Below are positions 1 through 64,000 of a DNA stretch of 64,000 bases, one piece after another; the stretch's first letter is position 1, and the number at the start of each line of letters is the position of its first letter. The stretch spans positions 3,434,001 through 3,498,000 of the forward strand of contig NC_092579.1 in the NCBI RefSeq assembly GCF_037975245.1, read 5' to 3'. The notes beneath the pieces were generated by a model. That model saw only the letters and a program-made list of their open reading frames with translations, was not told the origin of the DNA and did not search any database. The position numbers and the translations under genes are program-made. The DNA is from Apostichopus japonicus. Its lineage: Eukaryota > Echinodermata > Holothuroidea > Aspidochirotida > Stichopodidae.

Positions 1-131
1 CCTAATGGTGGAATACCCTCTTCCACCTGGTCTATCCAGGGCCGTCATCTACTCCGGTGCGCTGGGATGTCACCATCTACTCTTGCCGGTGGCAGCCATG
101 CTTTCCTCGGAGAACGTCTTCATCAGACCAG
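1..131 (+). CDS. DHX40: DHX40 exon (partial at window edge)
   Basis: The exon is open to the left edge. It reads [14 protein letters not shown] and then [14 protein letters not shown], the conserved start of the helicase-associated domain. It ends before GTCAGC with one base of a glycine codon, which matches the phase of the next exon. The ATG at position 5 is internal, not a start. Confidence 0.85.
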
Positions 132-802
132 GTCAGCGAGGGTCTCTAGTCATTTATATTCTTCTATGGTTACACGATGCCTCCTCTTGATTCAAAAATG
201 AAACTGTTTAATCTCTTACTTAAAATACGATCATTTTATGGTATAATCTTAAGGTCCTTGCAAGTGGCAAGAGAGCCACCTCATTTAACTGCTCCATCCA
301 GGTGACACTCCCTCCCTCCTTCTCTATCTCCTCTTCTTGTATCATCCAAAATAACAGCAACACCCATCCTCCCCCATTTCCCCAGTCCTACCCCCTCCCC
401 CCTACCTTCCCTATATACTAGTCATGAAGACCTTCTAGTGTCCATTTTAAGAAAAGTTAAGGAGTGCATCTTCTGACTTCGACCTGGGAAATTTTCTTGC
501 AGTACTAAACATCTAAAGCCTTGTCTCTGTTAATAAAACAATGGATGTAGTTGTATAGAACTAAAGTAAGGTAGTGTCTAGTACAAAAGTGTTGCCAGGC
601 TAGGTTAAAAGTTACTGTTTTCTTTTCTACAAGAAATAAAGATAGAGAAGAAGGAATAACCAAATTTGGTAAAGCAACAGATTCTGTTGTGACATTTATT
701 GGAAAATTGGATGCCAAAACACAGCCACCTGTCTTTGACATTTATTGGACAACACAATCATGATAAATAATTTGAAGAAAGTTTTCATTTTCCTCTTTCA
801 AG
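132..802 (+). other. DHX40 intron, no further feature seen
   Basis: It has a C-rich stretch around 305-410. I see no exon, repeat array or RNA gene in it. Confidence 0.6.
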
Positions 803-917
803 GAGAGGAGAAGAAACAAACAGAGGCAAACAAAGCTCATAAGAAACTCTCCAGTATGGGAGGAGGTAATAATGATTTTGGAACTCTCCTGGCAGTGTTT
901 GAGTCTTGCTCCAAAAG
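803..917 (+). CDS. DHX40: DHX40 exon, helicase-associated domain
   Basis: The acceptor is a pyrimidine tract ending TTTCAAG and the donor is GTAAGG. It reads EEKKQTEANKAHKKL and NNDFGTLLAVFESC, which matches the family stretch that follows the FIRP motif. It ends with AG, and the T that opens the exon at 6803 completes a serine codon. Confidence 0.87.
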
Positions 918-1045
918 GTAAGGTTTACATAGGGATATTTGAAACTTCTAGTCCTGTAAGCCATTGGCCAATGGGAGAACTTAGATTTGTTATAAACATT
1001 TATATCAAACCTGTGCATCAATAATTAATAACTACATCCAATAAT

Positions 1046-1438
1046 TATTGGCAGAGATGAACGCAGAGACAACAAAAACGACTAGTTGACTGAAACTTTG
1101 TCGCATTAAAAGAAGTATAAAACGATTCCAGAAGAGATTAAATAGTCAAACACGTAACTGTAGTTTGCTTCAAAAACAATAAAAGTGTTTATTTAATCAC
1201 TGCTTCTTATTGGAAGGTTTTCAGCATTGGAACATGTAGATGGAAAACAAACATGACGAAATATCAATATGATATTTCGCAATCGTACAGTAGCACGTAA
1301 ACAAACTATCTCCTTATAGGTTAGAGGACTTGCTTACTGTACACTTATACATATATATACGAGTTAAACAGATAAACAAAGTAAGTACATAAAAGAAAAC
1401 AATAATAACAGTCCAGGCAAAAGTGGACTTTACCAACA
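1046..1438 (-). repeat. 3' LTR of the copia element
   Basis: It begins TATTGGCAG and ends CCAACA on the plus strand, so it reads TGTTGG...CCAATA in element sense. I found no difference from the copy at 5574-5966. Confidence 0.93.
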
Positions 1439-1447
1439 CTCCTTCTC
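1439..1447 (-). other. Polypurine tract of the copia element
   Basis: In element sense the bases just before the 3' LTR read GAGAAGGAG, adjoining TGTTGG. A purine run here primes plus-strand DNA synthesis in LTR elements. Confidence 0.75.
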
Positions 1448-1461
1448 ACTTGCAGTTGGAC

Positions 1462-4400
1462 TTAAAACATTTCTTTTAACCCAGACATTTGTCTTAGTTT
1501 TTCAAACCGTTGTTTACTCAGTCCTTTCGTTAGCAAGTCAGCCACCATGTCCTCGGTTGGACAATACATGAGTTCAATAGTACCACGCTCGACGGTCTCT
1601 CTGATAAAGTGGTACTTTATCTCGATGTGTTTTGTCCTTCCATGAAACTGTGGGTTCTTGGCCATGCAGATTGCAGACTGGTTATCTTCGAGGATCCTCA
1701 GTGGTTTGTTTGGCTTATTTTGCAAGTCGGTGTTAAGTCGTTGCAACCACACTGCTTCCTGGGCTGCGCTGGCCAATGCAATATACTCTGCTTCTGCAGT
1801 CGAGAGGGCTACACATGTTTGCTTCTTGCTCTTCCAGCTCACAGCAGCTCCACTTACTTGAAACAAGTAACCTGAGGTTGACTTCCTGTCATTAACATCA
1901 CCTGCCCAATCAGCATCTGAATAGCCAATACATTCATTTGATCCATCTTTGGTATACAGCAAACCGTAGTTGATTGTACCTCTGAGGTAACGTAGAATAC
2001 GTTTCACAGCTGTCAAGTGCTGTTTGGTGGGTTCAGATGTGAACTTTGCCACATTGCACACAGCAAAAGTTATATCAGGTCTTGTCATCGTTGAGAGATA
2101 GAGCAAGCTACCAACAATAGACTGATATAGTCCTTGGTCCACAAGGTCAGATTCCTCCGTTGCTTTAACTAGCTTCAAACTGACTTCAACTGGTGTTGAA
2201 ACTGGTTTGGAATTTTCCATTCCATACTTCTGCAGGACTTTCTCAGTATACACTGGTTGTCCGATCCAGATTTCTCCGTTGGTGTGGTTCTGCTTAATAT
2301 TCACCCCGAGGAAATAACTGAGTTCTCCCATGTCTTTGACCGCAAACTTTTCAGCAAGAGCCACTTTGACTTGTGTAACATGTTCATTACTCTTGCCAGC
2401 TAGAAGAATGTCATCAACATAAACGGCAATGATGAACACCTCTCCTTCTGTAGACATGTACAAGCAAGGATCACTTGGTGTTTGCACAAACCCCATTTCA
2501 ATTAGGTGGTTATGCAAAGTTTCGTTCCAGCATCTTGGTGATTGTTTTAGTCCATAAATGCTTCTTTTGAGTTTGCATACAAGGTGCTCTTTGCCTTCGA
2601 CAACGAAACCTTCTGGTTGTTTCATATAGACTTCCTCGTTGAGGTTACCATTAAGAAATGCCGTTGCTACATCCATCTGATGAACTTTCAAGTTATTTTG
2701 AACACTTAGTGCCAAAACATTTCGTACAGACTCAAAACGTATGACTGGACAAAACGTCTCATCATAATCAACACCAAACTTCTGAGAAAAACCTTGGGCT
2801 ACCAGTCGAGCTTTATACCGTTCGACTGACCCATCAGCACAGGACTTAACCTTAAACACCCATTTGCTGCCAACTGCTTTTCTACCTTCTGGCAGCTCAG
2901 TTAAGACCCAAACATTATTATCATGGAGAGACTGAACTTCTTTCTCCATGGCATCCACCCATTTTGATTTATCAGATCTACCTAGAGCTTCACTTACAGT
3001 AAATGGCTCTTTTGGATTACTTCCAACAAAGTTTACCCATTCACCAAAATGATCAGGAGGTCTCCGATCTCTTTCTGATCGCCTAAGTTGTGCCTCTGGA
3101 GCTCCATCATCGGCAACTAACTTGTCATTACTCATACTATCAATCAGTATGTGACGATCCTCATGCGAGTCAGTGGACTCCTTCTCAACTCCATGCATCT
3201 GCTCATTAAACTGAACATCTCGACTAAAGAACACTTTGGAACGTTTCTGATCGTAAAGTCGATACCCCTTTGTTTCAGTACCATATCCCAAGAAGATGCA
3301 TTTTCTTGCTTTGGAGTCAAGTTTTTGGCGTTCATCCTTTGGGACATGAGCATATGCAACACACCCAAATGATCGGAAATGGGAAACATTTGGCTTCTCC
3401 CCAGTCCAAGCCTCAAAGGGTGTCATTCCCTTGACAACCTTTGTTGGACTTCTATTACGTAGGTACACTGCTGTAGATACAGCTTCCGCCCAATAGCGCT
3501 GTGGAAGTTTTGCATCACACAACATTGATCGCACAGTTTCAACAAGAGTGCGATTCATTCTCTCTGCTACCCCATTTTGTTCTGGAGTTTTTGCCACAGT
3601 TAGGTGATGCTTAACTCCTTCTTTCTTTAGATAATCTTCGAACTCAGTTGATACAAATTCACCACCATTATCAGTGCGTAAGGTTTTCAAGGTGTACCCT
3701 GAGGATTTTTCAACAAGGGCTTTCCACTCAAGAAACTTACTGAACACTTCACTCTTGTATTTGAGGACACACACCCAAACATAATGTGTAAAATCATCAA
3801 TGAATGTTAACAGATATTCAGCCCCACTAAGTGATTGCGCATTCATTTTTCCACACACATCACTATGGACTAACTCAAGAGGTTGCTTAGACTTTCTGTT
3901 GCTACTGGTTGGAAACTGACTACGATGATGTTTACCTTGAACACAGGGTTCACAGAAATCAACCCCCTTAGACACTCCATAGTTAAAACCATCAACCATA
4001 CTTTCTTTGGCCAGCCTTTTTAGATTTTGTACACCAAGATGACCAAAGCGCCTATGCCAAAGATTTTCTGTTGACCCTTGATTGACACCTTCAGCAGCAT
4101 TAACCTTTGCATGATTGTCTGGGCATATGTCCTGAAATTCTCGACTGACACCTTTAGCAGCATTAACTTTTGCATGAGCAGTTTGACAACTCAGATAGTA
4201 TAGGTTCCCTACCTTATGTGCCTCAGCAATTAGTTTCAGGTCCTCATCAAGAATTTCACAACCTGCCTCACTAAATCTGGTCATTTTGCCAGCTTTTGAT
4301 ACCTTAGCTACGCTTAGCAAGTTGTATGACAGTTTAGGAACATACAAAACATTATGCAATTTGCATATCTGTGTCTTGCCATTTGACAGGTTCATCTTAA

Positions 4401-5454
4401 GCATAACTGTTCCATGACCAAGGGCTTTAAGAGAGTGATTGTCACCCAATGAAACTGTCACTAGCTGCTCTAAACCACTAAGTGCAGTGAACAGTTTCTC
4501 ATCATTACACATGTGACAAGTTGCTCCGGAGTCCACAATCCAGCTATCATGTGAACCCATGACACTAGCTGAGAGTGCATGGCGGGCTACAAGACCCACA
4601 CTCTCATTATTGGAGCTACTACTCTCACTATCGGAGCTACTACTCTCTCTTTTCTTAGACTTAACATTATTAACCTTATGTTTAGCACCTCTAGGTCTGG
4701 ATTTACCACTCTTTTTACTCGTTTGAGTTTTACCCTTATCATTACTATTACAGTAACGCTGAATGTGCCCATATTTGCCGCAGTTATAGCACTTCGGACC
4801 TTTATAGTTCAGCCTTGATTGCTGGTTAGCGAACATTGCTTCCATCTCGGCCTTTGGGCTTGACAGGTCACGATTTTGCATCTTACGCTCCTCGTGAAGT
4901 AATCTCTCTGTTACAGTTTCCATCTTGGGGACTTCAGGATTGGCCTCGAAAGCGGTCACCAACATGTTAAATGATTCTGGTAAACTAGCAAGGATATGGA
5001 CAACTCTGTCCTCTTCAGACATTGGGTCACCAATTATCGAGAGTGACTCAAAAATATCAGTCATCGCCTTGATATGTTCATTAACTGAACCACCAGACTT
5101 CAGTCGCAGAGAATAGAGCTTTCGTCGGAGTTCCAATTTGTTGGCCCATGACTTTTTTTGGAACTGTTCCGCCAGTTTCCCCCAGACAGCAATTGGATCC
5201 ACTGGGTCCCCAATCAAATACAACAATGATGGCTCGATGGACAGAACTATAATTGCCAATGCTCGATCCACCCTAGCTGTAAAGCTAGCAAGTTTAACAG
5301 CATCACTCGCAGGGGGAGCTTTTTCATCACCATTAACAATATTCCAAAGTCCATCCTTCATTAAGGTCATTCTACACTGCACCTTCCAAGTCGCATAATT
5401 CGACCCATTCAACGCAACTACAATCGAAGATTTCACGTCTGACGACATCTTCAC
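1462..5454 (-). CDS. Copia gag-pol polyprotein, 1330 residues
   Basis: A single open frame for the structural and enzymatic proteins of the element. Gag comes first, with a CX2CX4HX4C zinc knuckle at C222, C225, H230 and C235. Then follow an aspartic protease with DSGA at 308-311 and a GAG-pre-integrase HHCC finger (H467, H472, C501, C504). The integrase catalytic triad is D532, D595 and E631, with 35 residues between the last two. Reverse transcriptase has YVDD at 1012-1015 and an upstream aspartate near 928. RNase H has D1180, E1221 and D1257. All key residues are present. Gag and pol share one frame, so no frameshift is needed. Residues about 426-457 carry a direct repeat of HAKVNAA. The start is the first ATG of the frame; one or two nearby Mets are alternatives. 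Confidence 0.95.
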   Translation of the reverse strand: MKMSSDVKSSIVVALNGSNYATWKVQCRMTLMKDGLWNIVNGDEKAPPASDAVKLASFTARVDRALAIIVLSIEPSLLYLIGDPVDPIAVWGKLAEQFQKKSWANKLELRRKLYSLRLKSGGSVNEHIKAMTDIFESLSIIGDPMSEEDRVVHILASLPESFNMLVTAFEANPEVPKMETVTERLLHEERKMQNRDLSSPKAEMEAMFANQQSRLNYKGPKCYNCGKYGHIQRYCNSNDKGKTQTSKKSGKSRPRGAKHKVNNVKSKKRESSSSDSESSSSNNESVGLVARHALSASVMGSHDSWIVDSGATCHMCNDEKLFTALSGLEQLVTVSLGDNHSLKALGHGTVMLKMNLSNGKTQICKLHNVLYVPKLSYNLLSVAKVSKAGKMTRFSEAGCEILDEDLKLIAEAHKVGNLYYLSCQTAHAKVNAAKGVSREFQDICPDNHAKVNAAEGVNQGSTENLWHRRFGHLGVQNLKRLAKESMVDGFNYGVSKGVDFCEPCVQGKHHRSQFPTSSNRKSKQPLELVHSDVCGKMNAQSLSGAEYLLTFIDDFTHYVWVCVLKYKSEVFSKFLEWKALVEKSSGYTLKTLRTDNGGEFVSTEFEDYLKKEGVKHHLTVAKTPEQNGVAERMNRTLVETVRSMLCDAKLPQRYWAEAVSTAVYLRNRSPTKVVKGMTPFEAWTGEKPNVSHFRSFGCVAYAHVPKDERQKLDSKARKCIFLGYGTETKGYRLYDQKRSKVFFSRDVQFNEQMHGVEKESTDSHEDRHILIDSMSNDKLVADDGAPEAQLRRSERDRRPPDHFGEWVNFVGSNPKEPFTVSEALGRSDKSKWVDAMEKEVQSLHDNNVWVLTELPEGRKAVGSKWVFKVKSCADGSVERYKARLVAQGFSQKFGVDYDETFCPVIRFESVRNVLALSVQNNLKVHQMDVATAFLNGNLNEEVYMKQPEGFVVEGKEHLVCKLKRSIYGLKQSPRCWNETLHNHLIEMGFVQTPSDPCLYMSTEGEVFIIAVYVDDILLAGKSNEHVTQVKVALAEKFAVKDMGELSYFLGVNIKQNHTNGEIWIGQPVYTEKVLQKYGMENSKPVSTPVEVSLKLVKATEESDLVDQGLYQSIVGSLLYLSTMTRPDITFAVCNVAKFTSEPTKQHLTAVKRILRYLRGTINYGLLYTKDGSNECIGYSDADWAGDVNDRKSTSGYLFQVSGAAVSWKSKKQTCVALSTAEAEYIALASAAQEAVWLQRLNTDLQNKPNKPLRILEDNQSAICMAKNPQFHGRTKHIEIKYHFIRETVERGTIELMYCPTEDMVADLLTKGLSKQRFEKLRQMSGLKEMF

Positions 5455-5559
5455 TCACAAAGGGAGTACAGCAGTTCAGCGAAACCACTTAAATAGCACA
5501 CAGCAATGGTTAACCGTCACACTAGTTTGATACGCTACGTACTCACGTTAACACGCAGT

Positions 5560-5573
5560 CTGGGCCCATAACC
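5560..5573 (-). other. Primer binding site, half-tRNA initiator-Met type
   Basis: The plus strand reads CTGGGCCCATAACC directly beside the 5' LTR. That is the anticodon arm of initiator tRNA-Met (CAT anticodon), so the element RNA would pair with an internal tRNA segment. This is the known priming mode of Drosophila copia, not the usual 3'-CCA-end priming. Confidence 0.85.
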
Positions 5574-5966
5574 TATTGGCAGAGATGAACGCAGAGACAA
5601 CAAAAACGACTAGTTGACTGAAACTTTGTCGCATTAAAAGAAGTATAAAACGATTCCAGAAGAGATTAAATAGTCAAACACGTAACTGTAGTTTGCTTCA
5701 AAAACAATAAAAGTGTTTATTTAATCACTGCTTCTTATTGGAAGGTTTTCAGCATTGGAACATGTAGATGGAAAACAAACATGACGAAATATCAATATGA
5801 TATTTCGCAATCGTACAGTAGCACGTAAACAAACTATCTCCTTATAGGTTAGAGGACTTGCTTACTGTACACTTATACATATATATACGAGTTAAACAGA
5901 TAAACAAAGTAAGTACATAAAAGAAAACAATAATAACAGTCCAGGCAAAAGTGGACTTTACCAACA
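5574..5966 (-). repeat. 5' LTR of the copia element
   Basis: It has the same length and sequence as the 3' LTR. As the 5' LTR it should hold the element promoter. AT-rich stretches are visible, but I cannot assign a start site. Confidence 0.93.
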
Positions 5967-6802
5967 ATAATTTGTATTCTAAGTAGCAACATTATTATTG
6001 TTGTTATCTTTGTAGCATCATACTATGATATTATGTATATAAAAGTATGGTTAATAAAGACTGATACATCTGTCCTTTGTTACAACCCATTTCAGCAAAT
6101 GGGGTCCTTTTAACAAAGTGCGATGTCATATTGGGTCCAATGTGCCTGATCTGTACTGTTTACAGATCTCTGAATTGAAAGTAACGTGATCACCTAAAAG
6201 CACCTTCTACTATGCTAACACACCTGGTGAACTTGCATACAGATGTACTGGCTGTTAGAATTGTTTAACGTTCCACTTGTTCAACATTCTACTTGTTCAG
6301 TTTGGCTGAGCCTAGTACTTTAGAAAACACAACTTTAGGTGCTTAAAACAAATACCTGACTTGAAACTTTAAGTCAAAACATCTCTTCTTCAATAATTAT
6401 GTGCGAAATTGTGTACACCACTAGTGACCAACTCACTCCAATGTTATGATCTGCTGTCAGAGACTGCAGCTTGTCAAGTTTTGTGGAACAGCACCCTCTG
6501 TTAACATCGGACATGGTTGGAACTTGAAAGCCCTAGGGATTGATAGCTGTGTTACCCCGGAAGGAAATGCACATGCCATTTATGTCATTTATGTCCATAT
6601 CAGTTTCATATATTCAGTAATGATTAATTCTTGTATCAATTATATAACTGATTTGTTGTCAGTGTTTGCTGATGGTGGAAATGACAAGAGCCTTCAGCTT
6701 CTGCAGCATTGCTGCTCTATACTTAAGATTTGGTGTTATGTTATATTTCTTAAGCAGCATATCCACTCGTCACTTATACATGTTACTTTTGTATCTCGTT
6801 AG

Positions 6803-6911
6803 TGACTCACCGTCGTCTTGGTGTCGGGATAACTACATCCACTGGAGAGCTGTCACAATGGCCAGAAACATTCACGATCAGCTGAAATCTATCCTTACTA
6901 AACAAATGCAG
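6803..6911 (+). CDS. DHX40: DHX40 exon downstream of the copia insertion
   Basis: It contains SWCRDNYIHWRAV, the conserved WC..xxIHWR block of DEAH helicases, and ILTKQMQ before the donor GTAACA. One leading base then 36 codons; phase 0 at its end. The acceptor is CTCGTTAG. Confidence 0.87.
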
Positions 6912-7053
6912 GTAACAATCGGTACTTCCTTCTACAAGTCACAGTATGTACTTACTATGCTTCTTGATAGAGGTGTTGTACCACAATTAACTTCTCCATT
7001 GACTTACACAGTAAATTCACCCCTATCCAAAGTTGTCAGAGTGTAGACAGAAG

Positions 7054-7533
7054 ATCAGTTAGTATGGATAGAATCTGCTAGTATGGTCAGTTTGGGTGAA
7101 TAAATCTGCTTGTATGGTCAGTTAGTATGGATAGAATCTGCTAGTATGGTCAGTTAGTGTGCACTAAATCTTCTAATATGGTCAGTTAGTATGGATATAA
7201 TCTGCTAGTATGTTCAGTTAGTATGGATAGAATCTGCTAGTATGGTCAGTTTGTATGGATATAATCTGCTAGTATGTTCAGTTAGTATGGATAGAATTTG
7301 CTAGTATGGTCAGTTAGTATGGATAGAATCTGCTAGTTTGTTCAGTTAGTATGGATAGAATCTGCTAGTATGGTCAGTTAGTATGGATAGAATCTGCTAG
7401 TATGGTCAGTTAGTATGGGTAGAATCTGCTAGTATGGTCAGTTAGTATGGATAGAACCTGCTAGTATGGTCAGTTAGTGTGGACTAAATCTGTTAGTATG
7501 GCCAGTTAGTATGGATAGAATCTGCTAGTATCA
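7054..7533 (+). repeat. 32-bp minisatellite in a DHX40 intron, about 15 units
   Basis: The unit is close to GTTAGTATGGATAGAATC followed by TGCTAGTATGGTCA. Copies differ by a few substitutions. It starts about 140 bases after the exon ending at 6911. Confidence 0.9.
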
Positions 7534-8436
7534 AGTATTAGTTTAAAGTTTTCTACCAGTTCACTGTTTTATCTTTGGTAGCATTTAATGATGCTCCTCA
7601 CTTACAGATCTCTACTCAAGGTGTATGTGAACTTTCTTATCTACTTAAACTGCAACAAAAATATTGCTAAAATTGTTGTATTGTATCCCTCTGGACCTAC
7701 TTCCTAGCATCATTTTGTAAAGAGACCACCTTTGAGTCTCATTGATGTTATTCGCTGATTTCTCCCAAAGATTTCTGATTCCTTGCTGGAGGCAGAAATA
7801 ACCAATGTGACTAGTGATGGCATGTGTCGGTGTGGGTTTGTCTGCGTGTGTGTGGGATTGTGTAATTCCGTGTGTGCAAGTGTGTATATGATGCCTAAGG
7901 TTGTAAACATGATTTACATAAAATGTACATCTTGGATGAACCTCGTACTGAGGTAACTATCTCATACAACAGGCTCAGAAGCCTACCATTACTTTTTGGG
8001 TTTTCTTGTTTTGGGGGTTTTTGTTATTGAGATCCAAGGATTTAAATGTTCATAAACCTTGCTTAACATGATTATGCAAAAGTAGACCTTGGATGAGCCC
8101 CATATTATATAAGTTAGGGAATCACTTTGAGTAAACAGCAGTTATATTTGAAATTTCTTATGAATTGTATAATGTGGAATAGGAATCACTATTGGAGCCT
8201 ATTAGCTTGCTGGTTAGGTCTACTGTCATGTTCATGCAGATTGGGTGTTTCTATGTTCTTTAAGGACTGCCACACAGTATACTGCAGTGATTGTTCTATC
8301 CATAATAAATATTTTATTGATCAGTATTCCACTATCCGTTAATCATCGATGGTGCAGTTATATATTAGCAAATACATCGACCAAATACACCATCATTTAC
8401 GTAACTTTTGTCTTTTCCTTCTTTTTTATTGGCCAG

Positions 8437-8610
8437 AGATCTGATTTCCCAAAGGAAGACATTGATAGTGATCTCAAGCCTGGAGAACTGATGGGTAGAG
8501 CTCTCTGCTCTGGACTGTTTAGTAACGTTGCTAGGAAGGCTCCATCTGGTCGAGGATTCAGAACCATGGAGGGCCATGGCACTCATGTATTCATGCACCC
8601 TTCATCTGTG
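8437..8610 (+). CDS. DHX40: DHX40 exon, OB-fold region
   Basis: 58 codons in phase 0, from RSDFPKED to HPSSV. It contains RALCSGLFSNVARK and FRTMEGHGTHVF, the usual OB-fold entry of DEAH-box proteins. The acceptor is TTGGCCAG and the donor is GTGAGA. Confidence 0.9.
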
Positions 8611-9563
8611 GTGAGATTACATCGTGTGGTGGTAAAAAGCTACTTGTTGGTCATACGTGTGAAATATACTCTAGTTTATCATCAGTTTGATCATTCATAC
8701 ATTCATTTATTTTTTTATTTGGGCAATGGCAGTTTTTGACCTCATACCTCTTAATGGTTTTGCACACAACTGTCATCTGTACAACTTTATGGAATTGTAA
8801 AGAGGCCTAAATTACCATACCTACTGTATATGTAAATGTATGTTTGTATGTACCTATGTATGTATGTTTGTTTAAGAATCTGTGTAGGTAATTGTGTGTA
8901 AAAGACACTATGCAAAGACTCAGCACTTTACATCACAGTAAGGTTTAACTGTAAGGATAAATCCTATAGAAAGTGCACTTCCAGGGACAAAAGAACACAC
9001 TTCCTAGGCATAGATCCTTCACAAACAAGAACATTTCCTATGGATATTTCATGGCAAATTGTGGATAATTTTTAGGTGGACTTGTATATATCTACCACTT
9101 GAAATTGAACCTTACATGTCTGAAAACTAATTCCATCATTAGTATTGATTGTATAGTATCTTTAAATATTTTATATATTTAATACTGACAGACCATATTT
9201 GGTATGATACCAGCAGAATAATCTGCTAAACATTTCAAGGCGAAAGTTGCTTTTAAGTTTCCAAAAAGTTTTCTGACACTCTGAATTTTTTGCAGACATA
9301 AAGGTTTAAATCAGAACATTGAGATATCTCAGAATGGTAATTTACATAAAGTGAGGGTGGTAATAAAATGCTTTCTATGGTTGAGACATGTGACCAGTTT
9401 TAACTTTTTAGCATATTTGAGGGGTATTTCTGGCAACATTTCCTTTTTCAGCCCTTGTACCATTATACACCAATACTCTGTTATGAAGGTGATATTTCCC
9501 AGCTCTGTAAAGGATGATCCCAGATTATGTTTTTATGATCCTGATTATGTCCTACTTCCACAG
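8611..9563 (+). other. DHX40 intron with a TATG-rich microsatellite
   Basis: A short TATG/TGTA-rich stretch lies at about 8817-8876. Bases 8960-9040 resemble 26635-26725 imperfectly and may be a dispersed repeat. No coding signal was seen. Confidence 0.55.
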
Positions 9564-9650
9564 TTGTTTGGTCAAGCAGATAATCTGGACTGGGTCATCT
9601 ACCATGAGGTAATCTGGACCTCCAAAGTCTTCATGAGAACAGCTTGTTCT
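9564..9650 (+). CDS. DHX40: DHX40 exon, OB-fold continuation
   Basis: 29 codons in phase 0: LFGQADNLDWVIYHEVIWT then SKVFMRTACS. This is the conserved YHEV..T.K.F.R block. The acceptor is CTTCCACAG and the donor is GTGAGT. Confidence 0.9.
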
Positions 9651-9960
9651 GTGAGTATTATTTATCATAGCGCGGTGTCAATCTCCTTTGAACAATGCTA
9701 GTAGCTGAGTTGAAAAGCACAAAATATTTGTGAAATAGAGTTGTAAATAGTCTAACATCTTTTTTTTTTACTGAATGTATTTTAACAAACACAGCAAAAC
9801 TCAAAATAAAATAACATTATTGTTGTAATTGCAGTCAAAACAATGACTGTGTTTTGTGCTCGTCTATAAGAAAGGGTTCTTAAATACCAACATGTTTGTT
9901 GCTAATTCACTATGTCTTCACAGCTTGAAAATGATTTCTCTCTGCTCATTTCTCCTGCAG

Positions 9961-10078
9961 ATTGATTATGATTGGGTGAAAGATCTGTTGCCACGGTTGC
10001 ATGAACTGGATGCATACGGACTGAGCGGCTGCCTCAAACCAGACGACCAGAGCAAGGAAGCGGCTGCCATGGAGGATA
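9961..10078 (+). CDS. DHX40: DHX40 penultimate exon (donor ambiguous: 10078 or 10123)
   Basis: It begins IDYDWVKDLLPRLHEL after a strong CTCCTGCAG acceptor; this is the C-terminal DEAH motif. Two donors leave the same phase: GTAAAG after 10078 and GTCTTG after 10123. The first fits the donor consensus better. The longer form would add 15 residues. Confidence 0.8.
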
Positions 10079-10401
10079 GTAAAGATACTGAGACCTCTGC
10101 AAATCGTCTTCAGCTAAAACAAGGTCTTGAATCTTTCTATCACGTCATGTTACCCTTAAAATGCAGTGTTGTAATGAATGTTGACCCAAGTCACTAAGTT
10201 TTAAAGTGTAGTGACTCACACAAGTTTGTCAGTTTCTCCACAGTAGAGATAATACAGTGACTGGAGTCCATGACTAAATTACATATTATGACATATTAAT
10301 GAAGGAATCCATATCTTTTCACTTGAACCCAGTGATTAAGCTTTGTAAAAGTCTTACTGAAGAAACTTAAACAAGTTGTTTTTTTGCTGGCAAGAAGACT
10401 T

Positions 10402-10645
10402 TGGGTAATCATAACGTACCAATGGGTATTCATAAGGTAGCAATGGGTATTCATAAGGTACCAATGGGTTTTCATAAGGTACCAATGGGTATTCGTAAGA
10501 TGCAATGAGTATTCATAAGGTAGTAATGGGTATTCATAAGATACAATGGGTATTCATAAGGTAGCAATGGGTATTCATAAGATACAATGGGTACTCATGA
10601 CGTAGCAATGGGTATTCATAAGGAACCAATGGGTATTCATAAGAT
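10402..10645 (+). repeat. 21-bp minisatellite in the last DHX40 intron, about 11 units
   Basis: The unit is close to AATGGGTATTCATAAGGTAG plus one base. The array ends about 33 bases before the last coding exon and lies where the acceptor region of that intron should be. Confidence 0.9.
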
Positions 10646-10678
10646 CAGAACATTAATCCATTATTTTTCCACCACCAG

Positions 10679-10782
10679 ATTCATCAAAAGAACCCAAATC
10701 ACAGAAGAGGAATAACGATGCCTCTATATCAGATGCGAAACAGAGATATTTAGAAAGAAAGAAAGCAAAATTAACAATATGA
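10679..10782 (+). CDS. DHX40: DHX40 terminal coding exon
   Basis: The exon starts after ACCACCAG with two bases that complete the split codon. It encodes 33 residues ending RYLERKKAKLTI and a TGA. The SISDAKQRYLERKK tail is characteristic of DHX40. Confidence 0.87.
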
Positions 10783-11935
10783 ACAAAACACATATCCTGA
10801 AGTGAGATGAGCTTTCCAGATTTAGTGATGTGAAACCATGTGAACCATGCAGGAAGAGACGCAGGATAAAATGCAGGCGATTTCCTCGATGTCACTACAA
10901 ACAGTGTTCTTCAATTTCATGTGTTCACAACTCACACAAAAGAATTGTGCTCTCGCAGCCTTTTCATTTGGAAACTGTGATGTTACAAGGATGCAGTCCT
11001 TAGAAGAATGGCTTCCTAGTGGTGTCACAGAAAATGTTAGAATTGACTGTGAAAGGTAGAAAACACTCACTGGAAAGATAATGAAGATATGGTGTCACTT
11101 GAAAGCTAGAAATTTGATATTAAAAGCTAGCATTCATAGTAATGTCAATCAAAAGCATTAGTGATTACACGAAGGCAGTGTATCAAGCATTCACTGTGAC
11201 GTCTTTGTAGAGAAGTACATGCAGTCCATCATTATGTGTTAGACTGTGATGTCACAAATGTAGTATTGTGTAGCATGTTTTGTGATGATATCACCAGACG
11301 TGTCAGACATATAGTCATAAATATAGTATGCATGTTAACATTATATGCGTGACGATAAATATGATATCAACCATTGTAATGTCACTAAAAGATGGTGGTG
11401 TGCACTAAGGTATCAACTGTCTCTGTGATTTATCTCCACACAGAGGAATTGTATGCAGTTGAGGATAACATATTGGAATGTGATGTCACAACCTGCAGTC
11501 ATAATGTGTAAGACTTGTTGTTTTGTCACTAGAAGGAATGTTCATATTTATTCAAAAATATATCTTTCACCTCTATATATATATAAAGGAATTGGGCAGA
11601 GATGCAAACTTTACATATGTACCCATTGTGAAAGAGATATGTATGGAGTCGCAACATGGGGCACAAGTTTTGGAGGAGCAGAGATGCACAATACCCCCTA
11701 GCCCTGGCTGTTTCAATGCTCATGTTAATTAATAAGGGTATATAGTGGCTACAAACATTGCTAGATGTGATAAAATGGTCACACAGTTTCAAAAACGTAC
11801 AGCACAGTTTTAAGCATGGTTTGACCTTTTTGGAATTTATAATCTTGTGACAATCATAAGTGAGATAATCTGAAGACTGTACCATCAAGAAATGTATTTA
11901 TTTTTCCATTGTATGTTTTTTTGGTCAAAAATAAA
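10783..11935 (+). other. Probable DHX40 3' UTR
   Basis: Non-coding sequence from the stop to an AATAAA at 11930-11935. A loose motif with TGATGTCAC or TAATGTCA recurs through it, perhaps a decayed repeat. The short frames here look random. Confidence 0.5.
11930..11935 (+). terminator. Candidate DHX40 poly(A) signal AATAAA
   Basis: First clear AATAAA after the stop in a T-rich setting, about 1.15 kb downstream. Confidence 0.45.
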
Positions 11936-13990
11936 TTATTGCACATAGTATCCTTTTGTTGAGACATTCATTTACTGTAACATGTCATAAAAAGTGCACA
12001 GCATTTATTTGTCAGTAAGCTTTAGGTGTTTTCTGTTTTGTGGTTCCTCCTCCATATTTCCCCTGTAAATGTGTGCCCCCACCCCCCTCTCCGTCCTCAA
12101 GTTTCAATCTACCTTTACCTCCTCTGTGTGGAGTAATTTTCTCAGAAGCTGTTATTATTTGTCGTTTCATCATTTGATTCGAGAGAGGTGGAAATAAATG
12201 ATTTTGGAAAACAGTGATGAACATAGTCCTTATAATTCATGTTGTTGTATGCTCTACATCCAAAGAAGAATTTACTGTTATATCCACTGATGATACAGGA
12301 AGCGAGCCTTGATATTATTTAAACATCCTTTTTAAAGCATATATGCTAGGAAGACCAAATATGGTCAACCCACTGCCAAAGTTATATACTTCTTTGGTTG
12401 CAGTACTCAGAAGATTTTTCCTCAGGCATTTCAGGGACCTTTGGGGGTTTGGGGGGGTGGGGTGGGTACGGGGGTTGGAGGACAGGAGTATGACTAATAT
12501 TCAGTGGTGGTGAATTTATCACCTAGGAGCATGGAGAGCCATGTCAGGCCCTAGGTACAATTATATCACCTGTCCCCCCCCCCCCCCATTTTTCACTCTT
12601 CATATACCTCTGGAACTGTGGTGTATGCACTGTTATCACTGACTGGCTTAAGTTTGTCCCGTTTGTATTATAGTTCGTTTACGATTTTACTGCTGTTTTT
12701 GTCGAGATTGGCTGATTAATACTCTCATCTGCCTCTTCAGACTGGCCATCATTTGCGCTATACCCCGGCCATATAATCCCGCCTTTTGACATTGTTAGCG
12801 TAATCCTGTTTGGGCCGTCTGTTCAACCTTTAAAATGCATGGGGAAATATGGAAGCTTAGAACCTCATCAATTATATCATTTTTCCTCTTGCGAACATTT
12901 GGCATATATTAATTTGTAAAACAAGTTTCATCGTTTACTGGTAGGCCTAGAAGAACATTTCATGATCAAACGACCGAATGCATTAACTGTTTGCTATTAT
13001 GTTGCAAGTGGATACTGTACAAGTTATAATCCCTGATGTGTGCTTAGCTTTTATTTTCCGATACGTGGTCCCGGCCTAATCTCACTGTGTAGTGACTAAG
13101 ATAAGTTGCCTTTTGCAAACAAACACATCACAATTACCGAACTCGATCTGCAACAATGCTTGGAGAATGTTTCTTTGCTTATCCCCAACACAGGACTTAA
13201 TAGAATAGATTGATAGGCAACAATCGAATTGTGAGTTGCTCTATTGACGGAAGTTCCTCAGACACGACTTAAGCGTGAGGTTGCCGTAGCAACCTCCAGC
13301 AACGGCAGGTGTCTCTGTGCTTTGCATCACAGATGTATTTGTTCTATGCGAGAAAGATGAGCTGTTGCTAATGGTGAAGCGTATTCAGAGAGGGAGATAG
13401 CTACCTTTGCACAGAGGTAACTCGGAGGGGGTTATGTACAGCGATTGCTGTTGATGCATGGCCGGTGGTTAGCTAATTCACAGAGGTGCTAAGGGCAATG
13501 GAAGTTAGGCCTACGCAGAGCTTTATTTAATAACACCGGAATATTTTTTAATATAAACCGATAATAAATTGTTCGGATTGACGTCTTGTAGAGGGCATCA
13601 TAGGACTATCCCTGCAATTGTTTATTCGAATATGTAGGGTCATATTGCTCTGCCTTAAAACATACCGTGGAGTTGAACTTACCATTGGAATTTACGATAG
13701 GGGCATGCAGGCTAATATATAAACAGTTACATATGTTATCATTCGTTTTCCAACGATCTTCATGGACTGTGAACATTTTATTCCATACCCGACCGCACGA
13801 CTGGAGGTTTCGTTGTCTGGGCTACATATGTAAATTTGGTCCGTAGCGACTCAGCATTTTAGTTACCTCATCATATCCGAAGGAACAGTATAGGGGCACC
13901 TACCATCCACCGGAACTAATACACAACGGACATATCAAATACCTCGAGTTGTATGGTATAACAAGCAATTATCATAACCGGTCAAGTGCA
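11936..13990. other. Intergenic region and putative CRADD-like promoter
   Basis: No convincing exon. A dense G-run tract at about 12432-12485 could form a quadruplex, and a C-run lies near 12574. A TATATAAA at about 13716-13723 is a weak TATA candidate about 270 bases before the ATG at 13991. Confidence 0.5.
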
Positions 13991-14087
13991 ATGGTACAAA
14001 AATCAAGCCGGTCTACCCCGGCACCTAGCACCCCTGCTGCTCCTAATCCTGCGGAACCACCGAAACCTTTAACACCAAATGATGAAG
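13991..14087 (+). CDS. CRADD-like exon 1, Pro/Ala-rich leader
   Basis: It starts MVQKSSRSTPAPSTPAAP at an ATG followed by G and ends before a perfect GTGAGT donor. Low-complexity Pro/Ala/Ser/Thr composition. Intron 1 is about 4.2 kb. Confidence 0.72.
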
Positions 14088-17000
14088 GTGAGTAAATATG
14101 TATTGTTGCTTTGGTAACATATTAAATTAAAGGAGTAGTTCGGAGGAAACCTTATATTTTACTTATGAAACAAGAACACATTCTAGCATCCTGGTGAAAT
14201 TTCCTTTATACGTATCGTTTTCAACAAAGTTTGTAGTCTCAATGCCTGCATTGCGTTTTCAGGATAGTGATAACTTGAAATTGTCAACGTTTGTACCAAA
14301 GTGAACTTGAAGCAAGATTTGAAGATAATCCAATCCAAGCATCGCACCTGTTTGCTTCAAGTTTACTTACAGCACAAACGTTGACAATTTCAACTACCAA
14401 TTTGCTTGAAAACGTTATGTTGAATTTGCATGTAAATTCAACTAGTATTAATATAACCATATAACTTTGGCAGGCAGGGGAGCAACCTCCATATTTGAAT
14501 GGGGGAGGAACTGATATTTTGTCAGGGGAGGAGTCCCCCTCCCCCTTTGAGAAACTGGTAAAAATGGAGTGCGTAGATGAAAATGGGTAGAGGTTGCCAA
14601 ACAATGACGAAGAGACCTTCATCCAGTCGGCCCTAATGGAAAAGCATCTGCAGCTCTATACGAATTAGCATTCAGTAAACTTTATGACCGACAATTAATT
14701 TGAAACTGTTCTGCGTATTGACAATTAATATCATCCCTTCCTAGTTTCCACATACCACATATCATTGTGCTAAGCACAAGAGCGTGAGAGATAAAATAGA
14801 TCATTGGGAAGTGTACCCCCGTCCCCACCCCCACCCGCCGTGACGTCGTACCTCGTGATGATCGTACAAGTTATTCCGACTTTGATCAGATGTTCATTCA
14901 CCCATTAACCTCCAGTTTCCCTTGACTTCATTCGGCAAGATCAATTTCCAAACGCTCTCAGACGCACGTATATATAACATTGGCTTGTAGGTATGTTCTT
15001 ATGTAGGCCTTAGTTTCTCATTCATTTTCAAGAATGCAACCACGAATTAGTCGGTAAACGTTTTCAAATGTTGGTCTTTATTACAAAATAAATACCACAT
15101 GTAATAACAAAAAAATAACCACAGGTGATCGACCTAAAAAAAAACAGGCAGCCTTTGTTTCTATTTAACCTTGATCGTTTTGGTGTAGTAATTCAGAGTA
15201 TGAAAGAAGTTCAGGGTCATTAACCGGCTTAAATACAATCGAGGTAAACTGCAATTTGATCTTATTTTCATGGACAAAGTAGAATAGTTATTTTAAATTA
15301 ACCCCGATTATAACCTCAATTTCAGCTACCTCATGCGAATTTACCCAAAGGAGCTATACAATGTTTAGAAAATATGGGAAACTTTTGTGTTTTACGTCAA
15401 CTCTTTATGCACCTGACTAATATGTAGTCGGATCATTCTATCGTTGCATATTCTTGCACCGTGGTGTCTATATTGAATCTAATGAAGCGATTCTGTGTCG
15501 AGTAGAATACATTTCACACACAAAAAACAATCATCTTTAATTAGTGTGATTCACACTATACTGAATGGGATGTATTGATGGTCCAAATTGTTCAATTAAC
15601 CAAATTACTTTATTGATTAATTTATTTTATAATCAATTGATTAATTCATTATAGATAATCGAGACAATGAGGTGTAAACGTTTGACCACCAGACCGTAGA
15701 AAAGACATTCGTTTTGCTGTTTGGCGCATGTTTGTCACAAATACTAACTTATTTCTCATATCATGACCTTTAATTTACAGAAGTAGGATACATTGGATTT
15801 CTCTTTCATGCTATTATTAATAGATAATGCTTAGTATTGTTTACATCAGTCTGCACTCTAGCACCCCCCCCCGCCCCCGCCCCCCTCTGTTGAAGTCTTT
15901 ATAAATTCATGAAAGATTCATGAGATTTTTTTGAGAATAATTTATTCTTTATTCCAGTATTGACCCGGGCTATAGCCCACCTGACCCCCTACCTCTTTGG
16001 ACCTATCAGACACCATATTCAAATAATCACCAGAAAAGAAGAGGATATCAATGTGTGGCTCATCAGTCATTATATCGCTGCTGGTGTAAGCCATTGTTAA
16101 CTATAGTCGATCGATATTGTGAATACACCCATTTCGATTTGTGATGGTTGCATATGTACAGTACCGAACTGCACTTCAGTCATAATAATAACAATAGGGG
16201 AAAGATAAATAGAGAAATGAATTGCAAATTGTAAATAAAAACTAGTTTTGCTTTTGACGAAAAGTGGTAATCGCACCATTTGACTTAGGATCAGGGAGCT
16301 GCTAGTAGCAGCTCCCTGTTAGGATACTCAGTCATTAACTATATCTGCCACTTACATAATCCCCAATGTGCCCTGTGCCAATCCCCTGTGTTATCAGTAG
16401 GCCTACAATTCATTTTAGCTATACTGTCGCGTGGAGTTCAAAGTGGGGGGGGGGGGGGAGGGGTGAGGGCTATAACAGAGATATCCAGATATATTTTACT
16501 TTAAGCAGTTCATAAAATGATGTACTAGAATTAATCCCCGATTCCCCGTAAAACTCTCCATACTGTTTTATTAACTAATAGCAAACTATAATGCCCTGAC
16601 CAATATATGGCTTACATATTATAGAAAGCCATAGAATTTCAAGACGAGTTGACGTTTCTGGGTGCATGCACCTAATACAAAACCATAACGGTCATAGCCA
16701 AGTAATATGAAAATATCATAGATCTATAGAAAACATCAATAAAATTCACATGGTGACGTTACACGGCTACAGTAGATGAAAAGCCATCAATTAAATCGTT
16801 CCGTGAATGGATACTGACAAAAGTAAACATCCTGAAGTTGGACAGGCATAAAAATCGATAGGTTCTGTTTGTTATTAGAAAATGAAAACTAAACGAACGA
16901 TAATCGACGGTTGTAATGTAGCTATTAATATCAAAAATGAAAACTACAAAGCGAATGGTGACAATACAAATATATAACAGGGCAAGTTAATTACACGATG

Positions 17001-18249
17001 TGAATGAAATATGAAACACCCCGAATGCATGTAGTGATATTACAGCTTGAAAAACTGCCATTGTGGGCTGAAAGCTGGTAAGTTTGTTTGAACCCGAAAC
17101 TGATTAGGAGAGGAGCATAGGGAAGGAGCGAAAAGAGCATTAGACGAGGGGAATAGAAAGCGTTGGGGATGAGAGGGGGGGGGTGTTTAACTTAACCGTC
17201 ATCAAAATTATGAAGCTACGATTCATTGTATCTAAGACTATATTGCGAGTCCCTATTGTCTACGACTAACAAGTTTGCCAGGCTCGGTTTGACCATTTCA
17301 TGGTAACCAAAATATTCTATAGGGCTAGGGCTCTTTGAGATGATTTAAATGATGATTTTCAAAAAGGAATTAAATTCTTTGGCAAGTACTGATATTTCTG
17401 ATTTCCGAATAGCCAAGTCATACGAAAAGTTGTTTTAAGATAATAGCAGTAGGCCTACTCATTTGTCCATTTGTGTGATAAAACAAATTAAATAACATTT
17501 ACCTCTATAAAGAAACATTTCGATGCTACTCGATGTTACAACATCCTGTAATAATGTATAGCTTCCTATAGCTTGGTTAGTGAATTCTAATATTAATCAG
17601 AATTTTTCAATTTGCTTGTTGCAGATGTTATTAGGCCTAAATACTAAAGGTGAAACTTCCTTACCGATGAGAAATGAAGACTTTATATTATAATAATATT
17701 GCCCACCTGATTAGAAAGATGAGAGAGGAATTTAATATTTGGTCAATTGTAATTTCCATTTTGAGTAATACTAGTATTGACGAAATGCATAAAACATGCT
17801 TCAATAAGTAAGTCTGTTGAGATCCGCCGACATTATGCAGACAATAGTAATAACTAACTTTACACTCCGGGGTTTCCAGGTTATCTCTAAGCACGTTGTA
17901 TTTAAATGCGCGCCGCTTTTGTTTGCCATGGTGACCTGATAAACAAACTCTTGTCTTTTCTCCGTCTTGCCTGTCGATCTTTGTTTTCTACTTTGGTTCA
18001 CACGATAAGAGCAGAGTGTTACTCCATAGAGCCTCTGATAAGAGTCACTGATTAAATATTATCTTCTTTATTGCATGTATATGTTTGTGGTTAACTATAT
18101 AGACTGCTCTGCACAAAATGACATTTTTGGATTCGGGTGTAGTCTATAATATATGATGGTCTCTCCCCCCCCCCCTCCCTTCCCCCTCCTTACGACAAGT
18201 GATTATTATTGCAAATTTATTATTTGTTGATTTTCCCTCTTATTTTCAG
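14088..18249 (+). other. CRADD-like intron 1
   Basis: Long AT-rich intron with no convincing exon. Notable: a 27-base near-perfect palindrome at 16292-16318 and homopolymer G or C runs near 15863, 16445, 17174 and 18165. Confidence 0.55.
16292..16318. repeat. 27-bp palindrome (13-bp arms, one-base centre)
   Basis: CAGGGAGCTGCTA, then one G, then TAGCAGCTCCCTG. The arms match perfectly. No known element was recognised. Confidence 0.8.
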
Positions 18250-18534
18250 CCGCGAATGAATCTCGTAAAATGCTCTCGATGTATCGAGTTGCGTTAATAA
18301 ACAATCTACGGCCGTTTGAAATGATAAAACATCTACGAGAAAACATGGTTGTGAACGCCGAGAGAGCCAAGGAGATGAGGAGGGCTGGCAGAGGCAATAA
18401 AGTAACGACTGGGGAGGTCATCATTGACGAGTTATTGACAAGAGGGGGACGAGAATTCGACGTTTTCGTCATCGGACTAAAGAAACAACATGTTAATGTA
18501 TTCGCAGACCTACTGGAAGGCAAACATGAATCAA
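18250..18534 (+). CDS. CRADD-like exon 2, CARD
   Basis: The acceptor is TTATTTTCAG and the donor is GTAAGT. It holds a whole CARD: MYRVALINNLRPFEMIKHL at helix 1-2, TTGEVIIDELLTRGGREFD at helices 4-5, and VFADLLEG at the end. The ELLTRGGREFDVFV pattern is typical of CARDs. Confidence 0.82.
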
Positions 18535-19096
18535 GTAAGTGAAACGAGCGGTGTCGGTGTGCTCAAAGTATAGTACAAAGGCCAAGATGAATTTAGCACT
18601 GTAAGGTAATGAAATGGTTGAAGTAGTACATATACCTCAACTTCAACCCCAATCTCTCAGATCCGAAACCTCCTTTCCCCAACTGCAATTTTGACACATG
18701 ATCCTGATGTATTCTACCCAGATACTCTTCTGAAAAATTCGATTTGTATTTAGACATAGTTTCGGACTTTATGATATTGGTCAGCGACTCAGCGTGGGTC
18801 GAAAAAAGTTATATTATGTCTCGTTGCTTACATTCTTTCTGAAATGATATCGTGCCCCCCCCCCCCCCCCCAAATGATGCAATGTCTTATATATTGCCAC
18901 AGCATAAGGACATTATCAAATGATTCCCTATTTGTATCTTACGAAGTTTATTTTATAATATCACAAAAGTAAATACTATGATTATATATACAAACATTTA
19001 ACAATGGGGAACAAAGGACATAATATGTCTCATTTGAATAGTCATTCATCGTTATTTCATCAATATTTAACTCTTTCTGTTGCTTATTTTGTGCAG

Positions 19097-19327
19097 AACT
19101 CATCAACATAATAGAACCAACATCGAGACAGCTCGGTCATCACTGGAAACGGCTGTCACTTGAACTAGGTACCGCAGGATTTGTTCCGAAAGTTGAAACT
19201 AAGTACAATAAAGTAAGAGAGCAGGCGCTTTACAGCTTGATTTTGTGGGAAGATTCATCTGGTATAGCAGCGACTGAAAGGAGACTACTTGACGGATTAC
19301 AAGCTCTTCAAATGAAGTGGGCACTCG
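19097..19327 (+). CDS. CRADD-like exon 3, death domain
   Basis: The acceptor is TTTTGTGCAG and the donor is GTATGT. It encodes a death-domain fold: RQLGHHWKRLSLELG with the conserved Trp144, then helices through REQALYSLILWED and RRLLDGLQALQ. Confidence 0.78.
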
Positions 19328-19723
19328 GTATGTATTTCTTCCCCTGAAATGAAATGACGCAATCCCTCGAGGTCCGTTCATATTTCTTCTACATGTTTAT
19401 TTGATAGAACTCCCTAAGCAAGCCCACCCCTCCCTCAATTGATCATTGGCATACGTATTTTTTTTAAACGTTATAGCAGGGTGTAATCTGAGAGATTATT
19501 TAACTTATAGACTTTAGTTTGCGCTCTTTCATTTATTTTCCGCTAGCCATATTACCGACCGAGTCTATTCTCATTAAACACCCTTCCCTCACTGGTAACT
19601 TGCTTGATGGTGTTGCTCTTTGGAGTAACGCTCCTTCCGATTAAAGAGAATTATTTATACCCAATCGGAATGATGGATGCTTTGATTATGATTATTTCTT
19701 CTTCTTTTTTTGTGTATTTCCAG

Positions 19724-19789
19724 CATCTATAAAGAAGATTTCTAATCCCAAAAGTGGAAAAAAGAAGAAAGGAAAAAAGAAAAAGTCAG
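19724..19789 (+). CDS. CRADD-like exon 4, lysine-rich tail
   Basis: A small exon in matching phase 1, from ASIKKISNPKSG into runs of KKKK broken by glycine. The acceptor is TATTTCCAG and the donor is GTAAAA. Confidence 0.65.
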
Positions 19790-20094
19790 GTAAAAATGAT
19801 AATAAATTCATTTATCTAGCAGTGGTGAATTCATTAGCCTAACTATTCCTTGATAAATGTTATCAATGTATGACAGCATTGGTACGGCGTAAATATTCTG
19901 CAAGAGATAGTACCGAAATAAGGCATGTTATCAATCTTCTACAAGCCAAGCGCTGATCCAGCGGTGGTGGTGGGGTGTACACAAAATATAAACGGTGCAC
20001 TGTAAGGCGTGGGCCTACTGTGAGGCTACTATACGTGTAGTAAATTCCCCAAAACAGGTAAAAGAGGAGCGAAGTAATCAGTTTGGTGTTGGGT

Positions 20095-20468
20095 CAGTGG
20101 CGTAGGAAGGTACTTTTGAGTGGGGGGGGGGGGCTGAAGACTGTTGGCCGGCCTGGGGGAGGGGTCTAAGGGGAGGGGGTGTCCACCTCTCCTTTGGATT
20201 TTTTTTTGCATTTCCAGGTGGCCTCAGATGCAATTTGGTGCAATATAACACACTTCAACACCCACTCCATTTTGTAAAGAATTTTGCATTTTCACATGGA
20301 CTTAGATGCAATTTTGTGCTTCAAATTAGATTTTTCTTTCATTTGGAAATGAAAAAGGGGTTTTCTGACTTGCGGAGCGGGGGGGGGGGGGGCGGAACGA
20401 TTCTTCCGCCCCCCATATTTTTCACTGGGGGGGCTGGCGCCCCCAGCCCCCCGGTTCCTACGCCCTTG
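20095..20468. mobile_element. Probable MITE in CRADD-like intron 4
   Basis: Ends GGCGTAGGAA (left) and TTCCTACGCC (right) are inverted, with G-rich subterminal sequence on both sides. About 370 bp, no coding capacity. The exact ends and target duplication are not resolved. Confidence 0.5.
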
Positions 20469-20729
20469 TGTAGGGTTGTGCTATCAACTACTGCGGTGGG
20501 GGGGGGGAGGTGTACCATGATCCCTGAATCCACGCCTGGTATGCTGTCACATATAAAAGTCGGGTGAGGGAGTTGGGTTTGTCCATGACTTTTCTTTCTC
20601 TTTTCTACACGCCGCGTCCGTCGGACAATGTTAAAGTCTCACAATATGCCGGCTTATATTCATTAAGTAGGCCTAATCTACAGGTTAAAAAGCTGTTCAT
20701 CAATATCTGTTGTACCATTTTGCTTTTAG

Positions 20730-20746
20730 GAAAAAAGAAGAAATGA
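20730..20746 (+). CDS. CRADD-like exon 5, terminal KKKK and stop
   Basis: Only 17 coding bases: they complete a glycine codon, then four lysines and a TGA. The acceptor is TGCTTTTAG. It is supported mainly by phase and by continuing the lysine run, so the junction is less certain. Confidence 0.55.
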
Positions 20747-21966
20747 AGTTGTGATTTGGCTAAACAAGGCTTTTAGGACGATATTCTTGCCATAACAACC
20801 TAAGCTGCTGTAATTCAGGATCCCAACTGTTCGAGGAAGACCAAGTGGTTCAGAGAAGCAGTTTATAGGACCAACAAACAAGATGTTTGGTATTCCTTCA
20901 AAGTACTGTTCAATGAGTGACGGTAACATTTATAGCAGAAGCAGCTCCTTGTTCTGGATAAAGAGTCACATGGACCACCAGGATATAATAAAATGAAGTC
21001 AGGGGGTTGTGGTGCCCAAGAGAAAAAGGTCCGCCAAATATCTAAGACAATTGTGTCGGCTACATGAGAAATGAAGTAAACAGTACGGTTTAAATCGGGA
21101 ATTTTCACGTCACAAAGTATTCTTCTGTTCATTAACCACGGCTGGCGACATAAACGGTGGTCTACAAAGCAATGCCGTATAATGCTCATCGAATATAGTA
21201 ATGGATATGAGGCATCTGGGTTTAGTTTGTAAGAAAGGTCAACTGAGGCGACAAGTTTCCAAGAGGTCGCAGTACATCAGTGATTCGAATTCATGGGATA
21301 CTGGAGGGGCAGGCCGGCAGGGTATGAGTGTGGGGGAGGGGGATGTATAGTGGTGTGTTTCTTTACACCATGTGGTCATCCATTATCTTCCCTCTGATAT
21401 AGGCTACCCACCAGAAACCTAGTGTGAAGCAAACTTGGGATTTGTTTGTTTAGCGTTAGTATTTTATTAACTACATGCTTCGCCTCATTATTAAAGATGG
21501 GTCTAGTGATATTTTCACTATTGCAAATAACTTAAAGATTTATGCACGGCTTCCACAGTTTTTAAGCATGTTTGATCAAATTACAAGGGATAAACTGTTC
21601 ATTGAAGAATTATGATATATATGTATATATCTCTAGAAAGTGTCTAAGTCCTAATATGCAACATTCTTGGAGATCCAACTCAGTTAGGCAACTTGAGGTT
21701 TGTCGGATATGATATGCAAAATCTCGAGTCGTCGATGGAAAAGTCTGTTGGCGTTGGAAACTTGCAAATTGGGGTTTGGGGAAGTGTGGTTTGATTGCCG
21801 AAACTTAAGAGATGCACATGACTTTGGAGTGATCTTTAGCAAGTGAAAATACTGAGCTAACAATACGTGAGATTGCCTAAATGTGGCTTTCACGGATTCG
21901 AAGTAACTTTTCAATATTCCTGAAGCTTGTATTGACGACGTCTTTCGTATTATTTTTTTGAATAAA
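20747..21966 (+). other. Probable CRADD-like 3' UTR
   Basis: Non-coding stretch from the TGA to an AATAAA at 21961-21966. No competing exon was seen. Confidence 0.45.
21961..21966 (+). terminator. Candidate CRADD-like poly(A) signal AATAAA
   Basis: AATAAA following a T-run, about 1.2 kb after the stop; followed by TTTTCTTGTCATCTTGTGG, a plausible downstream U/GU-rich element. Confidence 0.45.
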
Positions 21967-24900
21967 TATCTGCAAAGATTAAGAACATTTTCTTGTCATC
22001 TTGTGGTCGTCACAGAAAATATTTATCGCAGCTCCATATTATCGACCAAAGATTGGGATCATACTTACACCCCCCCCCTCCCTTCTCCGCAGCCAAATAC
22101 GAGGTTAGGTAATAAATCTGCTAACCCCCCCCCCCCCCACCGCCCTAACAACACAAACACTTTTCTACGCAGTAATCTACTCCACGGTGTCGCTGGAAAA
22201 ATCGGGCTTTAAAGAACCTACCAATACCTATGAAAAGCCTTCCTAAATCGTTAGACTATTTTTTTTTTTAAACTGAAATTCTGAGGGATTTCCCCCAATC
22301 CCGCCTCAATTATTGTGTACTTCTGAAGCTATCTAGTTGACTCAGGAACTGTGAGGATTAAATTCTCTAAAATCTGAGAAAATCAAACATTTATCCCAAG
22401 TACTAACTAAAAATTCCGTAATGACCTCCGTTACTGTACTACTTGCATTAGGACCTACTTAAAAGGACATTTAAAATTTTACATGAGTAGCTATTAGTAC
22501 AATCTTGTAGCCTAATCCTGATTTTGTCAATAGATGTCTCAGAATACCCATTTAAAGCTTAGATTTATTCAGGGTGGGAACAGAGTACCAGGTTTCGATG
22601 ACGCTCAGACAACAAACACCTTGTCAAAAAATCTGGATCACCCACAGATTTTACTGAGGTCTCAGCACTACTTCATTACATGCATCACTCGCATATTAAT
22701 TCATTATTTGTCTCACAAATTTTCATGGAAAAAATTGGCATAAAAAATGGATTCATAAAGTCTATACCTTGCGAGTTATTTGCCAGATCTAAAACATAAT
22801 TCCACATTTGAAGGTTCAAATCACCACTTCATCTCACGGGTAGGTCTTGTACAGAAGCAACCCTTTAGAATGAACCCACTTTGTTTACAGAGAAATGTAT
22901 TGATTAATGTAGATAGTAACTGTTTATAGAGCACCAAATATTATTAAGAGTTTTTTTTAATGATTCTTAAAACAAATTACTCAAACCACAAACAAAACAC
23001 ATAGAAAGATAATGCTTTGTACATCTTGTTTATTTTCCAAGCTTCAAGAAAAATTGATTTGTGTCATATTGGTCAAATTAACAGGCCTTTCAGCACATCA
23101 TATGAAATATCTCTCCAATTTGAATGATCTGACATTAACCACATGCCATGTGACCTTTGTTATGAGATGCCATTCAAGAATACAGAATACTATATTGCCA
23201 AAAGTATGAAACATTAATACAAATTAACTTCAGGTGCAATCTATTCATAAAACTTGTAATTCTTGCAAAATGTGCCATCCTTTCTGCAATGTTCAGACAA
23301 AGAGAAATCATTTTGAACTTTCTCAACAGATGTCAGATTTAAAATACTACCCCCTCCCCCTCTTCTGCCACACCACCAAAAATTAATATGTATATGTGCA
23401 ACATATCGACAACCTGGTATTTTTCTTTTTTTTGATTTAGTAAAAACCAAAGTTTCTACAAAGAATGACAATAAAAAGTACAAGATAACATGATGGACAA
23501 ATTTTACTGTAAGCATTTCACTCCTAAGAGTTACACCTGAACCAACAGATTAAGTCACAGGATGTTACCAAACAGTAAAATATTAAGAAACTGCCATCTA
23601 AAAGAACTACCAACTATTTTAAGATACAACCATTTCAATTACAACAAAACCAGTCTCCAAAAAAAAAACAATCTTGCTTCAAGCATTACTACTTAGGAAA
23701 AATGAACAAGGGTTTTAACATTTCATGAAAAAAAAATGAACGCATAAAACACATTTTGTTCTTTGTTTGAAAACCAAATCACATCAAAGGAGAAACATAC
23801 CAGCGCACATCTTCTTTACTGTACAGCGTAAGGACTTGAGTATATGAAGGAATCGAGCAATAAGAACGATTTAGTCAAGATATCAAAAGCTTAAAAGTCA
23901 AGAAGTTGCCATTTTAATTCAAGTTTGACTTCTTTAGGCTGCCATTCTGTTGACTGTTTGTTGCTCACTGATGGTGAAATCTTAGTGTCACTTGTTTCCC
24001 TGTTTACATTAGTAAATGATTTGATTAAAGAGATGCTAGAATCTTGTTTAGAACTAGATTTAAAAACATTAGCCAATAAAAACGTTTACAGTAATACAAG
24101 AAGAATCATGAAATGGAACAAAAAGTTGCTCACTGGTTTGTGAAGCACTTTTAACCATCAGTATTTTGCATCATGAGAAAAGTCAAGATATACATCCCAA
24201 AACAAACAAGTATTTTTTCATCATTTTTCATCATAATCGGCTTTTATCATGGAGGTAGAAGCAGTTGGTAAGGATGTTTCACCGTTAATCAGTAATTAAC
24301 ACACTTAACCACTTTTGATGGTCAATCATCATTGATCTTGAATTTTCTTAAAACCCCTCAAAAAGCAACATTTTAATGTGTCATTAATGTTTAAGTCATG
24401 CAAAAAGGAATGCCAGTCCAGTAAAATTACAACATCAACTACCAACTATATATTTTTAATTTTCAGTATGGTTATATGTAGCTCCTTATGTAAAGGTACT
24501 CTAGGGTCTTCAATAGTCAAACTTTTCAGGAATTTGTCTTGAACAGTCTTCAAACTTCAGTCAAAGAGGTAGATCAGGTGAACCTTCCGGTTCGGTACCT
24601 TAACCTCTCGTTCCAAAGAGTACTTGTTTCCTTTTGATTTAAACAATTTAAAATCACTTAATTAACCATGCCTGTACTAGATAAAACATAAAACCACATA
24701 CCTCCGAGAGTTTCCGCTGGTCTATATAGATAGTTTGGGGGGTTCTATTTGGCTCTGTGCAATCAGCTCATCAAGTACGATGAGAAACGCCTGGTGTGCC
24801 ACACTTAACATTTTATATTTGTAAATATATTAGCTGGCCCAAGAGAAATTACACTAAACAGAAGTCATTGTATGAAGAAAAGGAAACGATAAATATATAC

Positions 24901-27900
24901 ACAGCTTGGAAAGTAAACGGTTTACTAGACACAATCATAAACACATCAAAGTAGCCTGCTTCAATCACACATTTCTAACCGTTCAACTCTTTACCCATTT
25001 TCCTCCAGACTTATTCATACATCCCCTACCCCCCCTCCCATCCCGCCCCAACGAAGCATCTACCCTGGCCCAAACCAGTTGCTACCGTTCTTATTCGATG
25101 ACACTGAAGCCTTCCACAATATGGATTGAGCATAAATCAGTCTAGTCCAAACCTGGTACATGTAATACATTCTCTGCTGCTCATCTACACGTAAACACAG
25201 CCAGCATCTTTAATGCACATGAATGTTGCAACTTCCGGGGGTATAATTTAGCTGATGTAGTATATATATTTGAAGCCTGATGCTGTGCACAATGGCATAT
25301 GCAGCAAGATGCATAGTGGGGGAAATTACTACATAAATGTAAAGTAACAGACTCAAATACAAAACATTCTAAAAAAACAATAATAAAAAAAACAATATAT
25401 GAGTAAATCAGTAACCTCAATATTGTTATGCAGCATGCAAATACTAAATATATTCCTGTTTGCTTTAGTTTAACAAAAAGTTCAGATCAAATGGTGACAA
25501 AAACTTGAAACGTGTGAACATTCAAAATGTTTAGAAGCAGAGTTTGACGATGCCAACACATGAATGATTTCACAGAAGGACATGCTGATTGATCATAAGC
25601 ATCCTGGAGCTTGTCTTTGGCAGGGCACTATCCCCAGGTAATCAACAGGACCTCTTAGCACGCCTTCTGTTACACCTGTTGCTATGACTCATCAGTCCCT
25701 CTATAGAAGTTTGGCTTTATACAGAATACATCCAACCCAGGTTGGAACTAACAATTTAAGATAAGTCTCTGCTATCTTTCTCCTCAAACTGTATCATTAA
25801 ATTATGAACCACCATATGTCAAAGTTAACAACAGAATTATTATTAAAGTCTTAGAGGTTACAGAAAAGTTAATTCTAACACTCTGATATCAGACAAAAGA
25901 TATTTTGCAAAATAATTAATACCACATCATCAAAACAGGAACATTTGAAATCATTTGTAGACAGGGATGGACCCACCTCGGTAAGTTCGCCTCTAGCTCT
26001 TATCCAACAACGACGCAACGACCTCAATGACAGTTTGCCTCTAATCCAACAGCGACTCAGTTCGGTAAGGAGGGGCAGCGCACCACGGCAACGAGGTTCC
26101 GTCGAACTTGCAGCTCGACTTCTTCAGTGAAAGGCAAAAATTATTCTCATTTTTTGTTGTTGTATATTTTCAACATCATGCAAGTATGGCCTTGAGGGGT
26201 CCACATATAAATGAAAAGAGAAATCTAACCTATACAATGCATCCCTTTGTCTGTCTACCCAAGTCTTCCAGAGCACCGAGTCCAAACCAAGCCGCTTCGA
26301 ATGCTGCAAAGAGACCAGCAGAAATTTATTAGTAATTGAATATTAAATACACATTGTCAAGTAAAAAGAAGAAAAGAAAACATGTTATAAATATGATAAG
26401 CTTTAACCTTACTACAAACTAGCTTAAATTCCCCTCTTACATCCCCCCCCCCCACCACCGGGTTACCACAAATCTTCACCCTTACCACAAATCTTTCCCA
26501 TTCATTGTCTGGCTGGATGCTATTGTCTACTTCAAACCTATATAAAGATGGTGCTGTTCTTTGTTTCATCAGTTTGGACATTCCTCTTAAACTTATCATC
26601 ACAGTTGTAATCATAGTTATCATAATTGTAAGGAAATACCCTATGAAAAGTGCATTTCCATGGACACGTCCTTCCAACATGTATCCTTCACGAAGAAGCA
26701 CATTTCCTAGTAGGGATGTGGATAGTTGGGTGCCTCTTATGGGAACAAACTGAATATTCAGTAGGTAAAATAACCAGCTGGCCAACCCGATTTATTTGAG
26801 AAAATACCTCCAATGTTAGATCCAGACTACAGCTAAGGAAGGTCCTTTTAAACATTTGCATTTGATTTCACTACATTCAGAAGGCAACAGGAAGCATCAT
26901 GAATATTGAATATTTTAAACCCCTTTCTACAGTCATGGCCAATCAGATTTCTTTGAGAAAATTCAACCAATCTATGATCCAAACCTACAACAAAGGTTTC
27001 TTCCAACATTTGCACTTGTTTAATTCTTTTCAATGCAAAAGACAAAAGATTGCCAACTATTTAATGGATGCTTTGAGAATTAAATAGAAAATCAGTAACT
27101 AATTATGCCTTGCATTTTCCCACATTTCAAATAACCGAGAAACATTTCACATCCTTTCCACTATCTACTTGTGACCATAACATGAAAAAGAGGCTGAGCT
27201 TTGTTGCAGAATGGTCTTAACAGATGAACACTTTTGAAACGCTGGGCTACAGTAAGTTATGCAGCCAACCAGATACGGTACGTTTAAACCCAGTTAGATG
27301 AGGAACCTCTCTGGTTGAAGAATATTCTAACACACTAGAGGGATCGCAGTCATAATTAGGGCATGCTCGACAAAATCATACAGCGTGGACAGAAAGCAAA
27401 AATTATTAACGGAGAAATGGTTACAATTCCTAGAAATACCTCTTGAAAATACCTGCAGAGTGATTCGGAAATAGAGAAAACATTCCTCTGCAAAGACAAA
27501 ACCTACACCAGAAGGACAGACACTGGTAGTAATTCTCCCGCAACATCAGCCAAGGATATGTTGATATGTTGATTCTCCAAAAGAGAGGGCTTGGCGAGAA
27601 GCAACTGAAGGTTGTCACATTATCAGTTTATGGTTCATAATAGTAACAGATTAAAAGACACACTCGGATACACGAGAAAAAAAATATATATACCTTACAA
27701 AAGAAATGTCATTGAAAAATATGTAAAATATATGATTTTGTATTATTTTGTATGATATACAAAATTGGGTATCCTATACTGATCAGACAATGTACCTTGA
27801 GAACCACAAATAAGGCAAGAGGTCAAAGGTGAACTGAAGAAGGATCAAACTTCACAGAAGGATTTTCCTTGGGACTGTGACTTTTTATAAGATGGTAATT

Positions 27901-28484
27901 ATTATATTCAAGAGGAAAAAAGGTGCTTTTGAGGTAATTTCCCTTTTAGTTTTTGGTCAGTTTGGCAGATGATGCAGTGTTTTCAAGTGAAAAAAATATG
28001 TTTAAATTCAGAAATGGGTATATTATCTGTTCTCTTTAGTGTTAAAGAATTAGGATAGTGGGTACATGGTTACTCCAACTGCTCTTAAATATTTATCTTT
28101 GCTAACGCAGCCTATGAAGTATTTTCCTTTTTTATCTCACTATTATAATCAGTGTCTACTACTCATTGCCAGAAATATTTTGCCAAGCAATTTTGTTTTT
28201 GATCAATGGATTAACAAAGAGGCGTATGAAAAAAAGAAAGAAAAAAGTCTACATCAATTTGTTTTCCACTTTGACAAGACAACCTTTTTTTTCAATATTT
28301 TGGTTTTGAGGGTTTTATCTCATTTACAAAATCTATCGCTAATAAGTAACGGTATGTGGTACCTCAGTGGTGACTGCATCTCTTGTTCCAGTCTTCTCCT
28401 GCAACATCATCTGAGCATTAAGTAACAGTTTGATGAAACCACTTACCTTGTCATCCAGGGAGGCTCACTATTGTATGGTCACCT
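21967..28484. other. Region without a convincing gene; possible LUC7L3 3' UTR
   Basis: AT-rich, with short random frames on both strands. C-rich runs lie near 22071 and 22126. A weak two-exon candidate lies at 26124-26581 (minus). Several AATAAA-type signals occur on the minus strand, but none can be tied to LUC7L3. Confidence 0.45.
26124..26581 (-). other. Weak two-exon coding candidate, unrecognised
   Basis: Minus-strand exon 26486-26581 (MSKLMKQRTAPSLYRF to NEWERFV, donor GTAAGG) would join in phase 0 to 26124-26303 (acceptor CTCTTTGCAG), which reads LGLDSVLWKTWVDRQRDALY and ends at a TGA. That would give 91 residues. Another frame of the second exon is also open and reads FEAAWFGLGALEDLG. 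I do not recognise either. Confidence 0.25.
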
Positions 28485-28666
28485 TTAGTCTTTGTCTTCA
28501 TCCGTTTCACCTTCTTCTTTACTATGCTCCTCACGACCCTCTTCCCCCTCTGGTGTTCCCCCTCTGGTCGAGTCCTCCTTAGTCTCCCCTTCCTCGTTAG
28601 TGACGTTGTCACTGTTGTCTTCCTTGGCAGTGGAATCTATCTCACCCTCTTCCTTCGTTTCTTCTC
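28485..28666 (-). CDS. LUC7L3: LUC7L3 exon 9, acidic C-terminus
   Basis: Starts EETKEEGEIDSTAKEDNS and ends GETDEDKD before TAA. The Glu/Asp/Ser-rich tail fits the family. The acceptor is GATTACACAG. Confidence 0.9.
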
Positions 28667-30036
28667 CTGTGTAATCAAGAGATTGCAGCATATCGGTGAA
28701 TTTAACTCACTACTGGAGCAGGTTGAGGGTCACATTGCAATTCCACAAATTGATTTGTCTAAAATGCTAATTCCATTGTAAGGCATATCACCAGTCATAT
28801 ATTTGCTCACCTAAATAATAACTTTGTATTTTAAATTTGCATACCATTTACGCTAAAAATATTAAGGTTATGTTTACAGCCGCAACATATCCTTGCCTTT
28901 GTGTAGCAAGTGATACCAGGAAAGTGATTCCCTGCTAATCACTGTGCTGAATACTCTCTCATCTTGAAACACCCTCCTTCAAGGAGACACAACTACTACC
29001 ATCATTTACAGAGAAGACTGTCATGACAACCTTTCCAAGCAGCTCAGAAACATCTTACTCCATTTGAACACCCAATGCTGAAGACTTGATCAAGTTTAAC
29101 TATGACATCATCAAACCACTCAATGTTTCAATTCTTTATATTTTTCTTTATTTAACTACAAAAATGTTTATTTCTGTTATTGAGATAGGTTTTGCACATG
29201 TTGAATCTAAACTATAGAACCTCTTAACATGACTTAATGATGACACCGTTTTCAGTGTCAACGCTGTCAATATTCTACAATTAAAATATGATAAACAAAA
29301 AGAGTAAAGGTTCAGATCCTAGTGGCGTTACGACATCCCAGATTTACAAATTTGACAGCTCCCAGACACAGCTCTTAAACTATGATCTCTCCCTCAAAGG
29401 ACAAGATTTTTCTTAGCTGTTTAGAGGAGTTGTTCTTCACAAAGATATCTATCATATAAGCCAAAGATGATGATTGGGTTTGCTGTCCTCTATATTCACA
29501 TATTTACTTTCTACCCTTTTTCGTACCTGAACTTTTTAACAGATCTTCCACCCTAGGATATTGGAATAAACACTGCTTCTGAGGCTGTATTATAAATTGG
29601 GACGTAACTTTGATCAAACCATATAATATTTACACATACTCACCTAGAGGTGGTCTATGTCGCTGCAAAGCAAGTTATCTCAAAGTTCATTCCAATCTAA
29701 ACATTGAGTGCCTCAATACATATATAACATGTTTTTATTATTTTAATTTGCACATAAACGTTATTTTTTTTATTCCTTAACCTTGACTAAACCTTATGAC
29801 AAAATTTGAAGAATTTATGTATACAGATCATATTTATTTATATTTTATTACTAAAAAATTGCAATAAAGTGTGAATTTTTTTTTTTTTTGGGGGGGGGGT
29901 TACCCTTATCTCTGCTTCAGTATTACAACATAGTAACAAATTCCACACATAATGCAACTTTAAAAGTGGAGTATTTCTGCCTATCATGTTGGAGAAGCTA
30001 ATTCTAGATGGTCGACGAGCAATCTGATATCTTTAA
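28667..30036 (-). other. LUC7L3 intron 8, part outside the MITE
   Basis: AT-rich, with a T-run followed by a G-run near 29878-29899. No exon or array seen. Confidence 0.5.
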
Positions 30037-30645
30037 AGCAGCATTTTGCATTTGGTAGACGTTTTCTACTTTTTTGACATGTCCATCAAGTTTTTTACAT
30101 ATATCAATCACAAAACAGCAAACTAAGATATTAGCCAAGTTTTTCCCCGCCAACAACGTTAATTGGCGAGTAATTAAGGATATTTGCAGATAATGAGAAA
30201 AGTGTCCACAACAAATTCCACATTTAAAATTAATTGCATACAGTTCCCCAAAACCCACTAGTTTGAATTCAACCAATCAGATATGCAGGTTTAGTTATGA
30301 GCCGTTGCTAAAAATAGATTCAAGACTTTGCGTTGATACAACCAAGGAGTTGTTATGGAACTCCCTGGTACAACTGCCATATAGACTGTACACAAATCAA
30401 GCATGGTGTTGTATTACGTATAGGTCAATGACGTTCGTAGTGTTTAAATATTCATTTTATGGGCGAGGTTTATTGGGATCCAAATGGAAAATATCTTGGA
30501 GTTAAACACAGTTGAAAATTTTTCGACTTTTTATGCCACCATTTGAAGTAAAATTTAAATAGATAAGCTAGTTATGGATGTCCATATGGCATAGTGGAGT
30601 CAGTGAGGTTGAGAAAAATCATAGAAAAGGACACAAAATGCTGCT
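30037..30645. mobile_element. TTAA-flanked MITE, copy 1 (LUC7L3 intron 8)
   Basis: 609 bp between TTAA (30033-30036) and TTAA (30646-30649). The ends AGCAGCATTTTG and CAAAATGCTGCT are inverted repeats. A second copy of similar length lies at 33298-33918 and matches along its length. No coding capacity. TTAA duplication is typical of piggyBac, but the ends lack the usual CCC, so the superfamily is uncertain. Confidence 0.85.
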
Positions 30646-30654
30646 TTAAAATAC

Positions 30655-30914
30655 CGTTTGGAACGGCATCCTCGGTAGTTTTCCTTTCTTTACTCTCCTC
30701 TCTTAACTTCTCCCCCTTTTCCTCTTTTCGTCTCTCTTCGGACTGATGACGACTGTTTCTATGACTACCAGACCTTGACCTCCTTGACCTCGATCCTCTG
30801 CTTCTGGATCGTCTGCGATCCCTTGATCGGGACCTTCTCCGTTCCCTGCTTCTGGATCTCTTACTCTTGCGATCCTTGTCTCTACGGTCGTGCTCCCTGC
30901 TGCGACTTCTACGT
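30655..30914 (-). CDS. LUC7L3: LUC7L3 exon 8, RS domain
   Basis: Arg-Ser dipeptides (RSRSRERRRSRSRDRRRSRS), then a Glu/Lys-rich stretch ending EDAVPN. The donor G|GTATTT is followed within a few bases by the TTAA flank of a MITE. Phase 1 joins exon 9. Confidence 0.9.
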
Positions 30915-31377
30915 CTACATATTGGGGAAAAAAAAATACCGTCCAAGGATGAGAATGTAGTTTTTAAAGAGTAGATCATCTTTTTCAGAATTCACCTACA
31001 AAGACCTCTAATTTAGGACCAGTTACTAGATCACTGCCAGAGCATTTCACTGTTTGCATGTAGAGAAAACAAAGACCATGGCAATGTTCTGCCGTTAGAA
31101 ATGAAATAAATAAACAGATCTAGGTAAATTAACAACCATCGGTCAAAGAATCGTCACAAATTCCGTACCTCACATAGTAAGCCCAACACTTCTGCTTACT
31201 ATCAGCAAATACTGTGTGGCTGCTCTCAAACAGCATGTACAGTAACTGACTACTAGTGTTGTAATTGTGGAAAGTTTGCAGCACTTTCTATTAAGATAAG
31301 ACAAAATTCATCAACTTTAAAATTACTACGCTAAGCAAATCACCAAAGAGAAAATATATATATTTTGTTCGACTGAC

Positions 31378-31622
31378 CTTTCTCGACTTTTGCTTTTTCT
31401 GGACCTCCTCCGTTCCCTGGATTTTGACCTGGACCGTCTTGAACGTGACCTTGACCTCCTGGATCTGTCTCTGCGATCCCGTCTTTCTCGCTCCTTCTCT
31501 TTTTCTCTCTCCGCTCGTTTCTTCAGCCGGTCGTCTCTTTCCTTTTCTCTCGCCTTCTCCCTGTCATCTCGCTCCTTCCTGATACTGCTCTCTCTATCCT
31601 CCTGCTCTTTGATTCTCTTATT
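31378..31622 (-). CDS. LUC7L3: LUC7L3 exon 7, RE/RD-rich then RS-rich
   Basis: Begins NKRIKEQEDRESSIRKERDD and runs through charged repeats into SRRSRSRSRRSRSKSRERRR. Two bases of a codon remain and are completed by the next exon. Donor GTCAGT. Confidence 0.93.
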
Positions 31623-32525
31623 CTGTCGCGGACAAAGAAACGTTAAAGTAATAGTCTTAAAGCAAAACCCTCTTATTTTAATTGTGAGAAAGTCATACGT
31701 TAGTGAATCAACGAGGCATATATATCCTAACAAATACTTCAGGCATGTCAACTGTCTCCATGTTAAATAGTACAATAATGGATTATGGTGACTTTCTTAA
31801 GGTTCAGGCTTCAGTATTTAACTCACTAGTGCTTTGGCCAACTGGTTGCTTTTCTTAATTTCAACTAGGTTCATATTGCTACCAGTTTCTCCCAAGTTAT
31901 TACAGCAATGTTCATGCAACTTTTGTGCATTAATTTCTGTTGCCCTTATTTGACTATTAACCAGAACAAGCAGAGAATATGAAAGGTCCACCCTTATTGG
32001 TATATAAAGTAGACTAAGCATAAATTCATTGTTTGATACGGTAACGAAGTTTGTATTTGAAGAGTAACCTCTTAGTACAAGTTGTGACATCAATAAGACA
32101 AAGACATTTATTGCCAAACTGGTCAAATTGCTACACAAGTCTAAACAAGTATTATAGTTTTGTACACAGGATCCATACCCCTTTATGAGAGACAAACTTC
32201 AGAACCATCAAAACTGCTATGTAACATTTGAACACTGAAGTTATTCCCTGTATGGTAAGGTAAACTTTGCTCACTGCACACTCAAAGGCGTTACACAAGG
32301 CGAAACATTTCTAGTTTTGCGATTTGTCCTTCTCTTTTAAGCTGACCTCTCATTTTAGGTTACAAGTCCAATTTGACAGACTTGATTTCTCTGTCTCCCC
32401 CTGGTGCCATTTACAATAAACTCTGACCATCATTCAAATGTTTAAACTAACTTCGATGTACTACACATATAACTTGAAGTAAACACATTGTTTATATTCT
32501 GCTACCATGTTTTTGGTCAACATAC
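31623..32525 (-). other. LUC7L3 intron 6, nothing notable seen
   Basis: AT-rich intron with no repeat array or exon recognised. Confidence 0.5.
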
Positions 32526-32699
32526 CTGCATTTCTTCTAGAGTTGCCTTGATTCTGGCGTAACCCATGTGCTGTTTACCCATCAAATGATCATCGACTCT
32601 GGACTGGGAATCGTTGACGATTAGGAATGCTCCACAAATCTGACAGACTTCCATCTGTTTCTCTTGAGAAAAGAGCAGTTCCATAGCTTGATCTGTCGC
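32526..32699 (-). CDS. LUC7L3: LUC7L3 exon 6, second zinc finger
   Basis: 58 codons in phase 0. CQICGAFLIVNDSQSRVDDH followed by LMGKQHMGYARIKATLEEM. The C2H2 pattern is intact. The acceptor is GATTCACAG and the donor is GTATGT. Confidence 0.96.
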
Positions 32700-32967
32700 C
32701 TGTGAATCACAAAAAGAATAAATCTGTAATCTGAAATGCATTTGACTCTGACTGATTTACTTGATTTTAACTTTATAATATCCAAGAGGATAATAAAACT
32801 AGAAATAGTGCATGTCAAAACAAACATAAAATATACAATGAAATGAAAATAATATACAAAAGAAAATTAATGCTAAACCACAGAAAGATCTATGAGAGAC
32901 AGGAATGTAAGATATAAAAGAACAACTCTTAACACAAAACACAGCAAAGCTTGCTTTGTTAACTTAC

Positions 32968-33141
32968 ATTTTGCAACTGGTCTCTCTCATCCTTCAGTTG
33001 GTCACACAGTTTCATCACACCCTGGGCTTCATCTACGTTTCCTTGGCAACCCAACTCCTCCACCTTAGCCAGGAGTTCATTGATACGGCCGGTTAGCATA
33101 TTGATCCTCTCCTCCTCCTTTGCGTGTGTTGGAAGTTTCAG
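32968..33141 (-). CDS. LUC7L3: LUC7L3 exon 5, coiled coil
   Basis: 58 codons in phase 0: INMLTGRINELLAKVEELG, then DEAQGVMKLCDQLKDERDQL. This is the helical linker between the two fingers. Donor GTAAGT. Confidence 0.95.
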
Positions 33142-33143
33142 CT

Positions 33144-34065
33144 AAAGAAAGGACAGTTTATGAAGGTTTATGGCTGCCACATTGTACAATTAACAAATTC
33201 TTGAACACAAAAACTTATTTAAGAAAGGACGATTTATGAAGGAACTTCATCTCTGCAGTATTATGCAACTTGCCGTTCCTAGAACACAAAAACTTAAAGC
33301 AGCATTTTGCGTTTTGTCGCCGTTTTCCACTTTTTTGACAAGTCCATCAAGTTTTTTATATCAATCACAAAACAGCAAACTAAGATATTTGCCAAGTTTT
33401 TTCCCTGCCAAAAGCGTTAATTGGCTAGTAATGAAGGACATATGCAGATAATGAGAAAAGTGTCCTCCGAAAATGAAACATTTAATATTAATCGCATACA
33501 GTGCCCCAACCCACTAGTTTGAATTCAACCAATCAGAGATGCAGGTTTAGTTATGAGCCGTTGCTAAAACTAGATTCAAAATGTCGAGTTGGTAACTTGG
33601 TACAACCAGCGAGCTGGACTCTAACAGCTCCCTGGTACAACTGCCATAGACAAATCGACACAAATAAAGCATGGTGTTGTATTACGTATTGGCCAATGAC
33701 GTTCGTAGCTTTTAAATATTCATATTATGGACGAGGTTTATTTGGATCCCAACGGAAAATATCTGAGAGAAAACAAAGTTGAAAGTTGTAAACTTTTCAA
33801 CTTTTATGCCACCATTTGAAGTAATATTTGAATAGATAAGCTAGTTATGTCTGTCGTTATGGCATCGTGGAATCAGTGAGGTTGAGAAATACCATAGAAA
33901 AGGATGTAAAATGCTGCTTGAAAGGAAACTTTAGGAAGGTTTATATCTGCTGTGTTATACAACTTACCATTCCTAAAACACGGAAACGTAAAGATAGGAC
34001 AATAAAGGAAGGTTTATATCGGCCGTATTATACAACTTACCAACACAAAAAACTTTACCCACATT
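33144..34065. repeat. About 76-bp tandem repeat, four units, split by MITE copy 2
   Basis: The theme is AAAGAAAGGAC..TTTATGAAGG, then TTATACAACTTACC, then AACACAAAAACTT. Two units lie at 33144-33297 and two at about 33919-34065. The array adjoins the acceptor of exon 5. Confidence 0.7.
33298..33918. mobile_element. TTAA-flanked MITE, copy 2 (LUC7L3 intron 4)
   Basis: 621 bp, the same family and orientation as copy 1. The left flank is TTAA (33294-33297); the right flank reads TGAA, one base off, so the duplication has decayed. It interrupts a short tandem repeat. Confidence 0.83.
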
Positions 34066-34640
34066 TAAGCAGTTCCTAGTTACCACATAAAACCACTTGG
34101 CGGTAGTGACTAATTGTAAATTTCTTTCCCATTGTTAAATCATTAAGGCACTTTTCTAATGGTTTTTGTTCTTCAGGTAAGGGGTGAAGGTAGCAGAAGT
34201 GTTTGTTCCACAGCTATTTTTTCTTCAATTTTCTTCCTTGAGTTTTGATCTTTGTAATGGTCTGGGTTATGATGAAAAAATGAGTTACGATAGCTTTAGT
34301 AAATTTGAAATCAGAAATTTTCCATTTGCGTATTATTTGGTATTATTTCTGCAGTCCCAAGCATTGGAAAACTGGAATCAGTAGAAATGAAGCTACAAAT
34401 GTTTTCATTCAAAATTTAAAGAGTTTTTTTGCCCATAGGTCAACGATTTATGCGTATAGAATCCTACTGAGGTTTCTGCTCACGTTCGTGTTCCACCTGT
34501 GTGGAACTTCAATTCTCATGTCATCATTACCATCATATCGTTGCAATCTTTATCTTAGAGATTATAACAAAAGGGGTTATTCATTATTTATTAATTCTAA
34601 GCCTGTCATCTACATGAAATATGCTTTGCCTCCAACCTAC

Positions 34641-34779
34641 CTCATCCTTCTTCTGACTCATCGCCAGTCTGGCCTGACCTCTTCGTATCCTCTTTTCTAC
34701 ATCTCCCATAATCCTTTGCAAATGGTTGAAGAACATGTCTTGGTAGTGATTAATTTTGGCTGTTGAGCTTTCTTCAAAG
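34641..34779 (-). CDS. LUC7L3: LUC7L3 exon 4
   Basis: Reads FEESSTAKINHYQD, then the conserved VEKRIRRGQARLAMSQ. The acceptor is GTCTTTACAG and the donor is GTAGGT; phase 0 at its end. Confidence 0.92.
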
Positions 34780-35443
34780 CTGTAAAGACAAAGAGGAAAT
34801 TCATTCCCTGCAATACTCTAATGTAAGGATGTAGAGGCACCGTCTACAAAATATGAAGCTGGTTCTGTTTGCTCTGTTACATTTCCTGTCATATTTCACA
34901 CAAAATGTACTGACAGTTTGTTGCATGAGCGACAGTGTCATAATAGACTTTCAATACCTCACAAAAGTCTGTTACTCCACATTAACATTTCAAAGGCTAC
35001 ACACATTACTAGAGTTACTAAAGTACTAGAGTTAATATTCAAAGTAATGAAATGCAGCCAGCTGCTTTAAATATGCAGAAGTCACCACCAGAGTAGAATT
35101 TTCGTATTTGATAATTCTTGCTTGTTTTGCTTAACTCTCACGAGGGACATCCTACTTATAGATACATCTAACTTGACATACAACGACTTCTTCAGTAATA
35201 TGCCTTTGACTGTGCTAAAAGTTTGGGCAAAACAATTAAAAGTTATGAAAACAGTATGCTTTATGTTATGTCCACAAGTTAGAGGAGCTATTATGCAAAA
35301 AAATGTCTTCTATTAGTTTGTTGAGGAAATCTTAACATAAAATGATTTAGGGAAATCAATAGTGCAGAAGGATATAAACTAATGAGATAGATACATATTT
35401 AAGAAAATAAATTAATAATACAAATAAAGATAAAAATCCTTAC

Positions 35444-35483
35444 TCTTTCCTGAGGTGGTCATCGTGGAGCTTGTCACAGACAC
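35444..35483 (-). CDS. LUC7L3: LUC7L3 exon 3 (40 bases)
   Basis: GVCDKLHDDHLRK completes the first finger with C59 and H63. A very short exon fixed by phase on both sides. Donor GTAAGG. Confidence 0.9.
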
Positions 35484-35787
35484 CTGAAAAATAAAATAAA
35501 AGATTCACATGGTTGTGTAAATTAGTAACAAAAGTAAATCTTGAACATTGTCTTGGTAACACCTCATAACAGTAGAAACATGTATGTGTGTAACAGGTAC
35601 TGTTCATCTATGGTATACAAGTAGGCCTTACTGAAACATTTGTCTATGAGGCAGCACTGCATGTGTCAATAACTGAAGAAATGAATTGTGAGCACTTTCT
35701 GTGAGAATAATATCTGCGTCTCATTAATACTACAATTGTATGGATAAATGTACTCTAAAGGTTATAGCCTGTATATCGTGTACTTAC

Positions 35788-35854
35788 CTAAGTCAGACCG
35801 TGTATTGGTAAATAACTGATTAGGACAGAAACCACACAGATAGTCCTTGCATAC
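35788..35854 (-). CDS. LUC7L3: LUC7L3 exon 2, first zinc finger
   Basis: VCKDYLCGFCPNQLFTNTR: cysteines of the first finger and the conserved FTNTRSDLG. The acceptor is TTTTTACAG and the donor is GTAAGT. Confidence 0.94.
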
Positions 35855-36010
35855 CTGTAAAAATTGGAAATGGTAAACATCATAAGTGAAGAAGGTTTAA
35901 TATCTGGCATTTTCTGACCAACCATACCAATATGTGAAGCCTCTTGAGTCCTCCCAAAGGACAAATACATAAAGAATGACAAAACAAATTGTGGTATGAG
36001 AATTACAGTA

Positions 36011-36032
36011 CTGATTTCGCTTAACTCCCGTT
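36011..36032 (+). repeat. Left terminal inverted repeat
   Basis: 22 bases, perfect partner at 40181-40202, preceded by TA. Confidence 0.85.
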
Positions 36033-37077
36033 GAAAAAAAATCAACGATCGATAACAAAAGTTAAAAATCGATAAAAAAAGTTGAAAATCGGTTAACTTC
36101 GTTGACAAGATTTAGACTACTGCGGGCACGGTTGTCAACGAAGTTTCAACGAAATTTCCACGAAAGTTATCGCGATCAAAAACCGCAAAGGCAATTCTAG
36201 ACATATCAAGGTTGTGACTTGCGTTGAATCCGTAGTGTAACTACAGCCGTTTTCAGACTCTACCAGAAGTTGCCGAGGAATATTACAAACGTTGCAAAAG
36301 TTTGATTGTATATAAGACGGAGTAAGTTCTGTACTAGGTGTTTGAAAAATGATTTGGCTAGGATAATAAAAACTAGTCTTGGTCGATCGTAACAAGCACA
36401 TTCTATGACTCTTAAGTTATAGGCTAGTATTAAACTAGGATAAGTTTAAGTTAACTCACCAAGGAACGCAGGGTCAGAAAAAACAAGAAAAAAATATCAA
36501 CAATGAGACAGTCGTAGCTGGATATCAAAGAGATCTTTATTTCCAATAAATTCCTGTGTTACTTGACGTACTACAGTACCGTTTACTACAGAACCGCACT
36601 CACTTTCAAACTTTTCTGAGAGCGCATTCCGTCCAAAAAATCTCCCCGACTTCAATGCACGCAAAAAAAAAAAAAAAAAAAAAAAAAACTGTTATTTCCC
36701 CCCTAACCCGTTACTGTAAGTTGCCCGTAAAAGCAGATGGACTGCCCTGGTAAGGTCGCAGCCTGGGTCTGGGCCACCTATAGTATGCTGCTTACATGTG
36801 CATTCCCTACCCTGGATATCCCCACCACCAAACTTTTTTGAAAGGCTTAGTCCAATCATAAACTTGGCTTTGTCAAATTCACGCCTAACTTATGTTAATT
36901 AGCATAGTATTTATCTTCGTGGGGGGTTTAGCACTGCAGAACCTTCATGGCTGGCTGCCTCTAGAAGCAAACATTATTTTACCCCTACTTAGTAGTAGTA
37001 AACGAAATTTTACCCCTGATCGACCTCGCAAGAGGTCCTGCGGGGGATAATAGAATTGTTTTCAAAGAAAAGACAAC

Positions 37078-37109
<32 letters not shown>

Positions 37110-40100
37110 CTGGGGATCAGTTGTCTTTGTTGAGCCAGGGAATGGTTGATAAGTGAAGTATCGTTACAATAGCATTGAATAGAAAGCCATAGAAAGCCTA
37201 CTGTTCGTAATGGAATGGATGTTATATGTTACTTAGTTAATTGAAAACCAAATATTCATTCATATATATATAAGTAGAACAATCCAGCAGGGATAGAAAG
37301 TTTATCTTCAATGAACCAATCAAAAGTCGTGCTATTAATAAAACTTGAAAACACCTGGCCAGCAAGAGAGTTGCAAACAATTGTTTCCATGACTACTAAG
37401 AAAATAAAGCAGTGACTTGGGGCCCACGTTGGGTAGATTTCTGTGGAAAATGAATATATTTTCATTGCTTATTTGAGTATTGTATATTGGGAAGAGCTGA
37501 TCAGACATTACTGGGGAGGGCTTTCAACTGGCCTGACGGCTTTCAACTGGCCTGACGGCATGTGTAAGTTTATTTTAATGAGTAGGGGGAGTTTTTATGA
37601 GTCTCCCGGTATGCGTCACATGAGAAGTAAATGTTTTGTTTTTCGGTTTTATCGTTTTTCAAGTGGAACAACTCATAAAATCATGTCAAATGAAAATAAT
37701 ATATATTTGAATATCCTTCCTTAGTTTTACTAATCAGGAATGCTTGATAAGGCATGCAATGCATCGTTCGAAAATGTCATTTTAAAGTAGAATTGAAAAT
37801 GAACGACATAAAACAATATCTGTGAAGTGTGTGGAGCACAACTTTGAATATTCGTTGTGAAAGAAAACATAATGAACGATGTTTACTGCGTTAATAAATT
37901 TCGCGGAACTGGTATAGAGAAATTACGTACTGCAGCTTACGTCAGAAAAGCTCATAAATGACACAGGTGGATAGAGCGCATCAAAATTCGGTTTAGGAAA
38001 TCCCTATACAGCCGACCGTTTTCGAGTTATAAGCGATTTTGTGTTTTTGCGATATGGTTTTCAGTATATTTTCATTGAATAAGGGCGTTTTGTTGTGTGT
38101 GTTTAAATAAGGGTGTGACCTATCAGATATTTCGCTAACCGTTTCACCGTATCGCCTGCCGGTCGGTTTAACGTTTAAACGCCGTTTCCCGATCGCGGCT
38201 TTTTCGACGCACCGTTACTGGACTTTTAATGAAAATAGGACGTTATGAGTACAATAATTAAGGTTTTCTTTTCCAGCAGGTAGCAATTCAGGCAGCAAGA
38301 CAACGATCAATGTATGTTAATTACTTAATTAATTAGGCCCAATAATATTGCGAACCTTTCGTGTAATAATAATTGCCTAACACACATGATCAGTATTCGT
38401 GGTCTTCAGAAGTTCAGATCACTGAATTTATATAACTCGGCCTTCGGCAACGTCGTAACTTTTGAAGAAAAAAAAAACAATATATTTGTCTATCAATCAC
38501 AAGATTTTAAACAAAAACTCGCATAAATTAGCAAACTTAAACACCTTTCCTACTTACTCATTAAAAGTTATGTTAAGAAAACAAATTACGCACGCACGTG
38601 TTGTGCGATGGGTTGTAAAAATCAAGCTGAAACTGGTTCGAGCAGCCTCCGATTTCATTTTCTTTCTCTTGTGTCACATACATGATACAGTACCTTACAT
38701 TTGATACAAAAGTTATTTCAAACAACAGCTTCCCAAAATTTGTGTCGCAATAGGTTAAGATTTAACCACGCTGCGCAGTACCATTCATAATTTGCATATT
38801 ACACTCGGCGTCCAGATGGCAGGAGAATATAACATCATGTTCAATGTGTTGTGTCGTTCCCATGGTGCGATGAACTTGGGCAACTTGCCAAGTTCGAATG
38901 TCAATGACCTACTTATGTTCTGTGACCAATGTCAGTGGGGAATTATGTGTGTAAAAACTCGAGTTTTTCCATTTGTTATATATATAGAAGTTTTTCCGTA
39001 AGCGGAGCGAATTTTAGGGCGGCTCGTTGATTGTGAGGAAGCACTTATCTAAGCATCAATATTTGTGAAAAAATATCGTAAGTTTTTCATTTTCATTCAT
39101 TTTCTTTTATGTTTGCCGCAATCGCGCCCGCAATGCATGCACAGCATAATATCAGGTGTGAAAAAATGGCTGTACACGTGCGGACCTGAGAGAGCAAACT
39201 GGCCTTGTGTTGTTAATGTTATGACGGTACTTTCTAGAACGGCCATTTGCGTCTTTTGGGGTCAACATATTTTCACACAGGATTTCACCATGCCATTGAT
39301 CGATGTACACGGGTGATATGTCGCAAATATAAACTGAGAAAACGAATTGACGACACTATCATGACTATTGGCCTACTACTTTAGTTATATTAAACACATT
39401 ATTCATGACTAAAACATTGTTTTTCTGTTTTTATAGATAGTTTGCAGTACATTACTAAGTTCTTTACATATTTTAAAATAATTTTCATGTTTAAAAGTAA
39501 ACAAAATAGAAAAAATAAAAAGAGAAAACGCCTTTTTGAAAAATGGAAGCGTCCTCGCAGAATGGGCGGGGCATCTTTATTTTGCTTCAAGTTACATGTT
39601 TTCGCTCAGAAACAAAGTTTCATACTCCAACTCTAATAAAAAAAACAAATTTACATCTCTAAAAATTAACTATTTTTCGTAATCTGCAAGTAAACCAAGT
39701 TTATATGTCCATTCATTGTTATTTAAATGGTTAAACAGCACTCTAATTTATCTGGAAGGGTGCCTCGTGGTACATAGCTTTGACTGCAATCTCTCTTACG
39801 TCCTGGCGAAGTTAAGACTTATGTCACTGTGTTTGGGGTTCACAGTTAGAAAACGTCCCCCATCAGTTTCACTACATGTTTCTTTGAGTGTCACTACTCA
39901 TGCAAGTACAGGAATGCTCTTGAGAAAATTCCTGCCTTCAAACGACTGTTCCAAAGTCTAATCAATACTAATAAACGAAGTTGCTCGTTTTCCGACGTTT
40001 CGCGTAACCACACATTGACCTTCTATTTCGTTTAAAAAAGAATTTCAACGTATCGTTGAAAATTCCACGAAGGAAATGACTGAAATAACCAATCGTTAAA

Positions 40101-40180
40101 ATTCGGGGAATTTCGATAAAAATCAGGGAATTTCGATGACAAAACGTGGAAATTCGGTTATTTTCCTTTTAACGAATTTT

Positions 40181-40202
40181 AACGGGAGTTAAGCGAAATC
40201 AG
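40181..40202 (-). repeat. Right terminal inverted repeat
   Basis: Reverse complement of the left repeat, followed by TA. Confidence 0.85.
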
Positions 40203-40987
40203 TATAGTCAGTATTGCGAAGTTCGCCATACTGCGAAAATCGGCCACCCTTAAGAAACACACGATTTCACCATGACAACCTATAGCAACAGCCAATTTCA
40301 CGAAAAATTACGAAGCTACAGTTATTTTCTCTCCAAAATGACCCGTGTGCAAGAAATTACTTACATATTTGTCAATAAAATGACGAAAGATCTATGAAGT
40401 CTGTTATAATTACTGAAAAAGCAACAGCGCCACCAATTTTTACCAGCGCCACACTGTAGGTTGCGTGGCCGAAATTCGCAATACTCTAGCAAGAAATACC
40501 AGTTCCACAATCACGAAGAATTTTCTTGGAAAACAACGTGAAAACAGTTTGCAGGAAAGAAAGTTTGGCGGTTTATCATACTAAAACACAATTCTCCCAC
40601 CATATGAAGTATATTTTCTGGTGATTTATACCAGAAGATTTAGTTTTGGGGTGTTTTAAGTCTTAAGTGGGCGAACTTCGAAGTCACCATCCTACTGTAG
40701 GGTTAGGAAGTAGGGTTAGGAATGGTACGGATTCTAAATTAGTACCGTCTTTTTCCGCCTTGAAACTTGCGAATCCTGCGTGAAACTGCATATTAGCCTA
40801 GAAGGTAAAACTAGCCTTACAAGAAGGATAACTTTGAATTAAGCCTAGCCTAGGCCTTACTTAGGCTACTTTCTAGCATTACGTTACTGCCGTACGTTAG
40901 TCATGTGATATTTTCATAAAGGATAGACCTAGGCTATTTCAACATATATCACGCAAGGGTGTGTAAGTTTCTTTTAAAATGTCTTAC

Positions 40988-41089
40988 GTCCGGCTCTTCC
41001 CAGCCTTTTGCTTGAAATTTCTCATTAGGTAAAACATTACGATTTTTCCCCATCAATTCATCAAGAAGAGCAGCCGCGGTGTCCGCCAT
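40988..41089 (-). CDS. LUC7L3: LUC7L3 exon 1
   Basis: 34 codons from ATG (context AAACATGG): MADTAAALLDELMGKNRN. Donor GTAAGA. The intron after it is 5.1 kb and carries a 4.2-kb inverted-repeat element. Confidence 0.93.
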
Positions 41090-41560
41090 GTTTGATGATA
41101 GTGATATCAGTGTATGGCCAGGTACCTATTCTCTTAGAAATTACAAGACCAAGAAATCCCAAAAGTCAAGTATTTTCGGTATAATATTGACTTTCTAGCG
41201 TTAAGAAATATTATGCAAACTTTTATCCTAGTTTTTACAATTTATGTTGCGCGTAGCTGTCGTTCAAGTTAATATTGCCATTCGATACTGCCCACGGAAG
41301 TAAAGTTGCGATCACAAAGACAGTGGTACTGTACTGTCGCGAGCACGTCTCGCGGTTGTAACAGCATGCTCGGTGCATCGTGCGTATATAGCAATCGCAA
41401 ATAGGCGGGAAATTACACAGCGTTATAATTAAATTGACCACGGGCCTTTCCGTGAGTTACAGTCGGTCGTGCCCGGTGTTTTGTTCAATGTCTAGCCCAT
41501 ACTGATGAGTTGACCCATTTCTTAATGGCGATTGTGGTTTTGCAATACTGCGAATGTCTG
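41090..41560. promoter_or_regulatory. Probable shared promoter region between LUC7L3 and the divergent small gene
   Basis: It lies between the LUC7L3 start (minus) and a plus-strand unit and has several CpG-containing stretches near 41330-41470. The head-to-head layout suggests bidirectional transcription. No core element was identified with confidence. Confidence 0.4.
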
Positions 41561-42301
41561 CTCTGAATGCCAACGGACTACGAAGTATTTGGACTCCAAA
41601 TTACCGTTGGGACCAACGTTACTCAGTACTTCTAAGTTAGTACTAGTAGTAGAAGTACTTGTTGTTGTAGTACTAGGCTACTATCGTCATCAAGCCTTGG
41701 TAGGCTGGTCCTATCCTGCCGTTCCTGGCACCGTACGTGGTATGTGGATAATAATTATTCGCTTTAAGCCTACGTACACGGTGTTGTGTTTGCCAAGTCT
41801 TTAAAAGCAAAGTCTAACAGGTTTTGCCCATTACTTCCACACATTGAAATAAAATTTCAATGACACTTTACCTTTTGCAAGCATTAAATATTAGTTTTGG
41901 TAGCAAAGGCCTACTCCAAAATTGCCTCATTAACTTACGCATTAACTTAAGTCGTCAATATACCATTGTCTCTAAGAAGACCCTGTAGAGGTTTTCACTA
42001 GGTAAACCTTACCCCTTGCTGTGCAGGTGACAGGTTGGTCAATCGATCATGGCACATTCCATGTTCTATATCCTAACTATTTAGCAATGAGAGCCCACAT
42101 GTTTTTGAACTTTTGTGAAAAAGCCACTTTACTCACCAGTAAAAGAGAAGGCCTAAAATTACCTCCATTTACCACATGTAGGCTACTCTGAGATCTGAGT
42201 AAGAACAACATAAGCTACAGCTTGAAAACATGTTTTGAAAGAGATGTTCTTCTCCTCTTGCTATTTTCCTTCATTGGTAACTTTGACTTTGTTACCCACA
42301 G

Positions 42302-42446
42302 ATCAAGAATCCCAATGGATATCATCAGTTGTCTAGAGCCTGAAACACTTGGCTATTATCTAGCACTCATTCCATCAACAGTTGTTGTTGCTACATTTTG
42401 CATATTCTTGAACTGGCTTGGATTGAAATTCTTCAAACACAACTAA
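42302..42446 (+). CDS. PIGY-like small membrane protein, C-terminal exon
   Basis: After a strong pyrimidine tract and CCCACAG acceptor the frame reads MDIISCLEPETLGYYLALIP, then a hydrophobic segment and NWLGLKFFKHN. PIGY, a small subunit of the enzyme that starts GPI-anchor synthesis in the ER membrane, has the same distance from its cysteine to the end and a closing W.G.K.F.HN. In this reading the exon begins with one base of a split codon, so an upstream exon with a first membrane segment is expected; I could not find it. If translation starts at the ATG at 42314 the product is 43 residues with one membrane segment. The upstream leucine-rich reading is probably the splice pyrimidine tract. 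Confidence 0.5.
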
Positions 42447-42461
42447 CAAACCAGATCGACA

Positions 42462-42739
42462 ATGGACCAAGACTCAAGACAATATGATAGCAAGTTAGTA
42501 GAGGAGCTGTTTGGAATTAATGAAAGTCAGCAGAAACTTGTTGGGTACACTAAATCCCAACCACAGACAACTCTTACATTGCTGTTATGTAGAGTGAATG
42601 GATCTCCTGAAGATGTGTTGACTCTCAGCCTGTCTGTTTTATCTTTTGATCTGGGAACACCAGTTTCTTCTTACACAAGGATCTTGTGTTTGCATTTTCA
42701 TTGTTTAAGAAGCTCATTTAATAATTGGAACATGTTCAG
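42462..42739 (+). CDS. Unrecognised 145-residue protein, exon 1
   Basis: 92 codons plus two bases. Includes ESQQKLVGYTKSQPQTTLTL and GSPEDVLTLSLSVLSF. The reading would stay open to 42764, but the CAG|GTATGA junction joins perfectly to the next exon. Confidence 0.58.
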
Positions 42740-43104
42740 GTATGAGTTCCCTTGTTGTATATAATGTATGGTATTCACAACCTTACCAGTTAAATGTAGT
42801 ATCCATTTAGTGAATTATTGCTGTACAAGGTGTTCATCCAACCTAATACATGTATGCTCATTTGGAGTTGGGTTATATTTTTGCATTCCGTACAGTATTT
42901 TAATTATGTTGTACAATTTGTAAATTAGACACTAGTACAACCACTCCTCTACAACAGACTGATTTTCAGCCAACCATGTACAGCGGCAGTCAGATGATCA
43001 ATGATGAATGTTGGGCACATTTTCTTGTGTCTGAAGATTATTTGATATTACAGTCTACAGGACTTGAATCCTTAGAACACTGGTGACATTCTAAATGTTT
43101 TCAG

Positions 43105-43264
43105 TGTATTTAAGCATACCTTGTCAGGCATTGCTGGGCTATGGATTGAAGGCCCCTCATTTAAACCTATTGCTAACCTCAAAAGTGAATTTCTTTCCTG
43201 GTTTAACAACAACCAATCCGTTATTGCTATTCAGAATTTCAATATACATGTTGACAAATGGTGA
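43105..43264 (+). CDS. Unrecognised 145-residue protein, exon 2
   Basis: 52 codons after the split serine: VFKHTLSGIAGLWIEGPSFK, then WFNNNQSVIAIQNFNIHVDK and W, then TGA. Composition looks coding. Confidence 0.58.
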
Positions 43265-45621
43265 CAGTGGTAACCATGCATGTATCTAACATTGAGCAAG
43301 CTGGAGCTAAATTATTGTATCACCCCATAATTTACCATTAGGAAATTATATACAGCTAACATATACCCTGCACCTTGGGTAACCCTCTCCTATCAGAGCC
43401 CTTTGTTTCTGAGTTCTGGTCCCTCAATGGCTTGGCCACCTGGTTCTGCCTGTTCAGAAATACTTCCTGTTGCAACATTTCTGGGAAATGTTCTCTCCTA
43501 GTCTCATAACTAGGTGAGGTTACCTTAATTAGGACAAGGAATTGAGCTGTTTGGTTTCTGCTAAACCAACCTCAACTTTACCACTGTAGTAAGAGAATGT
43601 CTTGTGTCCCTTTGTAAATCCCTTATACATTTGAGATATATGTAGTGTATGTTTTATATGCATAACTGGCATTTTTTAAGGTGAGGGACCTACAAAGTGT
43701 ATGGACACTAGCATCTTATAGGGGAATACACCCTTCGTCATATCATCTCATATACAACCATATGAAATCAGTAACGATAAAGTTACATTGATGGTATGGC
43801 GATCCCCAAATTCTGAGTTTGCTGTTTGGCAAAAATACACCTTACGGAATGTTATGTTCCACAGTTTCAAAACTATGCAATGTATAGTTAATGTGTATAT
43901 AATATGTAATATACTTGTAATAAAAGTCACAATACTATTTCAACTGCTGACGTGTGATAGGTGTCATCTTTCTCTCATCTAGTTTAAACCTGTGTACTTG
44001 AGAAGCTCAAATTTCACAAAGACATCTCTTGGTACATGATCGTAACAAAGTGATGTTTTCTTTTTGAGAGAAGCAGTGGCAAACTGCCTTTTCTGGGGGG
44101 GGGGGGGGGGGTCTGATGAGTGCAAGAGTTGGAACAGAGCATAGGTATATTTTACATAGGCTTATATTTCATGAGGATAAGGCTTGCAACCTACTGTATT
44201 TTGTCTTGAACATTGAAACTTTTGGAGAGATGCCATGGTTCTCTACCCCAATTTGGTCATTTCACACTTAGTTTGCTCCTTGTGTTGCAATGGGCAAGAG
44301 TTATGTCTCTTGCCACCCCAAACCGGTTATCCTAATGGGAGGTGGGTGGGTGGGTGGGAGGGGGGATGGGAGGGCAGTTGAACCTTGTGTTGAGAATGTT
44401 TTTAAAACCTTTTGAAACGATGCTAAATTTGGTCCATATTTGACCATACATGGTACTGTATTTGTTTGGATTAAAAATATTCAGTTTGGGAAAATCCTGA
44501 TCATGTATGTGAGGCAAATCTGAGCGAGCCCCACAGTTGATCTCTGTTACATAAATTTCATAACAACTATTCAACACAAAATCCATTTATCAATACAATT
44601 GATGGACTATTGCACAAAGAATTAATACTTGGTGTGTTACTGGTTAGGAGAGGCATATTATGAACCAGCCATGGATTCAATGAAATTTCTACTGACACTA
44701 TGATATACACTCACTACCATGTGAATTTGTCTTTCAAGCTTGTAGAAATATATAATAAAAAAAAGTATGTGGATGAACAAGTAAGTTGTAAACGTCTGTA
44801 TTTATTGCACAAGAAGGTTCTATGCTTGAAGCATTTTACTGAAAGAATAATAACTTTAACAGTACACTGTCCAATTTTAAGATCAATACTGTACCTGGAA
44901 AGCTTGTTCAAAAAAAACATGGCAGTCATCAAACTAGATGATACTGTCCTATCTCCTACACAAACTTGATTACAAAGTCAGAGTGAACAAGCAATATTTT
45001 GCATAGTCATGGAATGTAATTCAAATTAAACTAACCAGTCCTTATGACATAAGCAGAACATGTTGAAGCACCACTTTACATTTAAACTGTGTGGTTGAGC
45101 CCTGGTATTCATTGTTGGGGTCACCAAAAAGTTTTGGAGGGTTGCCAAGTAAATCAGAAGAGAAAGTAATTGATAGGCTTGAAAAAACATAAATAGCCAA
45201 TATCACCATTTCGGAAAACCAAACATCCTTATATAAATTTCTCAACGGGAATATCTCTTCACGGGAGACCCTTCTCCAGGCCACAATATTCACAACTGGA
45301 CAATCCCCTAGGTAATGAAGATGAAAACTCGGGTCACCAAACAAAAAAGTTTGAAATACCAGCCTTCCCAGGGTGGCTGATGAAGGCTGTTGAAGTATTT
45401 ATGCAGAGACGATTGCATAAAGATAATGTTGGACAACTGATACTTGATACACCTTGGTAAATTTTGCCCTAATCATCCTGAGGGCATTGAATCCATAAAT
45501 TCATCAAATACATCTTGCCACAGAAACACATGACTCAGTTATACTTCTCTCTAGTGCAGCAATGTCCTCTTTGGCGAGGCAGGCCTCATATGTAGTGTAA
45601 TAGCCAGTATTTAAAGGATGC
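43265..45621. other. Intergenic region between convergent units
   Basis: No convincing exon. A long G-run lies near 44095-44112 and a GTGGGTGG-type tract near 44340-44373. A minus-strand AATAAA at 44801-44806 is a candidate CCDC33 poly(A) signal. Confidence 0.45.
43919..43924 (+). terminator. Candidate poly(A) signal of the PIGY-like/145-residue unit
   Basis: AATAAA in GTAATAAAAGTC, 655 bases after the TGA at 43264. Confidence 0.4.
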
Positions 45622-45838
45622 TCAAATGGATGGCAGCATATTTGACTTGCTTTGTAATTTACTTCTATTTGGCTCCACCACATATGATGAGAGGGGGTGG
45701 GGGGGGAGGTTGGTGAGGTCACAATGGTCAGGGGTCCCAGCTGCTGCAGTTTGGCCAAACAAAGGAGCAGACTGTAACTCCATACGGTGTACCATTTTGA
45801 GATATAGCATCGCATATATGGTTTCCACATCCTCGTCA
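45622..45838 (-). CDS. CCDC33: CCDC33 terminal exon (probable)
   Basis: One base then 71 codons and TGA: DEDVETIYAMLYLKMVHRME, then LTNLPPHPLSSYVVEPNRSK. Joined by phase 2 to the exon at 48633. Acceptor CTACACATGCAG. I cannot align it to a known CCDC33 end; a second open frame overlaps it. Confidence 0.5.
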
Positions 45839-46312
45839 CTGCATGTGTAGAGATGAGGGCATAGTTTAGAACAATGGACTTGTCCTGGAGTATGGTTGGC
45901 GTTGAGGTGGCCTCTGGCTCATGTACCTTCTGTCAGCATAATTATCAACCTATCAACAGAACACACACAACATGAATAAATAATCTCTCAAATCAGGCTT
46001 AACCTACTATATGAAAACAAGATATTGTCATATTGTTTACCACTCTTACATGAGAGAGAAGTTTATCAACCGAATAAATAAACACTTTGCACACTCTGTT
46101 CCACACCTCCAACCTCACCACACCGCTTCCCCTCCCATCCCCCCAAAAAAAATCTTTAATTATATGTATCCCTTAAACTCCATAAATCTAAAATTGCTGT
46201 TGTGGTTCTTGCCTTCCTAACAGCTGAGAATTATAGCTGCATCATGTATAAATAAAATAAACTAAACAGGAGCTAGTTTTTGAATGGTTTGAGAATGCCA
46301 TAATCACGGTTG

Positions 46313-48632
46313 CATTTCGGTAAAAGAAGTCATACGATTGCAACATACACACTGATTGCTCTTGTCAACTAACATTTCGATATGAGAAGTCATACAATTG
46401 CAACTTTCGTACTGATTGCTCATCTCAACTTACATTCCGATATGAGAAGTCATACGGTTGCAACTTACATACTGATTGCTCATCTCAACTTACATTTCAT
46501 TTATGAGAAGTCATACGGTTGAAACTTACATACTGATTGCTCATCCCAACTTACATTCCGTTATGAGAAGTCATATGGTTGCACCTTACATACTGATTGC
46601 TCATGTCAACTTACATTCCGATATGAGAAGTCATACGGTTGCAACTTACGTACTGATTGCTCATCTCAACTTACATTTCATTTATGAGAAGTCATACGGT
46701 TGAAACTTACATACTGATTGCTCATCCCAACTTACATTCCGTTATGAGAAGTCATATGGTTGCACCTTACATACTGATTGCTCATGTCAACTTACATTCC
46801 GATATGAGAAGTCATATGGTTGCACCTTACATACTGATTGCTCATGTCAACTTACATTCCGATATGAGAAGTCATACGGTTGCAACTTACGTACTGATTG
46901 CTCATCTCAACTTACATTTCATTTATGAGAAGTCATACGGTTGAAACTTACATACTGATTGCTCATCCCAACTTACATTCCGTTATGAGAAGTCATACGG
47001 TTGCAACTTACGTACTGATTGCTCATCTCAACTTACATTTCATATATGAGAAGTCATACGATTGAAACTTACATACTGATTGCTCATCTCAACTTACATT
47101 TCATGAGAAGTCATACGGTTGAAACTTACATACTGATTGCTCATGTCAACTTACATTCCAATATGAGAAGTCATATACGTTCGCTATTTGCATACTGATT
47201 GCTCATCTCAACTTACATTCCGATATGAGAAGTCATACGGTTGCTACTTACGTACTGATTGCTCATCTCAACTTACATTTCGATATGAGAAGTCATATGG
47301 TTGCAACTTAGTAACGTACTGATTGCTCATCTCAACTTATATTCAGATATGAGAAGTCATACAGTTGAAACTTACATACTGATTGCTCATCTCAACTTAC
47401 ATTTCATATATGAGAAGTCATACGGTTGAAACTTACATACTGATTGCACAAGTCATATACATTCCGATATGAGAAGTCATATACGTTCGCTATTTACATA
47501 CTGATTGCTCATGTCAACTTACATTCTGATATGAGAAGTCATATGGTTGCAACTTACGTACTGATTGCTCATCTCAATTTACATTCCGATATGAGAAGTC
47601 ATACAGTTGCTACTTACATACTGATTGCTCATCTCAACTTACATCTCCATTTGAGAAGTCATAAGGTTGCTACTTACATACTGATTGCTCATCTCAACTT
47701 AAATTCCGATATGAGAAGTCATACGGTTGCTACTGTACTTACACACTGATTGCTCATCCCAACTAACAATCCGATATGAGTAGTCATACAGTTGCAACTT
47801 ACATACTGATTGCTCAACTTACATTCCGATATGAGAAGTGATACAGTTGCTACTTACATACTGATTGCTCATCTCAACTTACATTCCGATATGAGAAGTT
47901 ATACGGTTGCTACTTACATACTGATTGCTCATCTCAACTTACATTTCGATATGAGAAGTCATATGGTTGAAACTTACATACTGATTGCTCATGTCAACTT
48001 ACATTCCAATATGAGAAGTCATATACGTTCGCTATTTACATACTGATTGCTCATCTCAACTTACATTCCGATATGAGAAGTCATACGGTTGCTACTTACG
48101 TACTGATTGCTCATCTCAACTTACATTTCGATATGAGAAGTCATATGGTTGCAACTTAGTAACGTACTGATTGCTCATCTCAACTTATATTCAGATATGA
48201 GAAGTCATACAGTTAAAACATACATACTAATTGCTCATCTCAACTTACATTTCATATATGAGAAGTCATACGGTTGAAACTTACATACTGATTGCACAAG
48301 TCATATACATTCCGATATGAGAAGTCATATACGTTCGCTATTTACATACTGATTGCTCATCTCAACTTACATTCCGATATGAGAAGTCATACAGTTGCTA
48401 CTTACATACTGATTGCTCATGTCAACTTACATTCCGATATGAGAAGTTATACGGTTGCTACTTACATACTGATTGCTCATCTCAACTTACATTTCGATAT
48501 GAGAAGTCATATGGTTGCTACTTACATACTGATTGCTCATGTCAACTTACATTTCGATATGAGAAGTCATACGTTCGCTATTTACATACTGATTGCTCAT
48601 CTCAACTTACATTTCGATATGAGAAGTCATAC
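46313..48632. repeat. 60-bp satellite, about 38 units, in the last CCDC33 intron
   Basis: The plus-strand unit is close to TTCCGATATGAGAAGTCATA, then CGGTTGCAACTTACATACTG, then ATTGCTCATCTCAACTTACA. Units vary by a few bases. Because 60 is a multiple of 3, long artificial frames run through it. On the gene strand each unit has two GTAAGT motifs and one GTATGACTTCTC. Blocks of 181 bp and about 848 bp are themselves repeated. Confidence 0.95.
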
Positions 48633-48742
48633 TGCTGTTCAAGAGGCGGGAGTGTTCGATATCGGCCTGGATCTCTATCACTGTCCAGGTTCAGTTGCAT
48701 GGATGTTTTTTCTCTTCCCCATTCTCTTGCCTTTTCTACAAT
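48633..48742 (-). CDS. CCDC33: CCDC33 exon abutting the 60-bp satellite
   Basis: IVEKAREWGREKTSMQLNLD, then RYRTLPPLEQ. Matches the RWGREKQ block. The donor GTATGA is itself the first satellite sequence. The next GTAAGT, 22 bases on, is a competing donor but leaves phase 0, which does not fit the last exon. Confidence 0.75.
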
Positions 48743-49959
48743 CTGGAAGAACAAGATATGTTAAATTTTCACATATCATCACCAACATCTGTCCAAGTTA
48801 CGTGATGTCGTATTTCCACTGTAATCATATATTTAAAGAAGACCTTGTTTATCTAGTGCCCATCATATACAGATTTACTCATTGTAAGGATGAACCATCA
48901 GTTCCACGTATTAACTTTTGTGTACATGTGAGAAATCAAAACTGAGTTACATAAGAATGCTAACAAGCAGTTTACATTACGACGATATATCTTGGCACGA
49001 GTGTCATCACAGTAGAAAAGTTAAGAAAATGGAACAAACAATCTTACCAGTGAACTGTATTGCAAATTATGTTATTTATGTTAAAATTGTTATGACTTTG
49101 ATTTTGCCCTTCCCCCCCCCTCCATTACATCACACTATAGTGTATAGTTAATGTGTCATTCCCCTTAGTTATAGATGACCCCCAGCTTTAATGTTTTATG
49201 TTAGAATTTCTGGAGGAAAAAATAAATAATCACTTCCCTACATGTAAACCTAGTAAAATGGCTTCCTTTATCATTGTCGCATCTATGATGTATAAAACCT
49301 ACAAAATTAGCAGTATTTTGGGGGAACCTATTAAGTCACTACCACAGGGAATAGTTTATACAGTATCACATCACAAAATGCTATGAAACATGTCAAAGTG
49401 CTATACATACAAACATGTCCAAACATGTAGTGCACTTTTTTTACACAGTAATTATATACATTATAAGAGACCAAAATCAGAGCCTTCAAACTGCTACACA
49501 AAATTTCAACATTAAATCACTGATTCCCTTTACTGCAGTTCATCTCTTCTAACATTCTAACCTCTTTTGATTTCTAATACCTTCATCTTCCCATATGAAA
49601 GAATCAGCTATGAAAATAAAATTGACAGAATGTGAGTCGAAATGTTTAAAAACGTGCACTTTTTTATATCCCTACACAAAAAAAATCATATAAATGTCAT
49701 GGCTCTTTCTTTAGAAACCCACACAAATTACCTCACACCAGCAGAACGAATTTAAATTTGTGGGCCATATATAATTAACACCCACTTATCTTCATAGCTT
49801 GTTAATGGGCTATCAAGGATGTTACATTATTGATAATGTTCAGTTACATATCAACCTAAGGAATAACAACATCCAATTCAATGTTTTTTCCATGTTCCAC
49901 AGAAACAGTACAAGATGTTTTAGCAGTGTATGACATGCATGTTAGTAGAGGAAACTCAC

Positions 49960-50046
49960 TTCTTTCTCCAAGCTTAAGATTCTCTTCTTTGCTTTCTCTA
50001 ACTGAAGTTCTTTCATTAGCTTCTCTGCAGCAGCAGTAGATGTTAG
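49960..50046 (-). CDS. CCDC33: CCDC33 exon, coiled coil
   Basis: 29 codons in phase 0: LTSTAAAEKLMKELQLEKAK, then KRILSLEKE. Matches the RILSLE block. Acceptor ACAATAACAG, donor GTGAGT. Confidence 0.83.
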
Positions 50047-51008
50047 CTGTTATTGTAAAAGATTAGTAGATAAAATACATCAAGCTAACGATCTTTGTTT
50101 CCAATTGATGATCGTTTTGCACAAAATAAATTGTGATTTGTTGTAGATATTTACAAACCACTACTAACAGTCCAGGTTGTATCTCTATAACCTTTCTCTT
50201 CCCTTTTTTTTTGGTGCAAAAAATGACCATTTAAACATGGCTCAATAATAGAAGTGACTGAACTACCAAGTCTAGTTCACAGACAATAGCTAAGCTCTTG
50301 GGAAGCAAATTCCATGACAACCATACTATGAGATATCAAAATAACATTTACAATAACTTGTCAGGGAAGAATATATGGTGTCAGATGTCTCCACATAGCT
50401 GCTTCATTATATCTATCAAAGTTCAAACATGTTTAGCTGAGCATTTAGAGGTCATAATTTCTTGAATTAACTTCAACATTTAGGCCTGGACTAAATAGAG
50501 GACTCATCACTTATATTGAGCATTCCAGATAACTAGCAGTTTGTGACTTAGGTGAATATCTTGAATACTAGAATTGCTTGTTGCGTTAGATACATGAAAA
50601 CATCTTTCGAAAGGGTCAATAATCTCTGGAATTAGTGAATTTTGGCATTAATCATAAAGTTCATTGCTTTTTTGTCTCCAAAATGCAATTCATACATTTC
50701 AACTAATTTAAAGGCCGTGTTGTGTAAAATTTAGCATGCACCCCCTTCACATTACTCCTAGACATGGGTACAATTCTCCAATTAAAAATCAAAGTGATGA
50801 AAATGCTTATAATAATTGCAGTAAAAACACTTGTTGGAATTTAATCAGGAGTACTCTTGTTCTATAAATTACTACTATAAATTTGGGACAATAATGACAA
50901 TCTTTGACTAAATCAAACACTCTACTATAAACCTGCTACTCTTAATCCTCTGCTTCATAGCATTACCAATTACCACCACTTTAGATCTGTCTCCACTTGT
51001 AAGCTCAC
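50047..51008 (-). other. CCDC33 intron, nothing notable seen
   Basis: AT-rich; no array or mobile-element ends recognised. Confidence 0.45.
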
Positions 51009-51061
51009 TTCACAGTCGTCAAGGTGATGACGTAGTTTGTTCTCCAGGTTAACTTTAAAGC
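51009..51061 (-). CDS. CCDC33: CCDC33 alternative exon B (candidate)
   Basis: 17 codons FKVNLENKLRHHLDDCE with a strong GTGAGC donor and a CGTCTAG acceptor. It also takes phase 1 to phase 0, like exon A, so it cannot follow exon A in frame. It may be mutually exclusive with exon A, or cryptic. Confidence 0.4.
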
Positions 51062-51142
51062 CTAGACGGTTACATAGTAACATATCATGGTTTAGGTTAA
51101 GGAATAACATAAGAAAAGGAAAAATTGAATAGAAAATAATAC

Positions 51143-51243
51143 CTCTGGTTTTGAATCTGCTTTCATCTGTGCCAATTGCGCCTTTAGTGAATAATTTTCC
51201 ATGTTCAAGGCATCCACCACCGGACTGTCTGCTACAGGTTTTT
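51143..51243 (-). CDS. CCDC33: CCDC33 exon A (ENxxLK block)
   Basis: KPVADSPVVDALNMENYSLK, then AQLAQMKADSKPE. Takes phase 1 to phase 0. Corresponds to the ENAKLR block of CCDC33. Acceptor CGTAACCAG, donor GTATTA. Confidence 0.75.
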
Positions 51244-51917
51244 CTGGTTACGAGAAAAAAAACTGGTGATTCATCTTGAAAATATATATATAAATCTGAT
51301 TGACTAGAGAAGGTCTCAGCAAAACATTCTAGCTCTGAGGACACGAAAGGTACTTTGTACCCACAGGCCCAATTTGGGGTCATCTGTTGATTGAAGTTAT
51401 AGCTTAACTTTTTACATCACCTCTCTCCCTTCCATCCCTGGTACACACCCTTCAACAACATAATCAAATTATTTACGGTATATACTGAGACCTAAAGACA
51501 ACGTTTTCATTATTTCACCTTTATAGGTGAATTATTTAGAAAGCTCTCAAGACATATTACCGCAATCATTTATCAGATAGCTTAACCCAAATTTATCCTC
51601 TCTTTTTCAGTTCTTTAGAAGCAGAATAAGAAAATAAATAGTGTACTTGCATTTGTGTGCTCCATAACTAGTTCTTGGAGTAAACTGATGTATCAGCATT
51701 TCCCTGAGAGGTATATTTTTGCTCTTTCTTTCTTTTCATTTACAGCAGTGTTTTTTAGAACAATTTAATATTTCTGTTTGGAACCCTAATCAGAAAAGCA
51801 CTCAATACTTATTAACAAACACTCGTGGATCTATACCTCCGTTCGTGTTTGTTCTCCAGCCTACGTCAAACAGATTAGTAACGGTTAATGATTAATTCGT
51901 TAGAGACGAGCAATTAC

Positions 51918-52104
51918 CTGATGGAGATAGTGAAGCTTTGCTCAATCTCCTCTTTAATAACTTCTCCATCTTTTCCAGAGCCATCTCCTGTTGGCGGCAG
52001 GTGGTTTCTAACTTCTTGATTTTGTCGTTTCTTTCTTTGAGCAAGCTTGTTTGTGCAACCATCTGTTTTTCTTGCTGTATGTAAGTTCTTTCCTTGTCAT
52101 TGAG
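51918..52104 (-). CDS. CCDC33: CCDC33 exon, coiled coil
   Basis: LNDKERTYIQQEKQMVAQTS, then ETTCRQQEMALEKMEKLLKR. Acceptor CCTGAACAG, donor GTAATT; leaves one base. Confidence 0.84.
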
Positions 52105-53680
52105 CTGTTCAGGAGACATAAAAATAACAATTTTAAAGTGTGTTTCCCCCTTTTTTTATTTGCATGTGGGGGGGGGCGGGAAGGGATCATCAATTTTCAA
52201 AATCTAATGAATATTTCTTAAAAATATGACTGCAATTAATCACACTAAGACATCTTTCTATATTTTGCACTAAATGAATTGAATTGAGTGAATTATTAAT
52301 TAATTTACAATCTAATGAGCTTCATTGCTGTAATAGGTTTACAAGATGGAATAGAATTGATAAAATGTAACACTTTCAACTCAAAAACAAGCTTTAAGGT
52401 ATAGCCGCGGTAAAGACCATATTATAGCATATCAAAACAGAGGAAGAAACAAAGACTAACAAACCATCATATTTTGTCATAGCTTTGAACAATGATATAA
52501 TGAAATGATTTTTTTTTGGGGGGGGGAGGGGAGGGGGAAGAAGAGACTACTTATTATAATACTGTATACGAATGTTTGTCTCTGAACAGGTCAACAGCAA
52601 AATAAAAAATTAAATAAAAAACTAAATGTTACAATGAAACTGAGCATTGTTTGCAAAAATAAAACACTAAATGATAGTCCATTACTTGGAAATTATAACT
52701 GAAACTTATTACAAACGTTTCATAGCCCAGGAGTAGTAACAATCCTTTTTTACAATTCCTAATCAATTGAATAATAATGCAGTGCAGTAACTAAAAAGAA
52801 GTTAAACATCCAGGAAACAGGAAGTGACAATATACAAACAGATTGGTAGTGCCATGGTGATGTGGGGATAGGTAAGTGAATAGCACTGTAATGCTTGGTC
52901 AAGAAATATATATTCTTTTTTAAAGTTTTGTTGTGTCCTCCTTGAGGGAACAGACATGCCCTAAGGGCAGGCAATTACTTTTGCCAGTCAAATCTGGCCC
53001 GTAGGCCCTCTTTTGGGAACCCCTGCCAATCAAGAGAATGAACCGTTTTTAGCAACGGTGACCACATTTCTTCCAGGAAATCTGGGGATAAAATGTCTAC
53101 AACTGCCAGTCATGCTGACATCAAGGGTTAGTACCTACACTGTACTTCTAAAGGAAGGCATTTTCATAGTGTTTCGGTATTCCTAACGTTTTCAAATGCC
53201 CAAGGTTAGACCACCTCAGTCAGAAACAAGTATTTTGTCTAAGATAAAAATCTGATGCAAAAAACCTTGAATGTCGCTAGAATTGCCTTTCATCACTGAG
53301 TGCAATGTGATCATGCTTTCATGAATAACAGGCTACATGAAATTAATCAATGATCTGGTTTGTCTTTTTCTGTGAGCCATGACTGATATTTATGTTTGTA
53401 GCCTAAGTTGTAAACAATCATCTCTTAGCCTAGGTTCACAGTGTGTCTAAGAATGATAAACAAACTTGTAAAATTGAAATGATTCAGGGAATATTTGCAA
53501 ATTTCAGGGATATTCCAGAGACAGTACAATCCAGGGACATTTCTGGGGACAACTGTCATCGGTTGGCACGTGAAATCTGGGGACTGTTACTAAAAATCGG
53601 GACCCTATTTCAAGCCCCAAATTCTGCATATGATGATGTGTTATAATGACAGCATCTCTACATTGCCCATTTTTCTGTAC
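52105..53680 (-). other. CCDC33 intron with a possible hAT-like end
   Basis: A stretch at about 52987-53030 reads TCTGGCCCGTAGGCC and GGGAACCCCTG, resembling one end of a hAT-type element; no partner end was found. G-runs lie near 52168 and 52518. Confidence 0.35.
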
Positions 53681-53769
53681 CTTAATGAGCTGGTTCTGTA
53701 GACTGAGCACCTTGTCCCTGTAGTTGGTGCTTTCTTCAACTTGTTGGGATAGAGCTTGCTTCAAGGTAA
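53681..53769 (-). CDS. CCDC33: CCDC33 exon, coiled coil
   Basis: TLKQALSQQVEESTNYRDKV, then LSLQNQLIK. Phase 1 in and 0 out. Acceptor CCATTCCAG, donor GTACAG. Confidence 0.82.
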
Positions 53770-54107
53770 CTGGAATGGAACAATTATTGCAAGAAAAATA
53801 TCAAAGTTTATTTCCATTTGTTCACTGCCACAGTAACAGAAATATTTTGTTGGTTTAATTGTAGTATGTAACTGACATTTGTTGACTGAAAAATTAAATA
53901 TCACTGTCCTGCAAATGCCTTCTGTTCTAATATAGCTGACCCACTGGGATGAGACTTAGGAATTCTGATATTTCTTTAGTTTAAAACTGTTCAAACAATG
54001 AGAAATATTTTCAGATATTTTATTGTATATTTTGCTTTATTTTATTTAAGTTTTGCTTCACAGCTCTTGTACAGCATTTCTTTCATGTAAACAACCCTGT
54101 CCCTCAC

Positions 54108-54361
54108 CAAATTTATCAAGTAACTCTGCTTTGGTCAGAACTTCAGCGTTTTCAGCGGTGACAAGTGCCCTGGCAGCATCCTCGTGCATATTTAGTTGCC
54201 TCCTAAGGACACTATTTTCTGCCTCCAGTTTGGAGACACTTTGCTGAAGCGCCACCATTTCTTCAGCCATCCTCTGCAGCCCCTGTCGGTAGTTGTCCAA
54301 CTCTCTCTGCTGGGATTCCATGATACTACGAGTGAACCGGTCTGTGATTTCTTCAGGCCGC
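54108..54361 (-). CDS. CCDC33: CCDC33 exon, main coiled coil
   Basis: ESQQRELDNYRQGLQRMAEE, then SVSKLEAENSVLRRQL. The NYR..(L/M)Q(R/K)MAE motif is the clearest CCDC33 signature. The acceptor is CTGTTCTACAG and the donor is GTGAGG. Confidence 0.87.
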
Positions 54362-54710
54362 CTGTAGAACAGAAAAGGAAATTCAATTATTTATTGGAAA
54401 CTTTTCATAAATTCCAAATTCATACTTTTTAATAGGTTTTACTATTTGTGTTCAATCTCGTGCACAATTGATGTGAGAATATGTAGCGAGTGACTATGAT
54501 ATAGAAAAGATATGAAATTGAAAGGTACATGTTCTGGTTTTACAAAGAGCATGTAACCAGATTCATGTTGGTTAATTCTTGCATTTCCTATTCAAAACAA
54601 CAAATGTCAAATCCACTCCACTCTAATGCACACAAAGTCATATATAAGATACAAGACAGGACGAGACAAATGCCCAGACAAGCTGCGAGACAAGAAAGGA
54701 CAACACAATA

Positions 54711-54888
54711 TTATACAAATAATGCATGGTTATGAGTGCAATAGTGCAAATATTCATGAGTTGAAAGATGGAATGTTCCATTCAACGAGGCGCAGCCGAG
54801 TTGAATGGAACAAATTACATCTTTCAACGAAAGAAATATTTGCACTATTACACGAATGGAAACCATTCATTATTTGTTTTATACAACA
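54711..54888. repeat. Foldback (inverted-repeat) element in a CCDC33 intron
   Basis: Arms of about 80 bases face each other around AACGAGGCGCAGCCGAG. Paired blocks include CAAATAATG, ATAGTGCAAATATT, TTGAAAGATG and TGTTCCATTCAAC with their reverse complements. It would form a long imperfect hairpin. ACAAGACA-type simple repeat lies on both sides. Confidence 0.75.
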
Positions 54889-56544
54889 TATTATATTAAG
54901 ATGGGTAAAATGCACTCATCCAACAGACTGTTTTGAACAGACAGGTTTCTCTGCTCTCTTACCATTGAAAAAAGTGCTACCAAAAAAGTATAACCCATGG
55001 TTCTATTTCATAGAGTGGAATAGAGCAGATTTTGCATGCAATCAACGAGCAATTGACCAATCAATTGACCAGAATACAATTAGGTGTTGTATAAAACATA
55101 ATATAGCAAAATACAATATAATACAAGACAATATACAATATACTGTACAATATACAATGCAATCCAAGACACCATAAAAGATAAGACAAGACAAGACAAC
55201 ATCAGATGCATGAAAAGAAAACACAGGATGGCTGATAAGAAGAACCCAGAAAGCCAGTTAGCTTCATGTGGATTCCTTACCATGCAATTTGCTCAAAATT
55301 CAAAATAACTTCAAAGAGTAAACTTTCTTTTGAAACTAATCAAGCTTGTCTGTTCTTTAAATTTGCTCAATTGTGAAAGCAATTAATTTGGATACAAATA
55401 CAATGAATACATACTTCAGGATACTCTGGGTAAAACCAGACTTTAACCTCAAACTGTTAAGTTGGAATACTTGTAACTTTCAAAGCTATAAGTTGGACTT
55501 CAACTATTAACAATTCTTGCAAGGTCTCTCAGTGTAGCACAGAAGTTGCTAAGTGTGCTAGCTTGTTCACTGGAGTTATGAGGAATATATTGACCTAATT
55601 AGTAAGGGCTGGAGGGAGAAAGAGCATGGGCTGTGCGCTCACACTTATGCTAGAAACAATACCTGCAGCACATGGGTCTCGTCTATCCCACCCTACTTTC
55701 ATACACTTATCTCATTGGTCTAAGCAAACATACTCAATTATTCATGAACTCGCTAGATTGGTCAATACTAAAAGCGGGATATTAATTAGACAAGACCTGT
55801 AGTCACATGATGACTCTTTTTGCTGAGAACGTAGCCAAAGAGCTAGATTAACTCACATCTTCCAAACCAGACAACCTGTCTCCATCAAAAGTAAAGGGGA
55901 ACATAATACACAGTTTTACGATGTGGTGTTCAGAACATACTAAAACCAGAAGCACACAGTAACTGTGGTTTAATAGCACACAAAAGAGATGGTTACATCC
56001 TGCCCATATAGCTCTCAGGCATACATAGCTTTTTCAGGGAACTCATTAATCCAGAAAACATGTTTGCACCACAGCTTAACGAGCCTTAATAAAAAAAAAA
56101 TGAATGTTTAATCTAGAGTTAATGGACTAATTATAGACAATTATGATGATGACACACATCTACCAAAATTGTAGCGGTCTGTTTACTCCATCTGGATAAA
56201 TTAGACAACAAAGTTTTAATTAGTAATTAGATTGAGCCAAAAGTACAGCTAGCATTTACTGGCCTGGCATTACATATTCTTGTTCACTTCTGTAGCTGAT
56301 CATGGTACACTAAGGTACTGACTGTGTGGCCGCTGTAGGAGCATGTCTCCCATTAAAATTTTAATTGATATCAATTGCTGGGTAGATCGTTAAGCATGCC
56401 ATTTAATTACTGGCCATGGGATTCATGGACAGTATTGGGCTTTGCCTGAAAATCATGTGATATTTTCTTTCGTTCAGTGTTTCTCGACTTATCAAAATTG
56501 ACACAGAAAATGAACTCAAAGAGACATAAAGACATGAAGAGTAC
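54889..56544 (-). other. CCDC33 intron, simple repeats
   Basis: ATACAATATAC and AAGACAAGACA simple repeats at 55080-55200; otherwise unremarkable. Confidence 0.45.
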
Positions 56545-56687
56545 CTTGCAGATTGGAGTGATTCTGGTGGTAATCTTGTTGGGATGAGCTCATCCCCATG
56601 TTTTTGATCGGCTATGACCACCCTATCCAAGAGATTCTGCATGGCGTTGTAAGGCGGAGAGGACGTACTGGCATTGTCAATCTTAGG
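56545..56687 (-). CDS. CCDC33: CCDC33 exon, linker
   Basis: PKIDNASTSSPPYNAMQNLL, then DRVVIADQKHGDELIPTRL. The acceptor is AACCTGCAG and the donor is GTACTC. Ends with AG that joins a G in the next exon. Confidence 0.78.
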
Positions 56688-57118
56688 CTGCAGGTTATAA
56701 CAAAAGAATAGTTCACTTGACTTCTAGGTCTCTGAAAGAAACCCTCTCATTTTACGAAAATGGAAAGAGACAAAAACGATTCAGTTCTCTCATTCACCCA
56801 GTCTACAGGTTACGGTTAGCCACAACATGTTGCAATATTTCAAGCAGTCAGATATACACTGACATGTACAATTCATTTAGCCTTTCTGCAACCATTTCAT
56901 TTTTTGGACGATGGGGTACATGAATTTTGTTGTCTCTCTCTTTTCCTTATTTAGCTGCTTTTCTTATTTGAGTATTACTAATTCAGGTAACTTTTGAAAA
57001 TCTTGCTAAAAATTCAATTGGCTGTTCTCCAATTGAGTTTAAATTGCAAATGTATATGCTATGATCATTAAGAAAAAGAAGGCAAAAATCAATAAATTTA
57101 ACGAGAATACCTCTTTAC

Positions 57119-57154
57119 CTGTGTTGACTGTGGTCTGTAATATGCTGTAGCCAT
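57119..57154 (-). CDS. CCDC33: Possible CCDC33 microexon or alternative first exon
   Basis: 12 codons MATAYYRPQSTQ between a TTTTTGAG acceptor and a strong CAG|GTAAAG donor. Phase 0 at both ends, so it could be included without shifting the frame. The ATG could also start a short isoform. Confidence 0.35.
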
Positions 57155-58719
57155 CTCAAAAAGTAATAAAGTCAGATTAGAATCTGACAATTGTACAGAA
57201 CTTTGTATTCCAAAGAAGAGAAAATTCTATATCGCTACACATACATCCTGAAACAAGTAGGACCTTTGCTCATGTATTGCTTTGGGCTCTACAGAGAGAC
57301 CAGGCAGAGAACCACAGCTTTACAAGTGTGAATAATTTAACTAATCTGATGCGTCTTCGCTATCAATTTCATATAAAGCTTTCAAGAAGACTTGCATTCC
57401 AAATGGTAAAATATTTCTTTGACATTGACTGTAACCAGAATAAAAAAAAAACTGTGATTATAAAACAGCAGGTAAACTGGAATAGAGTCCACTACTGACA
57501 AATGTTGATCATCAGTATCGTTGAGTCGTTAAATGTCTTGATGATCACTGCAATTAATTCCAAGAGTTTCACTCTTCACTGCAAGGAAACCAGTAATTTA
57601 TCTGAGACATCTGGGATGTACTGTACAGTGATCATTAATCTTTTTCAACATTGTAAAACTGTTTACATGACAAGACTTCAGCCAATTTAGAAGTTTTTAC
57701 CACCTTCCAAATCCTGCATCAATGTGCCAAATTTGAGCTCAAACTCTGATCAATGCACACAGCTGATTAATATATAACAAAATGTAATGCCACCTGCCTT
57801 CCGTGTGTCAAATGAAAATTCATATTTATTGCATGTTCTCATCATGACATGAGAGAGTTTACATGTTCTTCCAATTTACATGACAGATGAGCAAACTTCA
57901 GTTTTCGATGGCTGAAATATTTTGTAACCTGGTAGAGTGTTAAACCATCTCTTCAAATCCATCAAGAAAACAGAGTTAAATTTATCGTTGAGAGGAGTCT
58001 AATAATGAGCGTAGCCAGCAGCTATTATGAGCGTAGCTACAGTAGCAGCTATCTGACAGAAGAGTCCTGCACAAAGTCAAGGTGTGTCTATATACCCAAT
58101 GGATTGATGCACAACAACAACAACAACACTTACATTAACACTTTATAACTGAACCCTTCTAAGGAGTAAGTTCAAGTGAAACAACTTGTTCCAATACGAC
58201 AGGAATAATCCATTAAACTGAATGAGTAACAAATATAACACACATGTCATAAACACATATACTGTTCACTTCTAGCAAGTCAGGGTGTCCACAACATAAT
58301 ATTAGTGGTCACAGATTACAGCTCAGCTTCTCAATATCCACCTGCAAGTTTTACACTAGTTTTAGGGACGACAATACACACCAAGTTCCTCACATGGAAG
58401 GTCAGTGAGTTAACCTCCTAATTTACTGGTTGTCATGGTTACTGTAAACAACCACACGCTTGGCTTGTTCTATTGTTGTGTTAGGGGGTGCAGGAGCAAA
58501 CTTAATGGCTCTCTAAATAGTCCATTGTTTGTTTTTTTACTACTGAATAGAGACTGTTTGTACAAGAAGGATTAATCTAACATAGCTCAAGGCCAAGAAA
58601 AGAAACATAATGAGAGGATGCATTATCAGCTGATTCCAAGATTCCAAGAATAATTAATAAAGATGATCAGAAGAGTTTGTTTAGGTGGCCTAAACAGCCA
58701 TGGAAAATACTGATGAGAA
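57155..58719 (-). other. CCDC33 intron, nothing notable seen
   Basis: A short AACAAC run near 58110. No exon recognised. Confidence 0.45.
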
Positions 58720-59070
58720 AATGTTTGAGTATATATGGGACACTTGTTGGGAATGGGGTAAGGGATACAAGCTGCTGAGTACATTTAAATAATGTAACAA
58801 TTTCTAGACCTGTATATATATTTTATCATGTGAAAGTATTGAGTAATTACGGTACCCTAGTTGGGAAAGGGGAACTGAACCAAGCTGCTGGAGAGAGGGA
58901 CAAATTTAGGGTACATTTAAGCCATGTAACAATATCTATAGGTATGTATATGTCATGCGAAAATTGTGAGTATATATACAGAACACTAGTTGGAAAAGGG
59001 GTAACTGAAGGAACCAAGCTGCTATAGTGAGAGGGATAAAGGTACTTTTAAGCCATGTAACAAAAATGTT
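58720..59070. repeat. Diverged tandem repeat, about three units of 115-125 bp
   Basis: Shared blocks in order: GAGTATATA, ACACTNGTTGGRAANGGGG, AAGCTGCT, and TTTAAGCCATGTAACAA. Units are degenerate. It lies in the long CCDC33 intron. Confidence 0.65.
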
Positions 59071-60336
59071 TGTAGAATGCAACAGCTCAGTGTATATTCA
59101 TATAAAGCATGAAATAACAGTTGAGGCCAGTTTGGAGTCAGGCCTGACCAGAGAAGTCAGAGGTTATAGCTCTGGGAACGGGGTCAATTAGTGGGACTAG
59201 GAAAGTATGGGATAATGAATAATGCGTTCTTAATTATTTTCATAATCTACTAAAAATGAAGACTTCAAAATGGGGGCCCAATGAATAAAAATTTTCCTGA
59301 GGGACCTTGACACCCTTGTCAACCAGGTAAAAAGTGGAGCACGAAACCCAAGGGCTATCTGTCTCTTAAGAAAATTTTATGAATCTACTTTGAACTCCAT
59401 TTTCATATTTTATTTTATTTCATTTTTCATCTTGAATACTAATTGCCTCAATCAATTATGTATTTACTTCACATCACAAGCAGGACCCACAGGTCCCCCT
59501 ATGGTGCTGTTCATATATCTATATTTTTGGCTTCAGGCTCCCTCCATTTTTCCTGGACCCAAATTGACCCAGGCCCCAGGGATGTAGCCCCCCTTAACCC
59601 ACCCCCCCCCCCAACAGGCCTGATCATAAGTCTATATAATTCTTCATGGTTACAGAAAATTTTATAATGAGTGTACATTCTAAACAGTACCGTTTCTGTT
59701 AAATCTACCTGGGCCATTCAGGTGATGTAATTTTAAGGATTTTAGCATTGGTATTTTACAGACTGTTATACTCATTTCAACCACTTCCCATCATCCTATA
59801 TTTGTACTTTTATAACACTTTTATCCCTCACAAATTGTTCTCACAGACACAAGATGTAGAGGCAGCAAAACCAAACAAAAGTGGTTAGTCCATATCCCAG
59901 ATCCTTAGAAGCAATGCAAAACTTAATAGATACTGTAAATAAGATCTCTTACAATATATTACAAAAAAAATCGAGGAAAAACTGTTTAAAATTTAAAGAA
60001 AATTTGCACGTTTTGACAGATTTATTACAATTAATAACCAAAGATAATTAACATTAACAATTAGTATTGATCTGACATCATCACTGACTCGGCTTTAAAT
60101 GAGTATTCCTGACATTTTGCATGTTTTAAAGGTAAATATCTTGAGAACTGGAAAAACCAGTAGAAATTATAATGACTAACATTGACATGTTGTTTTTTTC
60201 TTTTCTAGTTCATTTCAAAATTTCAACACTAGTTTTCTGAATTAATTCATCGTTGTAAAGCAGGGACCCTCATTTACCCGATTCTGGCCCCCGAAAGACT
60301 TTTAATCTGGTCCACAGCAAAAAACTGATGCACAAT

Positions 60337-61203
60337 TTTGCACTGATCAGGATGGTTGTAACATACCCTGAGTCTTCCATATCCATTCCAGGCAGGAGGT
60401 GGTTGGGGTTGTCTCAGAGGTACGTGGGAGGGGTGTTTTTGATATTATTGGTGACAGTAACTTTGCACTCATCAGAATGGTTGTAACATACCCTGAGTCT
60501 TCTATATCCATTCCAGGCAGGAGATGGTTGGGGTTGTCTCAGGGGTACGGGGAGGGGTGTTTTTGATATTATTGGTGACAGTAACTTTGCACTCATCAGA
60601 ATGGTTGTAACATACCCTGAGTCTTCTATATCCATTCCAAGCAGGAGGTGGTTGGTGTTGTCTCAGAGGTACGTGGGAGGGGTGTTTTTGATATTATTGG
60701 TGACAGTAACTTTGCACTCATCAGAATGGTTGTAACATACCCTGAGTCTTCTATATCCATTCCAAGCAGGAGGTGGTTGGGGTTGTCTCAGAGGTACGTG
60801 GGAGGGGTGTTTTTGATATTATTGGTGACAGTAACTTTGCACTCATCAGAATGGTTGTAACATGCCCTGAGTCTTCTATATCCATTCCAGGCAGGAGATG
60901 TTTGGGGTTGTCTCAGGGGTACGGGGAGGGGTGTTTTTGATATTAATGGTGACAGTAACTTTGCACTGATCGAATGGTTGTAACATACCCTGAGTCTTCT
61001 ATATCCATTCCAGGCAGGAGATTTTTGGGGCTGTCTTAAGGGTACGGGGAGGGGTGTTTTTGATATTATTGGTGACAGTAACTTTGCACTCATCAGAATG
61101 GTAGTAACATACCCTGAGTCTTCTATATCCATTCCAGGCAGGAGATGGTTGGGGTTGTCTCAGGGGTACGGGGAGGGGTGTTTTTGATATTATTGGTGAC
61201 AGT
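60337..61203. repeat. 124-125-bp minisatellite, about 7 units, at a CCDC33 exon-intron junction
   Basis: Each unit holds TTTGCACTCATCAGAATGG, then CATACCCTGAGTCTTCTATA, then GGAGGGGTGTTTTTGATATT. On the gene strand every unit carries CTCAGG|GTATGT, the donor used by the exon ending at 61113. The rightmost unit overlaps coding sequence. Confidence 0.92.
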
Positions 61204-61334
61204 CTGTTCCTCAGTCTATCCTCTGTTCTGTTTATCTGTTTCTTGTACTCTTCGGCTGCTGGTTCTTGATGGCAGAATGACTCGAGGCTCGGCAAGAATT
61301 CAGGAGAAGAGCTAGATATTGCAGACTCTATGTT
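61113..61334 (-). CDS. CCDC33: CCDC33 exon whose 3' end is amplified as a minisatellite
   Basis: 74 codons in phase 0. The first part (SPEFLPSLESFCHQEPAAEE and RTEDRLRN) looks like ordinary CCDC33 linker. The last part (KTPLPVPLRQPQPSPAWNGY) lies in the first unit of the 124-bp array and ends at a GTATGT donor. An earlier donor GTCACC would leave the wrong phase, so this end is preferred. Confidence 0.65.
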
Positions 61335-62185
61335 CTAGAAGAATCATAGAGAGACATACTATAGACAGCAATCACTAAAAATTTGCCACAAAACCAAATG
61401 GCTTTATTTTGAATTAAAAGATGTGATTCTATCGATAATACATTGTCTTCCACCGTTAAAAAACAAGAGCAAGAAAAAATATATTTATTTCAAGTTGCTT
61501 GCAAATAACAACAGATGATACTTTTTTATATATTTTTACAGACCTGACAAAACGTCAGCTAGGGCATATTTTGTACTGCACTTCATGTTATGCTTCAAAG
61601 CACTCATACTGACAGTACAGTCAGTACAAACATCATGTTTTCTATCAGATAAAGGTTAGAAACTGTTCATACTGTCAGTATGGGTGCCTTGAAGCATGAT
61701 ATGGGAGGACAGTGTAGAGTGGCATTAGCATCACAGAAGTTTCCTGATGCCTAATTTGCATATATAAGATAATCTGGGCAGAATTTTATTGTAGCAGATT
61801 TAGTTTAATAAAAAACACTCAAGTTGCAAATACAGTTGAAGCTGACGGAACATATCAAGTTTTCTAAAGTTTTTGTGATGAATACTGATACTTCAAATAT
61901 CTGGACGATATGAATGTTGAGAATCATGTTAATTCATTAAATTAATGGCTCACTCATTAATTTTCATCGGGTAGGAAATATTCGCACAAGGCATCTTTAG
62001 TTTCATGAATTGCAATCCTACTTTGAGTAATACTTGATATAGTCCTGGTAAAATTGTTCATCAAACTTAAAGAGGTCCTTTAGAAGAAAAACATGGTAGG
62101 TTTTTTAACAAAAATGTTCATAGAGTCAGCTATATTCCCAACATGACTTTCAGTTGAAGAAAAGAAATTAATATAGAAAACTCAC

Positions 62186-62257
62186 TTTTCCACGTATTAA
62201 ACGCAATGTCAAGTTGATGCCTAAGGGCTTGGAATTTGGACCATACAAGTTAGTAGA
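62186..62257 (-). CDS. CCDC33: CCDC33 exon, 24 codons
   Basis: STNLYGPNSKPLGINLTLRL, then IRGK. Phase 0 at both ends, acceptor TTGTTTACAG, donor GTGAGT. A beta-rich end of the C2-like segment. Confidence 0.75.
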
Positions 62258-62652
62258 CTGTAAACAAATCAGATTCAACAAATTAATGCATGCTGTAAAG
62301 AAATACCAAAATGTACATTGACATATCATCTCAATTTTCTCAATTTTTTTTTAATTGATATCACTTAGATGCATGGTCTTTGCTTTAAGATAACAAAAAA
62401 AAACAAATCAAAATGAAGAAAAATGCTAAACAATATACACAAGATTCATAATTAGTTGAGAAGACCAACCATAACATGATATGGAGAAAGTGAGCTGAAA
62501 TTTTGTTTGGCTTTTATTTCGTTAAACAATATGTTTCAACATCCCATTAAAATACCTAATTTTTAATTTATCATTCTGAGAAGTCGTTTCTTCACCTCTC
62601 ACATTTACGAAACGTTGTTATGAAAGTTTATGACCTTTGTTCAAAGACGGAC

Positions 62653-62786
62653 CTGGAATTTTAAAGCATGAACTTTGATCCCAGCTTTGCCCCTCGAGTC
62701 GGTCATCGCTTCAAAGACAGTCTTGTTTAATGGCTGTAAGGCAACACCAATCTGGTGACTCAGCTTCCATGATCGACCATCAAATG
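62653..62786 (-). CDS. CCDC33: CCDC33 exon, post-C2 region
   Basis: FDGRSWKLSHQIGVALQPLN, then KAGIKVHALKFQ. Corresponds to the W.L..P.G....PL block of CCDC33. The acceptor is GTCTTTCAG; the donor GTCCGT is weak. Confidence 0.78.
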
Positions 62787-64000
62787 CTGAAAGACATGTT
62801 TAACAATTCTAAGTAAAACCATCAAAGTTGTTCAATTTATAAAAGAAATTTCATTCCCACATAGAAAAGTTCCTCAACAAGATGCACCTTAAGTCCACCA
62901 CATACAAGTAGTTCAAGAAAACGTATCATAATGCATCAGAGAATAAATACGTTCACAGAGGATGCACAGAGCAAAGATATAATTTTGATCGATGGCAAAT
63001 CCATACGGAATTAAATTTCAATGGTAAACTGCTTTGCATGTTTGACGATCACTTGATTAATTTAATCTGATGACTTTTATCTCACAACCAACTTTAAACA
63101 GTTGTATTATGATACCAACCTTGTTTAGAGATATTCTGGCAGCACACAAAGTTACCCTTATTTTCAAAGGGCAAAACTATTCCACTGATGTTAGTTAAAA
63201 CTCCATCTCAGCATCTTGTCCCTGACTCAAATATATGATTGATTAAGCAGGGATGTGCCCACACTGGGCGGCCCCGCCCAGCACTTAAAATTACCGCCCA
63301 GCACTGTCTTAAAAATGGTGAATCCCGCCCAGCACTATTTTCATATAAAATCCTGACATTCCTTACAATATATTCAACATAAATTGGGCCTTGTCTATGC
63401 CAAAATCATACAGACTAATAATGCATCAGTTACGCATGGGAGAAACATAACTTACGGCTCTCAATCGGTCCCTTGTAAAATCTCTTTGAAACAAACTAAT
63501 AACTTTTACCAGGTACGTTATATATTTCACTACAAAAAATAAGTTTTAAATGTAAATTGTTAGCAAAACTAGTATGGGCTTAAAAAGCTACACAAGTGCT
63601 AGCATTTGGCATCCGAGCACCTTCAAAAATTGAAAAATTTCTTAACCCGGAGGGGGACCCCCTTAGTCCCCTTCCCCAGGACGGCGATCAGTTTACCCGG
63701 CGCTCAGGAAATCCTGGGCACATCCCTGTTGAGTGTAACCTGAACTAAGCAACCCCCTCCCCCCCCCTGCCCTTCTCCAGGCAGTTGGTCACAGTGGAAG
63801 GTTTCTGATGACAACATATGACAGACCTGTGTTCTCCAAACATTTTACTTTCTTGTTAATTTGTTAAAATTCTGTTAATTTATCCTTGTAAGAAAAACTG
63901 ATCAATTGGAATGCATGGTTAGCTGTCCGGTCATTGTTCTCTGTACTTAGCGTTCAAATCAGAGTGCAACCTTTTCTTTCTTTTTTTTTTGGGGGGGGGA
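62787..64000 (-). other. CCDC33 intron running off the window
   Basis: Contains the MITE at 63248-63728. No further exon recognised before the edge. C- and G-runs at about 63759 and 63990. Confidence 0.4.
63248..63728. mobile_element. Probable MITE with CAGGGATGTGCCCA ends
   Basis: A 14-bp perfect inverted repeat (63248-63261 and 63715-63728). The CAGGG start suggests the hAT group, but no 8-bp target duplication was found. The inner sequence repeats CCGCCCAGCAC three times. Confidence 0.55.

Follow-up and report, generated by a model that had tools for sequence, protein, structure and literature searches.

Genes and Exons at the Locus

The window, that is, the whole stretch of 64,000 nucleotides of sea-cucumber DNA that was analysed, contains a gene on the minus strand whose exons were recognised by eye (..LTSTAAAEKLMKELQLEKAKKRILSLEKE followed by IVEKAREWGREKTSMQLNLDSDRDPGRYRTLPPLEQQ.., with matching phases) and whose proposed last intron holds a tandem array of 60-bp units. 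The original prediction named this gene CCDC33, a name for which we found no confirmation: Pfam gave only weak coiled-coil matches below the cut-offs and the PDB none that was useful, and no Pfam family was found in three frames of the 10 kb upstream of the right end of the window (L004). A search of Rfam gave no matches at gathering scores. The presence of a LUC7-family gene nearby, claimed at the same time, was borne out: it lies downstream of the array on the minus strand, and PF03194 was above cut-off in all three frames searched. We found no link between this neighbour and the 60-bp array. Upstream of the array gene, on the same strand, lies what we take to be a tRNA-dihydrouridine-synthase-like (DUS1L-like) gene (L005-L006).

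At its right edge the array meets an open, coding-like minus-strand exon that begins at 48742, either inside this exon or where it ends. In the model that we favour, this penultimate exon would span positions 48611-48742 (minus strand; acceptor TTCTTCCAG, open frame, phase 0), would encode IVEKAREWGREKTSMQLNLDSDRDPGRYRTLPPLEQQ followed by YDFSYRN, and would end at the donor AAT/GTAAGT, whose GTAAGT (48605-48610) is the first in the array; the first repeat unit would then begin with the final 22 nt of this exon. The exon had earlier been ended at 48633, with GTATGA (48627-48632) as the donor. This choice is probably wrong and the authentic donor is probably AAT/GTAAGT after 48611, given that GCA/GTATGA scores -2.0 and AAT/GTAAGT +4.0 with a generic matrix, and that the frame stays open for seven codons (YDFSYRN) over the 22 nt between them. 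Eight other proposed donors of the gene and its neighbours score from -1.4 to +4.5 with the same matrix; one of them, GAG/GTATTA (-1.4), is apparently used in this gene, so that some room is left for GTATGA. Codon usage gives the seven unit codons no support, as 93% of 5548 open null windows equal or exceed their score. Under either reading, the repeat unit of the inferred gene model would contain the gene's own donor; a donor after 48611 would place 22 nt of exon in the unit, and one after 48633 none.

The proposed last coding exon (45866-45949, minus strand) starts as TTCTGTTGATAG/GTTGAT at 45949, where TTCTGTTGATAG is the acceptor, can be joined to the favoured donor in phase 0, and would supply the short C-terminus VDNYADRRYMSQRPPQRQPYSRTSPLF and the stop; in a simple scan of 20 acceptor/donor combinations it came sixth. 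When the genome was searched with the joined C-terminal peptide, the three exons of this gene were the only matches. A candidate polyadenylation signal of the gene, AATAAA, is located at 44801-44806 on the minus strand.

Structure and Extent of the 60-bp Array

The 60-bp satellite claimed by the original prediction was confirmed. TRF places it at 46325-48632, with 38.2 copies and 86% matches, and 39 units, the last one partial, could be cut out and aligned; they are arranged head-to-tail, for a total of about 38 units on the minus strand. The left edge is ragged, and in the alignment a partial unit extends to about 46313. On the gene strand the consensus is GTATGACTTCTCATATCGGAATGTAAGTTGAGATGAGCAATCAGTATGTAAGTTGCAACC, which begins with GTATGACTTCTC and contains two GTAAGT motifs spaced 25 bp apart. 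The statement that GTATGACTTCTC recurs in every unit was too strong, as it occurs exactly 21 times among the 39 aligned units; at unit position 1, G was found in 26 of the 39 and A in 12. A higher-order structure of the kind expected of unequal exchange is also visible: shifted by 843 bp, the array aligns with itself over 1455 positions at 90.7% identity.

The whole genome was searched with two unit lengths, a search in which very common words were skipped and only the best candidates were scored, and all 22 matches fell inside the array itself. A dispersed satellite or a transposon-borne family was therefore rejected as its source. A coding array was rejected as well, since the gene-strand frame closes at a TGA directly after the first GTAAGT. 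Long open frames are present on the plus strand of the array and would be due to the 60-bp period.

Splice Signals in the Array

GTAAGT occurs 55 times exactly on the gene strand of positions 46313-48633 and never on the opposite strand, and 20 and 16 times on the two strands in the rest of the window. The earlier estimate of about 70 motifs is corrected to these 55 exact ones. Strand purity itself is an automatic consequence of tandem copying.

Donors and acceptors were scored with a generic matrix, with an acceptor threshold of 3.5. By this measure 29 gene-strand donors of the array, the favoured AAT/GTAAGT among them, equal or exceed the score of that site, and strong donors reach a density of 12.6 per kb; the two strands of the rest of the window have 0.91 and 0.65 per kb. 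On the same strand the array has no acceptor of 3.5 or more, its best scoring 0.6; elsewhere in the window the acceptor densities are 1.28 and 1.91 per kb. With donors present and no acceptor-like site, no cryptic exons of the array's own are expected, and alternative donors are possible. When 8 of the 55 GTAAGT motifs were followed as donors, the favoured one led to the full C-terminus and all seven others to a protein ending in ..YRNVS. The common stop of these seven is the TGA directly after the first GTAAGT, which lies at least 51 nt before the junction. Stop codons more than about 50 nt upstream of a junction are recognised by nonsense-mediated decay (the 50-nt rule), and most transcripts from alternative donors would therefore be targets of decay.

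Neither the conservation nor the genomic frequency of the motifs points to selection on them. The donor columns of the alignment have 1.83 mismatching units per column versus 2.73 elsewhere in the unit, and 25 of the 60 circular placements of the donor mask were conserved equally or better, so that the two GTAAGT motifs show no extra conservation. Triplets of GTAAGT with 18-48 bases between the motifs number 5178 + 3833 genome-wide, against 5783 + 5800 for the pattern read backwards. GTAAGT enrichment as a sign of function was rejected on both counts.

A Second Array in the Same Gene

TRF detected a second array in this gene, at 60337-61203 on the minus strand, with seven copies of 125 bp and 95% matches. 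It appears to copy the end of an exon, the donor and the start of the intron: its unit corresponds to the last 91 nt of the exon (by the TRF edge), the donor AGG/GTATGT and the intron start, after which exon sequence begins again. The exon concerned (61113-61334, minus strand; acceptor TTCTTCTAG, 74 open codons) has the first unit of the array as its 3' 91 nt (..DRLRNRLSPIISKTPLPVPLRQPQPSPAWNGYRRLR) and joins the next exon, at 56687, in phase 0. Copies 4, 5, and 7 of the seven share a frame-breaking insertion of one base that is absent from the first copy. Codon usage was neutral for the 30 repeated codons, whose score is equalled or exceeded by 48% of 1078 null windows.

Arrays Elsewhere in the Window and the Genome

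TRF was also run on 214 kb of joined sequence, comprising the window and its flanks of 120 kb and 30 kb, and arrays scoring below 150 were excluded from the counts. Exons next to arrays were identified by eye, on the basis of open frames of at least 33 or at least 30 codons, so that some exons may have been missed in the following numbers. Fifteen arrays scored 150 or more: four in the window, two of which are junction arrays, and 11 outside it, one of which was recognised as junction-spanning; 12 of the 15 were not so recognised. One in 11 may be the share expected of random tandem duplications. As to the remaining arrays of the window, a 32-bp array at 7055-7531 starts about 145 nt past a likely donor (at about 6911), and a 21-bp array at 10402-10643 lies just before a likely acceptor (at about 10679); no copying of exon sequence was seen in either.

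Acceptor junctions can be duplicated too. At C19:3427574-3428055 (L020 3574-4055), three copies of 160 bp with 99% identity contain the end of an intron of a DEAH-helicase gene, the acceptor and 54 nt of the following exon; the sequence at the acceptor is DILFGLVKQLFLSGHKTK, and the last copy alone runs on into the exon. This exon matches Pfam DEAD with 24.6 bits (E 2.4e-5), just below the cut-off of 26. Given its 99% identity the array is probably young. A low-complexity array of the TTCTA type (L020 3027-3287) lies past the donor side of apparently the same helicase intron.

For C1, 12 GTAAGT clusters were among the matches listed, and 11 of them were examined, the exception being the single match at C1:18259; two large 18-bp arrays are represented by their flanks alone. 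Among these matches, 5 of the 11 arrays examined begin at or in an exon donor and 6 do not, as far as seen. The five include 29 nt of an acid phosphatase exon (L022 2542-2711; PDB E 8.8e-7, Pfam 20.7 bits, just under the cut-off), 6 nt of a cortactin-repeat exon (L023 2164-2339), no exon sequence at all at a macroglobulin TED domain (L024 1808-3215), 16 nt of a TIL-domain exon (L026 1404-1629), the last three identified by Pfam, and 32 nt of an exon recognised by eye, with no Pfam match (L029 1693-2418). Controls were picked by the reversed motif. Among the matches listed there were 14 such clusters, of which 2 single matches and 6 microsatellite-like clusters were left out; of the 6 examined, one (L040) consists of an array that fills nearly the whole piece, so that its flanks were hardly seen, and one (L041 628-1144) starts at a donor, 12 nt inside a likely exon with the donor GTGAGT that was recognised by eye and has no convincing Pfam match. 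Five of 11 and one of 6 are too few for a difference between GTAAGT and control arrays. Thus junction arrays recur in the sea-cucumber genome, and we claim no enrichment.

An intron-poor, creatine-kinase-like gene, with a frame of 989 codons and three kinase matches, is present twice in C20:18443595-18477417 (L030-L033), the copies lying about 31 kb from each other. It resembles the flagellar creatine kinase of sea urchins. An arginine-kinase gene of this genome has exons that agree with PDB 3ju5, the enzyme of the sea cucumber Apostichopus japonicus, at all 213 residues compared; a published annotation of this species lists 19,828 genes (PMC10344927). GFP, used as a marker of lancelets, had no match in this genome, nor did it give a signal in 14 control genomes.

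Discussion

The most plausible account of the 60-bp array, and one that we consider likely, is that of a minisatellite of the mirage type, produced by tandem duplication across a splice donor, expanded to about 38 units and read by the splicing machinery from its outermost donor. The duplication would have taken in a unit that begins at or just inside the exon and runs across its donor, presumably the 3' 22 nt of the penultimate exon, AAT/GTAAGT and the start of the intron, and unequal exchange would later have expanded it to the present number. The outermost donor, which is also the first, would normally be used, the other copies staying in the intron and drifting nearly neutrally, and the wrong choice of an inner donor would yield the protein truncated after ..YRNVS, mostly exposed to nonsense-mediated decay. 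Near-neutral expansion is the best reading of the array. It is based on the array itself, on the finding of no other locus with this unit, on strand-pure donors with no acceptor-like site, and on similar arrays at exon edges; the codon usage of both arrays and the rank of the proposed last exon speak against it. The proposal that the array grew from donor-proximal sequence is supported, and an origin of the same kind is seen for the second array of this gene and for arrays in several others.

The alternatives differ in how far they depart from this account. The nearest one retains GTATGA as the end of the exon at 48633, the array then being wholly intronic and starting at the donor without any exon bases; it is a variant of the mirage explanation, compatible with its main claim, and we think it unlikely. 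The TRF boundary at 48632 agrees with it, as do the L024 array, which starts exactly at a donor with 0 nt of exon, the weak donor seemingly used in this gene and the lack of favour for the extra seven codons in codon usage, but all this has to be set against a far better-scoring donor that the open frame reaches 22 nt further downstream. We likewise doubt that an ordinary intronic minisatellite has come into contact with the donor by chance. Arrays abound in the genome, as do GTAAGT clusters, and most strong arrays of the 214 kb were not seen to span a junction; however, two arrays of one gene reach exon ends, as do, among the C1 matches listed, five of the 11 GTAAGT arrays and one of the six control arrays.

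Two further proposals concern what the copies do in the transcript. Frequent use of the inner donors, which would produce an exon ladder of 132, 192, 217, 252, 277 nt and so on and the truncated ..YRNVS protein, seems to us somewhat less probable still. Of two equal donors the intron-proximal one often wins, and 28 further donors here match or surpass the favoured authentic one in score, whereas the splicing of lancelet mirages is reported as regular in two studies (PMC3087553, PMC3902484). The idea of a decoy or U1-binding array, put forward in the original prediction, found no support. Such an array would regulate splicing or guard the transcript from early polyadenylation, and the abundance of sense motifs, the high density of strong donors and a proposed last intron with no AATAAA and a single ATTAAA (at 46160) would all suit it. 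Nevertheless, the donor mask is conserved no better than many of its circular placements, GTAAGT clusters are not enriched genome-wide, and strand purity follows automatically from tandem copying; we therefore regard a functional role of this kind as highly improbable.

An intron with 28 further donors of at least equal score, in near-identical local sequence, amounts to a natural experiment on donor choice, in which position, exon definition and later decay could be weighed against each other. Arrays of this kind may also mislead gene prediction, as the donor originally chosen for this exon suggests. It is conceivable, though in our opinion rather doubtful, that tandem duplication across splice junctions, and across donors above all, is frequent in sea cucumbers as it is in lancelets, and perhaps coupled to transcription or splicing. 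If so, thousands of genes would carry ladders of equal donors, in which the choice would not rest on local donor sequence and would fall to exon context, transcription order or mRNA decay.

Several known systems share features with the array. Many sense U1-type motifs within introns are characteristic of U1 telescripting and of decoy donors. The array has the same abundance of such motifs in its intron; it differs in that they carry no sign of selection.

The name mirage reportedly goes back to a paper of 2002. It was coined for the Adh3 gene, according to a later study, where mirages are described as minisatellite-like tandem repeats across exon-intron boundaries in lancelets, including those of the globins BflGb6 and BflGb9 (PMC3087553). 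The same source reports one globin locus with six and three mirage units in its two haplotypes, and its Adh3 data and globin RT-PCR suggest that mirages are spliced regularly. Both 5' and 3' boundaries can be affected, with units from 10 to about 160 bp (PMC3087553; PMC3902484); the second paper adds a mirage in PGBD5 and cites troponin C. Minisatellites in the introns of fish genes are described in a sea bream study whose available sections make no statement on the crossing of a splice junction (PMC3045353). A search of the open-licence literature, which covered minisatellites at splice sites in sea urchins and in general as well as sea-cucumber minisatellites, found no mirages outside lancelets, and a search on competing donors gave no papers.

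Intron gain by tandem duplication of AG/GT sites, the Rogers model, is cited in the lancelet globin study (PMC3087553). It resembles the present case in the tandem duplication of sequence that includes splice signals, and differs in that the best acceptor of the 60-bp array scores 0.6; with no acceptor-like site, neither a new intron nor a new exon is expected within the array. The sea-cucumber array also stands apart from the lancelet mirages in several respects: it belongs to an echinoderm, it comprises about 38 units with 55 GTAAGT motifs in one array, and its units, which we know from a single assembly, provide donors and no acceptor-like site. Like the lancelet mirages, it consists of head-to-tail units that copy a splice site, and, as far as we have searched, it is a probable mirage-type array new to the phylum Echinodermata and an unusually long one.
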